From assembly GCA_948144175.1 (NCBI GenBank), contig CANXME010000298.1:258001-322000 (forward strand): a stretch of 64,000 nt of DNA, written 5' to 3'. This stretch comes from Closterium sp. NIES-65 (taxonomy: Eukaryota > Streptophyta > Zygnematophyceae > Desmidiales > Closteriaceae). Positions 1 through 64,000 of the stretch are shown here, piece after piece. Positions within the stretch are counted from its first letter, which is position 1. Each line of letters begins with the position of its first letter. The translations under genes and the position numbers were made by a program. The notes under the pieces were generated by a model. That model was not told the origin of the DNA and did not search any database. It saw only the letters and a program-made list of their open reading frames with translations.

Positions 1-242
1 ACCTTGCATACCCTCTTAGCATCTTGGCACGCTATGTTGCTCCTGGGAGACATCGACGAGAGCACATGGCTGGAGCGAAGAGGGTGTTGCGCTACGTGTG
101 CAGTACGTCGGGCATGGGGCTAGTGCTTGGAGGGCGACGTCGAGTGGTCCTCACAGGTCACGCTGACGCTTCTTGGGCTGACGACCAGGCTCTGCAGCGG
201 TCCTCACAGGGTTACACCTTCTGCCCGAGTTCCAGCTCTGTT
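1..242 (+). pseudogene. Copia RNase H fragment (short-LTR copia family)
   Basis: The translation shows the copia tail from the end of the reverse transcriptase into RNase H, including LRYVCSTSGMGLVLGG and TGHADASWADD (first RNase H aspartate region). It is nearly the same as the copia D pseudogene near 50150-50390. The reading breaks after the SSSSVS position (about 240), where intact copies continue SWRATRSSS. The left end is the window edge, so the true start is unknown. It abuts opposite-strand DNA of another copia at 243. Confidence 0.85.
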
Positions 243-290
243 TCACCACCAGTAGGACCCCCAGAACGAGGGGACGTGGAAGCCAGTCAG
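243..290 (-). pseudogene. Severed piece of the older minus-strand copia (protease-side region)
   Basis: Read on the minus strand, this joins in frame to the sequence that stops at 6688 once the 291-6682 insertion and one GTCAG copy are removed. The joined reading gives GSLTGFHVPSF, matching the LTGLYLPSF block that follows the protease in the intact copia B. It then runs into a stop at the junction with the plus-strand fragment, so the older element is also broken here. Confidence 0.7.
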
Positions 291-1064
291 TGTTGTTCAG
301 GATCCGTCACTTTGAGAGCTTACGACGAACTCATTACTCGACTAAACGCAAATCTGCTCAGTAGGAAGTTGCGCCTTAGGCTTAGCTACCATCTCCAAGT
401 TGAATCAGTTGTTAAGTTGGTCTATAGAGTGAGGTCCAAGTAAACACGTCTAGCAGCCGCATGACTAGAATGGTAGAGGAAGTACAAGCATTAGGGCATA
501 GAAAGGTGGAGTTGGGGAACCTCCAAGAGAACCATGAGAGGGAATGGGTTCTCCAAGAGCTAGGGAAGGATGGTAGGAACCTTCCTAGCAGCAAGGATGC
601 AACCCTCATCATGAGGTCCTTGAGGTGTCACATGCAAACTCCAATCTAGTTGGATTTTGCCTAGGTGTTGCAACATTTGCAACCCATGCTAGAAAATTCT
701 AGCCACCCCAATCCAAAAGTCAAAGTTGCCTTCCTAACCACCCAAACAAAGACCCCTTTATAGTCATGTTCCAAGTAATCACCCAAATTAGATATAACCC
801 CAAAAGATAATAAGAAATCCAAATCTTGGAAATCTTGTAACTTCGGCCATCTTGGTCGGAATAAGGCGATCTTTGTGTCGTTGGAAAGCTCTGGATTTCT
901 CCAGCATGATCAAGCATTTAGACTTGGAGAAAAAATACAGAGATGATAATATCCAACAGCCATGCACAATGACATACGCTCATGCAAATCATGCAAGCAC
1001 AAATAGCACGAGCACTCGGCAGGACGTTAGGATGACATGCACTCAGAATGACGTGCATCCAACA
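291..1064 (-). repeat. 3' LTR of copia-1
   Basis: Direct repeat of 5909-6682 with scattered substitutions. It ends ATCCAACA beside the polypurine tract. The 5' flank GTCAG is the target duplication. Confidence 0.93.
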
Positions 1065-1080
1065 AACTCCCCCTCAGACT
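1065..1080 (-). other. Polypurine tract of copia-1
   Basis: On the minus strand the bases just before the 3' LTR read GTCTGAGGGGGAGTT, a purine-rich block in the position used to prime plus-strand DNA synthesis. About 100 bp of untranslated, CA-rich sequence separates it from the end of RNase H. Confidence 0.75.
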
Positions 1081-1179
1081 AACGGACTGCATGCACACAC
1101 ACCCACACACATACATAGTCTCATGCACACAATCACACATGCATTCATGACACTGCTGCCTTCACTAGTGCAATGCCAT

Positions 1180-4100
1180 GCCACACATCTTAGCACACTT
1201 CGAATGTGCGCTCTCGGGAAGTCTCTTGGTGAGAAAATCTGCCGCCTGCTTGCTAGCCTTCACATGGTGAAGCTCAAGAGCTCCCTCCTTCACCATCTGC
1301 CTCACCTAGTGCCACTTAATCTTCATGTACTTGTTCAGCCCATTCAGGATAGGATTATTGGTCATGCCAATAGCAGCCTCGCTGTCGGAGAAAAGTGGTG
1401 TAGGTCCCTCCTGTTCAGCTCCCATGTCCTCCAGCAACTTCCTCAGGAGCACGATCTCCTTGATGGCATGGTACATCGCCATGTACTCTGCCTCTCCGGA
1501 AGACTGAGCAATCTCACTCTGCTTCTTGGACCTCCAGCTCACTGGTCCACCTCCTACCATGCACACAAAGCCGCCAACCGATGACTGATCCTCATCCTCT
1601 GAGGCCCATGTGGCGTCGGTGAAGCACGACAGCTTCAAGGTACCAGGCGTGACCCCATCTGCTCCAATCTGTTTCAGCTGGCCGCCAGCTGAAAACTGAA
1701 CACCAGCAGATGCTGTTGATCTGAGGTAGCGCACCAAGCGCTTTGCCACCTCCAACTGCTCCACAGTGGGCCGTTGCACAACTCTGGCCAGCTGCCCCAC
1801 TCCGAATGAAGCATAAGGTCGCGTATGCACAGCTGCATACATCACACTCCCAATGAGTGACTGGTACTCATTCTGCTGCTCATCCTCGAGTACATCATCC
1901 TCCTCAGCTGCCTTCTTCAGTTTGAAGCCCACAGGGAACGGTGTCATCACAGTGCGACCCCCAGTCACACCATACGGCTCCATGACACCAGAGATGTAGT
2001 GTGACTGATGCACCTTCAGCCACCTCCTCTCAACATCCCTCTCAATCTGCAGCCCCAAGTAGTCGTGGACATCCCCCAGCATCTTGCACTTGAAGTTGTC
2101 CATCAGCAGCTTCTGTGTCCTCTCAATCTGCTCCATGGAAAGTGAGAACAGCAGTATGTCATCGACATACACCAACAGCAAAAGCAGCTGCTCCCCCTCT
2201 CCAAGCAGAAACAAGCTGTGATCCGCCTGGGACGTCTTGAAGCCTCCACCCAGCAGCACCTCCTCCAGCTTCTCGTACCAACACCTCGGAGTTTGCTTAA
2301 GGCCATAGATGGCCTTCTTAAGCTTGCACACCCGGCTGGTCCCATCATCATAGCCATCGGGCTGCGCCATGTAGACATCCTCCAGTAGTATTCCATTGAG
2401 GAACGCAGTGGTGATATGCATCTGCTTCACATGCCACCCCTTCACAGCTGCGCCAGCCATCAAACTCCTCAATGTCACTAGCTTAGCAACAGGAGCGAAG
2501 ATCTCCCCAAAGTCGGCCTTCTCCTTCTGCTGAAACCCCTTGGCAACCAAACGGCTCTTGAACCGCTCCAACGCACCATCAGCTCCACTCTTCACTTTGA
2601 AGACCCACTTGCTGCTGATCGGCCGTCGCCCCTCGGGTAACTCAACAAGCTCCCAAGTCCCATTCTCAAAGAGACTGTTGAACTCCGCATCCATGGCAGC
2701 CTTCCACTCCTCCTTCTGGGGTCCACTGAGTGCCTCCTCCACTGTGGCTGGTTCTCCAGGCAAGGGTATGAAGAAACAGAACGCCATCTCCTCATCCTCT
2801 CCCTCATCCGTCTGAACCGCCATGGCACCTTGCTTGGGTCCTCCCAAACGGCTATACTTCAGCCTTGAGGGTCCAGCTGCCACTCTCTTCTCACGGGTTA
2901 CAATCTGCTGCCCATGTGGTGAAGCTCCTCTCTGCACACTCCTCTTGGTGACCTTGGCGTTTGCAGCAGGCTCGGGCTGAGATGGTGAGTCCACATGTGC
3001 CGACTCATCCTCCAACCCCTCCTCTCCAGCAGGACCAGAAACTTGCTGCTCACCACCGCCACTGTGGTCACTGGTCAGCTCTGACCCGTGGAGTTCATCA
3101 AGGTGCAGCTGAACCTCCCCCACTGCAGACCGCTCAATTTCCTGCAGACGCAAGCCAATCTGCACCTGCTGCTGCTGCTGCCAGTCCTTGTACATGACGT
3201 CCTCCACAAATTTGACGTCACGGCTGACCAGCGTCCTCTTGCTCTTGAGGTCCCACATCAGCCACCCCTTCGAGTCAGGAGCCGTCCCAAGATGGACAGC
3301 CAACACAGCAGCAACTTCCAGCTTGTGCCTCTGCTCCTTAGGCACCATCACAAGCCCCATGCAGCCCCACACACGCAGCATGTCAATAGATGGCTTCTTC
3401 CCAAGCCAACGCTCATACGGCACCCAATGTTTGTCGCCAACATGCGTCAAGACCCTGTTCTTGACCGTGATGACATGGCGAACGGCATCAGGCCAGAACT
3501 TGTAGGGCATCCCAGCAGCCCCCAACAAGGTCTTAGCCGCCTCGCCAATAGTCCGGTTGGCACGCTCAGCAATGCCGTTCTGCTGCGGTGTTCCAGGGCA
3601 GGTCAGCTGATGTCGGATGCCATTTCTCTTGAGGTGAATTCCGCTCCAAGGAACTCTCCACCTCGGTCGCTCCTAAGCACCTTCACCAGCCGCATCGCTT
3701 GCCGCTCCACCATCGGCAACCAATCCTCCTTGATCGCCGCTGCAGCATCGCTCTTCTTGGACAAGGGATGCGCCCACGTAAAACGGCTCCATTCGTCCAC
3801 CATGGTAAGGAATTACAGCACTCCCCCAGTCCCATCAGTACTCATAGGACCCACCAGGTCCATGTGCACCACCTCCAATGGTGCCTTCGCTGATCCCTCC
3901 GCTCGTGGGAACGGGAACCGCGCAAACTTGTTTTGCATGCACGCCTCGCAGCTGCCATAGTGAGTGCCATCTCCTTGCAGTTGCAGCCCATGCACGCACT
4001 TCTCCTTGTGCATCACCTCCAATGTAGAAACAGCCACGTGTGCGAGCCGCCGATGCCAAGTCTCCCAATCCGCTTGGCCCGAGGTAGCCGACGCCTTCAC

Positions 4101-4814
4101 CGCCGCGCTTCCTCCAATCAGCTCCTCTCCTTGCACACCTTGTTGCTCCTCCTCGGTGACACTCTCCTCCATAGATGCCGCCGCTGCCGTCTTGCCCGAT
4201 TTCCGCCAAGGGAGGATCGGGATCTGCCACATCCGCTTGTGGACATCTCCCTTCCATTGCAGGTCCCAAATAAGGAGCTCATCGTTGTAGGCACGATAGC
4301 GCTCCGAGCCAACCGTCTCGGTGTTCACACCCGCATCTCCCAACCAGCCGGTAGAAATCAGGTTCGCACACAAGTCCGGCACCCACAGCATCAGCCCCAC
4401 GAGCTCTCTATCTGCTCCCATGAACTTGGCGCATCCCATGCCCATGACCTTGGCCTTGGCGCCCGTCGCGGATGTGACTGTAGAGATGGGTGCGGGCTGA
4501 ATCTCATCAAGTAGGTCCGTACGAGGAGTCATGTGCCAAGAGCTCCCTGAGTCAATCACCCAATGGGTGAGGGGGTGTAGGAGAACCTTGGCAGCCATAG
4601 CGTGGTCGGTTGCGCCTTCGTTCACGAAGAAGAAGAACCCGGCCTTTCGCTCCTCAGATTTGCCGCCTTTCTCCTCATCCTTCTCCTCTCCACTAGCTCC
4701 CATGACTCCCCCACTCCTCGTGCCACCACGCTGGTTGCTTGATGAAGGCGGGGTCCAATCCTTGGGTCGTTGGTAGCACTTCCGCCAACGATGTCCGCGC
4801 TTCTTGCAGTAGAA
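1180..4814 (-). pseudogene. Copia-1 pol (protease-integrase-RT-RNase H), disrupted
   Basis: Reading from the right: a zinc-knuckle remnant; protease VIDSGSSWHMT; pre-integrase WHRRLAHV with CEACMQNK; integrase DLVGPM, SDRGGEF and PQQNGIAER (the D, D, E residues); reverse transcriptase with YVDDILLFS; RNase H with FTDATWASEDE, SSGEAEYMA and FSDSEAA. Breaks: a TGA at 4815 in place of the first zinc-knuckle cysteine; a TAA at about 3813 within the integrase; a frameshift near 3635 between GGEF and the GIRHQLT block; a TAG at about 1307 in the RNase H tail, after which VKEGALELHHVKASKQAADFL is still readable. All catalytic residues survive, so the decay is by point lesions. This family is distinct from the short-LTR copia elements elsewhere in the window. 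Confidence 0.9.
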
Positions 4815-5672
4815 TCACACCTCCCCTTGACCCCCGCCGCCATCCTCCTTAAGGTTATCCTTATTCTTGCCCTTCCACTTCTTCTTGAAGCCACTCTTTC
4901 CACCTCCAACTCCATGGCCAGCCCCCTCCTTCGAGCGCTCCACACTCCGCCGCCGCAAGTCCTCCTCTAGGATGCGCGCGCGAATATAATCCACGCTCCA
5001 TTGGGGTTGTTGGGAGTTGAGGTTGATTGCAAGGACGGACCACGACTCTGGCAGCCGTATCACGATCTCCACGCATTGCACAAGCTCCGGGTACACCACA
5101 CCGCCACCTTGGAGCTTCGTGAAGATGTCCCGCATCTCATCCAACACCGGTTGCATCGGCTCTCCATCAACGAACTTGATTTCGCGCACCCGCCGCGCGA
5201 GTAGCACAATGCCGGTAGCATGTGTCGGTGAGTGCACATCCAGAAGCTTCCTCCAAGCCTTGGGGCCACACTTTGGATCACCCAAGAGGTCCTTGATGTG
5301 GTCAAGTTGCCGTCCGCCCACCGCTTGCACCATGAGCATGTACGCGTCGAACGATCGCTTCATCCACGCTCCTTTCAGCTCCGCGGCCTCCGGCATCTTC
5401 TCCTTTCCCTCCACCAAATCCAATAGCTTGTATTGGATATACATCGGCCTCCTGCAGAAACTCCAGTGCTCGTAGTCCTCCCCCATGAATTTCTCAATAG
5501 AGAAAGCTTTCATAGGATCCACGGTAGTAGGAGATGGTGTAGAAGATGTAGGTAGCGTAGGGTTGGCTGGTTGGTGAGTCCCCACTCCTCCACCAGCAAC
5601 TACCCCCTGCTCTCTAGCCTCTCTATTTCTATCCATCTCGCCACTAGCACCTCCAGAGTTCGTACCAACCAT
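4815..5672 (-). CDS. Copia-1 gag (285 codons to a premature stop)
   Basis: The frame opens at an ATG at 5672, about 235 bp inside the 5' LTR. A low-complexity N-terminus is followed by the copia gag core (KFMGEDYEHWSF, ending near IRARILEEDLRRR) and a basic Gly/Lys-rich tail. The frame ends at TGA, directly before FYCKKRGHRWRKC. The lost codon is the first cysteine of a CX2CX4HX4C zinc knuckle, so the parent gene was a gag-pol fusion read straight through. Gag packages the element RNA into virus-like particles. It is probably non-functional now because pol is cut off. Confidence 0.8.
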   Translation of the reverse strand: MVGTNSGGASGEMDRNREAREQGVVAGGGVGTHQPANPTLPTSSTPSPTTVDPMKAFSIEKFMGEDYEHWSFCRRPMYIQYKLLDLVEGKEKMPEAAELKGAWMKRSFDAYMLMVQAVGGRQLDHIKDLLGDPKCGPKAWRKLLDVHSPTHATGIVLLARRVREIKFVDGEPMQPVLDEMRDIFTKLQGGGVVYPELVQCVEIVIRLPESWSVLAINLNSQQPQWSVDYIRARILEEDLRRRSVERSKEGAGHGVGGGKSGFKKKWKGKNKDNLKEDGGGGQGEV

Positions 5673-5908
5673 ATTGAGGCCTTATGAACGGTGGAAACTT
5701 AAGAAATCGTTTGGAGAGAATTCTACCAGACATTTCGATTCTACGAAAATCGCCGTCCCGAACTAGATACTTCGAATTAAAATGTGATTCGACCACCAAT
5801 TGAACGTTCGTAAGCTGAGCTACTAGAACATGGTCTCACTCGACAACATTGGTTGACAATTAACGACGATTCGTCGTCTCAAAGTCGACTACCCGCTCTT
5901 ATATCACT
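5673..5908 (-). other. Leader of copia-1 with primer-binding site
   Basis: The minus strand just inside the 5' LTR reads AGTGATATAAGAGCGGG, a diverged form of the plant initiator-Met tRNA site TGGTATCAGAGC. The rest of the leader, up to the gag ATG at 5672, is AT-richer and has no ORF. Confidence 0.6.
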
Positions 5909-6682
5909 TGTTGTTCAGGATCCGTCACTTTGAGAGCTTACGACGAACTCATTACTCAACTAAACGCAAATCTGCTCAGTAGGAAGTTGCGCCTTAGGCT
6001 TAGCTACCATCTCCAAGTTGAATCAGTTGTTAAGATGGTCTACAGAGTGAGAACCAAGTAAAAACGTCTAGCAGCCGCATGACTAGAATGGTAGAGGAAG
6101 TACAAGCATTAGGGCACAGAAAGTTGGAGTCGGGGAACCTCCAAGAGAACCATGAGAGGGAAGGGGTTCTCCAAGAGCTAGGGAAGGATGGTACGAACCT
6201 TCCTAGCAGCAAGGATGCAACCCTCATCATGAGGTCCTTGAGGTGTCACATGCAAAATCCAATCTAGTTGGATTTTGCCTAGGTGTTGCAACATTTGCAA
6301 CCCATGCTAGAAACTTCTAGCCACCCCAATCCAAAAGTCAAAGTTGCCTTCCGAACCACCCAACCAAAGATCCCTTTATAGTCATGTCCCAAGTAATCAC
6401 CCAAATTATATATAACTCCAAAAGGTAATAAGAAATCCAAATCTTTGAAATCTTCTAACTTGGGCGATCTTGGTCGGAATAAGGCGATCTTTGTGTCGTT
6501 GGAAAGCTTTGGATTTCTCCAGCATGATCAAGCACTTAAACTTGGAGAAAAAACACAGAGATGATAATATCCAACAACCATGCACAATGACATACGCTCA
6601 TGCAAATCATGCAAGCACAAATAGCACGAGCACTCGGCACGACGTTATGATGACATGCACTCAGAATGACGTGTATCCAACA
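5909..6682 (-). repeat. 5' LTR of copia-1
   Basis: 774-bp direct repeat of 291-1064. The promoter for element transcription is expected here. Flank 6683-6687 is GTCAG. Confidence 0.93.
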
Positions 6683-8364
6683 GTCAGAGACCCAGTGGGA
6701 ACAGTAGGGCACAGAAGAGTAGTAGTGTAGCGAGCAGTGACTGGTCCCGAGGTGGGATCAGCCAAAGCTACAGAGACCGGCGCCGGAAGCGGAGTAAGTG
6801 TCATGTGGTCCCGGACGAAGCAGTGCGAAGCCCCAGAGTCCGAAGTGAAAGACAGCGAAGTGACCTCCGAAGTAGCTCCAGGACTAGTGTCTACACAAGT
6901 GTCTACACTAGCAACAGGCAACTTAGCAAGACTAGCACCTAAGCTAACAACACTCGAGTAAACAAAGTCAGAAGCACTAGAGTTTTCAACAGCATACATA
7001 GCATGAGGAGTTCCTAAGAGATCAACTAACTGAGAAGCTAACATGCCCCAAAGAGCGGAGCCGTACGTTTGAACAAGAGGAAACCAGTCAGAGGCAGGGC
7101 CGCCAACGCCGAAGGCCAAGCGAACTGTGTCATTGAGCTGAGCAAAACACTGACAAGGAGGGTGGGTGCGGCCACAAGGCTGGCCTCGGCGAGCACATGT
7201 CAAAAGCTGATAGGTGCAAGAAGGGTGAACAACACCTCCCTGGGGCTGGCGCTGTCCTGGCTCCGAAACCTGCTGCTACAAGGGGTGCTGCAAAGGGAGG
7301 GGTTGGTGCTGCCCCTGGGCCAGGTACCACGCCGCTGCTCCACCCGTCACGGCCGGCAGACTAGAAGGTGGCGGACAAGCCCGGGTGTTGCCTCCACCAG
7401 CTGCAGTAGGGGAGTCACTAGCCGCTGCATGAGACGCCTCTCCAGGCCCTGCGCTCCCGCCGCCACCAGTCGGCACGCCACCCCCGCCACCTCCGCCGCC
7501 AACGCCTCCACCGCCGCCGCCACCTGTACCCTGACCACCCCTCTTGCCACCTCTACCTCAAGACCGCGAAGAAGTTGTAACAGCAGCTGCGGTCACATCA
7601 ATAGCAGCAGTGGCGAGAGAGGCTGTAAAGGTGGGCAGCTTAGGGACAGTGCACGCGTGGAACAATGGAGGGGGCACAACACCAGAGGCAGAGGCTACGG
7701 AGCGGAGGCTGCTCTCGACGTCCTTGAGCGCAGACTCAATGACCTCGATAGTGAGCTCACCAGGGTGCTTCAGGAGAAGCGTGTCACGGACCGAGGCAAG
7801 GCGGTCAGGGAGGCTAGTGGCGATGAAATAGATAGTAATCGCCATGGGGGCAAGAAGCTGTGCAAGCTGTGCCTCAGTGCAAGCAGCGCAGTAGCTAGAA
7901 TCAAGCGAGCGGAGGTGAGAAATCAAGTCAGCAGAGTGCTCAAACGAGTCGAGGTCAGGGAACAGGAACGGTAGGAAGAGTCGGCCAAGAGAGACAGTGG
8001 TGGGAGTAGCGTAGCGGGCCTTAATCGCAGTCAGGAACTCACTAGCAGTGCGAACCTAAGTGAAGTGGGCCTCCTCAGACTCAAGGAGGAGGCTGCTAAG
8101 AGCGATGCAGGCCGCAGCGTCACGCGACTTCCACGCCGTCAGGTCAGCACGCTGGCGGGTATAGCGGTCCCTGGCTGTGTCGTCAGGGGCGGTGCCTAAA
8201 GGAGTAGGGTCGTCGGGCGCTGGAAGGTCACAAGTACCGTGCGCCCAAAGGGACTCGCCCGCCTGAACCTGATTCTCTAAAAGGCGACGCACGCGTAAGA
8301 GCCAGACCGGAAACTCGAGCGGTCTACCGTGAGCATCAAAGCGAAGAACCCTAGGGGTCGCCAT
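6683..8364 (-). pseudogene. Older short-LTR copia: gag and protease region, decayed
   Basis: The gag ATG is at 8364 (MATPRVLRFDAHGRP), matching the MATPNVLTFDAEGRA start of copia B. The gag frame is readable to about 7558, with a stop near 8056. A Gly/Pro-rich low-complexity stretch follows. Then come an altered zinc-binding motif (CARRGQPCGRTHPPCQC) and the protease FTSDSGASHCFVRD. The element is interrupted at 6683 by copia-1; a few codons continue at 243-290. Reverse transcriptase and RNase H are not found, so it is truncated as well as mutated. Confidence 0.85.
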
Positions 8365-8589
8365 AGTATAAGTAGAAACGATAAGTCCGGCGGCGGGTGG
8401 CACTGGTAGGGACGGTGGGCGGCTAGGGTAAGTCCGTGACGGGCGCAAAACGCGGGCGCAACGGGGCTAGGGGCGGTCCCGCGGCGGACTGAACGAGTAG
8501 GCGCAGCGGTGCGAAGGAAGGGCCTAACGAGTGGGCCCACAGCGGACTTAACGAGGAGGCGTGGCGGCTGGCTGAACTGGCAGACGCAG

Positions 8590-9232
8590 GGGCTGTAAGG
8601 GAGGGCCTATGGCGGCTGTAACGGAAGACCCGCGGAGTGCCTTACAAGCAGGCCCGGCAGCGGGCGGTACGGGCAGGCGCAGTGGCGGTAAGGGAGGGCC
8701 CGCGGCGGGCCTAACGAGCAGGCGCGGCGAGAGGCTAGGGCAGGGCCCGCGACGGGCGCGAAAGGCAAGCGCTGCAGGCGGCTAGGGCGGGCCCGCGACG
8801 GGCTGAATGGCAGGCACGACGAGAGGCTAGGGTGGGGCCCGCGACGGGCGCGAAAGGCAAGGCCCTCAACGGGCCTAACGAACAGGCACGGCGGCAGCCT
8901 AACTGGCAGGTGCGGTGGCGGCCTAACGGGCAGACGCGGCGGCGCAAAGACAGGGCCTGCGGTGGGCGTGACGGGCAGACGCAGCGGCGCGAAGGGAGAG
9001 CCCTCGACAGGCCCAACGGGCATTTGCGGCGACAGCCTAACGGGCACGCGCGGCGGCAGCCTAACGGGCAGGCACGGCGGCGAACTAACGGGCAGGCACA
9101 GCGGCGACCTAACGGGCAGGAGCGGCAGCGCGGTGGGCATAACGGGCAAGCGCGACGGTGCGAAGGCAGGGCCCGCGGCGGGCCTAACGGGCAGGCGCGA
9201 CGGCAGCCTAACGGGCACGCGAGCGGGAAAAA
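8590..9232 (-). repeat. GC-rich tandem-repeat leader of the older copia
   Basis: Imperfect short repeats such as CGGGCAGGCGCGGCGGC and CCTAACGGGCAGG lie between the gag start and the element's 5' end. The same position is filled by a different GC-rich array in copia A, B, E and F. Long open frames here on both strands are composition artefacts. No 5' LTR follows at 9232, so the element is 5' truncated. Confidence 0.6.
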
Positions 9233-11134
9233 CCAGAATCAGGATCATTTTGAGCGAAGGTTTCTTCTAGTTACAATTCGCGTGATGGGCTGCTAGTGTA
9301 TAGTTACCATATTCGTTAAGCGAGTTACCAAACGTGTTAAGCGAGTTACCAAACGTGTTAAGCGAGTTACCAAACGCGTTGAAATCGTTACCGTACGCGT
9401 TTTAGTGCCCCATGTAAGTTACCATTGACATATTTTCCCTATAATGTTCGCTCATTTCAAGATGTACTTTTTGCTTAGATAGTGCAATCTTCATTCACTC
9501 ACTCAATTGCACTCGTAACACTGGGTTTTTGAAAACAGCGGTACACATGATGCCCGTTTGAGCCACTCCCGGTTGCCTTGTAAAGGAGGCTTATAAGTTG
9601 TGACCCGCATTTCGTCTAAATTTTGTCGATTCGCAGCTAGTAAAAAAGGATTCGTCAGGTGCTTCTAAAACCTTTGTAACCTATTCGTTGACATTTTGAC
9701 TTCAGTCTCTTCACTGTGACTTCGGTCTGTTCGTTACTATTGGTTCATAACGCAACTTGCGCGACGTGCTTGTAACGGGCGTGCAACTGGCTGGGTAAAA
9801 ATCCTCGGGTGCAGGGTTTCCATCTGGTGCAGGGCAAATTCGCGTGCACGGGCTGGGCATCATGTGTACCGTGTTCCCTTGACTCCCAGCTTTCTGTATG
9901 GTAAAATTATCGTCAGGAATCAGTGCTGATCCCGTCAGGAAGGCTCGACGCTATTGGTTCCAAGGGAAATGCTCCTTCAGTTGTTACATTTTCCGTCCAG
10001 AGCCTAGTACAGTTCACCACTGTATTCCCCACAGTCGGAAACAGAGCTGACGATTCAAGGGCAAATGCCCTTAATGCCCTGAACATTAAGGGTTGGGTTC
10101 GTCCCAGCTTCTGAAGTTTAAGGATTGGGTTTGAGGGCAGCCCGTCCTCGCAAAGTGCTGGTTGTGGGCCTAACTCGGATTTCAAGTGCCGATCCCCCGG
10201 CTAGCCCTTATCGTCCCACACTAATACTCCCTCCCTCCCATTCCCTCACCAGTCCCTCCGCCTCTCCCAGCCACTTCACTACTTCCTTTTCCCATCCCCG
10301 TCAAATCCATCGACATGGTTCGTACCTCAGCCTATTGCCTAGCTGGCTCTTAGTAGTTTGCCTAGGATAACGGACCCGAACAGATGTAGGTTTTCCTTAG
10401 CGCAAGCGCAAAAAACTTGGTAGCCCTGATTTCAAGTGCCAGGTTTGCTCTCAGCCCGTAACTTTTGGGGCACCTCAGCCTCTCAAGTTCTGGCTCCAAA
10501 CCAATCGACAGCCCTGGTCGGAAATTGACTGAAATTCTGAAGGCAATTTCTGGCAAATGCATGCCACTCACCACCATTCCTCACGAAACTGAGGGTGAGT
10601 GAGTGACAGTCGCACGGGAAAAAACAAATAGGTGGCAGGCGGTTTGAGTCGTTTGCGAGAGTTTTTTTGTGCGCGCTACAGTGGTCGGAGATCTTACCGC
10701 ACCTGATAACCACCTCTGCTCTGGAGAGTCTTTGGTTAGCAGTTCCTAGGTAACTTCCGCTGAGCCGAGACTGCTCTCGTTGTTTTTCTCTCGAGTCTCG
10801 AAGACCTATGTAGCGGAAAGTTTCTGCTGCACTCAGAAACCGCATAGTGCTACTGTGTGAAATACGTGCTTGACATTTATTTCCCTACCCCCTTATCACG
10901 CGCCGCTCCCTGCGCTGCAATGTCAACTTATCACGATGCACTCCGTTGAGCCTTCCATGAGCGATATCTATCAAATGTGTGAACCGAACAGGTCACCGTG
11001 TTTCAAACACGTTCGATAACTTAATCTGCTGTTGCACGTCGTTTAATCTACCTCCGCTGATGGTAGTTTGCGTGTGTTTTTCGGCGGAGTGACGGTGCAA
11101 CGACTTTTTCTAACACGCCAACAAACGGACCGCC
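9233..11134. other. Intergenic region upstream of the TBL-like gene
   Basis: About 1.9 kb with no convincing ORF and no similarity to other parts of the window. The G+C is lower than in the flanking element leaders. It should contain the TBL promoter, but I could not single out a TATA box or start site. The only clear structure is the short repeat at 9314-9380. Confidence 0.6.
9314..9380. repeat. Three-copy 21-bp tandem repeat
   Basis: The unit is close to GTTAAGCGAGTTACCAAACGT, repeated three times with few changes. A decayed fourth copy (CGTTGAAATCGTTACCGTACG) follows. Confidence 0.8.
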
Positions 11135-13831
11135 ATGACCCTAGGACCTGAACGGACCGTGACGACGGCAAACCCTAAAAAATGGCAAGCTGGGAAGGTC
11201 TTGACTGTTCACGCGCGCACCGCAATTTCCGTCGCTCTCGCGTTCGCTCTCATTGGACTGTACACATACTGCTTCTCCATTCTCCCGATTCGAAATAATG
11301 TCGCCTCCAAATTCGCCGAGTCCGCCGCGTCCCTTCCACTCCCAGCAGACCCTTCGCCTGTGAGCGAATCGCCTCGCGTTCCAGCGAATCCAGTCCCAGC
11401 ATATTCTTCGCCTGTGAGCGAATCGCCTCGCGTTCCAGTGAATCCAGTCCCAGCATATTCTTTGCCTGTGAGCGAATCGCCTCGCGTTCCAGTGAATCCA
11501 GTCCCAGCATATTCTTCGCCTGTGAGCGAATCGCCTCGCGTTCCAGTGAATCCAGTCTCAGCATATTCTTCGCCTGTGAGCGAATCGCCTCGCGTTCCAG
11601 TGAATCCAGTCCCAGCATATTCTTCGCCTGTGAGCGATTCTCCTCGCGCTCCACTTCCGGCAGACCCTTCGCCTGTGAGCGACACAACCAGCGTTGCTGT
11701 GACATCATTCTCATCAGACCTCACTACCTCAGACTCAGCAGTTCCGGACGCGCCTAACAGATCATCGTCACCGTTGATTCAGGCGCCTAACATATCATCG
11801 TCACCGTTGATTCAGACGCCTAACATATCATCGTCACCGTTGATTCAGGCGCCTAACATATCATCGTCACCGTTAATTCAGGCGCCTAACATATCCTCCT
11901 CAGCAGAATCAAGCGTCGTCAACTCAACCACACAGATTTCGCCTTCCTCCCATGATCCCAGCACAGGATCTCCCCCTTCCACAAGTCCTCCACCCACCAG
12001 TCCTCCACCCATCAGTCCTCCACCCATCAGTCCTCCAACTAACCCTCCTGGTACTGAACCTCCCATCAATTCTCGTAGTACCGATCCTCTCATCAATTCT
12101 CCCACGAACCCTTCCACCAATCCTCCTCCTACGAATCCTCATGCCAACCCTCCTAACATATCATCCTCACCGTTCATCGAGGCGCCAGAACGATTGTCCT
12201 CAGCAGAAAAAAGTGTCACCCCCTCCGCATCTCCGCCTCCCACCAATCCTCCAACTGATCCTCCTACCGAACCTCCTACCAAACCTCCTTCTGAACCTCC
12301 CACCAACAATCCCTCCAAACCTTCAACCAAATCTCCTTCCGAACCTCCTACCAACTCTTCTTTCGATTCTCCCACCAATCCTCCAACCAATCATCCTACT
12401 GACCTTACTATCAATCCTAGTTCCGACACTCCTACAGATCCTCCCACCAAACCTCCTACTGAACCACCTATCAGACCGCCCACCGAGTCTCCCGCCAAAC
12501 CTCCTACTGAACCTCCTAACCAACCTCCTACCGAACCTCCTACCAGACCTCCTACCGAACCTCCCACCAAACCTCCTCTCTCCAAGCCTGAACCAAGCCT
12601 TTGGACCCGAATCCCAGGCTCCGTGCTCGATTCCCCGGATAAGATCCGATCCTTCCAAGAAAGATTCGAGTGCGTAGGCCTGGAAGGCAAGTGGGTGTAC
12701 GACGATTCCCCGCGGCTGCTGCCATGGCCGCACAGGATGAGCGCATGCGACTTGCGCCATTTGAATAACAACTCTCGCAACGTGGCTTTTCAAAACGCAG
12801 ATCATCTGGTGGGGCGCTTTACCAAGGTTGTGACTCAAATAGAGGAGATTACTCGGGGAGGAAAGGAGATTCCTCGGCAGCAGATTGACAAATTGAAAAA
12901 GCTGGAGAAATGGGATGACATCCTAAGGCGTCAGTGGGCAGTAAGAGAGACTCTTAAGTACCGCTGGGTGGTTCCAGGAAGCGACGCAGAGCAGCAGGAT
13001 GGGGGAACAGCGGATGCTCGCAACGGCGGCAGCAGATGTGGTGGGCCTTGGGATCGGTTCTCCCCCGAAAATTTTTGCAGAATTCTGGATAAGCAGCACG
13101 TGCTTGTAGTGGGTGACTCAATAAACATGCTTTTAGCCGACGCCATCCGGTACAACGTCAGGCTAGGCGCCAAGGTCCAATGGGAAGAACCGACAGGCTA
13201 CTGCGAGCGGTACCGACACGCAACAGAGGAAGCAAGGCATCCAGCTCACAGCTGCTGGACTGTCCGTGCCTGTGCAGACCTCGGCTTTTCCGTCCGGATC
13301 TCGTATGTGCGGGATTATTACCTCAACTCCAAAGAAGAAGTGAACGAGTTCCTGGCGGACAGGAGCTTCAGTGAGTCTTGGCTGGATGAGATAGCACCGA
13401 TGAACATATCCATAGCGGTTGTGAACCGAGGGGCTCACTACAGGCCTGACGACAGGTTTGAGCGGGAAGTGCACTCTACGCTGCTCGCGCTCCGGAATGC
13501 CCACCCTGACCTGCTCATTATCGTCCGAAACACCCCGCCCGGGCACCCCAACTGCTTGTCGCACGAGAAGCCGCTTTCTGAGATGCTTCTAGACCTTCCG
13601 GAGGGCAAGTGTTGGAACTGGAACAAGTTTGCGGGACAGAATGAGATTCTAAAGCGGTTGGCGGAGGGCGTGGGAGGGGTGTACATGGATGTGAATGCGT
13701 CGGCGGTGTGGCGGGCTGATGGGCATGTGAGTCAAAAGGACTGCCTGCACTATTGCCACCCGGGCCCCGTGGACACGTGGGTGCAGCTGCTCTTCAACCT
13801 GCTGCAGGGATTGCTCAGATCCAGCGGCTGA
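11135..13831 (+). CDS. TBL/PC-esterase family type II membrane protein with long Pro-rich stalk
   Basis: 898 codons, no intron visible. Residues 1-25 are basic. Residues about 26-50 form one hydrophobic segment (ISVALAFALIGLYTYCF), as in Golgi type II proteins. Residues 65-500 are a low-complexity Pro/Ser/Thr stalk made of three successive repeat types. From about 505 the TBL/DUF231 domain begins: FECVGLEGKWVYDDS with CDLRH (PMR5N-like), the GDS box VVGDSINML near residue 660, and DCLHYCHPGPVDTW near 869, giving the DxxH pair. In plants this family O-acetylates cell-wall polysaccharides in the Golgi; transfer to this protein is inference, and substrate cannot be predicted. The stalk is much longer than the few tens of residues usual in TBL proteins. 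This start is chosen because it places the membrane segment near the N-terminus. A hAT-like element sits 69 bp after the stop. Confidence 0.88.
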   Translation: MTLGPERTVTTANPKKWQAGKVLTVHARTAISVALAFALIGLYTYCFSILPIRNNVASKFAESAASLPLPADPSPVSESPRVPANPVPAYSSPVSESPRVPVNPVPAYSLPVSESPRVPVNPVPAYSSPVSESPRVPVNPVSAYSSPVSESPRVPVNPVPAYSSPVSDSPRAPLPADPSPVSDTTSVAVTSFSSDLTTSDSAVPDAPNRSSSPLIQAPNISSSPLIQTPNISSSPLIQAPNISSSPLIQAPNISSSAESSVVNSTTQISPSSHDPSTGSPPSTSPPPTSPPPISPPPISPPTNPPGTEPPINSRSTDPLINSPTNPSTNPPPTNPHANPPNISSSPFIEAPERLSSAEKSVTPSASPPPTNPPTDPPTEPPTKPPSEPPTNNPSKPSTKSPSEPPTNSSFDSPTNPPTNHPTDLTINPSSDTPTDPPTKPPTEPPIRPPTESPAKPPTEPPNQPPTEPPTRPPTEPPTKPPLSKPEPSLWTRIPGSVLDSPDKIRSFQERFECVGLEGKWVYDDSPRLLPWPHRMSACDLRHLNNNSRNVAFQNADHLVGRFTKVVTQIEEITRGGKEIPRQQIDKLKKLEKWDDILRRQWAVRETLKYRWVVPGSDAEQQDGGTADARNGGSRCGGPWDRFSPENFCRILDKQHVLVVGDSINMLLADAIRYNVRLGAKVQWEEPTGYCERYRHATEEARHPAHSCWTVRACADLGFSVRISYVRDYYLNSKEEVNEFLADRSFSESWLDEIAPMNISIAVVNRGAHYRPDDRFEREVHSTLLALRNAHPDLLIIVRNTPPGHPNCLSHEKPLSEMLLDLPEGKCWNWNKFAGQNEILKRLAEGVGGVYMDVNASAVWRADGHVSQKDCLHYCHPGPVDTWVQLLFNLLQGLLRSSG
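11347..11650 (+). repeat. 54-bp in-frame repeats in the TBL stalk
   Basis: Five near-identical 18-residue units of the form SPVSESPRVPVNPVPAYS, followed by a diverged sixth. Near-identity at the DNA level points to recent expansion or homogenisation. Copy number is likely to vary between strains. Confidence 0.9.
11745..11912 (+). repeat. 33-bp in-frame repeats in the TBL stalk
   Basis: Four to five copies of an 11-residue unit APNISSSPLIQ. A single unit-like remnant reappears near 12155 (PPNISSSPFIEAP), so the array once reached further or was moved. Confidence 0.88.
12230..12590 (+). repeat. Pentapeptide-like PPTEP/PPTNP repeats in the TBL stalk
   Basis: A run of about 15-bp units coding PPTEP, PPTNP and PPTKP variants, resembling hydroxyproline-rich glycoprotein stalks. 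It ends where the PMR5N-like domain starts. Confidence 0.85.
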
Positions 13832-14105
13832 GGGTGCGGGACGGTGGTAAAACTTTGGAGGTGCCTCAGTGTTCACGTGGGCTGGTGGTGGGGTCTCACC
13901 CAGGGTCGTCGCTAGCAGAAATTTCTTGTCTGTTTGTCTTATATTCAGATCGAGTTTTTAGAGTTCGTCTGATTTTTCATAAATTTGTTTTTGTAATTTC
14001 TGATTGATAAGTAGCTTTTGAGCTTATCTGATCAATCAGGTTCTTGTTTGGGTTTCATCTGATACCGAATCCAATTATGTAGGGGTGAATATGGGATTCG
14101 AGTTG

Positions 14106-14280
14106 TGAATGGGCGAATCTGATGCGTCAGGAGGCGAATCTGTTAGTGTCAGGGGGCGAATCTGCTGTGTCAGGGGCGAAATTGTTGTGACGGGGCGAAT
14201 CTGCTGTGTCAGGGTGACGGCGAATCTGCTGTGACGGACCGAATTTGCTGTGAGGGGGTGATTCTACTGTGACTGGTCAA
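14106..14280. repeat. Degenerate tandem repeats in the hAT-like element
   Basis: About seven imperfect 18-25-bp units built on GGCGAATCTGCTGTGTCAGG. Subterminal repeats like these are often transposase-binding sites in hAT elements; that role is inference here. Confidence 0.75.
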
Positions 14281-14361
14281 GTCCGAATCAATTGCCCATT
14301 CGATTGGTCAGACATGCACTTCGAAAGTATCTGATACACCCAACCGCCGCTATTTTCTTTC

Positions 14362-14675
14362 GGGTTTTTATACGGGCCATCACAAAACATTTAGGAGTTA
14401 TCACGAGTAGTCAAATGTTCCGCCAAATCTATCACGGGGAGTCACAAAATCTGCCAAATCTATCACGAACCATCACACGGGTATCACCCGCCGTCACTCA
14501 AAGCCACTAATTTCTATCATGGTTAGTCACACTCGAAACTTTGCTATCCCAGATGAGCCGTGTCATCATTTCGTTGACCCGCCCTGAAACACTGTACAGA
14601 TTTAGGGACTTTATTTCGGGTTGCTCGTTTTTGTCCTGTATACGTGACCATTTTGGGTGCAAAGATACCTGGTTA
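14362..14675. repeat. Left terminal inverted repeat of the MULE
   Basis: Reverse complement of 46295-46608 with only scattered mismatches, ending at GCAAAGATACCTGGTTA. It is rich in short GTGAT/ATCAC motifs (ATCACGA, TATCACGG). Confidence 0.93.
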
Positions 14676-15094
14676 AGGTTTAGATCCGAACGCATCTCAG
14701 ACTCTAGTTAGGGTTTCGCGCCTTCGATGGAAAGGGGGGGCGGAGCAAGTCTACTAATCCGTCTGAGGTACCCTTAAGTCTACTTATCTAGAGCACACCT
14801 TAGTAAGCGGTGCGTGTAGTATCACTAATCGTATCTATGGCCTAGGGTTCCAAGTGAATGTCAGCCTATCTTTCATGAACTACTATCTGGAGTACGTTGC
14901 CTTGATTTTACTTATTTGGCTCGCTCTAGTGCATTTCCAGCGAGACTAAACTGCGCGTAACAGGCGCTCTTATGTGAGCCTTGATCGTCGTACCAGAGCG
15001 GGTTCGATTCAGGCGCCATAATCTCGCATCCTTGGCCCGCAGTCCAAGGCGCACTAACTTCGTCATTGTTATGGCTGATACATGTCGCCAAAGT
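14676..15094. other. MULE subterminal DNA
   Basis: About 420 bp between the left inverted repeat and the GGCGCC array. I see no ORF, repeat or similarity to other parts of the window. Confidence 0.5.
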
Positions 15095-15708
15095 AGGACG
15101 CTGCTTTGGCGCCAAAGTAAAACGTTGCTTTGGCGCCAGAGCAAAACGCTGTTTTGGCGCCAAAGTAAAACGCTGCTTTGGCGCCAAAGCCTGGCGCTGC
15201 TCTGGCGCCAATGGCAGGCGCTGCTCTGGCGCCAAAGCCTGGCGCTGTCCTGGCGCCAATGGCAGGCGCTGCTCTGGCGCCAAATCCTAGCGCTGCTCTG
15301 GCGCTAATGGCGCCAAAGTCCGGCGCTGCTCTGGCGCCAATGGCAGGCGCTGCTTTGGTGCCAAAGCCTGGCGCTGCTCTGGCGCCAATGGCAGGCGCTG
15401 CTCTGGCGCCAAAGCCTGGCGCTGCTCTGGTGCCAATGGCAGGCGCAGCTCTGGCGCCAAATCCTGGCGCTGCTCTGGCGCCAATGGCGCCAAAGTAAAA
15501 CGCTGCTTTGGCGCCAAAGCCTGGCGCTGCTCTGGCGCCAATGGCAGGCGCTGCTCTGGCGCCAAAGCCTGGCGCTGCTCTGGCGCCAATGGCAGGCGCA
15601 GCTCTGGCGCCAAATCTTGGCGCTGCTCTGGCGCCAATGGCGCCAAAGTAAAACGCTGCTTTGGCGCCAAAGCCTGTCGCTGCTCTGGCGCCAATGGCAG
15701 GCGCTGCT
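15095..15708. repeat. GGCGCC tandem array of the MULE, left part
   Basis: About 24-bp units such as GCGCTGCTCTGGCGCCAAAG, alternating with versions ending CAATGGCAG and occasional 33-bp units carrying two GGCGCC palindromes. Early units contain the full palindrome TTTGGCGCCAAA. The array continues at 22745 after copia A, which inserted with duplication of CTGCT. Because the unit is a multiple of three, several frames stay open; these are not taken as genes. Confidence 0.9.
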
Positions 15709-15836
15709 TGTCAGATTTATACGACATAGTTACTGTAGGCTATAGTGGGGTAGCTCATATGGGGTACAGGTTTCTAGGGTTGTATTTGTACCAATCTTTC
15801 CTTAGTCATTTCCATTCCTGTTTCTTTAGTTTCACA
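15709..15836 (+). repeat. 5' LTR of copia A
   Basis: 128 bp, direct repeat of 22612-22739. It contains the family core TAGGCTATAGTGGGGTAG. Confidence 0.95.
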
Positions 15837-15851
15837 TGGTATAGAGCAGGT
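15837..15851 (+). other. Primer-binding site of copia A
   Basis: TGGTATAGAGCAGG begins right after the LTR and matches the plant initiator-Met tRNA site TGGTATCAGAGC with one base missing. Confidence 0.75.
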
Positions 15852-15929
15852 TCCCTGTGGGAACTTCGCCTAGGGCCCACCGAAGCGCGCCCCGAGGCGC
15901 GCGATTCTTTTTTTTTTTTTTTTTAGCGA

Positions 15930-16463
15930 CCCTCCGAGTCGCCCTTGCTCTCGCGGCCCCGCCGCCCTTCAGACGCGGCCCCGCCGCCCTTACTAGCGGC
16001 CCCGCCGCCCTTACTAGCGGCCCCGCCGCCCTTACTAGCGGCCCCGCCGCCCCTTAGAGCGGCCCCGCCCTTCCTCTCGCGGACCCGCCCCGTCGCGGCC
16101 CCGCCCTGTCGCGGCCCCGCCCCATCGCGGCCCCGCCCTTTCGCGGCCCCGCTCTTTCTCTCGCGGCCCCGCCCTTCCTCTCGCGGCCCCGCCTCGTCGC
16201 GGCCCTGCCCTGTCGCGGCCCCGCCCCGTCGCGGCCCAGCCGCCTCGTCTCGGCCCCGCCTCGTCGCGGCCCCGCCCCGTCGCGGCGCCGCCCCGTCGCG
16301 GCCCCGCCCCGTCGTGGCCCCGCCGCCCTGTCGCGGCCCCGCCACACCGCCGCGGCCCCGCCGCCCCTTCGCGGCCCCGCCGCCCCTTCGCGACCCCGCC
16401 GCCCCTTCGCGGCCCCGCCGCCTCTTCATCGCGGCCCGTTGCCCTACCCGTCGCGGCCCCGCC

Positions 16464-16495
<32 letters not shown>

Positions 16496-16960
16496 TTTTC
16501 CCGTCGCCCGTCGCGGCTCCTTCGGGGGCCGCAAGCAGAGGGGTGGCAGGTGTGTGGTCTCCCCTGCTTCTCCTCCTCCTTTGTCTCCCACTGCAGTAGC
16601 CGAGCCGCCCAACTGCAGCAGCCGAGCCGCTCAACTGCAGCAGCCGAGCCGCCCCGCCGCCGAGCCGCCCTGCACCCGAGCCGCCCAGCCGCCGAGCCGC
16701 CCTGCCGCCGAGCCGCCGGGTCGCCGAGCTGCTGAGCTGCAGTTGCTGCCGAGCCGCCTTGCCGCCGAGCCGCCCGAGTCGCCCGAGCCGCAGAGCCGCC
16801 GTGCTGCCGAGCCGCCTTGCCGCCGAGCCGCCCGAGTCGCCCGAGCCGCAGAGCCGCCGTGCTGCCGAGCCGCCTTGCCGCCGAGCCGCCCGAGTCGCCC
16901 GAGCCGCAGAGCCGCCGTGCTGCCGAGCCGTTGAGTTGCCGAGCCTACTCTTCCCACCGC
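15930..16960 (+). repeat. GC-rich tandem-repeat leader of copia A
   Basis: First half: repeats of GCGGCCCCGCC (15950-16430). Then a C homopolymer of more than 30 bases near 16467. Second half: repeats of GAGCCGCC with a longer unit of about 63 bp repeated three times (16750-16930). No stop codons occur over long stretches of several frames, which is a composition effect. The run of T at about 15907 and the C run are likely assembly weak points. Confidence 0.85.
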
Positions 16961-17073
16961 TGGTGAGCTCTTGCCCTGCTAGCACGCTGCCCGTCGCCTG
17001 CTTGCCTGCCTGCCTGCCTTTTGGCTTGCCTGGCTGCCTGCCTTACTGCTGCTAGTCCTGCTCCTGCTTCTAC

Positions 17074-20000
17074 TTGCGGAGCCAGATGCAGCCCCAGCGA
17101 CGTCTACGTGAGTCCCTCACGCCCCAGCAGCTGCGTGAGTGGTACGCTGGTTGGGGCTGTAGGGGTGGCGGCGCTACTACTACTACCACTCCTGCTGCTA
17201 CTACTACTGGTGGCGGCCAGATGCAGCTCCCGCGACCCTCCCGCGTGTCTCTCACGCCTCACCAGCTTCGTGAGTGGTACGCTCAGAGTAGAGGGTCTCT
17301 CAGTGCTGTTCGCTGCTCTTACGTGATTCGCACTGGTACTCGGACTGGTCAGCCTTGTGGGACACCTGGTCATACACAGTCCCGCTGCTTCGCCCGTCTG
17401 AGCGACGCATGGCGTACCGTGTTTGGCGACGAGGCTGAGCTCCCCGACTGGGTGGAGTTGCTTAGGCAGAGGGTAGATATATTTGCTCTTGACTATGATG
17501 CTATTCTCACTGCCATGTATGCATTACCTACTAGTGCTGACCGTGCCGGTCACCTGTGCGTACCGCCTGACCCGGGGATAGGACCTGCTGCTCTAGCTAC
17601 TGGTGAGGCTGCTGCTCTGGGTGCTAGTGAGTCTCCTGCTCCAGGTACAGGTGTGGCTGCTGCTCTAGGCACTAGTGAGTCTGCTTCCTCAGGTGCGGGT
17701 GAGACTGCGCTCTCAGGTACCACGTTGGCTTCGGCCTCCCTCACCTTTACACTTGACTCTGGGGCTTCTCGCTCCTTCTTTCGGGACTGCACCACACTCA
17801 CGCCGCTTGGTCGGCCGGTTGTAGTCTCCCTGGCTGACCCCTCTGGGGGTCCTGTCCTCTCTCACTTTTCCACTGTCCTCCCGTGTCCGGCTGCCCCCTC
17901 GCGCACCCTGTCTGGCCTGTACCTCCCCTCGTTCTCGACGAACTTGTTGAGTGGTGCAGACCTGCAGGATGCGGGGGTTCACCAGTTCACTCCTGCGAGT
18001 CAGCGGGTGACCCACTGCACGGACGCACGCACAGGCCGGCACCTGGCCACGTTCTCGCGTCGGCCGGGGTCGAGCTTCTACACCCTGACCACTGAGTCTC
18101 CTCCTGTCCCTGCGTCCGGTCAGGTAGCAGCGTCAGGTCAGGTGTTTGCTGCTGCGTCCAGGTCTGGTCCTGAGTCTGCCCCCTGTTCGTGTCGCCTCCT
18201 GTCTCACGAGACTCTCCTGTGGCACCACCGTCTTGGCCACCCCTCCTTGCCCCGTCTTAGGGGCATGGCTTCCCGTGTCCTTGTCTCTGGTCTTCCCCAG
18301 TCTCTCCCTCCCCTTCCTTCGGAACCAGGACCTTCCTGTGTCCCCTGTGTCGAGGGGCGCCTCAGGGCTGCTCCCCACTCCTCCCAGTTTCCCCCGACAG
18401 AGGCTCCTCTGCAGACACTTCACATGGACGTGTGGGGCCCGGCCCCCGTCCGTGGGCAGGGTCACGAGCGCTACTTCCTGTTGGTGGTTGACGACTACTC
18501 GCGTTACACCACAGTCTTCCCCTTGCGCAGCAAGGGTGCTGTCACTGAGGTGCTGATCGACTGGATCCGCGAGGCTCGTCTCCAGCTCAGGAGGAGCTTC
18601 GGCTCGGACTTTCCTGTTCTGCGTCTGCACTCTGACCGAGGCGGGGAGTTCTCCTCTCGCCTTCTGCGAGACTACTGTCGTGCACAGGGGATCCGCCAGA
18701 CCTTTACGCTTCCGGACTCTCCACAGCAAAATGGGATTGCTGAGCGCCGCATTGGCATGGTCATGGATGTCGCTCGTACGTCCATGATTCATGCGGCTGC
18801 CCCCCATTTTCTGTGGCCGTTTGCGGTTCGGTACGCGGCGCATCAGCTCAACCTTCACCCCAGGGTCTCTCGGCCCGCGATGTCCCCAGTGTTACTGTGG
18901 ACGGGGAAGGTCGGCGATGCGTCTGCGTTCCGTGTCTGGGGATCTCGGGCGTTTGTCCGCGACTTGTCTGCGGACAAGCTGTCCCCTCGTGCTGCTCCCT
19001 GTGTCTTCCTTGGCTTCCCCCCTGACGCTCCAGGGTGGCAGTTCTACCACCCCTCCTCTCGTCGTGTTCTGTCCTCCCAGGACGTCACGTTCGACGAGTC
19101 AGACCCCTTCTACCGCCTCTTCCCCTACCGTACTCCTTCCCTCCCCCCCCCACCGGACTTCCTGGTGCCAGTTCCCCCCCCGATAGACCCCCTCCCCCCT
19201 CAGGTTCCTGCCCCTTCAGGTGTGTCCCAGGTAGACACAGTCGAGCCAGTCGAGGTTGATGCTGAGTCTGGTCCTGCTGCGGGTGCAGAGTCTGGGGGTG
19301 CTACGCCTGCGGGTGCTGAGCTTGGGGGTGCTGCTGCTGGGGGTGCTGAGCCTGGTGGTGCGAGGCCAGGGGGTGCTGAGCTTAGGGGTGCTGCTGCTAG
19401 GGGTGCTGAGCCGGGAGGTGCTACGTCAGGAGCTGCTGAGCCTGGGGGTGCTGAGCCTGGAGGTGCGGAGCCTGCGACTGCTGGACCTGGGGGCTCTCCG
19501 GTTGCTCCGTCTCGGCGGGAGCCGCTCTCTCCACAGGAGCTGCGCGAGTGGTTTGCTCGCCGCTGGAGGCGTGCTGCTGGAGCTGGAGCTCCTTCGACTG
19601 CTGAGGGTGCTGGTGCTGCCGGTCCCGGAGCTGCTGGGCCTGCGGGTCCTACTGGAGCTGGAGCTGCTGAGCCTGGGGGTGCTGAGTCTGGAGCTGCTGA
19701 GCCTGGGGGTGCTGAGTCTGGAGCTGCTGAGCCTGGGGGTGCTGAGTCTGGAGCTGCTGAGTCTGGGGGTGCTACGTCTGGAGCTGCTGAGCCTGGGGGT
19801 GCTACGTCTGGAGCTGCTGAGCCTGGGGTTTCTCCTGGTGCTGCGTCCCGGCGGGAGCCCCTCTCTCCACAAGAGCTGCGCGAGTGGTTTGCTCGCCGCT
19901 GGAGGCGTACTGCTGGAGCTGGAGCTTCTTCGACCGTCGAGGGTGCTGGTGCCGCCGGTCCCGGAGCTGCTCGGCCTGCGGGTCCTACTGGAGCTGGGGC

Positions 20001-22401
20001 TGCTGAGGGTGTTGGTGCTGAGTCTACTGCTGTCTGTCCTGACAGTGGTTCTGCTGCTGGTGCTGCTGGAGGTCCTGCCGCTGGAGGTGTTGGTGGCGCT
20101 GGTGCTGCCGCTGAGGGTGCTGGTGCTGTCCCTGCTGAGTCTGGGGCTGCCGCGCGGCCTCGGCCGTACTTCGTTCCGCTCCTGCAGCAGGTTCTTGGTC
20201 TTTCTCCTCCGGTAGAGTGTCCACAGCCTGTCCAGTCGCAGTCACTGTTGGAGCCTACCTCCCCACTGCCTGCTCCCTCTCCTTACACTGGTCCTACTGG
20301 AGGTCTTGCTGAGCGTCGTGAGCCTGCGTCTCGTCCCGCGTCGCCTGTTCGTGCTCCCCGCGCTAGTGGTCGTGGTTCGCGTCCGCGTCCTCCTCCTGTC
20401 CCTGGCACGCACCGGATGTCTCTGCGTCCGTCCACTGCTCCTCTGCGTGCCCCTTTGCCTTCTCCTCCTGAGTCCTCCCTTCCTGTGCTTACCGACCCAG
20501 AGTCGGACTCCCTTCGTGCTGCCAGTCCTACTGTCACGCGTCTACTTGCTACTGTCGTCACTGACCCCTCTTTTGAGTCCACTGCTGCGTCTGCTCTTGT
20601 CGCTGAGCTTGTCGACTTTGCTGCTCGCTGTCGTCTAGACTACGCTGCTAGTCTTGTTGCTGAGTCTGCGTCTGTCTGTCCTCCGTCCGTCGGGGGTGAG
20701 TGTGCTCTTGGCACAAACGTCCTTGAGGACAGGCAGGAGGAGTTCCAGTGTCTGGCTGCTGCTTCACCTCATCTCGCGTCTGTACTGCTTGCTCCTGAGG
20801 GAGACCCGGATGCACTAGACATCCCGACTCCGCGCTCTTACGCGGAGGCCGTAGAGGGTCCCTACTCCTCTCAGTGGCAGGCAGCTATGGATGCAGAGAT
20901 GGCTTCCTGGAAGTCCACAGGCACCTACGTTGACGCGGTTCCCCCTCCTGGGGCGAACATCGTCAGTGGCATGTGGATCTTCAGGGTGAAGCGGCCGCCG
21001 GGCTCTCCACCTGTCTTCAAGGCGCGGTACGTCGCTCGTGGCTTCAGTCAGCGGCAGGGAGTTGACTACTTTCAGATCTTCTCTCCCACCCCGAAGATGA
21101 CCACTCTTCGGGTGTTGCTGCACATAGCCGCTCAGCGCGACTACGAGCTTCACTCTCTCGACTTCAGCATTGCGTTCTTGCAGAGTAGCCTGCACGAGGA
21201 GATCTGGCTGCGCCATCCACCCGGCTTCACAGGGACTTTCCCTCCTGGCACCTAGTGGAGCCTCCGACGGCCACTCTACGGTCTCCGCCAGGCACCGCGT
21301 GAGTGGCACGACACACTGAGGACTACGCTTGCGGCTCTTGGGTTTGCTCCGTCTACTGCTGACCCGTCGCTGTTTCTGCGCACCGACACTTCTTTGCCGC
21401 CGTTCTACATCCTCGTGTACGTCGACGACTTGGTCTTTGCCACAGCGGACACTGCTGGACTCGCCTACGTGAAGTCTGAGCTACTAAAGAGACACACGTG
21501 CACAGACCTGGGTGAACTGCGCAGCTATCTTGGCTTGCAGATCACTCGGGACAGAGCACGCCGCACCATTACCTTGACTCAGTCACACATGGTGCAGCAG
21601 GTCCTTCAGCGCTTCGGCTTTACGTACTCCTTGCCTCAGGCCACTCCTCTGTGTACTCGCCACTCGCTCTCAGCTCTGCCTTCGGATGAGTCCGTAGAGT
21701 CGAGTGGCCCGTACCCAGAGCTTGTTGGCTGCCTCATGTACCTGATGACCTGCACACGACCTGACCTTGCATACCCTCTTAGCATTCTTGCACGCTACGT
21801 TGCTCCTGGGAGACACCGACCAGAGCACATGGCTGCAGCGAAGAGGGTGTTGCGCTACCTGTGCAGTACGTCGGGCATGGGGCTAGTGCTTGGAGGGCGG
21901 AGTCCAGTGGTCCTTACAGGACACGCGGACGCTTCTTGGGCTGACGACCAGGCTACGCAGCGGTCGTCTCAGGGTTATACCTTCAGCCTTAGTTCCGGCT
22001 CTGTCTCGTGGCGGGCTACTCGCTCGTCTTCGGTTCTCAGCTCCAGCTGTGAGGCTGAGATCTACGCAGGGGCCATGGCTGCACAGGAGCTTCGCTGGCT
22101 CACCTACCTGCTGAGTGACCTTGGAGAGCCGCCTCGTTCTCCTCCAGTGCTGTACGTAGACAACAAGGCCATGCTGGCCTTGTGTCGAGAGCAGCGTCTG
22201 GAGCACAGAACGAAGCACATTGCTCTTCGCTACTTCCTTGCTCGCGAGCTACAGCAGCGTGGACAGTTGCGGCTTGCGTACGTGGCCTCTGAGGCCAACA
22301 CTGCTGATGTGTTCACCAAGGCACTCGCGCCTTGTGACCATCAGCGTTTCTGCACCCAGCTGGGTCTTGTACCTGTCTTGCCTCACTTGCTCTCCTCTTG
22401 A
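17074..22401 (+). pseudogene. Copia A pol polyprotein with one nonsense codon
   Basis: One frame covers 17074-21255, then the same element continues from 21256 to 22401. It starts in the gag C-terminus (LTPQQLREWY) and the altered zinc motif CSYVIRTGTRTGQPCG. Then: protease FTLDSGASRSFFRD, pre-integrase HHRLGHPSLPRLRG, integrase MDVWGP, HSDRGGEF and QQNGIAERRIG, a long Ala/Gly/Glu/Pro repeat linker, reverse transcriptase with YVDDLVFA, and RNase H (TGHADASWADD, SSCEAEIYA, VDNKAMLAL). The only break is TAG at 21253, where copia B has CAG. Gag residues before LTPQQL are missing, so the copy could not assemble particles alone. Confidence 0.92.
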
Positions 22402-22586
22402 CTTTACTTGTACTGTCACATATATATATACCTGCTCTTGCTTGTTTAGCTTTATATATATATGTGTGTACTCCTGCATGTGAACTGGCCTTGTGGCCTT
22501 GCTCTTGTCGTCGGACTGTGTGGTGACTTTGTGATCCACCCTGAGCTTTGCTTTGCTTTGCTTGACTGGTCTTGTGACCCCTTGTT

Positions 22587-22611
22587 CTCCCCCACTTTGC
22601 CTATGGGGGTG
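22587..22611 (+). other. Conserved hairpin / polypurine tract before the 3' LTR of copia A
   Basis: CTCCCCCACTTTGCCTATGGGGGTG lies directly before the LTR start TGTCAG. CCCCCA can pair with TGGGGG across a 10-nt loop, and the purine-rich right arm is in the polypurine-tract position. The block recurs in copia B, C, D and the 42.4-kb fragment. Confidence 0.75.
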
Positions 22612-22739
22612 TGTCAGATTTATATGACATTGTTACTGTAGGCTATAGTGGGGTAGCCCATATGGGGTACAGGTTTGTAGGGTTGTATTTGTACCAATCT
22701 TTCCTTAGTCATTTCCATTCGTGTTTCTTTAGTTTCACA
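22612..22739 (+). repeat. 3' LTR of copia A
   Basis: 128 bp, five substitutions from the 5' LTR. It is followed by the target duplication CTGCT and the resumed GGCGCC array. Confidence 0.95.
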
Positions 22740-22744
22740 CTGCT

Positions 22745-23992
22745 CTGGCGCCAAAGCCTGGCGCTGCTCTGGCGCCAATGGCAGGTGCTGCTCTGGCGCC
22801 AAATCCTAGCGCTGCTCTGGCGCCAATGGCGCCAAAGTCCGGCGCTGCTCTGGCGCCAAAGCCTGGCGCTGCTCGGGCGCCAATGGCAGGCGCTGCTCTG
22901 GCGCCAAAGCCTGGCGCCGCTCTGGCGCCAATGGCAGGCGCAGCTCTGGCGCCAAATCCTGGCGCTGCTCTGGCGCCAATGGCGCCAAAGTAAAACGCTG
23001 CTTTGGCACCAAAGCCTGTCGCTGCTCTGGCGCCAATGGCACGCGCTGCTCTGGCGCCAAAGCCTGGCGCTGCTCTGGCGCCAATGGCAGGCGCTGCTCA
23101 GGCGCCAAATCCTAGCGCTGCTCTGGCGCCAATGGCGCCAAAGTCCGGCGCTGCTCTGGCGCCAAAGCTTGGCGCTGCTCGGGCGCCAATGGCAGGCGCT
23201 GCTCTGGCGCCAAAGCGTGGCGCTGCTCTGGCGCTAATGGCAGGCGCTGCTCTGGCGCCAAATCCTAGCGCTACTCTGGCGCCACTGGCGCCAAAGTCCG
23301 GCGCTGCTCTGGCGCCAAAGCCTGGCGCTGCTCGGGCGCCAATGGCAGGCGCTGCTCTGGCGCCAAAGCCTGGCGCTACTCTGGCGCCAATGGCAGGCGC
23401 TGCTCTAGCGCCAAATCCTAGCGCTGCTCTGGCGCCAATGGCGCCAAAGTCCGGCGCTGCTCTGGCGCTAAAGCCTGGCGCTGCTCGGGCGCCAATGGCA
23501 GGCGCTGCTCTGGCGCCAAAGCCTGGCGCTGCTCTAGCGCCAATGGCAGGCGCTGCTCTGGCGCCAAATCCTAGCGCTGCTCTGGCGCCACTGGCGCCAA
23601 AGTCCGGCGCTGCTCTGGCGCCAAAGCCTGGCGCTGCTCGGGCGCCAATGGCAGGCGCTGCTCTGGCGCCAAAGCCTGGCGCTGCTCTGGCGCCAATGGC
23701 AGGCGCTGCTCTGGCGCCAAATCCTAGCGCTGCTCTGGCGCCAATGGCGCCAAAGTCCGGCGCTGCTCTGGCGCCAAAGCCTGGCGCTGCTCGGGCGCCA
23801 ATGGCAGGCGCTGCTCTGGCGCCAAAGCCTTGCGCTGCTCTGGCGCCAATGGCGCCAAAGTGTGACGCTGCTCTGGCACCAATGGCGCCAAAGGCAGCCG
23901 CTGCTCTGGCGCCAAAGCCTCGCGCTGCTCTGGCGCCAATGGGCCCAAAGTCCGGCGCTGATCTGGCGCCAAAGTCTAGCGATGCCTTGGTG
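22745..23992. repeat. GGCGCC tandem array of the MULE, right part
   Basis: Continuation of the 15095-15708 array for about 1.25 kb. A higher-order repeat is visible: blocks of roughly 150 bp, each ending in the 33-bp double-palindrome unit CCAATGGCGCCAAAGTCCG, recur six to eight times. Every GGCGCCAAAG unit contains TTTGGCGC on the minus strand. It ends about 240 bp before the transposase ATG used here. Confidence 0.9.
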
Positions 23993-24233
23993 TGAGTGTA
24001 ACGCTCTACATCGATGCTAAAGTCTGGCCATTGTCATGATTACCCTTTTACAATGTGCGCATGCCCTTTTTATGACACTGATTTTTCTGTTTTTGTGACT
24101 CAATCCCCGTCGGTATTGTTGCTCGCAGATTTCTAAGCGCACTAGCCATGTTAACTTTCCTACGAAAACGGTAAGGTCATGTTTTGTTTGTGCAGTCATT
24201 AGTAGCCGTCATTTCCTTGTACAGCATAGAACC

Positions 24234-25643
24234 ATGTGTGTGGACGTAATGCGCGTATGTTTCTGCGTGAAACTGAAATGCAACGTGCACCTTTGTGTCC
24301 CTATTTCATGCGCTCTGCCCTCAAGAGCATTTGCCTCGCAGAACGAATCTGATGTCAACATCACTGTGGGTAAAGTCTACTCCTCGGTGGACACCGGAAG
24401 GGATGAGATGCGCCGCTATGGCCGACAGCATATGTTTGAGCCAATTTTCCCGAGAAACAATTCCACGCGCATCGAGGCATGGTGCAAGTCCATGGTTGGG
24501 AAACGTTGGCCTGTCAATGAGACTAAAGCACCTGAAGGGTTTTGCCCTTTCCGTGTTATCATATGTGGTCCTTCGTCAAGCTGTCTTAGGGTCACTACTG
24601 CTCGTTTACGTTATGCGGACAAGTGTACGGTTGGTCCCGGTCGTGTGCGGATAGACGAGGTAAAAGAGATCGCACGAGACATCATGAGTCATAGTGAGGT
24701 GAAACCTAAGGGCTTGATGAAGAGGGTTTCAGAAGTGCTGGGTGTGTCATGCTCGTACGCTCTAGCCCATGGAGTGATTGCTGAGGTGAGACTGGAGAAA
24801 GCATTCGCGGGGGATGAGGGCTTTCAGTACATGGAAGACCTTTTGAGGATTTTCGAAGACAAGAACCCCACTAGTGTGGTATCCATGGAGAAAAAACGAG
24901 GTCGTTTTTTCCGAGCAGGTGTCATTTTCCCGGGTGCAAGGAAGATGTTAGAGAACTGCCTGCCAATCATATTTGCTGACGGTTGTCATGACAAAACCCA
25001 GTGGGCAGGCCACACCCTCAACTTGTGTCTCTTTGACAGCCAGCACAAGTTGGTGAGACTTGGTTGTGCTTGGGTGGAGGGAGAAAACAAGGAGTCATGT
25101 AGTTACATCTTCAATCTGCTTCTGAGGGTTGTTCCTGAAGTGAACTCTGCCGATTACGTCATGATGCATGACCGTGGTGGTGCTTGGAAGGCAGCCACCG
25201 CGAGATGCCTGCCATTGATTCGGGAATCATACTGCATCACCCATCTAGTGCGGAATTTCAAAAGCAAATTCGGATCAGACCTCGATGGTCGGATTTTGGC
25301 TGCAGCCGTAGCTTTGACTGACGCTGTACATGCTGGACACATGGCCAAGATCAATGAGGAATGTCCTGGGGGGGTAGCATATCTCGTGGACAAATCACTG
25401 TCCATGAAGTGGGCAACAACCGAGTTTAATGCACCCCGATTCGGCTGCTACTCCTCAAATCTAGTTGAGTCGCATCATGCGTCGCTCTCTGGATTGAGAG
25501 AGAAGAACGCACCACAGGTGCTATTGAGGCTGTCATATAAACTCGCCCCAATAATGGAAAAGAGGCGCAAAGAGTACTCTGCCTTGACTGATTCCGACCT
25601 ACCCACTAAGACAGGGCTGATTGTCAAAGCAAACCGGGACCGC
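24234..25643 (+). CDS. MULE transposase, catalytic part (exon cut by the gypsy insertion)
   Basis: About 470 codons up to the insertion point. An N-terminal DNA-binding-like region is followed by the DDE core: IFADGCHDK near residue 247, MMHDRGGAWKAA near 311, the MULE motif CITHLVRNF near 333 and NLVESHHASL near 409 (D, D, E). The frame continues on the far side of the gypsy at 40993. Joining the sides with one CGC reads D-R-S-R-S-Y, so the gene was intact at insertion. A tract TTTGCCTCGCAG at about 24331-24342 looks like a splice acceptor, so the true first exon may lie upstream and the ATG at 24234 may be wrong. Mutator transposases bind the terminal repeats and cut in the nucleus. Confidence 0.88.
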
Positions 25644-25851
25644 TGTCGGAAATGCTCTGTATGGCCCCTTTCTCCTGACTCCCACCGACCACGCCTGTAG
25701 ACCCCTGAGTCTCCCTTCCCCCTTCCACTTGTCTCTTCTTGGACTCTTCCCCCCCCCCTTACTTTCTCTTGCTCTTGCTCTAGGGTACTACCGACGCCCT
25801 AACAGCTGTATACTGTGTGCCGTGTGGCAGCGTTCCATCATGACATCTCAC
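25644..25851 (-). repeat. Split direct repeat B2 of the gypsy element
   Basis: 208 bp starting TGTCGGAAATGCTCTG on the plus strand and ending GACATCTCAC. It matches B1 with three substitutions and is contiguous with A2. Confidence 0.92.
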
Positions 25852-26437
25852 TCAGAAAATCTCCTTGCCACTACCGGCTGACAAGCTGGTTCCCTAGCGT
25901 GCTCATGACTGCCTGCGAGTGAGTTAACAGGATTACATTGGAGCAAACGGGAAACATACAACGAAGCAGCCTACACTAGGGTATCAGCTCTGCTATGTAC
26001 AAGCCAACTTTGCTGCCCTAGCCTAGCGCCTCTATCATGCACACATCACATGGGCGAGGCTCGGGGTGCCGAGCCATATTTCCAAACCGCAGGCGCTCTG
26101 AATCTGCATGGGCTCCAGCGCACGCCCTTCGCCAGCTGCAAGCTTGGCGTGCATGTTCAACTGCAGCTTTTGCCACCTGTCGGCTGTGCTGCACTTATTC
26201 GCGTCAACAGCTCTCGCCCTGCACAGGACACAAACGAAACATGCACCACCCCGACTCATACACCCACCATTCTCATGCAAACTTTCTTGAGCGTTATTTA
26301 CAATTATGTACACCCACCCTTCTTCCCTCCGCACTTGTAGATTCAGCTTCTGCCACATCCTCCCACTCTCCCTGCTGCCAACTCTTGGCGCTGTCTCGGT
26401 TCCTATGCGGCCCTCCTGGCTACATAAACCGCGACAG
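25852..26437 (-). repeat. Split direct repeat A2 of the gypsy element
   Basis: 586 bp from TCAGAAAATCTCC to CGCGACAG. It matches A1 with about three substitutions. One base (C, 26438) separates it from B1. Confidence 0.92.
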
Positions 26438-26438
26438 C

Positions 26439-26646
26439 TGTCGGAAATGCTCTGTATGGCCCCTTTCTCCTGACTCCCACCGACCACGCCTGTAGACCCC
26501 TGAGTCTCCCTTCCCCCTTCCACTTGTCGCTTCTTGGACTCTTCCCCCCCCCCTTACTTTCTCTTGCTCTTGCTCTGGGGTACTACCGACGCCCTAACTG
26601 CTGTATACTGTGTGCCGTGTGGCAGCGTTCCATCATGACATCTCAC
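26439..26646 (-). repeat. Split direct repeat B1 of the gypsy element
   Basis: 208-bp near-copy of B2. It begins about 20 bp beyond the pol stop codon and ends at the palindromic joint with A2. Confidence 0.92.
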
Positions 26647-26665
26647 TTGCCCCCTCTGGAACAGA

Positions 26666-29600
26666 CTAGGGCTCCTGCTGGTTCTGATCCAGACCACTCA
26701 AACTCCTACATCGCGCCCTTGCTGTGTTCGTGGTGTGGTCCTGGACCCTCCTGCCCTGCTGATTCTCCAGCACCACCACTCCAGACTCTCGGACTTCTAC
26801 CACTCTCCAGCGTTCCTTGCTGAGGCCACGGTCTAACGTGTGCTGCCGCGCCGTCCTGCGATACACTTCCTGCCCTTCCTGCAGCTGCCCTCCACTTGCT
26901 GGCCTCTGCCCCCCGAGCCTCTGCTGGTACCGATGCGCGTCTCGCAGCTGAGCCACATGAAGATTCTCTAACGCTGAAGGCAGAAGCGCTCGTAGGTAAT
27001 CCCCCTTGGCCTTGGCCAGTGCTGCCCACAACTCTGGGGTTCCTGCTGTCACCACATCAGTCAACACTTTGGGCGCCCCTACCGGCAGGATCGGCTCTCT
27101 GCCATAGAGCAGATAGTAAGGGGACACGTCTCGCAGCGCCGCCTGCTTGCTGAACCGGTACCCCGCAGCAACCCAGTGCAGATCCTCATCCCAGCTGCGC
27201 TTGTGTGCCTCTCCATATGCCCGTAGCCCTCGCTTGAGTGTCTGCACCATCCGCTCTGTGAGGCCATCAGCTTGTGGATGATACCGGGAGGTCCTTCTGT
27301 GCGTGATCCCGATAACTGCCAGCGCCTTGTCAAACTCCCCCCGAAACTCCGTGCCTTGATCCGTGAGCACTTCACCACATGCCCCCATCCTGGTGAGCAC
27401 TTGCTCCGTGAAGGCCTCCGTGACGAGTGCCGCGCTCTTACTGCTAAGAGCGCGCACCTCCACCCACTTACTGACATGCTCTATCATGACCAAAATGTAC
27501 CGCTTGCCTCGCCGGCTGAGGGGCAATTCCCCCGCCAAATCCAAGGACCATCTGTAGCCCAACCCGCGGATGGGGAGCGACTGTAGCTCTTGCTGGCTCT
27601 TCTCCAACTGGGCCTTATTGCGGTCGCAAGCCTCACATTGCGCCACCCGTTCCTTAATCTGTCGCGCCATGCCTGCCCACCACCAGCCCGTGTTGACCAG
27701 CTGGGTTGTTCTGACGTGCCCAAAGTGCCCCAACTGTCGGTGCCCCCTGTCAATGATGCCTTCTCGATCCGCTGGCGCAGGCACCAGCTTCCACCCCTCT
27801 CTGGTCCTCAGCTGTACCTGCCCCGCATACCACCTGTAGTGCTGTCCCCTTGCCCGTGCTCTCTCCGAGGCAGGCTCTTCTGCCTCCGTCTCTCCCCGCA
27901 GCCACCTGAGAGTTTCTTCGTCCTGCCATATGTCGGCTGCTCTGCGCTGCTCCTGACGCTGCTCCCCCTGCCTTTCTGCTTCTCTTGCCAGAGCCACGAG
28001 CCCGGCCACTGGCTCTGCCGCCGGCGGGTTACGCGATAGCCCATCCACGTGCTGAAGCGTCCAGCCTGGCCTGTGCTTCACCACGAAATCGAATTCCTGC
28101 AACCGCATGGCCCACCGCGCGTTGCGGCCTGTCAGCGTATGATTAGTCATTAGCCACAGCAGCGGCTGGTGGTCCGTCACCAGTGTGAACTCGCGCCCTT
28201 GCAGGTACACTCGGAAATGCGTCACCGCCCAAACCGCCGCCAACCCTTCTCCCTCGTAGGAGCTGTAGTTTGCCTCCGCTGCGTTGCAGCTGCGACTCGC
28301 AAAGGCCACCACCCTCTCCCCCTGCTCAGTCTGTTGGCTGAGCACGGCTCCCATGCCTGCGCTGCTCCAGTCAGTGTACAGCACGAACCTGGCCTCTGGC
28401 ATCGGCAGCAGAAGCACCGGTCCCGACTTCACGGCTTCCAGCAGGTCCCGTAGTGCCCCCTGCTCGGCCTCTCCCCACTTCCAGGCTACGTCCTCCCGCA
28501 GCAGCCTATTCAACAGAGCCGCCCGCCTACTAAAGTTCGGCACGAACTTACGGTAGTAATTCAAGAAGCCCAGAATTGCCCTCAGCGCGGAGCGACCACT
28601 CGGGGTCGCCAGGTTGTCCAGCACTGCGACCTTCGCTTGCTGAATGGTCATCTGGCCTCCACCCACTTCAAAGCCCAGATACCGCACCGTATTCGTGCCG
28701 AAACGGCACTTCTTGGGGTGGCATGTGAGTCCGGCTCCCCTGATGGCTTCCAAGACCTGCTGCACATCCTTCACGTGCTGCTCGGGCGTTGAGCTGAACA
28801 CAACTACGTCGTCTATGTAGCAGGCCGCGCAGTGCTGCAACGCGCGCAGCACCCGGTCCATTGCTTTCTGGAACACTGCCGACGCGTTCTTTAGTCCGAA
28901 AGGCATGAACAACCATTCGTACAGTCCGTCCGGCCCATGAAAAGCTGTCTTCCTCACATCCGCCTCCTTGATTCGTATCTGATTAAATCCCTGGCGAAGA
29001 TCCAGCGTGCTGAAGATCGCTGCCCCCTGCAACTTGTCGAATATCTCCTCTGGCGTAGGCATGTGATAGCGATTCGCCACCGTCAGCTTATTGAGGTCCC
29101 TGTAATCTCCGCACATGCGTCGCGACAGCACTTCTCCTGTAAGTTCTTTCCTCGCGGCCACCACGGTGGCAGCCGCGTACTCCGACTCAGAGGGCTTGAT
29201 GAGTCCTGCCTCCAGCAATTCCCGACACTTCTCTCTGCACAGATCAAGATCTCCTGGGCTCATGCGGCATTTGCGCTGGTACACCGGCACCTCCTCCGTC
29301 AGCCGAATCTCCATCTCTCCCCCGTTGTATTTGCCGAGCTCCTGCAGTGTGAAGGCAAATGCCTGTCGGAGCCTCCTCACCACGCTCCACATCTGCTCCC
29401 GCAGGTCTCCCTTCAACCCTTCTCCTACTTCCCATGCTCCATCCTCTTCTGCCGCTGGTCGGACTGCCGCTGTGCTTCCCCCTCCTTCGGTCTCGGCTTC
29501 CGGTTCCGACCCCGCCCCTGGCTCCTGCTGCCCCCTGCTTGTGTCTGCCACCCCAGCCCCGTTTGGTGACATCGGCTCGCCGGCTGCCACTGCTTCTCTT

Positions 29601-31983
29601 CTTGCCGGCAAAACTTCCAGCGCCATTAGAGCCCAACCTCGCTCTCTCTTCTGCTGCCTTTCCACCTGCAGGTCCAAGAGCCGCTGTTCCGCCCTCTGCT
29701 GGCTGGCGCGCACCTCTTCTACGCTCGCATCCCCTGGCCCTCCCACTTCCACTTCCATCTCCAGCTGCTTAGAGGCCAGGTGCATCTGTATCACGTGCAT
29801 CAGCCAATGCACCGCCTCCACGTCCATTGCTCGCCCGAGCGCTTCCCTCCGCTTGGCTCCTTCCACTCCTGGTGCTGCCGTGGCGTCAGGGACGAACCCC
29901 ATCGCCAGCTCTCGCTCCCTGGCCGAGGGCTCTTCCCACTGATCCTTCAGCCGGTCATACACCATGCCTGGGCCCGGCAACCCTTCGCTCCACACGAAGC
30001 CATGGGCCTGGTGGTGCGCCATCAGGGTGGGCCAGGCTTCTCTCGGCAGCCCGGGCTCATTGCACTGGAACTGACTTGGGTGATCGGGCTTTGTCACCGG
30101 CGCTGGCTCCCGATGCGTCTCCAGGATGTCCTCCACGGGGCGTGGCGAGGGCCTCTCGGTCTGTATGAGCTCCCATCTGAGCCTCCCTTCTGACACCCCA
30201 TTCTGCCAATACCGTCTAACCCTGTGCGCGTAAGACCCTTGCTGTACCGCATCCCATGCCACTCCCGGTCCCAGCGCTCCCGCCACCACTTCTAGCATTC
30301 GACGCACCGGCTCCCTACAGTCAGTCGAAAAGTCAGGGTTTTCCAGGATGTACAAGTACTCCCCGTGCTGCTGGTATATCAGCTTCATGACCCGCAGTAA
30401 CTCCGCGAAGAGCGTGGACCGTGGGTCATCCAATCCTTTGCCCTTCCCAGCCCTCGACACTCCCTGACACTCCCAACCTGCCACCAGCAGATCCACTCGT
30501 CCCCACTGTCGCACGTCCTCTGCCGCCACCTCCCTAATATCGTAGAGTGATTCTTCTTCCGCCTCTTCTTCTACCCCCAACATCAGCTGAGCCGGGTAGA
30601 TCCCTCTTAGCTTCCTTGCGTGGTTGAAGGCCATCCTGCGCACCACAGGATCTATCTCCACTAGTATCCACTTCTGTACTCTGCATCCCGCCTTTAGTGC
30701 TGCAGCCAGCCCCGTTCCGATTCCTCCGAACAGCTCGACAATGGTAATTGGTTCCTGCAGGCGCGTCAGATCTGTCAGCCTTGGGGGCAGCGCCAAGGAC
30801 CGCTCGGTCCTTTCTTCTTCCGCTTTGCGCGTCTCCTGCTCCAGCACGTATTGCTTCCAGGACCAATCTTCGATCTGCTCTTCCACTTGCGCCATACGCA
30901 CTCGAAAGGCTTCCCTCGGCTCGCGTCTCACGAAGTGCACAGGCAGGGTGCCTACGGGCCCATCATTCCTCCAGTACTGAGTCCGGTAGAGGACCTTCTC
31001 CTGCCAGGTGCAGATGGTGGCTCCCACACGATACAACAGCTCCATGCCTATCAGCAAATCAAAATCCTCTGACGGCGATATGCCGCACCGCATCCGGATT
31101 CGACATTCGTCCTTGGTGCCCGGCTGCAGGATCACTTCCACTGGCATGCGGGTGCAGGGCATCCACTTCGGCTCTCCTCCTTCTGCCGTCATCACCAGGA
31201 TTCCCCGTGTAATCAGCCGGTTCGGCAGGTCTAGTTCCAGCCTCTGAGCCAAGCCTTTCCCCAGGAGGATATGATGCGCTCCTGTGTCGATGATCGCTTG
31301 CGCCACCGTCACCCCTCCCACCGTGATTGCCCCCTTTTCGATTGTCACCACCGATGGCTGACACACCATGCGCTCTTTAGGATGTCTTTCTGATGTCATT
31401 TCTTGCTCTGGTTCGGCCGCGTACCCACGGAACCGCCTGACCCTCGGGGCGGGCAGCTCTCTCCTTTCCCCTTGATCACTCCTGAGCACTATCTCTTCTC
31501 GCTGCCGTGGCGCCCGCACCACGAGCACAAACTCTGCTTCGCTACTCCCCTCCTCCTCCTCTCTCGCCAACATGGCGGTCTCCTTGTGAGCCGAACCTTC
31601 CAGCTCCCTGATCCGTGCTTGCAGCACCAGCAGCTGCGCCTCCAAGTCCTTCTCGTTTCTGGGGCCCGCCGATCCTGGTCTCCGACTGTAGCAATCAGAT
31701 GTCCGATGTCCTCGCCTGCCGCAGTTCTCACAGGTGGGGACTTCTGGACACTCCCGTCGCATGTGCCCTTCCTTCTGGCAGTGATCACACCTTGGCGGCC
31801 TGCTGCAATCCCGCTGTAGATGCCCCTCCAGCCCGCACCGATGACACCTGCGCGTCTCCGCCTCCCGTGCGGCACGTCTACTGGAGGCTTCTCCGGTTGC
31901 CACGGCCGCCCAAGCCGACCCCCGTCGTCCCTCGGCCTGCATACCGCCTCTCTCCATCTCATATAGGCGGAGTCCCAGCTCGT
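26666..31983 (-). CDS. Gypsy pol: zinc knuckles, protease, cytosine-5 methyltransferase, RT, RNase H, integrase
   Basis: Uninterrupted frame; the first ATG after the copia B insertion is at 31957, but the frame joins upstream to gag across copia B. Counting from that ATG: three CCHC knuckles (residues 38-89: CHRCGLEGHLQRDC, CDHCQKEGHMRREC, CENCGRRGHRTSDC); aspartic protease AIIDTGAHHILLG near 224; methyltransferase 402-722; reverse transcriptase about 895-1065 with YIDD at 1047; RNase H with LYTDWSSAGMGAVL; HHCC zinc finger (HRQLGHFGH, CEACDRNK) and DDE integrase (SLDLAGEL, LTDQGTEF, HPQADGLTERM); then a short basic C-terminal domain. No chromodomain is recognised. All catalytic residues look intact, so this copy was active recently. 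RT-RH-INT order is that of Ty3/gypsy. Confidence 0.93.
29792..30754 (-). other. C5-cytosine methyltransferase domain within gypsy pol
   Basis: About 320 residues lie between protease and reverse transcriptase. Motif I is ELFGGIGTGLAAALKAG (S-adenosylmethionine binding), motif II region VEIDP, motif IV GWECQGVSRAG with the catalytic cysteine at pol residue 497, motif VI LENPDF with the expected ENx glutamate, motif VIII region QGSYAHRVRRYWQN, a motif IX/X region SARERELAMGFVPDAT and a terminal GRAMDVEAVHWLM. The order and spacing fit a complete, non-permuted enzyme of DNMT3/phage-like type. Unusual: the proline of the PC dipeptide in motif IV is glutamate. Expected role: methylating cytosines in element or target DNA in the nucleus; not shown by sequence alone. 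Confidence 0.9.
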
Positions 31984-31988
31984 ATTTC

Positions 31989-32120
31989 TGTCAGAACTTA
32001 TAGCTTACTTGTTTCTGTAGGCTATAGTGGGGTATCCCATAGGGGGTACAACCCAATTAGGGTTTCCTATTTGTACCCACTTCGTTCATAGTCATTTCAC
32101 TTCTCGTTCGTACTTTCTCA
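31989..32120 (+). repeat. 5' LTR of copia B
   Basis: 132 bp, TGTCAGAACTTATAG to TACTTTCTCA. Identical by eye to 39314-39445. Confidence 0.96.
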
Positions 32121-32135
32121 TGGAATCAGAGCAGG
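32121..32135 (+). other. Primer-binding site of copia B
   Basis: TGGAATCAGAGCAGG follows the LTR directly. It differs at one base from the plant initiator-Met tRNA site TGGTATCAGAGC. Confidence 0.8.
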
Positions 32136-32159
32136 TCCCTTCCTAGGGCCTGTTCCTAG

Positions 32160-33180
32160 GGCCCACCGAAGCGCGCCCCGAGGCGCGCATTTTTTTAGCG
32201 ACCCTCCGAGTCGCCCCTCCCGTCGTGCTCCCGCTTAGGCCCCTCGTCGGCCCCGCTTAGGCCCCTCGTCGGCCCCGCTTAGGCCCCTCGTCGGCCCCTG
32301 CTTAGGCCCCTCGTCGGCCCCGCGTACCCCTCGTCGGCCCCGCGTAGGCCCCGCGTACCCCTCGTCGGCCCCACGTAGGCCCCGCGTAGGCCCCGCGTAC
32401 CCCTCGTCGGCCCCGCGTAGGCCCCGCGTACCCCTCGTCGACCCCGCGTACCCCTCGTCGGCCCCGCGTAGGCCCCGCCCAGGCCCCGTCTCGGCCCCGT
32501 GTCGGCCCCGCGTAGGCTCCGTCGGCCCCGCTTAGGCCCCTCTTCGGCCCCGCGCCGGCCCCACCTACGCCCTGTCGGCCCCGCGCTGGCCCCGCTTAGG
32601 CCCGCCACCGGCCCCTGCTACAGCCCGCCGAGTCGGCCCCGCCTACAGCCCGCCGGCCCGCCTAGGCCCCACTTCGGCCCCTCGTCGGCCCCACTACAGC
32701 CCGCACCGGCCCCTGCTACAGCCCGCCACCGGCCCTGCTACAGCGGCCACCGGCCCCTGCTACAGCCCGCCACCGGCCCTGCTACAGCCCGCCACCGGCC
32801 CCGCTACAGCCGCCACCGGCCCCTGCTACAGCCCGCCACCGGCCCTGCTACAGCCGCCACCGGCCCCTGCTACAGCCCGCCACCGGCCCTGCTACAGCCC
32901 ACCACCGGCCCTGCTACAGCCGCCACCGGCCCCTGCTACAGCCCGCCGCCGGCCCTGCTACAGCCCGCCGCCGGCCCTGCTACAGCCCGCCACCGGCCCT
33001 GCTGCAGCCCGCCGTGCTGCACGTGAACAGCCCCAGCAGCCTGCGCCGCCCGTGAGCCCCTACGCCACCCGAGCCGCGCGAGCCGCCCGAGCCGCCCGAG
33101 CCGCCCGAGCCGCCCGAGCCGCCCGAGCCGCCCGAGCCGCCTGAGCCACGCGAGCCACCTGAGGAGCCGTGCTGCTGTCC
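32160..33180 (+). repeat. GC-rich tandem-repeat leader of copia B
   Basis: Successive blocks of different short repeats: GTAGGCCCCGCGTACCCCTC (32220-32600), CCGGCCCCTGCTACAGCCCGC (32600-33010) and GAGCCGCCC (33060-33150). The position is shared with the other short-LTR copia elements, but the unit sequences are not. Open frames across it on both strands are not counted as genes. Confidence 0.85.
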
Positions 33181-33248
33181 CTGAGCTGTGTTCCTCTGCT
33201 GCTGACCTACCCGACTCTTCCAGCCCGGTGAGACTTTCAGCTGCTGCC

Positions 33249-34322
33249 ATGGCCACCCCCAATGTTCTTACTTTTGATGCTGAGGGGAGGGCCATTGACT
33301 TTGCCGTCTGGATTGAAGACCTGCAGCTGTACTTACTGTGTGATGCGATAGATGAGGTCTCTCTCTTTGACTTTGTCTCTGGAGCTGTCCCTGCCCCGCC
33401 TGCTGATGCTGACTCTGCCGTTCGCTCCAAGTGGGCGACCCGCGATGCTGCTGCACGTCTTGCTGTGCGTCGCCACCTCCCTTCCTCTGAGCGTGCCCAC
33501 TTTAGTCAGTGCAAGACCGCTCAGGCCTTGTACGACGCTGTAGTTGCACGCTACTCCTCCCCTTCCTCCGCTACCCTTAGCCGCCTCATGCTACCGTTTC
33601 TCTTCCCTGACCTCGCTTCCTTTCCCACTGTCGCTGACCTCGTTACCCACCTCCGCGCTAGTGACGCTCGCTACCGCGCTGCCCTTCCTGCTGAGTTCCG
33701 CGCCGCAAACCCTCCTCCCATGTATATCACTCTCTACTTTCTCGTCACCCGTCTTCCTGAGTCCCTTCGTGTCGTTAGGGACCAGTTTCTCTCTGTCTGT
33801 CCCACCACCCTCACTGTCGACCTCCTTGAGGAGTCCCTGCTAGCGGCTGAGAAGAGTATTGTCGCTGTAGGGGCCTCTAGGGGTGACCCTCGCACCCCCA
33901 TCTTTGAGGGGTGTTCTCCTTCCCCCCTGCTGCCCTCTGTCGCCTCTGCTGCTACGGCCGACCTCGCTGGTTTTGAGTCGGTCGGTGCGGCGTCTGCCCC
34001 CAGCGGCAGACGCCGCTCTGGCAAGGGCAAGGGGGGCAAGGGAGCGGGTGGATCTAGAGGAGGCAGTGGCGGAGGAGGTGGGGGTGGCGGGGGGAGTGGG
34101 GGTGGCGGTGGAGGTGGTGGCGGGAGTGGAGGTACTAGTGGCGGCGGTGGAGGCGGAGGTGGCGGCGGAGGTGGTAGCGGAGGAGGCGGTGGGAGCGGTG
34201 GGAGCGACAGTCCTGGTGGGGGAGGTGGCGGTGGAGACGGGGGTGGCGGTGGAGGCGGGGGTGGTGGTGGAGGCGGGGGTCGAAGTGGCTCGTCCCAGCG
34301 GAGCAGCTCTGGGGGTGGTCAG

Positions 34323-34360
<38 letters not shown>

Positions 34361-34373
34361 GCAGCAGCAGTAG
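33249..34373 (+). CDS. Copia B gag
   Basis: The ATG at 33249 (MATPNVLTFDAEGRA) is preferred over the upstream 33228 ATG because related copies all begin MA(T/S)P. Residues 1-230 form the copia gag core (YDAVVARYSSP, LPESLRVVRDQFLS). Then a basic GKGKGGKGAGG patch, a 90-residue glycine-rich tract and a polyglutamine run end at TAG (34371-34373). The frame continues in register into pol. The same point in copia E and F has no stop. Gag forms the particle in which reverse transcription takes place. Confidence 0.9.
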
Positions 34374-37300
34374 CGCTCTCGCACCGTCCCCGGCCCTCAG
34401 CAGCTCCGTGAGTGGTACTTGCAGCGTCAGCGCGGTGGTGCTCTTGGTCCCTGCCCCTACGTTCTTCGCACCGGTGACCGTGCGGGGGAGAGGTGTGGAG
34501 GCGCCCACACAGCCCGTCGCTGCTTTGGCCGCCTGACCGACGCCTGGCGTCAGCAGTTTCCGGAGGCCGCTGAGATCCCCCGCTGGGGAGAGCTGTCTAG
34601 GGCTGGAGTAGCTATTTATGATCTTGACTTTGATGCTATTCTCTCTGCTATGTATGCTGTGACTGGTAGTGATGAGGATGACTGTTACCGGTGTTTCCCG
34701 CCCGACCCGGGCATTGGTACTGCCGCGTCAGGTACTAGTGAGGCTGCTGCTCTAGGTGCCAGTGCGTCTGTGCTCTCAGGTGCTGGTGAGTCTGCCCTCT
34801 CAGGTACTGTGTCGGCTTCGGCCTCTCACACCTTCACCCTTGACTCTGGAGCGTCTCGCTCCTTCTTTAGGGACCGCACCACTCTCACGCCGCTGAGTCG
34901 GCCGGTTGCAGTGTCCCTGGCTGACCCCTCTGGGGGGCCGGTCCTGGCTCGCTTCTCCACTGTCCTCCCGTGTCCGGCGGCCCCCTCTGGCACCCTGACT
35001 GGTCTCTACCTCCCCTCGTTCTCGACGAACTTGGTGAGTGGTGCTGACCTCCAGGATGCGGGTGTCCACCAGTTCACCCCTGCTCGTCAGCGGGTGACCC
35101 ACTGCACGGAGGCGGATACAGGTCGCCACCTGGCTACGTTTACACGTCGGCCAGGGTCGAGCCTGTACACACTGACCACTGCTTCTCCTCCAGGTGCTGA
35201 GTCTGGTAGGGTCACTTCGTCTGGTCAGGTGTTTGCTGCAGCGTCCAGGTCTGGTCCTGAGTCTGCCCCCTGCTCGTGTCGTCGTCTGTCTCACGAGACC
35301 CTCCTCTGGCACCACCGCCTTGGCCACCCCTCTCTGCTTCGGCTCAGAGGCATGGCCTCGCGAGTCCTTGTGTCTGGTCTTCCCCGGTCTCTCCCTCCCC
35401 TTCCTCCGGGCCCTGGCCCCACCTGTGTCCCCTGTGTCGAGGGGCGCCAGCGTGCTGCCCCTCACTCCTCCCAGTTTCCTCCCACAGAGGCCCCGTTGCA
35501 GACGCTTCACATGGACGTGTGGGGCCCAGCCCGCGTCCGTGGACAGGGTCAGGAGCGCTACTTCCTGCTGGTGGTTGACGACTACTCGCGTTACACCACA
35601 GTCTTCCCCTTGCGCAGCAAGGGTGAGGTCACTGAGGTGCTGATCGACTGGATCCGCGCAGCTCGTCTCCAGCTTCGGAGGAGCTTTGGCTCTGACTTCC
35701 CTGTTTTGCGTCTGCACTCGGACAGAGGTGGAGAGTTCTCCTCCGGCCTCCTGAGTGCCTACTGTCGTGTGCGAGGCATCCGTCAGACCTTCACGCTTCC
35801 GGACTCACCGCAGCAAAATGGGATTGCTGAGCGCCGCATTGGCATGGTCATGGACGTCGCTCGTACGTCCATGATGCATGCGGCTGCTCCCCATTTTCTG
35901 TGGCCGTTTGCGGTCAGGTACGCTGCGCACCAGATCAACCTCCACCCCAGGGTCTCTCGACCGGAGACCTCCCCAGCCCTGCTGTGGACGGGGAAGGTTG
36001 GCGATGCGTCGGCGTTCCGGGTCTGGGGATCTCGGGCGTTTGTTCGCGACCTGTCTGCGGACAAGCTGTCCCCTCGTGCTTCTCCCTGCGTCTTCCTGGG
36101 GTTCCCCCCCGACGCCCCTGGGTGGCAGTTTTACCACCCCACCTCTCGACGTGTTCTGTCCTCCCAGGACGTCACGTTTGACGAGTCGGTGCCCTACTAC
36201 CGCCTCTTCCCCTACCGCACTCCGTCCCTCCGCCCACCCCCGCTCTTCTTGGTACCAGGTCCCCCCCCGGTAGTCCCCCTCCCCCCTCAGGGTCCTGCCC
36301 CTTCAGGTGTGTCCCAGGTAGACGCGGTCGAGCCTGTCGAGGTCGCTGGTGACTCTGGTGCTGCTGCGGGAGCTGAGCCTGGGGGTGCGGAGTCTGGGGG
36401 TGCTGAGCCTGGAGGTGCCGAGTCTGGGGGTGCTGAGCCTGGGGGTGCTGAGCCTGGAGGTGCTGTGTCTAGGGGTGCTGAGCCCGGGGGTGCTGTGCCT
36501 GGGGGTGCTTCGTCTCGCCGGGAGCCACTCTCCCCACAGGAGCTGCGTGAGTGGTTTGCCGGGCGCTGGAGGCGTGCTGCTGGTGCTGGTGGTTCTTCGG
36601 CTGCAGAGGGCACTGCTGCTGCGCGCCCCGCCGGTGCTCGTACTGTGGGTGCTGGAGCTGCTGAGTCTGAGAGTTCTCCTGGAGCTGGTCCTGCTGAGGG
36701 TGTTGGCGCTGAGCCTGCCGTTGGCGGCCCGACTGACAGTGCTCCTGGTGCTGCGGCTGGAGGTTCTGGAGCTTCTGGTGGTGCTGCTGGAGGTGCTGCT
36801 GGAGTGAGTGCTCCTGCCGGGGCTGCTGGTGCTGTTCCTGCTGTTTCTAGCGTCGCCGCGCGGCCCCGACCGTACTTCGTTCCGCTCCTGCAGCAGGTTC
36901 TTGGTCTTACACCTCCTCCTCCTCCCTTAGAGGGTCCGCAGCCTGTCCGGTCACAGCCACAGCTACAGCCTGCCTCCCCTTTGCCTGCTCCTTCTCCCTA
37001 CACTGGTCCGACTGGAGGTCTTACTGAGCGTCGTGAGCCTGCGTCTCGTCCTGTGTCGCCTGTTCGTACTGAGCGCGCTAGTGGTCGCGGGTCGCGTCAG
37101 CGTCCTCCTCCTGTCCCTGGCACGCACCGGATGTCACTGCGTCCGTCCACTGCTCCTCTGCGTGCCCCTTTGCCTTCTCCTCCTGCTTCCTCTCTTCCTG
37201 CTCTTGCCGACCCGGAGTCGGACGCTCTTCGTGCTGCCAGCCCTACTGTCACGCGTCTCCTGGCTACTGCTGTCACTGACCCCTCCTTCGAGTCGTCTGC

Positions 37301-39116
37301 TGCGTCTGCCCTTGTCACTGAGCTTGTCGACTTTGCTGCGCGCTGTCGTCTAGACTACGCTGCTCGTCTTGTCACTGAGTCTGAGTCCGCCTGTCCTCCG
37401 TCCGTCGGGGGTGAGTGTGCCCTTGGCACGGACGTCCTTGAGGACAGGCAGGAGGAGTTCCAGTGTCTGGCCGCCGCTTCACCTCGTCTCGCGTCTGTAC
37501 TGCTTGCCCCTGAGGGAGACCCGGATGCACCAGACATCCCGACTCCGCGCTCTTACGCGGAGGCGATAGAGGGTCCCTACTCCTCTCAGTGGCAGGCAGC
37601 TATGGATGCAGAGATGGCTTCCTGGAAGTCCACAGGCACCTACGTTGACGCTGTTCCCCCTCCTGGGGCAAACATCGTCAGTGGCATGTGGATTTTCAGG
37701 GTGAAGCGGCCGCCGGGTTCTCCGCCTGTCTTCAAGGCGCGTTACGTGGCTCGTGGCTTCAGTCAGCGGCAGGGGGTTGACTACTTTCAGACCTTCTCCC
37801 CCACCCCGAAGATGACCACTCTTCGGGTTCTGCTACACGTTGCTGCTCACCGTGACTACGAGCTGCACTCTCTCGACTTCAGCACAGCTTTCTTGCAGGG
37901 CAGCCTGCACGAGGAGATCTGGCTGCGTCGCCCACCTGGTTTCACTGGGTCTTTCCCTCCTGGTACCCAGTGGAGTCTCCGGCGTCCAGTCTACGGTCTC
38001 CGCCAGGCGCCACGTGAGTGGCACGACACACTGAGGACTACGCTCGCGGCACTTGGGTTTGCTCCTTCCACTGCCGACCCGTCGCTGTTTCTGCGCACCG
38101 ACACCTCTCTGCCGCCGTTCTACATCCTCGTGTACGTCGACGACTTGGTCTTTGCCACAGCTGACACTGCTGGACTCGCCTACGTGAAGTCCGAGCTGCA
38201 GAAGAGACACACGTGCACTGACCTGGGTGAACTGCGCAGCTACCTTGGCTTGCAGATCACCCGGGACAGAGCACGCCGCACCATTACCCTGACTCAGTCA
38301 CACATGGTGCAGCAGGTCCTTCAGCGCTTCGGCTTCACGTACTCCTCGCCTCAGGCCACTCCTCTGCCTACTCGCCACTCGCTCTCAGCTCTGCCTTCGG
38401 ATGAGTCCGTAGAGTCGAGTGGCCCGTTTGCAGAGCTTGTTGGCTGCCTCATGTACCTGATGACCTGCACACGACCTGACCTCGCATACCCTCTTAGCAT
38501 TCTCGCACGCTTTGTTGCTCCTGGGAGACACCGACCAGAGCACATGGCTGCAGCGAAGAGGGTGTTGCGCTACTTGTGCAGTACGTCGGGCATGGGGCTA
38601 GTGCTTGGAGGGCGCAGTCCAGTGGTCCTCACTGGGCACGCAGACGCTTCTTGGGCTGACGACCAGGCTACGCAGCGGTCGTCACAGGGTTACACCTTCA
38701 GCCTTGGTTCCGGCTCTGTCTCGTGGCGGGCTACCCGCTCGTCTTCTGTTCTCGGCTCCAGTTGTGAGGCTGAGATCTACGCTGGGGCTATGGCTGCACA
38801 GGAGTTACGCTGGCTCACCTACCTGCTGACCGACCTTGGAGAGCAGCCTCGTTCTCCTCCAGTCCTGTACGTAGACAACAAGGCCATGCTGGCCTTGTGT
38901 CGAGAGCAGCGACTGGAGCACAGAACGAAGCACATTGCTCTTCGCTACTTTCTTGCTCGTGAGCTACAGCAGCGTGGACAGCTGCGACTTGCGTACGTGG
39001 CCTCTGAGGCCAACACTGCTGATGTCTTCACCAAGGCACTTGCGCCTTGTGATCATCAGCGTTGCTGCACGCAGTTGGGTCTTGTGCCTGTCTTGCCTCA
39101 CTTGCTCTCCTCTTGA
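34374..39116 (+). CDS. Copia B pol polyprotein
   Basis: Uninterrupted from the TAG to 39116, in the gag frame. In order: altered zinc motif CPYVLRTGDRAGERCGGAH; protease FTLDSGASRSFFRD; pre-integrase HHRLGHPSLLRLRG with CVPCVEG; integrase MDVWGP, HSDRGGEF and QQNGIAERRIG; a 400-residue Gly/Ala/Glu/Pro linker with repeats; reverse transcriptase (WIFRVKRPPGSPPVFKARYV, YVDDLVFA); RNase H (TGHADASWADD, SSCEAEIYA, VDNKAMLAL, ANTADVFTKAL). All catalytic positions are present. Expression would need readthrough of the upstream TAG or internal initiation; otherwise this copy is silent. It lies on the strand opposite to its gypsy host. Confidence 0.93.
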   Translation, partial: RSRTVPGPQQLREWYLQRQRGGALGPCPYVLRTGDRAGERCGGAHTARRCFGRLTDAWRQQFPEAAEIPRWGELSRAGVAIYDLDFDAILSAMYAVTGSDEDDCYRCFPPDPGIGTAASGTSEAAALGASASVLSGAGESALSGTVSASASHTFTLDSGASRSFFRDRTTLTPLSRPVAVSLADPSGGPVLARFSTVLPCPAAPSGTLTGLYLPSFSTNLVSGADLQDAGVHQFTPARQRVTHCTEADTGRHLATFTRRPGSSLYTLTTASPPGAESGRVTSSGQVFAAASRSGPESAPCSCRRLSHETLLWHHRLGHPSLLRLRGMASRVLVSGLPRSLPPLPPGPGPTCVPCVEGRQRAAPHSSQFPPTEAPLQTLHMDVWGPARVRGQGQERYFLLVVDDYSRYTTVFPLRSKGEVTEVLIDWIRAARLQLRRSFGSDFPVLRLHSDRGGEFSSGLLSAYCRVRGIRQTFTLPDSPQQNGIAERRIGMVMDVARTSMMHAAAPHFLWPFAVRYAAHQINLHPRVSRPETSPALLWTGKVGDASAFRVWGSRAFVRDLSADKLSPRASPCVFLGFPPDAPGWQFYHPTSRRVLSSQDVTFDESVPYYRLFPYRTPSLRPPPLFLVPGPPPVVPLPPQGPAPSGVSQVDAVEPVEVAGDSGAAAGAEPGGAESGGAEPGGAESGGAEPGGAEPGGAVSRGAEPGGAVPGGASSRREPLSPQELREWFAGRWRRAAGAGGSSAAEGTAAARPAGARTVGAGAAESESSPGAGPAEGVGAEPAVGGPTDSAPGAAAGGSGASGGAAGGAAGVSAPAGAAGAVPAVSSVAARPRPYFVPLLQQVLGLTPPPPPLEGPQPVRSQPQLQPASPLPAPSPYTGPTGGLTERREPASRPVSPVRTERASGRGSRQRPPPVPGTHRMSLRPSTAPLRAPLPSPPASSLPALADPESDALRAASPTVTRLLATAVTDPSFESSAASALVTELVDFAARCRLDYAARLVTESESACPPSVGGECALGTDVLEDRQEEFQCLAAASPRLASVLLAPEGDPDAPDIPTPRSYAEAIEGPYSSQWQAAMDAEMASWKSTGTYVDAVPPPGANIVSGMWIFRVKRPPGSPPVFKARYVARGFSQRQGVDYFQTFSPTPKMTTLRVLLHVAAHRDYELHSLDFSTAFLQGSLHEEIWLRRPPGFTGSFPPGTQWSLRRPVYGLRQAPREWHDTLRTTLAALGFAPSTADPSLFLRTDTSLPPFYILVYVDDLVFATADTAGLAYVKSELQKRHTCTDLGELRSYLGLQITRDRARRTITLTQSHMVQQVLQRFGFTYSSPQATPLPTRHSLSALPSDESVESSGPFAELVGCLMYLMTCTRPDLAYPLSILARFVAPGRHRPEHMAAAKRVLRYLCSTSGMGLVLGGRSPVVLTGHADASWADDQATQRSSQGYTFSLGSGSVSWRATRSSSVLGSSCEAEIYAGAMAAQELRWLTYLLTDLGEQPRSPPVLYVDNKAMLALCREQRLEHRTKHIALRYFLARELQQRGQLRLAYVASEANTADVFTKALAPCDHQRCCTQLGLVPVLPHLLSS

Positions 39117-39288
39117 CCTTGCTTGTACTTTCGCATATATATGCTCTTGCTCTTGTATATCTCTATATATGATCTTGCATGTGAACTGGCCTTGTGGCCT
39201 TTGAACTTGTGCTCGGAATGCGTGGTGACTTTGTGATCCACCCTGAGCTTTGCTTTGCTTTGCTTGACCGGTCTTGTGACCCCTTGTT

Positions 39289-39313
39289 CTCCCCCACTTT
39301 GCCTATGGGGGTG
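39289..39313 (+). other. Conserved hairpin / polypurine tract before the 3' LTR of copia B
   Basis: Same 25 bases as in copia A (CTCCCCCACTTTGCC then TATGGGGGTG), ending at the LTR start. Confidence 0.75.
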
Positions 39314-39445
39314 TGTCAGAACTTATAGCTTACTTGTTTCTGTAGGCTATAGTGGGGTATCCCATAGGGGGTACAACCCAATTAGGGTTTCCTATTTGTA
39401 CCCACTTCGTTCATAGTCATTTCACTTCTCGTTCGTACTTTCTCA
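39314..39445 (+). repeat. 3' LTR of copia B
   Basis: 132 bp, same as the 5' LTR by eye; followed by ATTTC. Confidence 0.96.
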
Positions 39446-40397
39446 ATTTCTTCGCCAGCTCATACGCGTACTCCAGCGTCGCCGATGGTCCCCTCTCAAA
39501 CACCCTTCCTCGTACATCCCCGGCCACCCGCTCGTCCAGGCAGTTGAGGAATTTGGAGACCAGCCTCCACTCATCCCTGCACTCCATGTCCGCCGCCAGC
39601 TCGCGCAGTCTGCCGTACGTTGCTAGCAGAGATTCTCCCGTCTTCCTTTTGAACGACGCGAACTCCCTCATGCGCTCCGGCGTCTGTACTGGGAAGTGGC
39701 CCTTCAGCGTGTCGAAAAACTGTGCCACTACGTCCCAGGTCACTCCGCTGGCTTGTGCCGGCTCACTCAGCATGCGCTCTAGCTCCATGCCATACGCGGT
39801 CTCCGCTTCTCCTGTCACGGTGTTCGAGAGTCCCCGGAAGAAGTCTTCTGGCTCCAGGCCGTCCTTCATCCAGCGATACTGCGCGTTGCGGATCTGCATC
39901 ATGTAATTCTTCAGACTGCTGCCCACGCCTGGCGTGCCTGCGAAGCGCTCGGGCACCTCTATCTTGGGCAGCGCAGCGTACTTCACGTTGCCCGGGCGTG
40001 CTACCTCCGTCACTTGATGCTCTGACAAGGAGAGACGCCTCAAGCGCCCGAGCAGCTCGCCGTCAGTACCGCCCTCTCCTTGCGCGTTAACCGTGCGCGA
40101 CGGCGACCCTCCCGTGGTGGCTTCCACCCGCGGTCTCCCCGTCGAGCTCTCTCTCGCGTCCCGACCCTCGCTCGGCAGGTCACCCATGCTGTGCCTCCGA
40201 TGCGGTGCCGTGTAGGCCTCCCTGCGGGCGCCGTCTTCCGTCTCGCCCGCCTGCGTCCTTTTCTCGCTCCCCGTGACTTCTCCTGCACGCCATCCTGGCG
40301 TCGCCATCGTCGCCAATTCTGGCGGCCGCTCGTAACGCTTCCCAGAGCGTGTCTGCATGCGCTGTCCAAGGCGCTTTACTCCGGAGATTTCCTTCAT
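39446..40397 (-). CDS. Gypsy gag (5' part of the gag-pol frame, cut by copia B)
   Basis: The ATG at 40397 (MKEISGVKRLGQRMQ) opens 6 bp inside repeat A1. A charged, disordered N-terminal half precedes a retrotransposon gag core (KIEVPERFAGTPGVGSSLKNYM, FASFKRKTGESLLATYGRLRELAADM, FLNCLDERVAGDVRG). It ends at LEYAYELAKK, where copia B interrupts. The frame resumes at 31983 with YELGLRLYEMERG and leads to the zinc knuckles, so gag and pol form one fused frame of about 2,090 codons. Gag proteins coat the element RNA in the cytoplasm. Confidence 0.9.
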
Positions 40398-40403
40398 TGT
40401 ATG

Positions 40404-40989
40404 TCAGAAAATCTCCTTGCCACTACCGGCTGACAAGCTGGTTCCCTAGCGTGCTCATGACTGCCTGCGAGTGAGTTAACAGGATTACATTGGAGCAAAC
40501 GGGAAACATACAACGAAGCAGCCTACACTAGGGTATCAGCTCTGCTATGTACAAGCCAACTTTGCTGCCCTATCCTAGCGCCTCTATCATGCACACATCA
40601 CATGGGCGAGGCTCGGGGTGCCGAGCCATATTTCCAAACCGCAGGCGCTCTGAATCTGCATGGGCTCCAGCGCACGCCCTTCGCCAGCTGCAAGCTTGGC
40701 GTGCATGTTCAACTGCAGCTTTTGCCACCTGTCGGCTGTGCTGCACTTATTCGCGTCAACAGCTCTCGCCCTGCACAGGACACAAACGAAACATGCACCA
40801 CCCCGACTCATACACCCACCATTCTCATGCAAACTTTCTTGAGCGTTATTTACAATTATGTACACCCACCCTTCTTCCCTCCGCACTTGTAGATTCAGCT
40901 TCTGCCACATCCTCCCACTCTCCCTGCTGCCAACTCTTGGCGCTGTCTCGGCTCCTATGCGGCCCTCCTGGCTACATAAACCACGACAG
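40404..40989 (-). repeat. Split direct repeat A1 of the gypsy element
   Basis: 586-bp near-copy of A2, at the 5' (gag) end. It should contain the promoter. Outer end CACGACAG, then CGC of the target duplication. Confidence 0.92.
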
Positions 40990-40992
40990 CGC

Positions 40993-41123
40993 AGCCGATC
41001 TTATGAGGTGTCATGTACGGGAGAGAACGAGTACAGGGTTGAGCAGGGGGAGACGGAGAGCAGAATCGTGACAACGGATCCGGAAAAGGTGGACAACACC
41101 AAGTGCTCCTGCAACTATATACA
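40993..41123 (+). CDS. MULE transposase, continuation exon (start of SWIM zinc finger)
   Basis: The frame resumes after the gypsy (SRSYEVSCTGENEYRV) and runs to KCSCNYIQ, giving the first two cysteines (CxC) of a SWIM zinc finger. It ends at a GTGAGT splice donor at 41124. Together with 24234-25643 and 41310 onward it makes the normal MULE order: DDE core, then SWIM finger. Confidence 0.88.
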
Positions 41124-41309
41124 GTGAGTTCAAGTTGCCCATCTTGCCTGTCCATCTAAAATATATGTTCATATTTATTTTAACATACGGCTCATTGTAC
41201 ATTTCCCACATGCATGTGTATGCATGCAACGTACGATCACCTACCTATGGTTGGAGGGATCTGCTCTTTCTTGTCTTGCCCTCGTGTGCCCATTTTGTTT
41301 TATCTGCAG
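41124..41309 (+). other. Intron of the MULE transposase gene
   Basis: 186 bp, GTGAGT at the start and TTTTATCTGCAG at the end, AT-rich. Splicing joins NYIQ to EYGLPCVH in frame, which completes the SWIM motif CxC-x(n)-CxH. This is the clearest intron in the window and confirms a eukaryotic gene. Confidence 0.88.
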
Positions 41310-42438
41310 AGAATACGGATTGCCATGCGTCCATATGTTCGCGGTCTTCAGAAAGGATGGGGAGAGGGCTCTGGCTATGATCAGCAAGTATCACACTGTG
41401 GCGGCCCTGAAGGAAGTGTATGTGACGCCCTGGAAATTGATCGACCCTACAAGTGTGAAGCCGGATGGTACCACACTGCCTCCAAAGTACAAGAAGAAGT
41501 CAGGCCGCCCCCCCAAGAAGAGGCTTCGATCGCATGGTGAGCTCGATCCCAAGAGATTGCGCAAGTGTAAGAAGTGCTCGGAATACGGCCACAACTCTCG
41601 TACATGTGAAGTGCGTGCAGCTAGTAGGGCTATGTGGGAGGCGTTGATGACACCTGAAGGGCAGTTGCATGCCCAAACGGTGACAAGCGTTGATGGGACC
41701 GTCCGCACGATCTCATGCAGGGCGTGCGGAGGACGACATGGCAGGGAGGTGATCTGTGAGCCGTTGAGGCGTGAGGGGACGGGACAAGATGATGAAGGGG
41801 AGGGCTCCTCTGGTGATGAACTTGAGGATATCACGGATGAGGTGTGTGATGATTCCTCGGATGAAAACAATGGTGAGGGCGCTAACGTGGCGCATGTGAT
41901 CTTCACTCGGTCACACACAGGGCTAGAAACAGATGCACAAGCTACTGCCACGACCCCCGAGGGCAACCAGGGTCAAGGACAACAGCCTGTTGCTGAAGAG
42001 TCCCCTAATCTTGTGCAAATGGGAACTCAAGAAAGTTCGGCTGCAGTGGAAATGGCAGCATTTGACTCTGGGGTGCCCTGCAGGGATGACACCGTTGGTG
42101 CTGCTGTGACGCATGGGAGGGGATCTAGAGACTCCGTCGCCGCTAGGAGGTTGAGGCGGTTGCAGTGTCTAAATTTTCAGAGGGAAGTTGTCGACCCTAG
42201 CAGCATGGAGCGGAGTGGCTTTGATCCGCAGGAGGAGGAACCATTGCTGCCACGAAGTAGAGGAACAAGCAGACGGGGTAGGGGGAGCAGCGAAGCTGGA
42301 GGGCGTGCTGGGAGAGGCAATGGCAGGCGTGGAACAGCGAGAGGTGTTTGGCAGCAAGGGAGAGGGGTGGGTGTGGGGCAGCAAGGGAGGAGTGTGGGTG
42401 TGGGGCAGCTAGGGACAAGTGTGGGTGTGGGGCAGCAA
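41310..42438 (+). CDS. MULE transposase C-terminal exon (first copy, truncated)
   Basis: Begins EYGLPCVHMFAVFRKDG (SWIM CxH). An AT-hook-like GRPPKKR and a zinc knuckle CKKCSEYGHNSRTC follow, as in many MULE and FAR1-like proteins. Then an acidic stretch and a Gly/Arg-rich region leading to GVGQQGR repeats. At 42438 the frame passes into a copia RNase H fragment (ALIVLYVDNKAAIAL), which ends it at 42705 as an accidental fusion. The last 738 bp recur at 43696, where the repeat tail continues. Confidence 0.85.
41701..42438 (+). repeat. 738-bp direct duplication in the MULE 3' exon, copy 1
   Basis: Matches 43696-44433 with only a handful of substitutions. The two copies flank 1,257 bp of copia fragment plus unidentified DNA. 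Confidence 0.9.
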
Positions 42439-42940
42439 CAAGCGTTGATCGTGCTGTACGTCGACAACAAGGCAGCCATTGCCTTGTGTGAGGAGCACAG
42501 ACTGGAGCACAGAACGAAGGACATTGCTCTGCGTTACTTCCTTGCTCGAGAGCTGCAGCAGCGTGGTCAGCTTCGCCTGCGTTACGTGGCCTCTGAGGCC
42601 AACACTGCTGATGTGTTCACCAAGGCGCTTGAGCCTTGTGACCATCAGCGCTTTTGCACTCTTCTAGGCCTTGTGCCTACTGGACCTCACTTGCTTATTT
42701 CTTGAGATTGTTTGTACTGTGATCCCTATATATATATACCTGCATGCTTACTCTTGCTAGGCTGTGATCATTGTACCTCTTGCTCTATTATAAACCTGCA
42801 TGTGAACTGGTCTTGTGACCACTTGCTTGTGCTCGGAATTTGTGTGGTATCCTTGAGATCCACCCTGAGCTTGTTTTGCCTTGCTTTGCCTTGACTGGTC
42901 TTGTGACCCCTAGTTCTCCCCCACTTTGCCTATGGGGGTG
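42439..42940 (+). pseudogene. Copia RNase H tail and 3' UTR fragment
   Basis: VLYVDNKAAIALCEEHRLEH to ANTADVFTKALEPCDHQRF is the end of a short-LTR copia pol. It is followed by a 3' UTR and the conserved CTCCCCCACTTTGCC/TATGGGGGTG block that ends at the LTR. Everything upstream of the RNase H active-site region is missing. Confidence 0.88.
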
Positions 42941-43068
42941 TGTCAAACATTATATATGTTGTGCTTGTTTAGGCTATAGTGGGTTAGCCTATAGGGGGTA
43001 CACAATTCTAGGGTTAGGTACTTGTACTCATTTCACTGTTAGTTCATTCATTCCTGTTCAGTTATTCA
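42941..43068 (+). repeat. 3' LTR of the copia fragment
   Basis: About 128 bp, TGTCAAACATTATATATG to TTATTCA, with the family core TAGGCTATAGTGGGTTAGCC. No 5' partner is present nearby. Confidence 0.8.
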
Positions 43069-43695
43069 ACAGAGGGTACGGGGGGTATGGTTATGAAGGA
43101 TACAGAAGTCTCACTTTGAGAGTGTTTGCATGCTTGAGCGGCACGAGAAAGGGCCGTCCGTCCTCCATAACACCGGGAAGCTCAACCATTGTCGTTGTCC
43201 ACTCGGAAGCCTTCTCTCCCTATTGGTCCGTTGCCCATTTTTGAGAGTCTTTGATGCTTCTCCATCCAGCCAATTCTTTAGGTCGAAGCTCGGGATGCGA
43301 CATCACGGTCAGAAACCGTTTGCTTTGCTTTACTGTCATCCCTTGACCCTCGTTGAACGACTGCATGAGAAGCATAACCTCCTTACGGGTGTCGAAACTC
43401 GGTTCAGGTAGCCACATGGTATATGGTATGGCCATTTCGTCAGCATTGAGCTCTTCCGCATCGAGCTCGTCATCAACATCTGGTGCAGCGCTTGCCGGAA
43501 CGGGCGGCGGTTCTGGCGACTGCTCTTCCGTTGGGGGCTATGCTATGACCAGCTCATGCGCTACGAGCAGGTGCAGGTGCAGCAAGGGCGCTGCAAGGGT
43601 CAGGTGTCATCGCTTGTCACCGTTTGGGCACCTGTGCTATGACCCTTGCAGCGCTTGGCGTCATGATCGTGCGCCCTTGAGGCGTCATGACGGTG
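43069..43695. other. Unidentified segment between the 738-bp duplicates
   Basis: The minus strand holds an open stretch (about 43220-43550) reading LPEPSFDTRKEVMLLMQSF and RFLTVMSHPELRPKELAGW. I do not recognise its family. A strong inverted repeat lies at 43588-43654. It may be captured host or transposon DNA. Confidence 0.4.
43588..43654. repeat. Inverted repeat (possible cruciform)
   Basis: Arms GCGCTGCAAGGGTCA (43588-43602) and its exact reverse complement (43640-43654). An inner AGGTG/CACCT pair lies inside the loop. Confidence 0.8.
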
Positions 43696-45132
43696 GTCCG
43701 CACGATCTCATGCAGGGCGTGCGGAGGACGACATGGCAGGGAGGTGATCTGTGAGCCATTGAGGCGTGAGGGGACGGGACAAGATGATGAAGGGGAGGGC
43801 TCCTCTGGTGATGAACTTGAGGATATCACGGATGAGGTGTGTGATGATTCCTCGGATGAAAACAATGGTGAGGGCGGTAATGTGGCGCATGTGATCTTCA
43901 CTCGGTCACACACAGGGCTAGAAACAGATGCACAAGCTACTGCCACGACCCCCGAGGGCAACCAGGGTCAAGGACAACAGCCTGTTGCTGAAGAGTCCCC
44001 TAATCTTGTGCAAGTGGGAACTCAGGAAAGTTCGGCTGCAGTGGAAATGGCAGCATTTGACTCTGGGGTGCCCTGCAGGGATGACACCGTTGGTGCTGCT
44101 GTGACGCATGGGAGGGGATCTAGAGACTCCGTCGCCGCTAGGAGGTTGAGGCGGTTGCAGTGTCTAAATTTTCAGAGGGAAGTTGTCGACCCTAGCAGCA
44201 TGGAGCGGAGTGGCTTTGATCCGCAGGAGGAGGAACCATTGCTGCCACGAAGTAGAGGAACAAGCAGACGGGGTAGGGGGAGCAGCGAAGCTGGAGGGCG
44301 TGCTGGGAGAGGCAATGGCAGGCGTGGAACAGCGAGAGGTGTTTGGCAGCAAGGGAGAGGGGTGGGTGTGGGGCAGCAAGGGAGGAGTGTGGGTGTGGGG
44401 CAGCTAGGGACAAGTGTGGGTGTGGGGCAGCAAGGGAGGAGTGTGGGTGTGGGGCAGCTAGGGAGGGCTGTTGGTGTGGGGCAGCCAGGGACAAGTGTGG
44501 GTGTGGGGCAGCAAGGGAGGAGTGTGGGTGTGGGGCAGCTAGGGACAAGTGTGGGTGTGGGGCAGCAAGGGAGTAGTGTGGGTGTGGGGCAGCTAGGGAC
44601 AAGTGTGGGTGTGGGGCAGCAAGGGAGGGCTGTTGGTGTGGGGCAGCCAGGGACAAGTGTGGGTGTGGGGCAGCCAGGGAGAGGAGTTATGGTGCAGCCA
44701 GGATTGGTGCAGCAAGGGAGAGGAGTGGCTATGCAGCAGCGTTCGGGTGGGGTGACTATGGCGCAGACAGGGGGGGGGCAGCAAGGGAGTGGGGTGACTA
44801 CGGGATGGCAGGGGACGGGAGGGGTGATGGGGCTGCAAGGGAGTGGACTGGCTACGAGACAGCAATGGAGTGGGTTGGGAATGGGGCAGACAGGGGGGGG
44901 GGCAGCAAGGGAGTGGGGTGACTACGGGACGGCAGGGGACGGGAGGGGTGATGGGGCAGCAAGGGAGTGGGGTGACTACGGGATGGCAGGGGACGGGATG
45001 GGTGATGGGGCTGCAAGGGAGTGGACTGGCTACGGGACAGCAATGGAGGGGTGTTGGAATGATGCAGCCAGGCAGGGACGTGGATATGGATCGCTACAGG
45101 TTTGTGGGAATGCAGCAGCGCTGGTGGGGTGA
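43696..45132 (+). CDS. MULE transposase C-terminal exon (second copy) with Gly/Gln repeat tail
   Basis: Starts as a 738-bp duplicate of 41701-42438 and then continues uninterrupted into the repeat tail. From about 44345 a 27-bp unit coding GVGQQGRSV or GVGQLGTSV is repeated about ten times. More diverged units follow (GVTTGWQGTGGVMG) up to the stop at 45132. This copy preserves the natural gene end lost in the first. It lacks the SWIM finger and probably has no start of its own; the ATG at 43687 lies in the unidentified segment. The tail looks disordered and its role is unknown. Confidence 0.8.
   Translation, partial: VRTISCRACGGRHGREVICEPLRREGTGQDDEGEGSSGDELEDITDEVCDDSSDENNGEGGNVAHVIFTRSHTGLETDAQATATTPEGNQGQGQQPVAEESPNLVQVGTQESSAAVEMAAFDSGVPCRDDTVGAAVTHGRGSRDSVAARRLRRLQCLNFQREVVDPSSMERSGFDPQEEEPLLPRSRGTSRRGRGSSEAGGRAGRGNGRRGTARGVWQQGRGVGVGQQGRSVGVGQLGTSVGVGQQGRSVGVGQLGRAVGVGQPGTSVGVGQQGRSVGVGQLGTSVGVGQQGSSVGVGQLGTSVGVGQQGRAVGVGQPGTSVGVGQPGRGVMVQPGLVQQGRGVAMQQRSGGVTMAQTGGGQQGSGVTTGWQGTGGVMGLQGSGLATRQQWSGLGMGQTGGGAAREWGDYGTAGDGRGDGAAREWGDYGMAGDGMGDGAAREWTGYGTAMEGCWNDAARQGRGYGSLQVCGNAAALVG
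44345..44690 (+). repeat. 27-bp tandem repeats, MULE transposase tail
   Basis: Units close to GTGTGGGGCAGCAAGGGAGG, alternating with a CAGCTAGGGACAAGT variant. Looser units continue to about 45100. Confidence 0.88.
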
Positions 45133-46294
45133 AGGTGGTGAGCATCAAGGTGGGGGAGTGGGTATGGAGCAGACACGCCCTGTAGTCGGGAGGGGAGTGG
45201 GTGCACAGGAGCAAGTGAGGGAAACAGGTGTGGAGCATCAGGACTGAGGAGTGGGTTTGTGGCTATACGGAACGGCACAGGTGTGGAGCAGAAAGGGTGA
45301 GAAGTGGGCGGGTTGCTGCAAGGGAGTGGGTGGGTAGGGAGCAGCAAGGAAGTGGAGTCAGTGTGGGCAGGAAGGGGGATGAGTGGGTATTGGGCACTCA
45401 GGGAGAGGAGTAGGTGTGGAGCAGCAAGGGGGAGGAGTTGCAATGGATCAGAAAAGGAGGAGAGAGGGCATGGACCAGGAATGGAGGGGTTCATGTGTGG
45501 AGCTGCAAGTTTGTATGGGGCTGAAAGGGAGAGTAGTGGGAATTGAAAGCAATAGGGGAGTGGGGATGGAGCAGGAAAGAAGGAGTGGGTGTGGAGCATC
45601 AAGGAAAATAAGCCCTGGTTAAGGGGCAGCAAGATAAGGGGGTGGGTGGGATCAGCCAAAAAGGGGTGTGGGTATGGCAGCAGAAGCAAGATCATCATCA
45701 CCACCACTCGCAGTGAATCGTCCACTGTGGGCACCCGCGTGTCCATCCGGCAGGTTCATACATTGGCTGGGAAACTGTTTAAATGTTAGAAACCTTAAAT
45801 TAATGTTATTGAACAATGCAGTGCAGTGCTTGCATCATTTTTAGGATACCGTAACACTGGTAGCGTATTCATGTTGTGCACATTTCCTAAAGGAAACACT
45901 CAACACATCGGCAACGCTTGACTAGATGTGAAATTTGCAGTACAAAGCATGGTTTGTGCAACATGGTTTCCAAAACCCTTGTGATACAATGCGTGCGTGT
46001 TTAAACTATGTGGAGATAGGCTGGCTGCCAGCCGCTTGCATGAGATTATTTTATGTCTATAGTATGTAATTGAAGGCTAGTGTTGCAGTACTACGCTGAG
46101 ATTATTCTCGATTTGTATACTATATCCGTTGTATGACGAAGTATAAATTGTGCGTTCCTAGTTATGGATTGTTTAACATTTTGATAAAAATTTAGGCAGA
46201 TTCAATGAATTGTGAACTCTAGCAATACATATATGCGTTCGAATTCTTTCGTAAAATTTGTGAACCATTATGTTTTGTTACGACGATTCGAACG
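45133..46294. other. MULE 3' region
   Basis: 45133-45700 is still purine-rich and repeat-like (GGGAGTGGG, GAGCAGCAAGG) but no longer in one frame, so it is probably an untranslated or decayed extension of the tail. 45780-46294 is AT-rich without ORF, a plausible terminator region of the transposase gene. Confidence 0.55.
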
Positions 46295-46608
46295 TAACCA
46301 GGTATCTTTGCACCCAAAATGGTCGCGTATACAGGACAAAAACGAGCAACCCGAAATAAAGTCCCTAAATCTGTACAGTGTTTCAGGGCGGGTCAACGAA
46401 ATGATGACACGGCTCATCTGGGATAGCAAAGTTTCGAGTGTGACTAACCATGATAGAAATTAGTGGCTTCGAGTGACGGCGAGTGATACCCGTGTGATGG
46501 TTCATGATAGATTTGGCAGATTTTGTGACTGTCCGTGATAGATTTGGCGGAACATTTGACTACTCGTGATAACTCCTAAATTTTTTGTGATGGCCCGTAT
46601 AAAAACCC
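46295..46608. repeat. Right terminal inverted repeat of the MULE
   Basis: Ends GGCCCGTATAAAAACCC at 46608, followed by TTTTCTTTC. Mirrors 14362-14675. Confidence 0.93.
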
Positions 46609-47093
46609 TTTTCTTTCGGCCTATTTCCAACCTCACTTGCGCAAGTGGGTATGCACCCTTTCTGGAATCTTTGACCGAGGGTTTAGGGGCCGTCAGAAAT
46701 TTCACACAAATTTCGTAGTGAGTTTGTTCCAGACCCCCAAAAAGAGTAGAAGTGGCACAAGGGAATTCGCAACAGCAAGAGTGCCCCTTTACACGAGCGG
46801 TAATTGTCTCAGATTTTCTTTCATGCGTTTCTTAACATTGAAAATCGGGGTGCTTCATAGCCCATGTTGATCAAGTGCCCAACTGAAATAGTCAAATGCG
46901 TGCAAGGTATCTTCGAAAAGCGAGAACAGTGCAAGGGTTCGGGGTTGAAAATAGCGATGGTTAGGTGTACACCTAACCATCTGATGCATCAGGGTTTAGG
47001 GTATTTTCAATAGTGCCTCAGGTGCCCTCAAATCCTAGCGACGACCCTGGTCTCACCCACTGCCTCTACAGTATCACTGCCACCCATTGCAGG

Positions 47094-47887
47094 TTAATAT
47101 GTAGGTGCGCTGCTAGAAAATAAAGGCCGCACAACTTGAGTTAAAGGATCTTGAGGCGGGCTCACGCACTCCATGCGGTCGACGATGATGGGGTTCTTGA
47201 TCTCGAATAGCGCGCAGAGGTTGCACGGCGTGATGCCCGTGGAGCGTGCGTAGCCAATGAGCATCTCGCTCGCCGCCCGAGCGTAACGCCGCGCCTCACG
47301 GCTCTCGGGGTTGTCGTCATCATCGACTGCCTGCATGGTGGACGCCGCCTCCCAGGACGCGCCCGAATACCCCGTCGCGGGCTCAAGGGCGAGCAGGTCC
47401 TCGCCAGGTTCGGCGCACGTGGGCTGGTCGTCGTCGATCGCGACGAAGGCGGCGGCCGGCATGGCGCTAGGCCCGAGGCCTAGACGGCCGATCATGATGC
47501 CGACGTCCCCGATGTCCTCGTCGAGGTCGATAGGGAGAGCAGCATTCACGCCGTTGCCGACCGGGGCAAGGCCATCCAACCCTACTTGCACCAAATCCAT
47601 GGCCCACGAGCGCGGCATGCACCCCGTGCGCCACCAGCAACGTTGGATTGTCTTGGCGGGGATGTTCATCCATGCGTCCTGCAGCCACGCGATAACGTCG
47701 TGCATGTTCGGACGATACCGCGCCATCATGGGCATTCCGCCGGCATCCTGCCACAGAGCCGTGACCGCACGAAGCCAGTGCACGAGGAAGCAAGCCTTTG
47801 TAGTGGCGATCAGTCCTTGATCGAGCGGCTGCGTGAATGCGGTCGTAAACAGCGGCAGAAATACGAGCCGGATGTTGCTGACGGTGT
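47094..47887 (-). pseudogene. pogo/Tigger (CENP-B-like) transposase, C-terminal fragment
   Basis: The minus strand reads NIRLVFLPLFTTAFTQPLDQGLIATTK and on into HWLRAVTALWQDAGG, DVIAWLQDAWMNIPAKTIQRCWWRTG. This is the end of a DDE_1 transposase: the LPP..TxxxQPLDQG block precedes the aW..v...TI..CW..tG block. It then runs with no stop to 47094, ending in an acidic tail. The N-terminal DNA-binding part and first catalytic aspartates are missing, replaced by a copia LTR at about 47888. The frame itself is clean, so truncation may be recent. Confidence 0.8.
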
Positions 47888-48017
47888 GAAGATTAGAACA
47901 AGAGAATGGTTCAACTATGAAAGTTTTGGGTACAAGTACTAACCCTAATTGGGTTGTACCCCTTATGGGCTACCCCACTACAACCTACACAAATGTATAA
48001 GCTATAATGTTCTGACA
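47888..48017 (-). repeat. 3' LTR of copia C
   Basis: The minus strand starts TGTCAGAACATTATAGC and carries the family core GTAGTGGGGTAGCCCATAAGG. The first 100 bases are close to the copia E LTR, but the last 30 differ, so its left edge is approximate. Confidence 0.75.
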
Positions 48018-48628
48018 CATCCCCATAGGCAAAGTGGGGGAGAACAAGTGGTCACAAGACCAGTCAAGCAAAGCACAGCAAGTTTAGGGTCGATCACAAA
48101 GTCACCACACAGTCCGAGCACAAGAGTAAGGCCACAAGGCCAGTTCACATGCAAGATCATATATAAAAAGGCAAACAAGCAAATGCAAGTATAGAAAGAG
48201 TATAGTACAAACAAGATCAAGAAGTGAGCAAGTGAGGCCACGTAGGCAGAAGACCTAGCAAAGTACAGAAGCGCTGACGATCACAAGGCGGAAGGGCCTT
48301 GGTGAAGATATCAGCAGTGTTGGCCTCAGAGGCCACGTAGGTGAGGCGGAGCTGACCACACTGCTGCAGCTCACAAGCCAGCAAGTAGCGAAGAGCAATG
48401 TGCTTCGTTCTGTGCTCCAGTCTGTGCTCCCGACACAAGGCCAGCATGGCCTTGTTGTCAACGTACAGAACGGGAGGAGAACGAGGCGACTCTCCTAGGT
48501 CAGTCAGCACGTACGTGAGCCAGCGTAGCTCCTGTGCAGCCATGGCCCTGCATAGATCTCAGCCTCACAGCTGGAGCTTAGAACACAAGACGAGCGGGTA
48601 GACCGCCACGAAACAGAGCCGGAGCCCC
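48018..48628 (-). pseudogene. Copia C RNase H tail and 3' UTR fragment
   Basis: ELRWLTYVLTDLGESPRSPPVLYVDNKAMLAL to ANTADIFTKALPPCDRQRF, preceded by the SGSVSWRSTRSS region in another frame (frameshift near 48545). The conserved CCCCCACTTTGCC/TATGGGG block sits before the LTR. It ends abruptly at 48628 against plus-strand copia D. Confidence 0.85.
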
Positions 48629-50767
48629 AGTCACAGTTACAGCCCGCCTCCCCTCTACCTGCTCCTTCTCCCTACACAGGTCCTACTGGAGGTCTTGCTG
48701 AGCGTTGTGAGCCTGCGTCCCATCCTGCGTCGCCTGTTCGTGCTGCTCGCACTCATGGTCGTCCCGCGCGTCCACGTCTTCCTACGGTCCCCGGCACACA
48801 CCAGATGGCGCTGCGTCCTTCCACTGCTCCTCTGCGTGTCCCGTTGCCGTCTCCTCTAGAGTCCTCTCTTCCTACTCTTGCTGACTCGGAGTCTGACTCC
48901 CTTCGTGCTGCTAGTCCTTTGGTCTCGCGCCTTCTTGCTACTCTCATCACTGACTCTTCCTTTGAGTCCACTGCTGCGTCTGCTCTAGTTGCTGAGCTTG
49001 TCGACTTCGCTGATCGCTGTCGTCTAGACTACGCTGCCATTCTCGTTGCTGTGTGAGTCTCTCTGTCCTCCGTCCGTCGGGGGTGAGTGTGCTCTTAGCA
49101 CGTACGTCCTTGAGGACAGGCAGGAGGAGTTCCAGTGTTTTGCTACTACTTTACCTCATCTCGTATCCATGCTGATTGCCTCTGAGGGAGACCCGGATGC
49201 ACCAGACATCCCGACTCCTCGATTGTACGCTGAGGCGATCGAGGGTCCCTACTCCTCTCAGTGGCAGTCGGCCATGGATGCAGAGATGGCTTTCTGGAAG
49301 TCCACAGGCACCTACGTCGACGAGGTTCCCCCACTTGGGGCGAACATCATCAGTGGCATGTGGATTTTCAGGGTGAGGCGGCCGCCGAGTTCTCCGTCTG
49401 CCTTCAAGGCGCGTTACGTGGCTCGAGGCTTCAGTCAGCAGTAGGGAGTTGACTACTTTTAGACCTTCTCTCCCACCCCGAAGATGACCACTCTTCGGAT
49501 GCTGCTGCACATAGCCGCTCAGCGCGACTACGAGCTTCACTCTCTTTACTTTAGCACAGCTTTCCTGTAGGGCAGCCTGCATGAGGAGATCTGGCTGCGC
49601 CGCCCTTCTAGCTTCACTGGGTCGTTTCCTCCTGGTACCCAGTGGAGCCTCCGGCGGCCAGTCTATGGTCTCTGCCAGGGGCCCCGTCCATGGCACGACA
49701 CACTGAGGACTACACTTGCGGCTCTTGGGTTTGCTCCTTCTACAGCCGACCCGTCGCTGTTTCTTTGCACCGACACCTCTTTGCCGCCGTTCTACATCCT
49801 CGTGTACGTCGACGACTTGGTCTTTGCCACTGCTGAGACTGCTCGACTTGCCCACGTGAAGTCCGAGTTGCAGAAGAGACACACGTGCACAGACCTGGGT
49901 GAACTGCGCAGCTACCTTGGCCTGCAGATCACCCGGGACAGTGCACAGCGCACCATTACCCTGAGTTAGTCACCCATGGTGCACCAGGTCCTTCATCGCT
50001 TCGACTTCACGTACTCGTCGCCTTAGGCCACTCCTCTGTCTACTCACCACTCGCTCTCAGCTCTGCCTTCGGATGAGTACGTAGAGCCGAGTGGCCCGTA
50101 CCCAGAGCTTGTTTGCTGCCTCATGTACCTGATGACCTCCATACTACCTGACCTTGCATACCCTCTTAGCATCTTGGCGCGCTATGTTGCTCCTGGGAGA
50201 CACATACCAGAGCACATGGCTGCAGCAAAGAGGGTGTTGCGCTACTTGTGCAGTACGTCGGGCATGGGGCTAGTGCTTGGAGGGCGACGTCGAGTGGTCC
50301 TCACAAGTCACGCAGACGCTTCTTGGGCTGACGACCAGACTACGCAGCGGTTGTCACAGGGTTACACCTTCAGCTCGGGTTCCAGCTCTGTTTTGTGGCG
50401 TTCAACCCGCTCGTCTTCTGTTCCTGGCTCCAGCTATGAGGCCGAGATCTACGCGGCGGCCATGGCTGTACAGGAGTTACGCTGGCTCACCTACGTGCTA
50501 TCTGACCTAGGAGAGGCGCCTGGTTCTCCTCCAGTTCTGTATGTAGACAACAAGGCCATGCTGGCCTTGTGTCGGGAGCACAGACTGGAGCACATGACGA
50601 AGCACATTGCTCTTTGCGACTTCCTTGCTCAGCTGCGTCTTGCTTATGTGGCCTGTGAGGATAACATGGCTGATATATATACCAAGGCACTTCCGCGTGG
50701 TGATCATCAGCATTTTAGTCTGATGCTAGGTCTTGTGCCTACTTGGCCTCACTTGCTCACTTCTTGA
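48629..50767 (+). pseudogene. Copia D pol remnant (linker, RT, RNase H)
   Basis: Begins in the Pro-rich linker (ASPLPAPSPYTGPTGG), then GTHQMALRPSTAPL, the RT (WIFRVRRPPSSPSAFKARYV, YVDDLVFA) and RNase H (DASWADDQ, EAEIYAAAMA, VDNKAMLAL). There are many stops and frameshifts (near 49056, 49444, 49570, 49968, 50024). A small deletion in the RNase H tail removes the ARELQQRGQ residues near 50628. No 5' LTR, gag or integrase. Confidence 0.88.
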
Positions 50768-50879
50768 CCTTGCTTGTACTGTGATCTTTCTATACCTGCA
50801 CTTGCTTGTTTGCCTTAATATATGATCTTGCATATGAACTTGTGACCTCTTGTTCTCCCCCACTTTGCCTATGGGGGTG

Positions 50880-50973
50880 TGTCAAACTCATATTATATAG
50901 CTTGTGTAGGCTATAGTGGGGTAGACACTATGGGGTACAGTCTCCTAGGGTTTTCTACTTGTACCCAACTTTA
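50880..50973 (+). repeat. Truncated 3' LTR of copia D
   Basis: TGTCAAACTCATATTATATAGC through the family core to ACTTGTACCCAACTTT, about 94 bp, about 35 bp shorter than related LTRs. Preceded by the ACTTTGCCTATGGGGGTG block. It passes directly into minus-strand copia E. Confidence 0.8.
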
Positions 50974-53900
50974 GAGAGTGAGCTCGTAGTCGCGCTGAGC
51001 GGCTATGTGCAGCAGCACCCGAAGAGTGGTCATCTTCGGGATGCGAGAGAAGGTCTGAAAGTAGTCAACTCCCTGCCGCTGACTAAAGCCTCGAGCCACG
51101 TAACGCGCCTTGAAGACAGACGGAGAACTCAGAGGCCGCTTCACCCTGAAAATCCACATGCCACTGATGATGTTCGCCCCAGGTGGGGGAACCTCGTCGA
51201 CGTAGGTGCCTGTGGACTTCCAGGACGCCATCCCTGCGTCCATGGCCGACTGCCACTGAGAGGAGTAGGGACCCTCGATCGCCTCAGCGTAGGATCGAGG
51301 AGTCGGGATGTCTCGTGCATTCGGGTCTCCCTCAGGGGCAATCAGCGTGGACCCGAGATGGGGCAAAGCAGTCGCAAAGCACTGGAACTCCTCCTGCCTG
51401 TCATCAAGGACGTCCGTGCTAAGAGCACACTCACCCCCGACGGACGGAGGACAAACAGACTCAGACTCAGCAACGAGACTAGCAGCGTAGTTTAGACGAC
51501 ACCGATCAGCGAAGTCGACAAGCTCAGCAACTAGAGCAGACGCAGCAGTGGACTCAAAGGAACGGTCAGTGACGATAGTAGCAAGAAGGCGCGTGACCGA
51601 AGGACTAGCAGCACGAAGGGAGTCAGACTCCGGGTCAGCAAGAGAAGGAAGAGAGGACTTTGGAGGAGATGGCAACGGGACACGCAGAGGAGCAGTGGAA
51701 GGACGCAGTGCCATCTGGTGTGTGCCGTGGACGCGCAGTATGACCACTAGTGCGAGCAGCACGAATAGGCAACGCAGGACGAGACGCAAGATCACGACGC
51801 TCAGCAAGACCTCCAGTAGGACCAGTGTAGGGAGAAGGAGTAGGCAGCAGGGAGGCAGACTGTAACTGTGACTGCGGCTGGACAGGCTGTGGACACTCTA
51901 AGAGAGGAGCAGGACGAGGAGAGGGCCGGAGACCAAGAACTTGGTCAAGGAGCGAAAGGAAGTACGGCCTTGGCTGCACAGCGCCTCTGGAACCAGCAAG
52001 GATGGCGCCAGTACCCCCAGCGGCAGCACGAGCACCAGTAGCACCTCCTGCTCCAACAGCGCTAACTCGAGCACCCTCAGAAGCACCAGCGCCAGTAGCA
52101 CCGGTAGCGCCAACACCCCTAGCAGCTCCAGCTCGAGCAGCACCAACTCTAGTAGGGCCGTCAGCACCAGCAGCCTTAGCAGCACCCCCAGACGCACCAG
52201 CACCAGTAGAAACACCAGCGCCAACACCCCCAGCAGCTCCACCTCCAGTAGCTCGAGCAGCACCCCAAGTCTCAACAGCACGTCTCCAGCGGCGGGCAAA
52301 CCACTCGCGCAGCTCCTGTGGAGAGAGCGGCTCTCGCCTCGACGAAGCACCGCCGGCGGCCACACGAGTAGACCCGGCACCCCCAAGCTCCGCACCACCA
52401 GGCTCAGCACCCCCAGGCTCAGCACCCCCAGACTCAGCACCCCCAGGCTCAGCACCCTTATTCTCAACACCCCTAGACTCAGCACCCCTAGACCCGGCAC
52501 CCGCAGGCTCAGCACCTCTAGCAGCACCACAATCAACAGTTACCTCGACAAGCTCAACAGCGTCTAAAGGTTGAGCTGGGACTGAAGGTTGAGCTTATGC
52601 GCGGCGTACTGAATTGCAAACGGCCAAAGAAAATGGGGGGCAGCCGCATGCATCATGGATGTACGAGCGACGTCCATGACCATGCCAATGCGGCGCTCAA
52701 CAATCCCATTTTGCTGTGGAGAGGCCGGAAGCGTGAAGGTCTGGCGGATGCCCTGTGCACGACAGAAGGCTCCTAGACAGGCAGAGGAGAACTCCCCGCC
52801 TCGGTCAGAGTGCAGACGCAGAATAGGAAAGTCCGAGCCGAAACTCTCTCTGAGCTAGAGAAGAGCTGCGCGGATCCAGTCGATCAACACCTTAGTGACG
52901 TCACCCTTGAAGCGGAAGGGGAAGACTGTGGTGTAACGTGAGTACTCGTCAACTATCAGCAGAAAGTACCGCTCTCGCCCCTGCCCACTGACGCGGGCTG
53001 AGCCCCACACGTCCATGTGGAGAGTCTGCAGCGGAGCCTCTGTCGGAGGAAACTCGGAGGAGTGAGGGGCGGCGCGCTGTCGCCCCTCGACGCAGGGGAT
53101 GCAGCTAGGGCCAGGCCCCATAGGAAGGGAATGGAGAGACCGAGGGAGACCAGAGACAAGGACACGGGAGGCCATGCCTCGGAGACGAGGCAAGGAGGGG
53201 TGACCAAGGCGGTGGTGCCAAAGGAGGGTCTGGTGGGACAGGAGACGACAGGAGCAGGGAGCAGACTCAGGACCGGACCTGGACGCCGCAGCAAACACCT
53301 GACTCGACGTAGCTACCTGGTTAGACTCAGCAGTAGGAGGGGACTCAGAAGTAAGGGTGTACAGGCTCGACCCTGGCCGATGGGTGAACGTGGCCAAGTG
53401 TCGGCCTGTCCGAGCACACGTGCAGTGGGTCACTCGCTGACTCAGAGAAGTGAACTGGTCAACCCCCCTATCCTTTAGGTCCGCTCCACTCACCAAGCTC
53501 GTAGAGAACGAGGGGAGGTAGAGACCTGATAGGGTTCCACAGGGGGCTCCCGGGCACAGTAGGACAGTGGAGAAGCTAGCAAGTAGAGGACCCCCAGAGG
53601 GGTCTGCAAGGGAGACTCCAACCGGCCGACTGAGCGGCGTAAGAGTGGTGTGGTCTCGAAAGAAGGAGCGGGACGCATCTGAGTCTAGGGTGAAGGTGTG
53701 GAAGGCCTGAGCCGATGCAGTACCTGAGAGAGCAGACACACCTGCACCTGGGGCAGCAGACGCACTGGCACCTGGGGCAGCAAACGCACTAGCACCTAGA
53801 GCAGCAGCCTCACCAGCACCTAGAGCAGCGGCCTCCATGCCCGGGTCAGGCGGTACACACAGGTAACAGGCACCCTCAACACTAGTATCAATAGCATACA

Positions 53901-55244
53901 TAGCAGCAAGGATAGCATCAAAGTCAAGATCAAAGATAGCAACCCCGGCCTTAGTCAGATCTCCCCAGCGAGGGATCTCTGACGCTACAGGGAACTGGCA
54001 ACGCCACGCGTCCGTCAAGCGACCAAAGCAGCGCTGGGTGGAGTGCGGGCCTCCGCACTGCTCACCAGCGCGGTCGCCGGTACGGAGGACGTAAGCGCAG
54101 GGACCAAAACCCCCACCGCGCTGACGCGCACTGTACCAGTCATGAAGCTGCTGAGGGGACAGGGTCACACCACTCCGTTGCTGCTGCTGGCGTTGACCAC
54201 CACCGGCGCCACTCCTCTGCGCAGAGTCGCGACCCGCTCCACCACCGCCGCCTCCGCCGCCTCCGCCGCCTCCTCCACCTCCGCCTCCTCCACTACCTCC
54301 GCCGCCTCTGCTCCCTCCGCCACCTCCACCGCCTCTGCCGCCTCCACTACTGCCGCCGCCGCCGCCACCCCCGGCACCACTCCCACCACCACCCCCACTC
54401 CCTCCACTGCCTCCACTACCACCTCCACCGCCCCCTCCAGCCCCTCCAGCGCCCTTGCCCCCCTTGCCCTTGCCGGTGCGGCATCTCCCGCTCGGGGCAG
54501 ACGCAGCGCCGACCGACTCGAAACCAACGAGGTCGGCCGCAGCAGCAGAGGCAAAAGAGGGCAAGAGGGGGGAGGGAGAACACCCCTCAAAGATGGGGGT
54601 GCGAGGGTCACAACGAGAGGCTCCTACAACGACTATGCTCTTCTCTATCGCTAGGAGGGCCTTCTCGAGGAGGTCAACTGTGAGATTGGTGGGGCAAACT
54701 GAGAGGAAGTGGTCCCTGACTACGTGGAGAGAGTCAGGGAGCCGGGTGACTATGTAGTAGAGGGTGATGTACATGGGGGGGGGTTCTTGGCGCAGAACTT
54801 AGCAGGAAGCGCAGCGTGGTAGCGAGTGTCACTAGTGCGGAGGTGCGTAATGAGGTCAGCAACTGTGGGAAAGGTAGCAAGGTCAGGGAAGAGGTACGGT
54901 AGCATGAGGCGGCTCAGTGCAGCAGTGGCAGGGGAAGAGTAGCGTGCAACTACAGCGTCGTACAAGGTCTGAGCACTCTTGTACTGGCTAAAGTGTGCAC
55001 ACTAAGTGGTCGGTAAGTGGTGGCGCACAGCAAGGCGAGCAGCATCATCGCGCGTGGCCCTTTGTGAGCAAACTGTGGCATCAGCATCAGCACTAGGGGC
55101 AGGGGAGGCACAAGAAGTGAGGTCAAATAGGGAGAGGCCGTCTGCCCTTTTGCATTGACGAAACAGCAGGAGGTCATCGTCCCAGACCTCAAAGTCAATG
55201 GCACGGCCCTCAGCATCAAAAGTGAGGACACTGGGGGTAGCCAT
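50974..55244 (-). pseudogene. Copia E gag-pol, decayed
   Basis: gag ATG at 55244 (MATPSVLTFDAEGRA). Stop near 55002 and a frameshift at a G run near 54775-54790. Then a clean 639-codon stretch to 52855: YIVTRLPDSLHVVRDHFLS, a Gly-rich tract, altered zinc motif CAYVLRTGDRAGEQCGGPH, protease FTLDSDASRSFFRD (the usual DSGAS is DSDAS, likely inactive), pre-integrase HHRLGHPSLPRLRG and integrase MDVWGS. Integrase HSDRGGEF and SPQQNGIVERRIG follow after a stop. A deletion near 52575 removes the integrase C-terminus. Linker and RT N-terminus (WIFRVKRPLSSPSVFKARYV) end at 50974. Confidence 0.87.
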
Positions 55245-55259
55245 GATTGCAGTGGCCTA

Positions 55260-56200
55260 GGAGGAAGTGAGCTCACTAGTCCGAGGAAGGAGGGGCCGGG
55301 GAGCACCGGTAGGAACAGCAGCTGCTAGACAGTAGGGCGGCTCGGTGGCTTGGCGGCAGAGCGGCTCGGCTGCAGGCCGGCTCGGCTGCGGGGCGGCTCG
55401 GCGGTAGGGCGGCTCGGCTGCTAGGTGGCTCGGCGGCAGGGCGGCTCGGTTGTTGGGCGGTTCGGCTGTTCGGCAGGCGGGTGGCTCGGCTGCTGTGCAT
55501 CTCGGCCGCTAGGGTAGGGTGACGGGGCCGCGGGTCGCTGGTGGTGACGGGGCCGCAGGTGGCGACGGGGCCGCAGGTGGCGACGGGGCCGCAGGTGGCG
55601 GCCGCAGGTGGCAACGGGGCCGCAGGTGGCAACGGGGCCGCAGGTGACGACGGGGCCGCAGAGGGCCCTAAATAGGGCTGTAGCGGGGCCGTAAAGGGGC
55701 TAGACGGGGCCGTAAAGGGGCCAGACGGGGCCGAGGAGGGGCCTAGGCGGGGCCGCAAAGGGGCCGTAAGGGGCCTAGGCGGGGCCCTAAGGGGCCAGAC
55801 GGGGCCGCGGAGGGGCCTAGGCGGGGCCGTAAGGGGCCTAGGCGAGGCCGTAAGGGGCCAGACGGGGCCGCGGAGGGGCCTAGACGAGGCCGCGAAGGGG
55901 CCGTAAGGGGCCTACGCGGGGCCGTAAGGGGCACGACGGGGCCGCGGAGGGGCCTAGGCGGGGCCGTAAGGGGCCAGACAGGGCCGCGGAGGCGCCTAGG
56001 CGAAGCCGCGACGGGGCCATAAGGGGCCTAAGCGGGGCCATAAGGGGCTAGACGGGGCCGTAAGGGGCCGTAAGGGCGGCGCGAGGGGCCGTAGAAGGTG
56101 GCACGAGGGGCCGTAAGGGTGGCCAAAGGAGGGCGCTAAGGGCGGCTCGAGGCGCTACTCGGGTAGGAGCGAAGCGCGCTCCGGGCAGGAAAAAAAGATT
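55260..56200 (-). repeat. GC-rich tandem-repeat leader of copia E
   Basis: Two zones on the plus strand: GGCTCGGCGGCAGGGCG-type units (55330-55500) and GGGGCCGTAAGGGGCCTAGGC-type units (55520-56100), with a short CGCAGGTGGCGACGGGGC run between them. No gene is assigned. Confidence 0.85.
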
Positions 56201-56249
56201 CGTGGTGGGCCCTAGGCAGCATTCCCACTCAGGAACCTGCTCGATACCA

Positions 56250-56379
56250 TGACGATAAATGAGAACGGATGAATGAACTATGAAAGAGTTGGGTACAAGT
56301 ACTAACCCTAATTGGGTTGTACCCCTTATGGGCTACCCCACTACAGCCTACACAAATGTATAAGCTATAATGTTCAGAC
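56250..56379 (-). repeat. 5' LTR of copia E
   Basis: 130 bp; minus strand TGTCTGAACATTATAGC to ATTTATCGTCA, followed by the primer-binding site. Confidence 0.85.
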
Positions 56380-56909
56380 AAACAAATCTATACCCGTTTC
56401 AGATGGCAAATTGTTGGGCTGAGAAAAGCCCTTAGGATCAGTGCCCTAGATATTAGACTTTGTCTGTTTTTTTCAGAGTTTTTTTTATGAGTTGTCTGAA
56501 ATTTCAGCCTAATTTCATTTGTGTAGGCTGAGCCGCTGACTTGTGTCGGGGGTGCACTCTGCGAGCTTATTGGAGCAAAGTTTCCTGGAAGTTTCTTTTC
56601 GATATGACCACTTCTGAGATGGCAGTGGAGTGCCAGGACATGAGCAACGCACACTTCAACAACTGGGACATCCAAATACACTCGTTCGTCGAGAATATCT
56701 CCCAGTTACGCTAAGAAAATGGTTGCGTGATTTAAAGATTTCTAAGACAAAATCCCGTCACATGTAAGTTATTGCTAATGTGCTGTAAAGAATAGGCGAT
56801 TTTGATGCTGATTTGTTGTAAAAACATCTGCAGCATGCACTGCTATGAAATTGCGAATCTCCTGATTAGTGAAAGTTTTGTGCCGCACTGCCAGATGCTC
56901 ACATGCCAC
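56380..56909. other. Non-element DNA between copia E and copia F
   Basis: About 530 bp, AT-richer than its surroundings. A 97-codon minus-strand frame (56388-56681) has no recognisable motif and I do not call it. No match elsewhere in the window. Confidence 0.5.
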
Positions 56910-57039
56910 TATCAAACTTATATGCTATAATATGTGTAGGATGTACTGGGGTAGGCAATATAGGGTACAACACTTTTAGGTTTTCCTACTTGTACCCACC
57001 TACTTGCTACTTCATTCATTCCTCGTTCTTATTCTCACA
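56910..57039 (+). repeat. 5' LTR of copia F
   Basis: 130 bp beginning TATCAAACTTATATGC (TG changed to TA), with diverged core TAGGATGTACTGGGGTAGGC. The most decayed LTR of the family here. Confidence 0.8.
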
Positions 57040-57059
57040 TGGTTTCTGAGTAGGTTCCC

Positions 57060-57960
57060 TAGTGGGAACGATTTTTTTTTCAAGGGCCCACCACTATTTT
57101 TTTTCCTGCCCTGCCCGAAGCACGCTGCCGCGCCTTCCTGCCTTGCCGCGCGCCTCGCGCCTGCCTCACTTGCGCCGTTGAGCGCATGCCCTGCCGTCGC
57201 GGCCATGCCCGTCGCAGCCCTGCCTAACCCGCCACCCGTCGCGGCCCTGCTTTGCCAGCTGTCGCGGCCCTTCCCTGCCGCCCTAAGTCGCGGCCCTGCC
57301 CTGCCGCCCATGTCGCGGCCCCTGACCTGCAGCCGCCGTCGCGGCCCCTGCCCTGCAGTCGCTGTTGCGGCCCCCTGCCCTACAGCTGCCGTCAAGGATT
57401 CGTGGCGTGTAGCAGCCGTCGCGCCTGCTGCCGCCGTTGCGGCCCTGGTGCAGCCGTCGAGCCTTCAGCCGCCGTTGCGACCGCCGCCGTCGCCGCCGCT
57501 GAGGCCCCGCCGTCGCGCCTGCCCTGCTCGCCCCTGGTGAGCACCCACCCTAAGCGCGCCACCCGCGCCTGTCAGAATTATATATAACTGCATTTAGTTC
57601 TAGCTGTAGTGTAGTCATGCATTTGTTCTTGCTTGGTGGTGCACCCTTCCTGAACTATAACTTGTACTTGTTTCTCATATTGCATCATTCCCATTCTCGA
57701 CTTCTCCTTGCCACAACTATCTCGACTCCCCTTGGCCTAGGCTACTAAGCCTAGGCCCTACCTAAACCTAACTCCTACTACACTCATTATCTTGACAGCG
57801 CCTGCTTGCCGACTGCTCTCCCGAGCTGCGCCGCTCAGCCGAGCCGCTCCGCCCAGCCGAGCCGCGCCGCTCCGCCGGGTCATGCCGCCCATCCGAGCCG
57901 CGCCGCCCAGCCGAGCCGCGCCGCGCTGCCCTACTGAGCTGCGCTGCCCTGACCGCACTG

Positions 57961-57995
<35 letters not shown>

Positions 57996-58036
57996 TCTGC
58001 TGCTACTGCTACTATTGCTGCCACTGCTGCTACTGC
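57060..58036 (+). repeat. GC-rich leader of copia F
   Basis: Less regular than in the other copies: GTCGCGGCCCTGCC units (57190-57500), an AT-richer gap (57570-57790), then GCCGAGCCGC units and a CTG run (57960-58030). Confidence 0.75.
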
Positions 58037-58040
58037 CGCC

Positions 58041-61000
58041 ATGGCTAGCCCTACGGTTCTTACCTTCGATGCTGAGGGACGTGCTGTTGATTTCAATGTC
58101 TAGGTAGATGATCTGCAGCTGTTTCTTTAGTGCGATAGCAAGGACGGAGTCTCGCTTTTTGATCTCACGTCTGGCGCCTCTGCTGCACCTGCTGCCAATG
58201 CTGACAGTACAGTTCGCTCGCAGTGGACTACTCGTGACGCTGTTGCTCGCCTTGCTGTTCGTAGTCACTTGCCTTCTACTGAGCGTGCAAACTTTGGCGA
58301 GTACAAGACTGCTAATTCTTTGTATGACGCTGTCGTAGCGCGCTACTCCTCCCCTGCTACTGCTATCCTCAGCTGCCTCATGCTACCGTACCTGTTCCAT
58401 GACGTGGCCGCCTTTGACACAGTTGCTGACCTCATTACTCACCTCCGCACTAGTGACACCCACTACCACGCTGCCCTTCCCCCCGAGTTCTGCGCCAAGA
58501 ACCTCCCCCCCCCCATGTACATCACCCTCTTCTACCTAGTCACCCGTCTCCCTGACTCCCTTTCTTCAGTCAGGGACCACTTTGTCTCCCTTTGCTCCAC
58601 TACGCTCACTGTTGACGTGCTAGAAGAGTGCCTCACTGCAGCTGAGAAGAGTATAGTTGCTGTAGGTGCTTCTTGCGGCAACCCCCGCACCCAGTTCTTT
58701 GAGGGATGTTCCCCCGTTCCCCTTCTGCCCTCTGTTGCTTGTGCTGCTACTATTGACCTGCTTGGCACCGAGGAGGTCGGAGCTGCGTCTGCTCCTAGTG
58801 GGAGGCGCCACAGCAGCAAGGGCAAGGGGGGCAAGGGTGGTGAGGGGGATGGCGGGGGCAGCGGTGGTGACGGTGGAGGAGGCGGAGGGGGTGGGGGTGG
58901 AGGCAAGGGTGGTGGTGGGAGTGGGGGCGTCGGTGGTGGCGGTGGAGGTGGTGGAGGCAGCGGTGGTGGAGGCAGCGGCAGCAGCGGTGGAGGCGGTGGA
59001 GGTGGCAGAGGAGGTGGCAGAGGCGGGGGTGCTGGTCGGGGTGGAGCTGCGCAGCGTGGAGGCTTTGGCGGTAGCCAGCGCCAGCAGCAGCCGCGTTCCC
59101 GCGAGACCCCATCGCCTCAGCAGCTTCGTGAGTGGTACGCTGGGCGTGGGAGGTCTGGGGGTGCTGGTCCCTGCACGTACGTTCTCCGCACTTCCGGGCG
59201 CCGTGGGGAGACGTGCGGAGGGCCACACACGTCGCTGCGCTATTTCGGTCGCCTGTCTGACGCCTGGCGCGTCCAGTTTTCTGACGCCGCTGAGCTCCCT
59301 ATCTGGGCTGATCTGCTTAGGCAGAATGTTGATATCTCTGCTCTTTACTATGATGCTTCCTTGCTGCCATGTATGATGTGACTATTAGTGCTGAGGGTGA
59401 CTGTTATCTGTGTGTGCCGCCCGACCCAGGTATAGAGTCTACCGCTCTTGGTGCTGGTGAGGCTGCTACTCTAAGTGCTAGTGAGTCTGTCGCTCCAGGT
59501 GCTAGTGAGTCTGCTCTCTCTAGTACTGCGCCTGCTGAGGCCTTGCACACCTTCACACTTGACTTAGGTGCTTGTCGCTCTTTCTTTTGCGACAGCACCA
59601 TACTCACGTCGCTCAGTCGGCCAGTTGCAGTCTCCCTGGCGGACCCCTCTGGGGGTCCCGTCCTTGCGCACTCCTCCACGGTCCTGCCGTGTCCTGCTAT
59701 CCCGTCTGACTCATTGTCAGGTCTCCACCTCCCCTCGTTCTCTACGAACTTGGTGAGTAGAGCTGCCCTCCAGGATGCGTTGGTAGACCAGTTCACTCCT
59801 GGAGGTCAGCGGGTGACCCACTGTACGTGCTCCCGGACCGGTCGGCACCTGGCCACGTTTACCCGAGCTCCTCGCTCAAGTCTTTACATACTGACTACTG
59901 TGTCCCCTCAGGTAGCTGCGTCTACGTCTGCGTTTGCGTCAGGTCAGCTAGTGCCCCCCTGCTCGTGTCGCGCTGTGTCGCACCAGACTATCCTCTGGCA
60001 CCGCCATCTTGGTCCCCCCTCGGTGCAGCGCCTTCGTGGCGTGCACCGCCATGTCCTTGTCTCTCGTCTTCTCAGGGTTATCCCTCCCCTCCCTACCTCG
60101 CCTGCTCCTCCCTGTCTTCCTTGTGTCGAGGGGCGGCAGCGCGCCGCTCCTCACTCCTCGTTTCCCCCGACGTCTGCTCCCCTGCAGACCCTACACATAT
60201 ACGTGTGGGGCTCAGCCCGCGTCCGTGGACAAGACTGCGAGCGGTACTTTTTGCTGGTTGTTGACGACTACTCGCGTTACACCACGGTCTTCCCTTTGCA
60301 CACCAAGGGTGAGGTCCCTGATGTCTTGATCCCGTGGATCCGCGCTACCCATCTCCAGCTCCGCGAACGGTTCGGGACGGACTTTCCCGTCCTGCGTCTG
60401 CACTCTCACAGAGGTGGTGAGTTTTCCTCTAACTTCCTGCGGGACTTTTGTTGTGGGAAGGGCATTCGCCAGACGTTCACGCTCTTGGCCTCACCACGGC
60501 AGAATGGGATTGCTGAGCGCCGCATTGGATTAGTCATGGGGGTCGCTCGTACCTCCATGGTCCATGCGGCTGCCCCCCATTTTTTTGTGGCCGTTTGTGG
60601 TCTGTTACGCAATGGCGATGCATCAGCTCAACCCCTGGCCCCGTGTCTCCTTGCCGGAGACCTCGCTCACACTGCGTTGGACGGGGAAGGTTGGTGATGC
60701 GTCAGTGTTTCGGGTCAGGGGTTCTCGTGCCTTTGTCCGCGATACCACCGCGGATAAGCTCTCCACCTAGACTATTCCCTACGTCATCCTTGGCTTTGTC
60801 CCTGACGCGGCTGGCTCGCAGTTTTACCACCCCACCTCGCACCGTGTCCTGCCCTCTCAGGATGTCAGGTTCAACGAGCTGGTTCCCTTTACCGCCTCTT
60901 CCCCTACCACACTGCTTCTCTCCCCCCCCCGCTGCTCTTCCTTGCCCCAGGTCCTCCTCCGGTAGACCCCCTCAACCCTCAGGGTCCTGCTCCCTCAGGT

Positions 61001-61860
61001 GTGTCCCAGGTAGACGCTGTCGAGCATGTCGAGGTAGCGGTTGACTCTGTTGGTGCTGCTGAGGGTGCTGAGCCTGAGCGTGTGGAGCCTGGTGGTGCTG
61101 AGCCTGAGTGTGTGGAGCCCGGGGGTGCTGAGCCTGAGCATGTGGAGCCTGAAGGGGTGGTGCGCCTGAGTGTGTGGAGCCTGGGGGTGCTGAGCCTGAG
61201 CATGTGGAGTCTGGGGGTGCCGAGCTTGGGGTTGCTGAGTCTGAGGGTGTGGAGCCTAGGGGTGCTGAGTCTGAGGGTGCTGAGCCTGCGGTCACTGAGA
61301 CTGGGGGTGCTGAGTCTGCTGGAGTTCCTATGGGGGCTGCTCGCCCCACACCAGCTTCGTGAGTGGTTTGCTCGCCGCTGGGGATGCCAGCGAGGTGCTG
61401 CTGGAGGTGCTGGAGGTACTGCTGGAGGAGCTGGAGCTGTTGGAGCTGGAGGTGCTGCCCAAGCAGGAGCTGTTGGAGGTACAGCTAGTGCTGGAGCTGC
61501 TGGAGGAGCTGGAGACGCTGGTCCCTGAGGTGCTCGTACTGGAGGTACTGGAGCTGCTGGGGCTGGTGGTGCTGCCGGGGCTGCTACTGGAGGTGCTCCT
61601 GGAGCTGGAGCTGCTGGAGGTGCTGGAGCTGGTGGTGCTACGGGAGCAGGAGTTGGAGACCCTAGCGCTGGGGGTACTGGTGCTATCTCTGCTAGTTCTG
61701 GAGGTGCTGTGCGGTTGTGGTCGTACTTCGTTCCGCTTCTTCAGAAGGTTCTTCACCTCCCGCCTTCTACTGGTCCCACTCTTCCCTTATTGTGTACACC
61801 GCCTGCCCAGCCACAGCCGCAGCTAGAGCCAGCCTCTCCTCTGCCTGGTAGTGCTGCTAG
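58041..61860 (+). pseudogene. Copia F gag-protease-integrase remnant
   Basis: ATG at 58041 (MASPTVLTFDAEGRA), stops at about 58102 and 58127, then gag open from about 58130 to 59381 with YDAVVARYSSPA, Gly-rich tract and zinc motif CTYVLRTSGRRGETCGGPH. After a frameshift near 59360, protease FTLDLGACRSFFCD (DSGAS lost), pre-integrase, integrase YVWGSARV, HSHRGGEF and RQNGIAERRIG are readable. A further shift near 60580 and stops follow. The linker (60990-61860) is an expanded run of GAEPEHVEPGG-like repeats. Catalytic residues are altered, so it is long dead. Confidence 0.87.
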
Positions 61861-61879
61861 TGAAACCTCTCTTCTTCAT

Positions 61880-64000
61880 TTCCTCATTTCTTCACAGTCT
61901 TGTCGGCAGGTGACGGCTGCGAATAGCAGGCATCCTAGTTTTCGTTGATAGTCGCGTATACCGGCAGGCTTAAGTTGAGCGGAGGATCCTTTGTGACTTG
62001 CGGAGGTGTAGCGGTACGGTGTGGAGATAGCAGTTGGAGTTAATCCAAAGCGTTTGGCGATAGTGTCGGCGTATTTTGCGGCGCTGAGATGGATCGTGTT
62101 CTTGCTGTCGTGTATGTTGAGTCCTAGGTACTGCGTCACGGTTGATGAGACGGTAAGAGTAAGTCCCCCTGCAGTTTTTTTTAAACCAAGTTGTGATGCC
62201 ATCGGTCGAGCCGATGTAGAGTAGATCGTCCACGTAGACGATGAGCAGGATGTAGTCGGCTCCTTCTGTGAGGCGGTACATCCCTTGATCGTGCGGTAGT
62301 TGCCTGAATCCGATGCGGATTAGTCGGGCGTGTAGGTACTGTTGCCACAGTTTCAAGGCCTGTTTGATGTCGTACAGGGACTTTAGTAGCTAACAGACTT
62401 GATTGGGGTCTGTGTTGGAGCCGTGCGGTTGCTCGACGAAGATTTCAGCGTTGACGGGTGCGTAGAGAAAGGCGTTGGCGACATCTATTTGACGAAGCTT
62501 CTTCCGCTTCATGGCGGCTATCCGAGGAGAATCCGTAGTGAGGTATGCCAACTAACCGGAGCGAACGTTTCGGTGAAGTCTCGTCCGTGTTCTTGGTCGA
62601 AGCCACGTACAACCCAACGCGCCTTGAATTTGTCAATGGTTCCGTCTGCCTTTGTTTTCACGCGAAAAAACCAATTTTTCGGTGAGAATGGTCTTGTTTC
62701 GTGCCACCCTGATAGGTACAACCTTCCAGGTGTTGCGTTCTTCCAACACCTTTAACTCCTTGTCCATGGCTTCGCACCATTTTTCCCTGTGCTCCCCCTC
62801 CAGAGCCTGCTGAACTATTGCAGGCTCCTTAGGTGGCGCTGCTCCATGGACGCCGGTGACGAGTCCCAGTATCTGCAGCCCACTCTGTGTATAGGAGGGA
62901 AGATTTGCATCCCCGAGATAAGCTGTTTTGTCTACTGCTTCTGGATCAGGTAAGAAATTTGGCCCTATGCGTTCTGCTTCGTTGGTGTTGACTTGTGCGG
63001 GTGTAACGTAACTGTTGTCAGCGAGCTCGTAGAAGACTTCGACGTTGATGCTTTCGCGAGGGTTTTCATCATCCATTGGGATGCCCACCGAATAGTAGGG
63101 AAGAGGTCCGGCTTCTTTCGAAGCTCTGTCCACGTTCTGCTCGTCCCAGTCAGCTTCATATGCTGCCGAATTGAAGGCTTGGTCCCCACAAAATCCGCCT
63201 GTGACATCCTGTGAGGTTTCTAAGTTGTACAGGTATGTCGGGAGAGAGAGACGTTCGTAGAAGATCACGTCACGTGCTGCTACTGTTTCCTTTGTATGGA
63301 CGTCAAAGATTTTCAATGTGTTGTAGTGTTTTTTTATGCCCAGGTGTAGTCCCCACTGTGCGCGTTGGGAGAAGTGATTTGCTCGTGCAGCTGGGGGCCG
63401 GTACTGTACCATGCAGCCGAACACTCGTAACATTTTTGTGTTGCCCAATTATCCTGTCCACAGCACATGCGGCGATGCGTTGTTCGGGAGCGATGATGAC
63501 GAAAGCAAGTTGTGCAGCATGACAGCATGGTCCATCGCCTCAAGCCACTGGTGGTTGGGTAGCCGCATGCCACGCAACAGTTTGCACATGGTGTTCTGAA
63601 GGGTTTTGTTCATTCTTTCTGCCACGCCTTGCTGTTGATGGGCGTAGGGAAGGGAGATGAGCCTTTTGATGCCTCTTTCTGCCAGGTAGTCTTTGAACCT
63701 CTGGGACTGATATTCTCCTCCCCCGTCTGTTTGGAAGCTTTACAGCTTTGCTCCTGATTCTCGTTCTACTACTGGAAGCCAGGCGACGAAAGCTTCGAAG
63801 GCCATATCGCGACTCGGAAGATTGAGATGCAAGACGTATCGAGTGGCGGCGTTGATGAACGTGATGACGTAGTTATACGCTCCTTCTCCGGGTTCGCGAT
63901 TGTACAGTATGTCGGTGTACACCTTCTCCAGAGGCGCGCTTGGGTTGTGGTGAGAGACGAATGGCTGATGTGGTAAGTTGGCTTAGGGGCAGGTGAAGCA
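61880..64000 (-). pseudogene. Copia G, divergent copia family, integrase and RT remnant
   Basis: Minus strand, entering from the right edge. Integrase region with TDILYN, FINAATRYVLHL and MLRVFGCMVQYRPPAAR (63922-63390). A linker follows, then the RT start REKWCEAMDKELKVLEERNTW, frameshift near 62680, VKTKADGTIDKFKARWVVRGF, IDVANAFLYAPVNAEIF, the active site VYVDDLLYIGS (near 62230) and, after further shifts, TQYLGLNIHD and the start of the RNase H approach. It stops at about 61880 against copia F. It is not closely related to the short-LTR family or copia-1. Confidence 0.8.

Follow-up and report, generated by a model that had tools for sequence, protein, structure and literature searches.

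Our analysis of a 64,000-nucleotide stretch of Closterium sp. NIES-65 DNA (hereafter the window, at its full length) revealed a retrotransposon that is a gypsy element by its domains and a variant by its integrated layout, which reads A-gag-pol-B-A-B and not LTR-internal-LTR. We propose, as the likely reading, a gypsy element whose LTR is B-GC-A, whose integrase cuts a palindrome inside the 5' LTR, and whose cDNA ends are joined end to end. With somewhat less assurance, we favor the broader view that the lineage routinely integrates through a circle-junction palindrome pre-built into its LTR, the cDNA ends being ignored. The observations that carry this model are a heritable layout, 4-bp target duplications, a constant B-GC-A joint next to a variable A2/B2 joint, a polypurine tract (PPT), a covarying self-primer and primer-binding site (PBS), and copies that end at the expected right end of the cDNA.

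Table 1. Features of the element and its flanks, in window coordinates.
Feature	Coordinates	Strand	Basis or remark
Whole element, TGTCG...CGACA, Copia-interrupted	25644..40988	-	repeat comparison
Left target duplication, CCGC on +	25640..25643	.	3/4 bases as in right copy
Right target duplication, GCGC on +	40989..40992	.	flank comparison
A1: 3' part of U3, then predicted R-U5	40405..40988	-	repeat and primer-site comparison
Self-primer segment CTTCGTTGTATGT within A1	40506..40518	-	complementarity to PBS
PBS ACATACAATGAAG	40392..40404	-	1 base off the 13-nt complement
gag ORF	39417..40397	-	first ATG inside PBS, not conserved
Nested Copia, 132-bp LTRs, ATTTC 5-bp duplication	31989..39445	+	repeats and duplication
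pol ORF, 1763 aa	26666..31957	-	ORF list and Pfam
C5-methyltransferase region, residues 393-790	29588..30781	-	Pfam; motif IV ECQ, not PCQ
Integrase H2C2 and rve core, residues 1396-1561	27275..27772	-	Pfam
PPT AGAGGGGGCA, immediately before B1	26648..26657	-	adjoins B1
B1: 5' part of U3	26439..26647	-	repeat comparison
Palindrome CGACAGCTGTCG at the B1-GC-A2 joint, proposed internal integrase site	26432..26443	.	sequence
A2	25853..26436	-	repeat comparison
A2/B2 joint TTTTCTG/AGTGAG, proposed end-joined LTR-LTR junction	25852..25853	-	sequence
B2	25644..25852	-	repeat comparison

Read along the minus strand from 40988 to 25644, the order is A1, gag, pol, B1, GC, A2, B2 (Table 1). As the first-pass annotation had it, the repeat pairs are nearly identical, A1 and A2 agreeing at 581 of 584 positions (584 of 587 when three flank bases that match by chance are counted) and B1 and B2 at 206 of 209; the inverted outer ends TGTCG/CGACA and the palindrome at the B1-A2 joint are present as described, and the frame of the surrounding MULE transposase is open across the joined flanks when the element is removed. 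Some boundaries had to be redrawn: the element ends at 40988 and not 40989, B1 and A2 are separated by GC (2 bases) and not by a single base, and the supposed 3-base CGC flank is a 4-bp duplication (GCGC/GCGG in element orientation, 3/4 identical). There is an ATG 6–7 bp past A1, where gag had been placed 6 bp after that repeat, but it lies inside the PBS and is found at only 2 of 17 places, and it is therefore unlikely to be the gag start of the family. The nested Copia element (7457 bp, LTRs 132/132 identical) serves as an ordinary-LTR control inside the gypsy element. A hairpin, GGAGATTT..AAATCTCC, spotted by eye, spans the boundary between A and gag.

The genome (874 Mb, 2400 contigs) was searched for copies, those with shared flanks being counted as one insertion. 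The B1-A2-B2 block occurs at no fewer than 14 independent insertions in two related families, with A1 upstream in 13; several independent full copies in the same order, the check that the first-pass annotation had called for, thus establish that the layout is heritable. In the window family, for which 40 of 188 candidates were scored with a query that favors B1-A2-B2, so that counts are lower bounds, the block is present at at least seven sites (C298, the C1809 group, C1052/C382, C2230, C2165, C191, and the C2201 group), with A1 upstream except at C191, and with only the end of A1, beside a gap, at C2165. At least four further sites hold A-gag-pol-B only (C1806, C783, C73, and the C2033 group), and at the C1295/C1244 site A2 is cut short. 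Family 2 (C53), whose pol is 68.6% identical to that of the window, has the block at at least seven sites among the 40 of 277 candidates scored (C53, C266, C244, C2111, C1883/C1805, the C128 group, and C752), each of the seven with an upstream A; C106 represents a further subfamily with the layout. Within a copy, A1 and A2 are 97.0–99.8% identical, compared with 79–96% between copies (five copies compared), a pattern as would be expected for LTRs remade in each cycle. B1 and B2 are 97.6–99.5% identical within five copies and 89–90% in C191 and C2201, where the differences are mostly gaps. Recombination may account for the A-gag-pol-B and solo A-B forms, or these may be direct products; the solo C1832 and the full copy C266 occupy one site, and this solo is thus either a recombination product or an allele of C266.

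The flanks of C382 (L011, L014, L037) and C1052 (L010, L036) are identical, and C382 carries a tandem A-ORF-B-A-ORF-B-A-B, as would result from unequal exchange between A repeats or from haplotypes. At L001:864-1639, B-GC-A is followed by an inverted second copy of B (134 bp at 100%), and an 887-bp foldback at L054:1080-1966 terminates at the CGACAGCTGTCG palindrome, with no element pieces beside it except short Copia matches.

A perfect 4-bp duplication flanks 22 of the 25 independent insertions with both flanks read (binomial p 5e-48 for 21/24 sites, before C73 was added), a count that excludes C1532 and C2188, whose 3' ends are not B2, and C2165, C191, C1295, and C32, where an end or flank is missing. 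The duplications are ACTA, ATGT, CTAC, TGAC, GAAG, CACT, GTAG, CAGT, CAGC, GAGG, GCTA, and GACT in the window family and GCTT, GCAC, GCGT, CCTG, CATG, GTTG, TAGG, ACGT, CTCT, and ACTC in family 2. They accompany full, A-gag-pol-B, and solo A-B forms alike, and the copies that have them end in TGTCG..CGACA, that is, in TG..CA. At two sites, the window and C1883, the match is 3 of 4 bases; C783 has flanks without any duplication and is counted against the proposed mechanism. TG..CA termini with a 4-bp duplication are those of Ty3/gypsy elements (4–6 bp), and the impression that the duplication was not gypsy-like does not survive. Identity with Troyka, for which the available text gives a 3-bp duplication and CG..CG termini (PMC12440569), was rejected on both features.

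The coding capacity likewise points to gypsy. The internal region is filled by gag and pol, and pol encodes CCHC, protease, C5-cytosine DNA methyltransferase, RT, RNase H, and H2C2 plus rve integrase domains (Pfam), with the order protease-RT-RNase H-integrase and the DDE integrase of Ty3/gypsy elements. A tyrosine recombinase domain (PF00589) was found in neither ORF (Pfam, E 0.01); the earlier reading of a DDE integrase and no tyrosine recombinase is confirmed for the two ORFs, and such a recombinase is ruled out for the element, there being no domain and no room beside gag and pol.

What, then, is the LTR of this element? The PPT AGAGGGGGCA adjoins B1 in 22 of the 22 rows compared; C53 and C106 have GGGAGGGGGCA at its position. 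Immediately downstream of A1, a stretch of 13 nt shows complementarity to a segment within A, about 101 nt before the end of A. Among 11 copies, complementarity extends over all 13 nt in seven, over 8 nt followed by a mismatch in three (the window included, whose PBS differs from other copies by C-to-T at a CpG), and over 11 nt in one. The pair covaries between subfamilies (ACATAC/GTATGT versus ACATTC/GAATGT), and family 2 has a different primer/PBS pair of 15–16 nt. Shuffled versions of A reached at most 11 nt of complementarity, three times in 20,000. In folding of the leader, the minimum-energy structure pairs primer with PBS and is weak overall (z -1.67; equaled by 12 of 200 shuffles). A tRNA-type PBS was rejected, no TGG directly following A1 in the copies compared. 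The first-pass annotation had seen no PBS, but a self-primed one exists directly after A1, and a PPT as well, so that the element has the PPT before the 3' LTR and the PBS after the 5' LTR of Ty3/gypsy elements and, at the level of sequence, the PBS complementary to its own 5' RNA that characterizes Tf1. From the PPT before B1 and the complementarity of the PBS to a segment in A, it follows that the element, like Tf1, probably primes its own reverse transcription, and that the resulting LTR is probably B-GC-A. Tf1/sushi elements and Tcn1 have ordinary LTRs and integrate at the LTR ends, unlike the window element with its split repeats and proposed internal site. The likeness lies in a PBS that is complementary to the 5' region of the element's own RNA, as given in the available text on these elements (PMC6317226, PMC4600332).

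The two joints behave differently. The B-GC-A spacer, counted in the window family only, is GC at 16 of 16 places that represent nine independent insertions, one of which reads CGACAGCTGTCA. Further B1 ends, outside this count, occur in C1824, C1912, C655, C965, C1782/C1674, C1731, and C1851, and C1976 has B-GC-A. When the exact flanks were searched in the whole genome with a spacer of 0–12 bases allowed, all 14 matches had 2 bases, and the palindrome itself occurs 220 times, compared with 21 for its reversed control. It is also present in C53, C106, and C32, which lend no independent support since these places were found by palindrome search. The A2/B2 joint, in contrast, is plain at 8 and altered at 15 of 23 independent joints, full copies and solos taken together and C106 and C32, whose A ends are not established, left out (5 plain and 7 altered in the window family; 3 plain, the commonest form there, and 8 altered in family 2). 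The alterations comprise +T, +A, +G, +TA, +AT, ACC, a 13-nt near-duplication, deletions of 4 and 2 nt at microhomologies, and, at C752, a large deletion with about 14 nt of filler (by eye). The family-2 spectrum runs from none added through +T, +A, +G, +TA, +AT, and the 13-nt near-duplication to the large filled deletion, in copies that are 96–100% alike (C1905 91%) despite their differing joints. The extra T and TA correspond to the bases that come next in the PBS. Length changes cluster at A2/B2, with none at B-GC-A, PPT/B1, or A1/PBS in the rows compared. Two copies end differently: in C2188, A is followed by precisely the 16 nt of the primer copy, and C1532 stops at A2, B being absent from the 3 kb beyond. 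Both look as the right ends of linear cDNA would be expected to. The solos C1638 and C1052:5.04M (L050, L069) have A cut at 468–469, the predicted RNA start; these cuts are left unaccounted for by the proposed mechanism and are counted against it.

In the proposed mechanism, the RNA would start in A1 (predicted at about A469) and end in A2, and its own 5' segment would prime at the PBS, yielding a linear BA-gag-pol-BA. The DDE integrase would then bypass the LTR ends and cut the LTR-internal palindrome, CGACA^GC^TGTCG, where cleavage after CA on both strands would leave 2-nt 5' overhangs; one palindrome cut would thus generate two 3'-processed ends at once (CA-3'OH, 2-nt overhang), to be inserted with a 4-bp duplication. 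If the site in the 5' LTR is the one cut, A-gag-pol-B-A plus B would result, and end-joining of the cDNA ends would bring A2 and B2 together, either once strand transfer has occurred or earlier, in a two-LTR circle. Cleavage in the 3' LTR instead would give A-B-A-gag-pol-B, and cuts at both would give A-gag-pol-B and A-B. The palindrome cut by the integrase, the limits of the RNA, and whether joining or integration comes first are inferred steps. Precedents for the cut come from the available text of in vitro studies, in which PFV integrase cleaves its LTR-LTR palindrome with 2-nt 5' overhang geometry (PMC1180852) and HIV-1 integrase is reported to cleave an internal palindrome (PMC1905944).

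Are the two palindromes used equally? If a two-LTR circle were opened at random, A-B-A-gag-pol-B and A-gag-pol-B-A-B should be equally frequent. B precedes A1 at none of 18 window-family insertions with the 5' end read (C2165 being unreadable, the middle copy of the C382 tandem set aside, and the exact start of C1976 not recognised) and at none of eight in family 2. Only the relative C32 shows B there, its 5' end reading A-B-GC-A, as expected if the 3' LTR site was cut; its 3' end was not found. The palindromes are thus used unequally, which somewhat favors cutting of linear cDNA over random circle opening, and we suggest that faster collapse of A-B-A or a preference for the 5' LTR site may explain the bias.

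Two-LTR circles show plain or near-plain joints, with 0–2 extra bases. It is conceivable, and in our estimate only a little short of probable, that no circle forms: linear cDNA would be cut at the palindrome of the 5' LTR, both processed ends inserted jointly, and the A2 end joined to the B2 start by host repair. Filler, microhomology, and large deletions at A2/B2 are in keeping with repair after insertion, as are C1532 and C2188, which look like an A end joined to other DNA, and the nearly exclusive use of one palindrome (B before A1 at 0/26), unlike random circle opening; the plain and near-plain joints are seen in circles as well.

An inherited joint whose differences arose by mutation after insertion appears improbable. 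The 8 plain joints of 23 could be inherited, and a microhomology joint, A570/B, is common to two sites (C2165 and C1052:4.96M), but mutation would have to strike the one joint at which length changes are concentrated, and the T and TA additions agree with the PBS sequence that comes next.

DIRS, PAT, and Ngaro elements are not known to make a target duplication. Replication in the PAT/Ngaro manner, with an RNA from A1 to B2, circle closure templated by B1-A2, and A2-B2 copied from the parent, is to our mind slightly more doubtful still. The A1-ORF-B1-A2-B2 order is that of PAT, Ngaro, and VIPER in the available text (PMC4157794, PMC6681497), and the identity of layout with tyrosine recombinase elements (PMC4157794) is the one argument for it. 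The resemblance noted in the first-pass annotation ends there: those elements have a tyrosine recombinase (PMC4157794, PMC6681497), whereas gag and pol encode none (Pfam) and the window element combines a DDE integrase with 4-bp duplications; moreover, copies that are nearly identical differ at A2/B2 but not in the length of their other joints, and the positions of PPT and PBS mark B-GC-A as the LTR. Insertion of a one-off permuted circle, or misassembly, fits a single copy only and can be dismissed in the face of 14 independent insertions that carry the block, the majority flanked by duplications of their own; of the earlier reading, a heritable gypsy lineage with a circle-like or permuted form stands, and the one-off alternative falls.

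What is new in this arrangement? A DIRS-like layout on a methyltransferase-bearing gypsy element is already published: the available text on KnitGypsy-Dnmt3 of Klebsormidium nitens (2018) notes DIRS-like repeats in a figure legend, and this element shares gypsy domains, a cytosine methyltransferase in pol, and DIRS-type repeats with that of the window, while the palindrome, joint heterogeneity, duplications, and priming are not described for it there (PMC5890265). The mechanism was not found in print: no description of an integrase site located within a retrotransposon LTR turned up in the literature searched, which excluded most subscription papers. The nearest idea is that of Panganiban and Temin (1984), in which integrase uses a circle-junction palindrome, also when placed inside a genome; according to the available text, the circle-junction route was proposed and later discarded for retroviruses (PMC11054761). 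The window element resembles the retroviral two-LTR junction in the putative use of an LTR-LTR-like palindrome by integrase, but its palindrome is built into the LTR, and copies with duplications end there. If the mechanism proposed here is true, the route dropped for retroviruses would be at work in nature, and the ends made by reverse transcription and those used by integrase, thought to be coupled, would be separable. DIRS-like split repeats could arise without a tyrosine recombinase, convergent with DIRS/PAT and here explained by a DDE integrase; the same mechanism may explain the repeats of KnitGypsy-Dnmt3. Each full insertion would carry one de novo end-joined LTR-LTR junction, so that the copies would document how cDNA ends were joined, and the two-LTR-circle question would become testable in sequence.

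With a C5-methyltransferase in a gypsy pol, and a K. nitens protein (P0016) collinear with the window pol (34.9% over 1624 aa), the element fits the KnitGypsy-Dnmt3 lineage as judged by its protein; the proteins nearest to the window pol are from Closterium. At this protein level, the two differ in motif IV of the methyltransferase, which is PCQ in P0016 as well as in P0006-P0008, P0010, and P0011, and ECQ in the window and 11 of 17 relatives, the Closterium ones included. Methyltransferase activity with an ECQ motif IV is uncertain. In C32 the methyltransferase was recognised by motif. Two scans detected no relatives in viral contigs. Many metagenome relatives of pol (P0029-P0087) carry a PHD finger (PF00628), and a Marchantia protein (P0121) fuses methyltransferase and RT.
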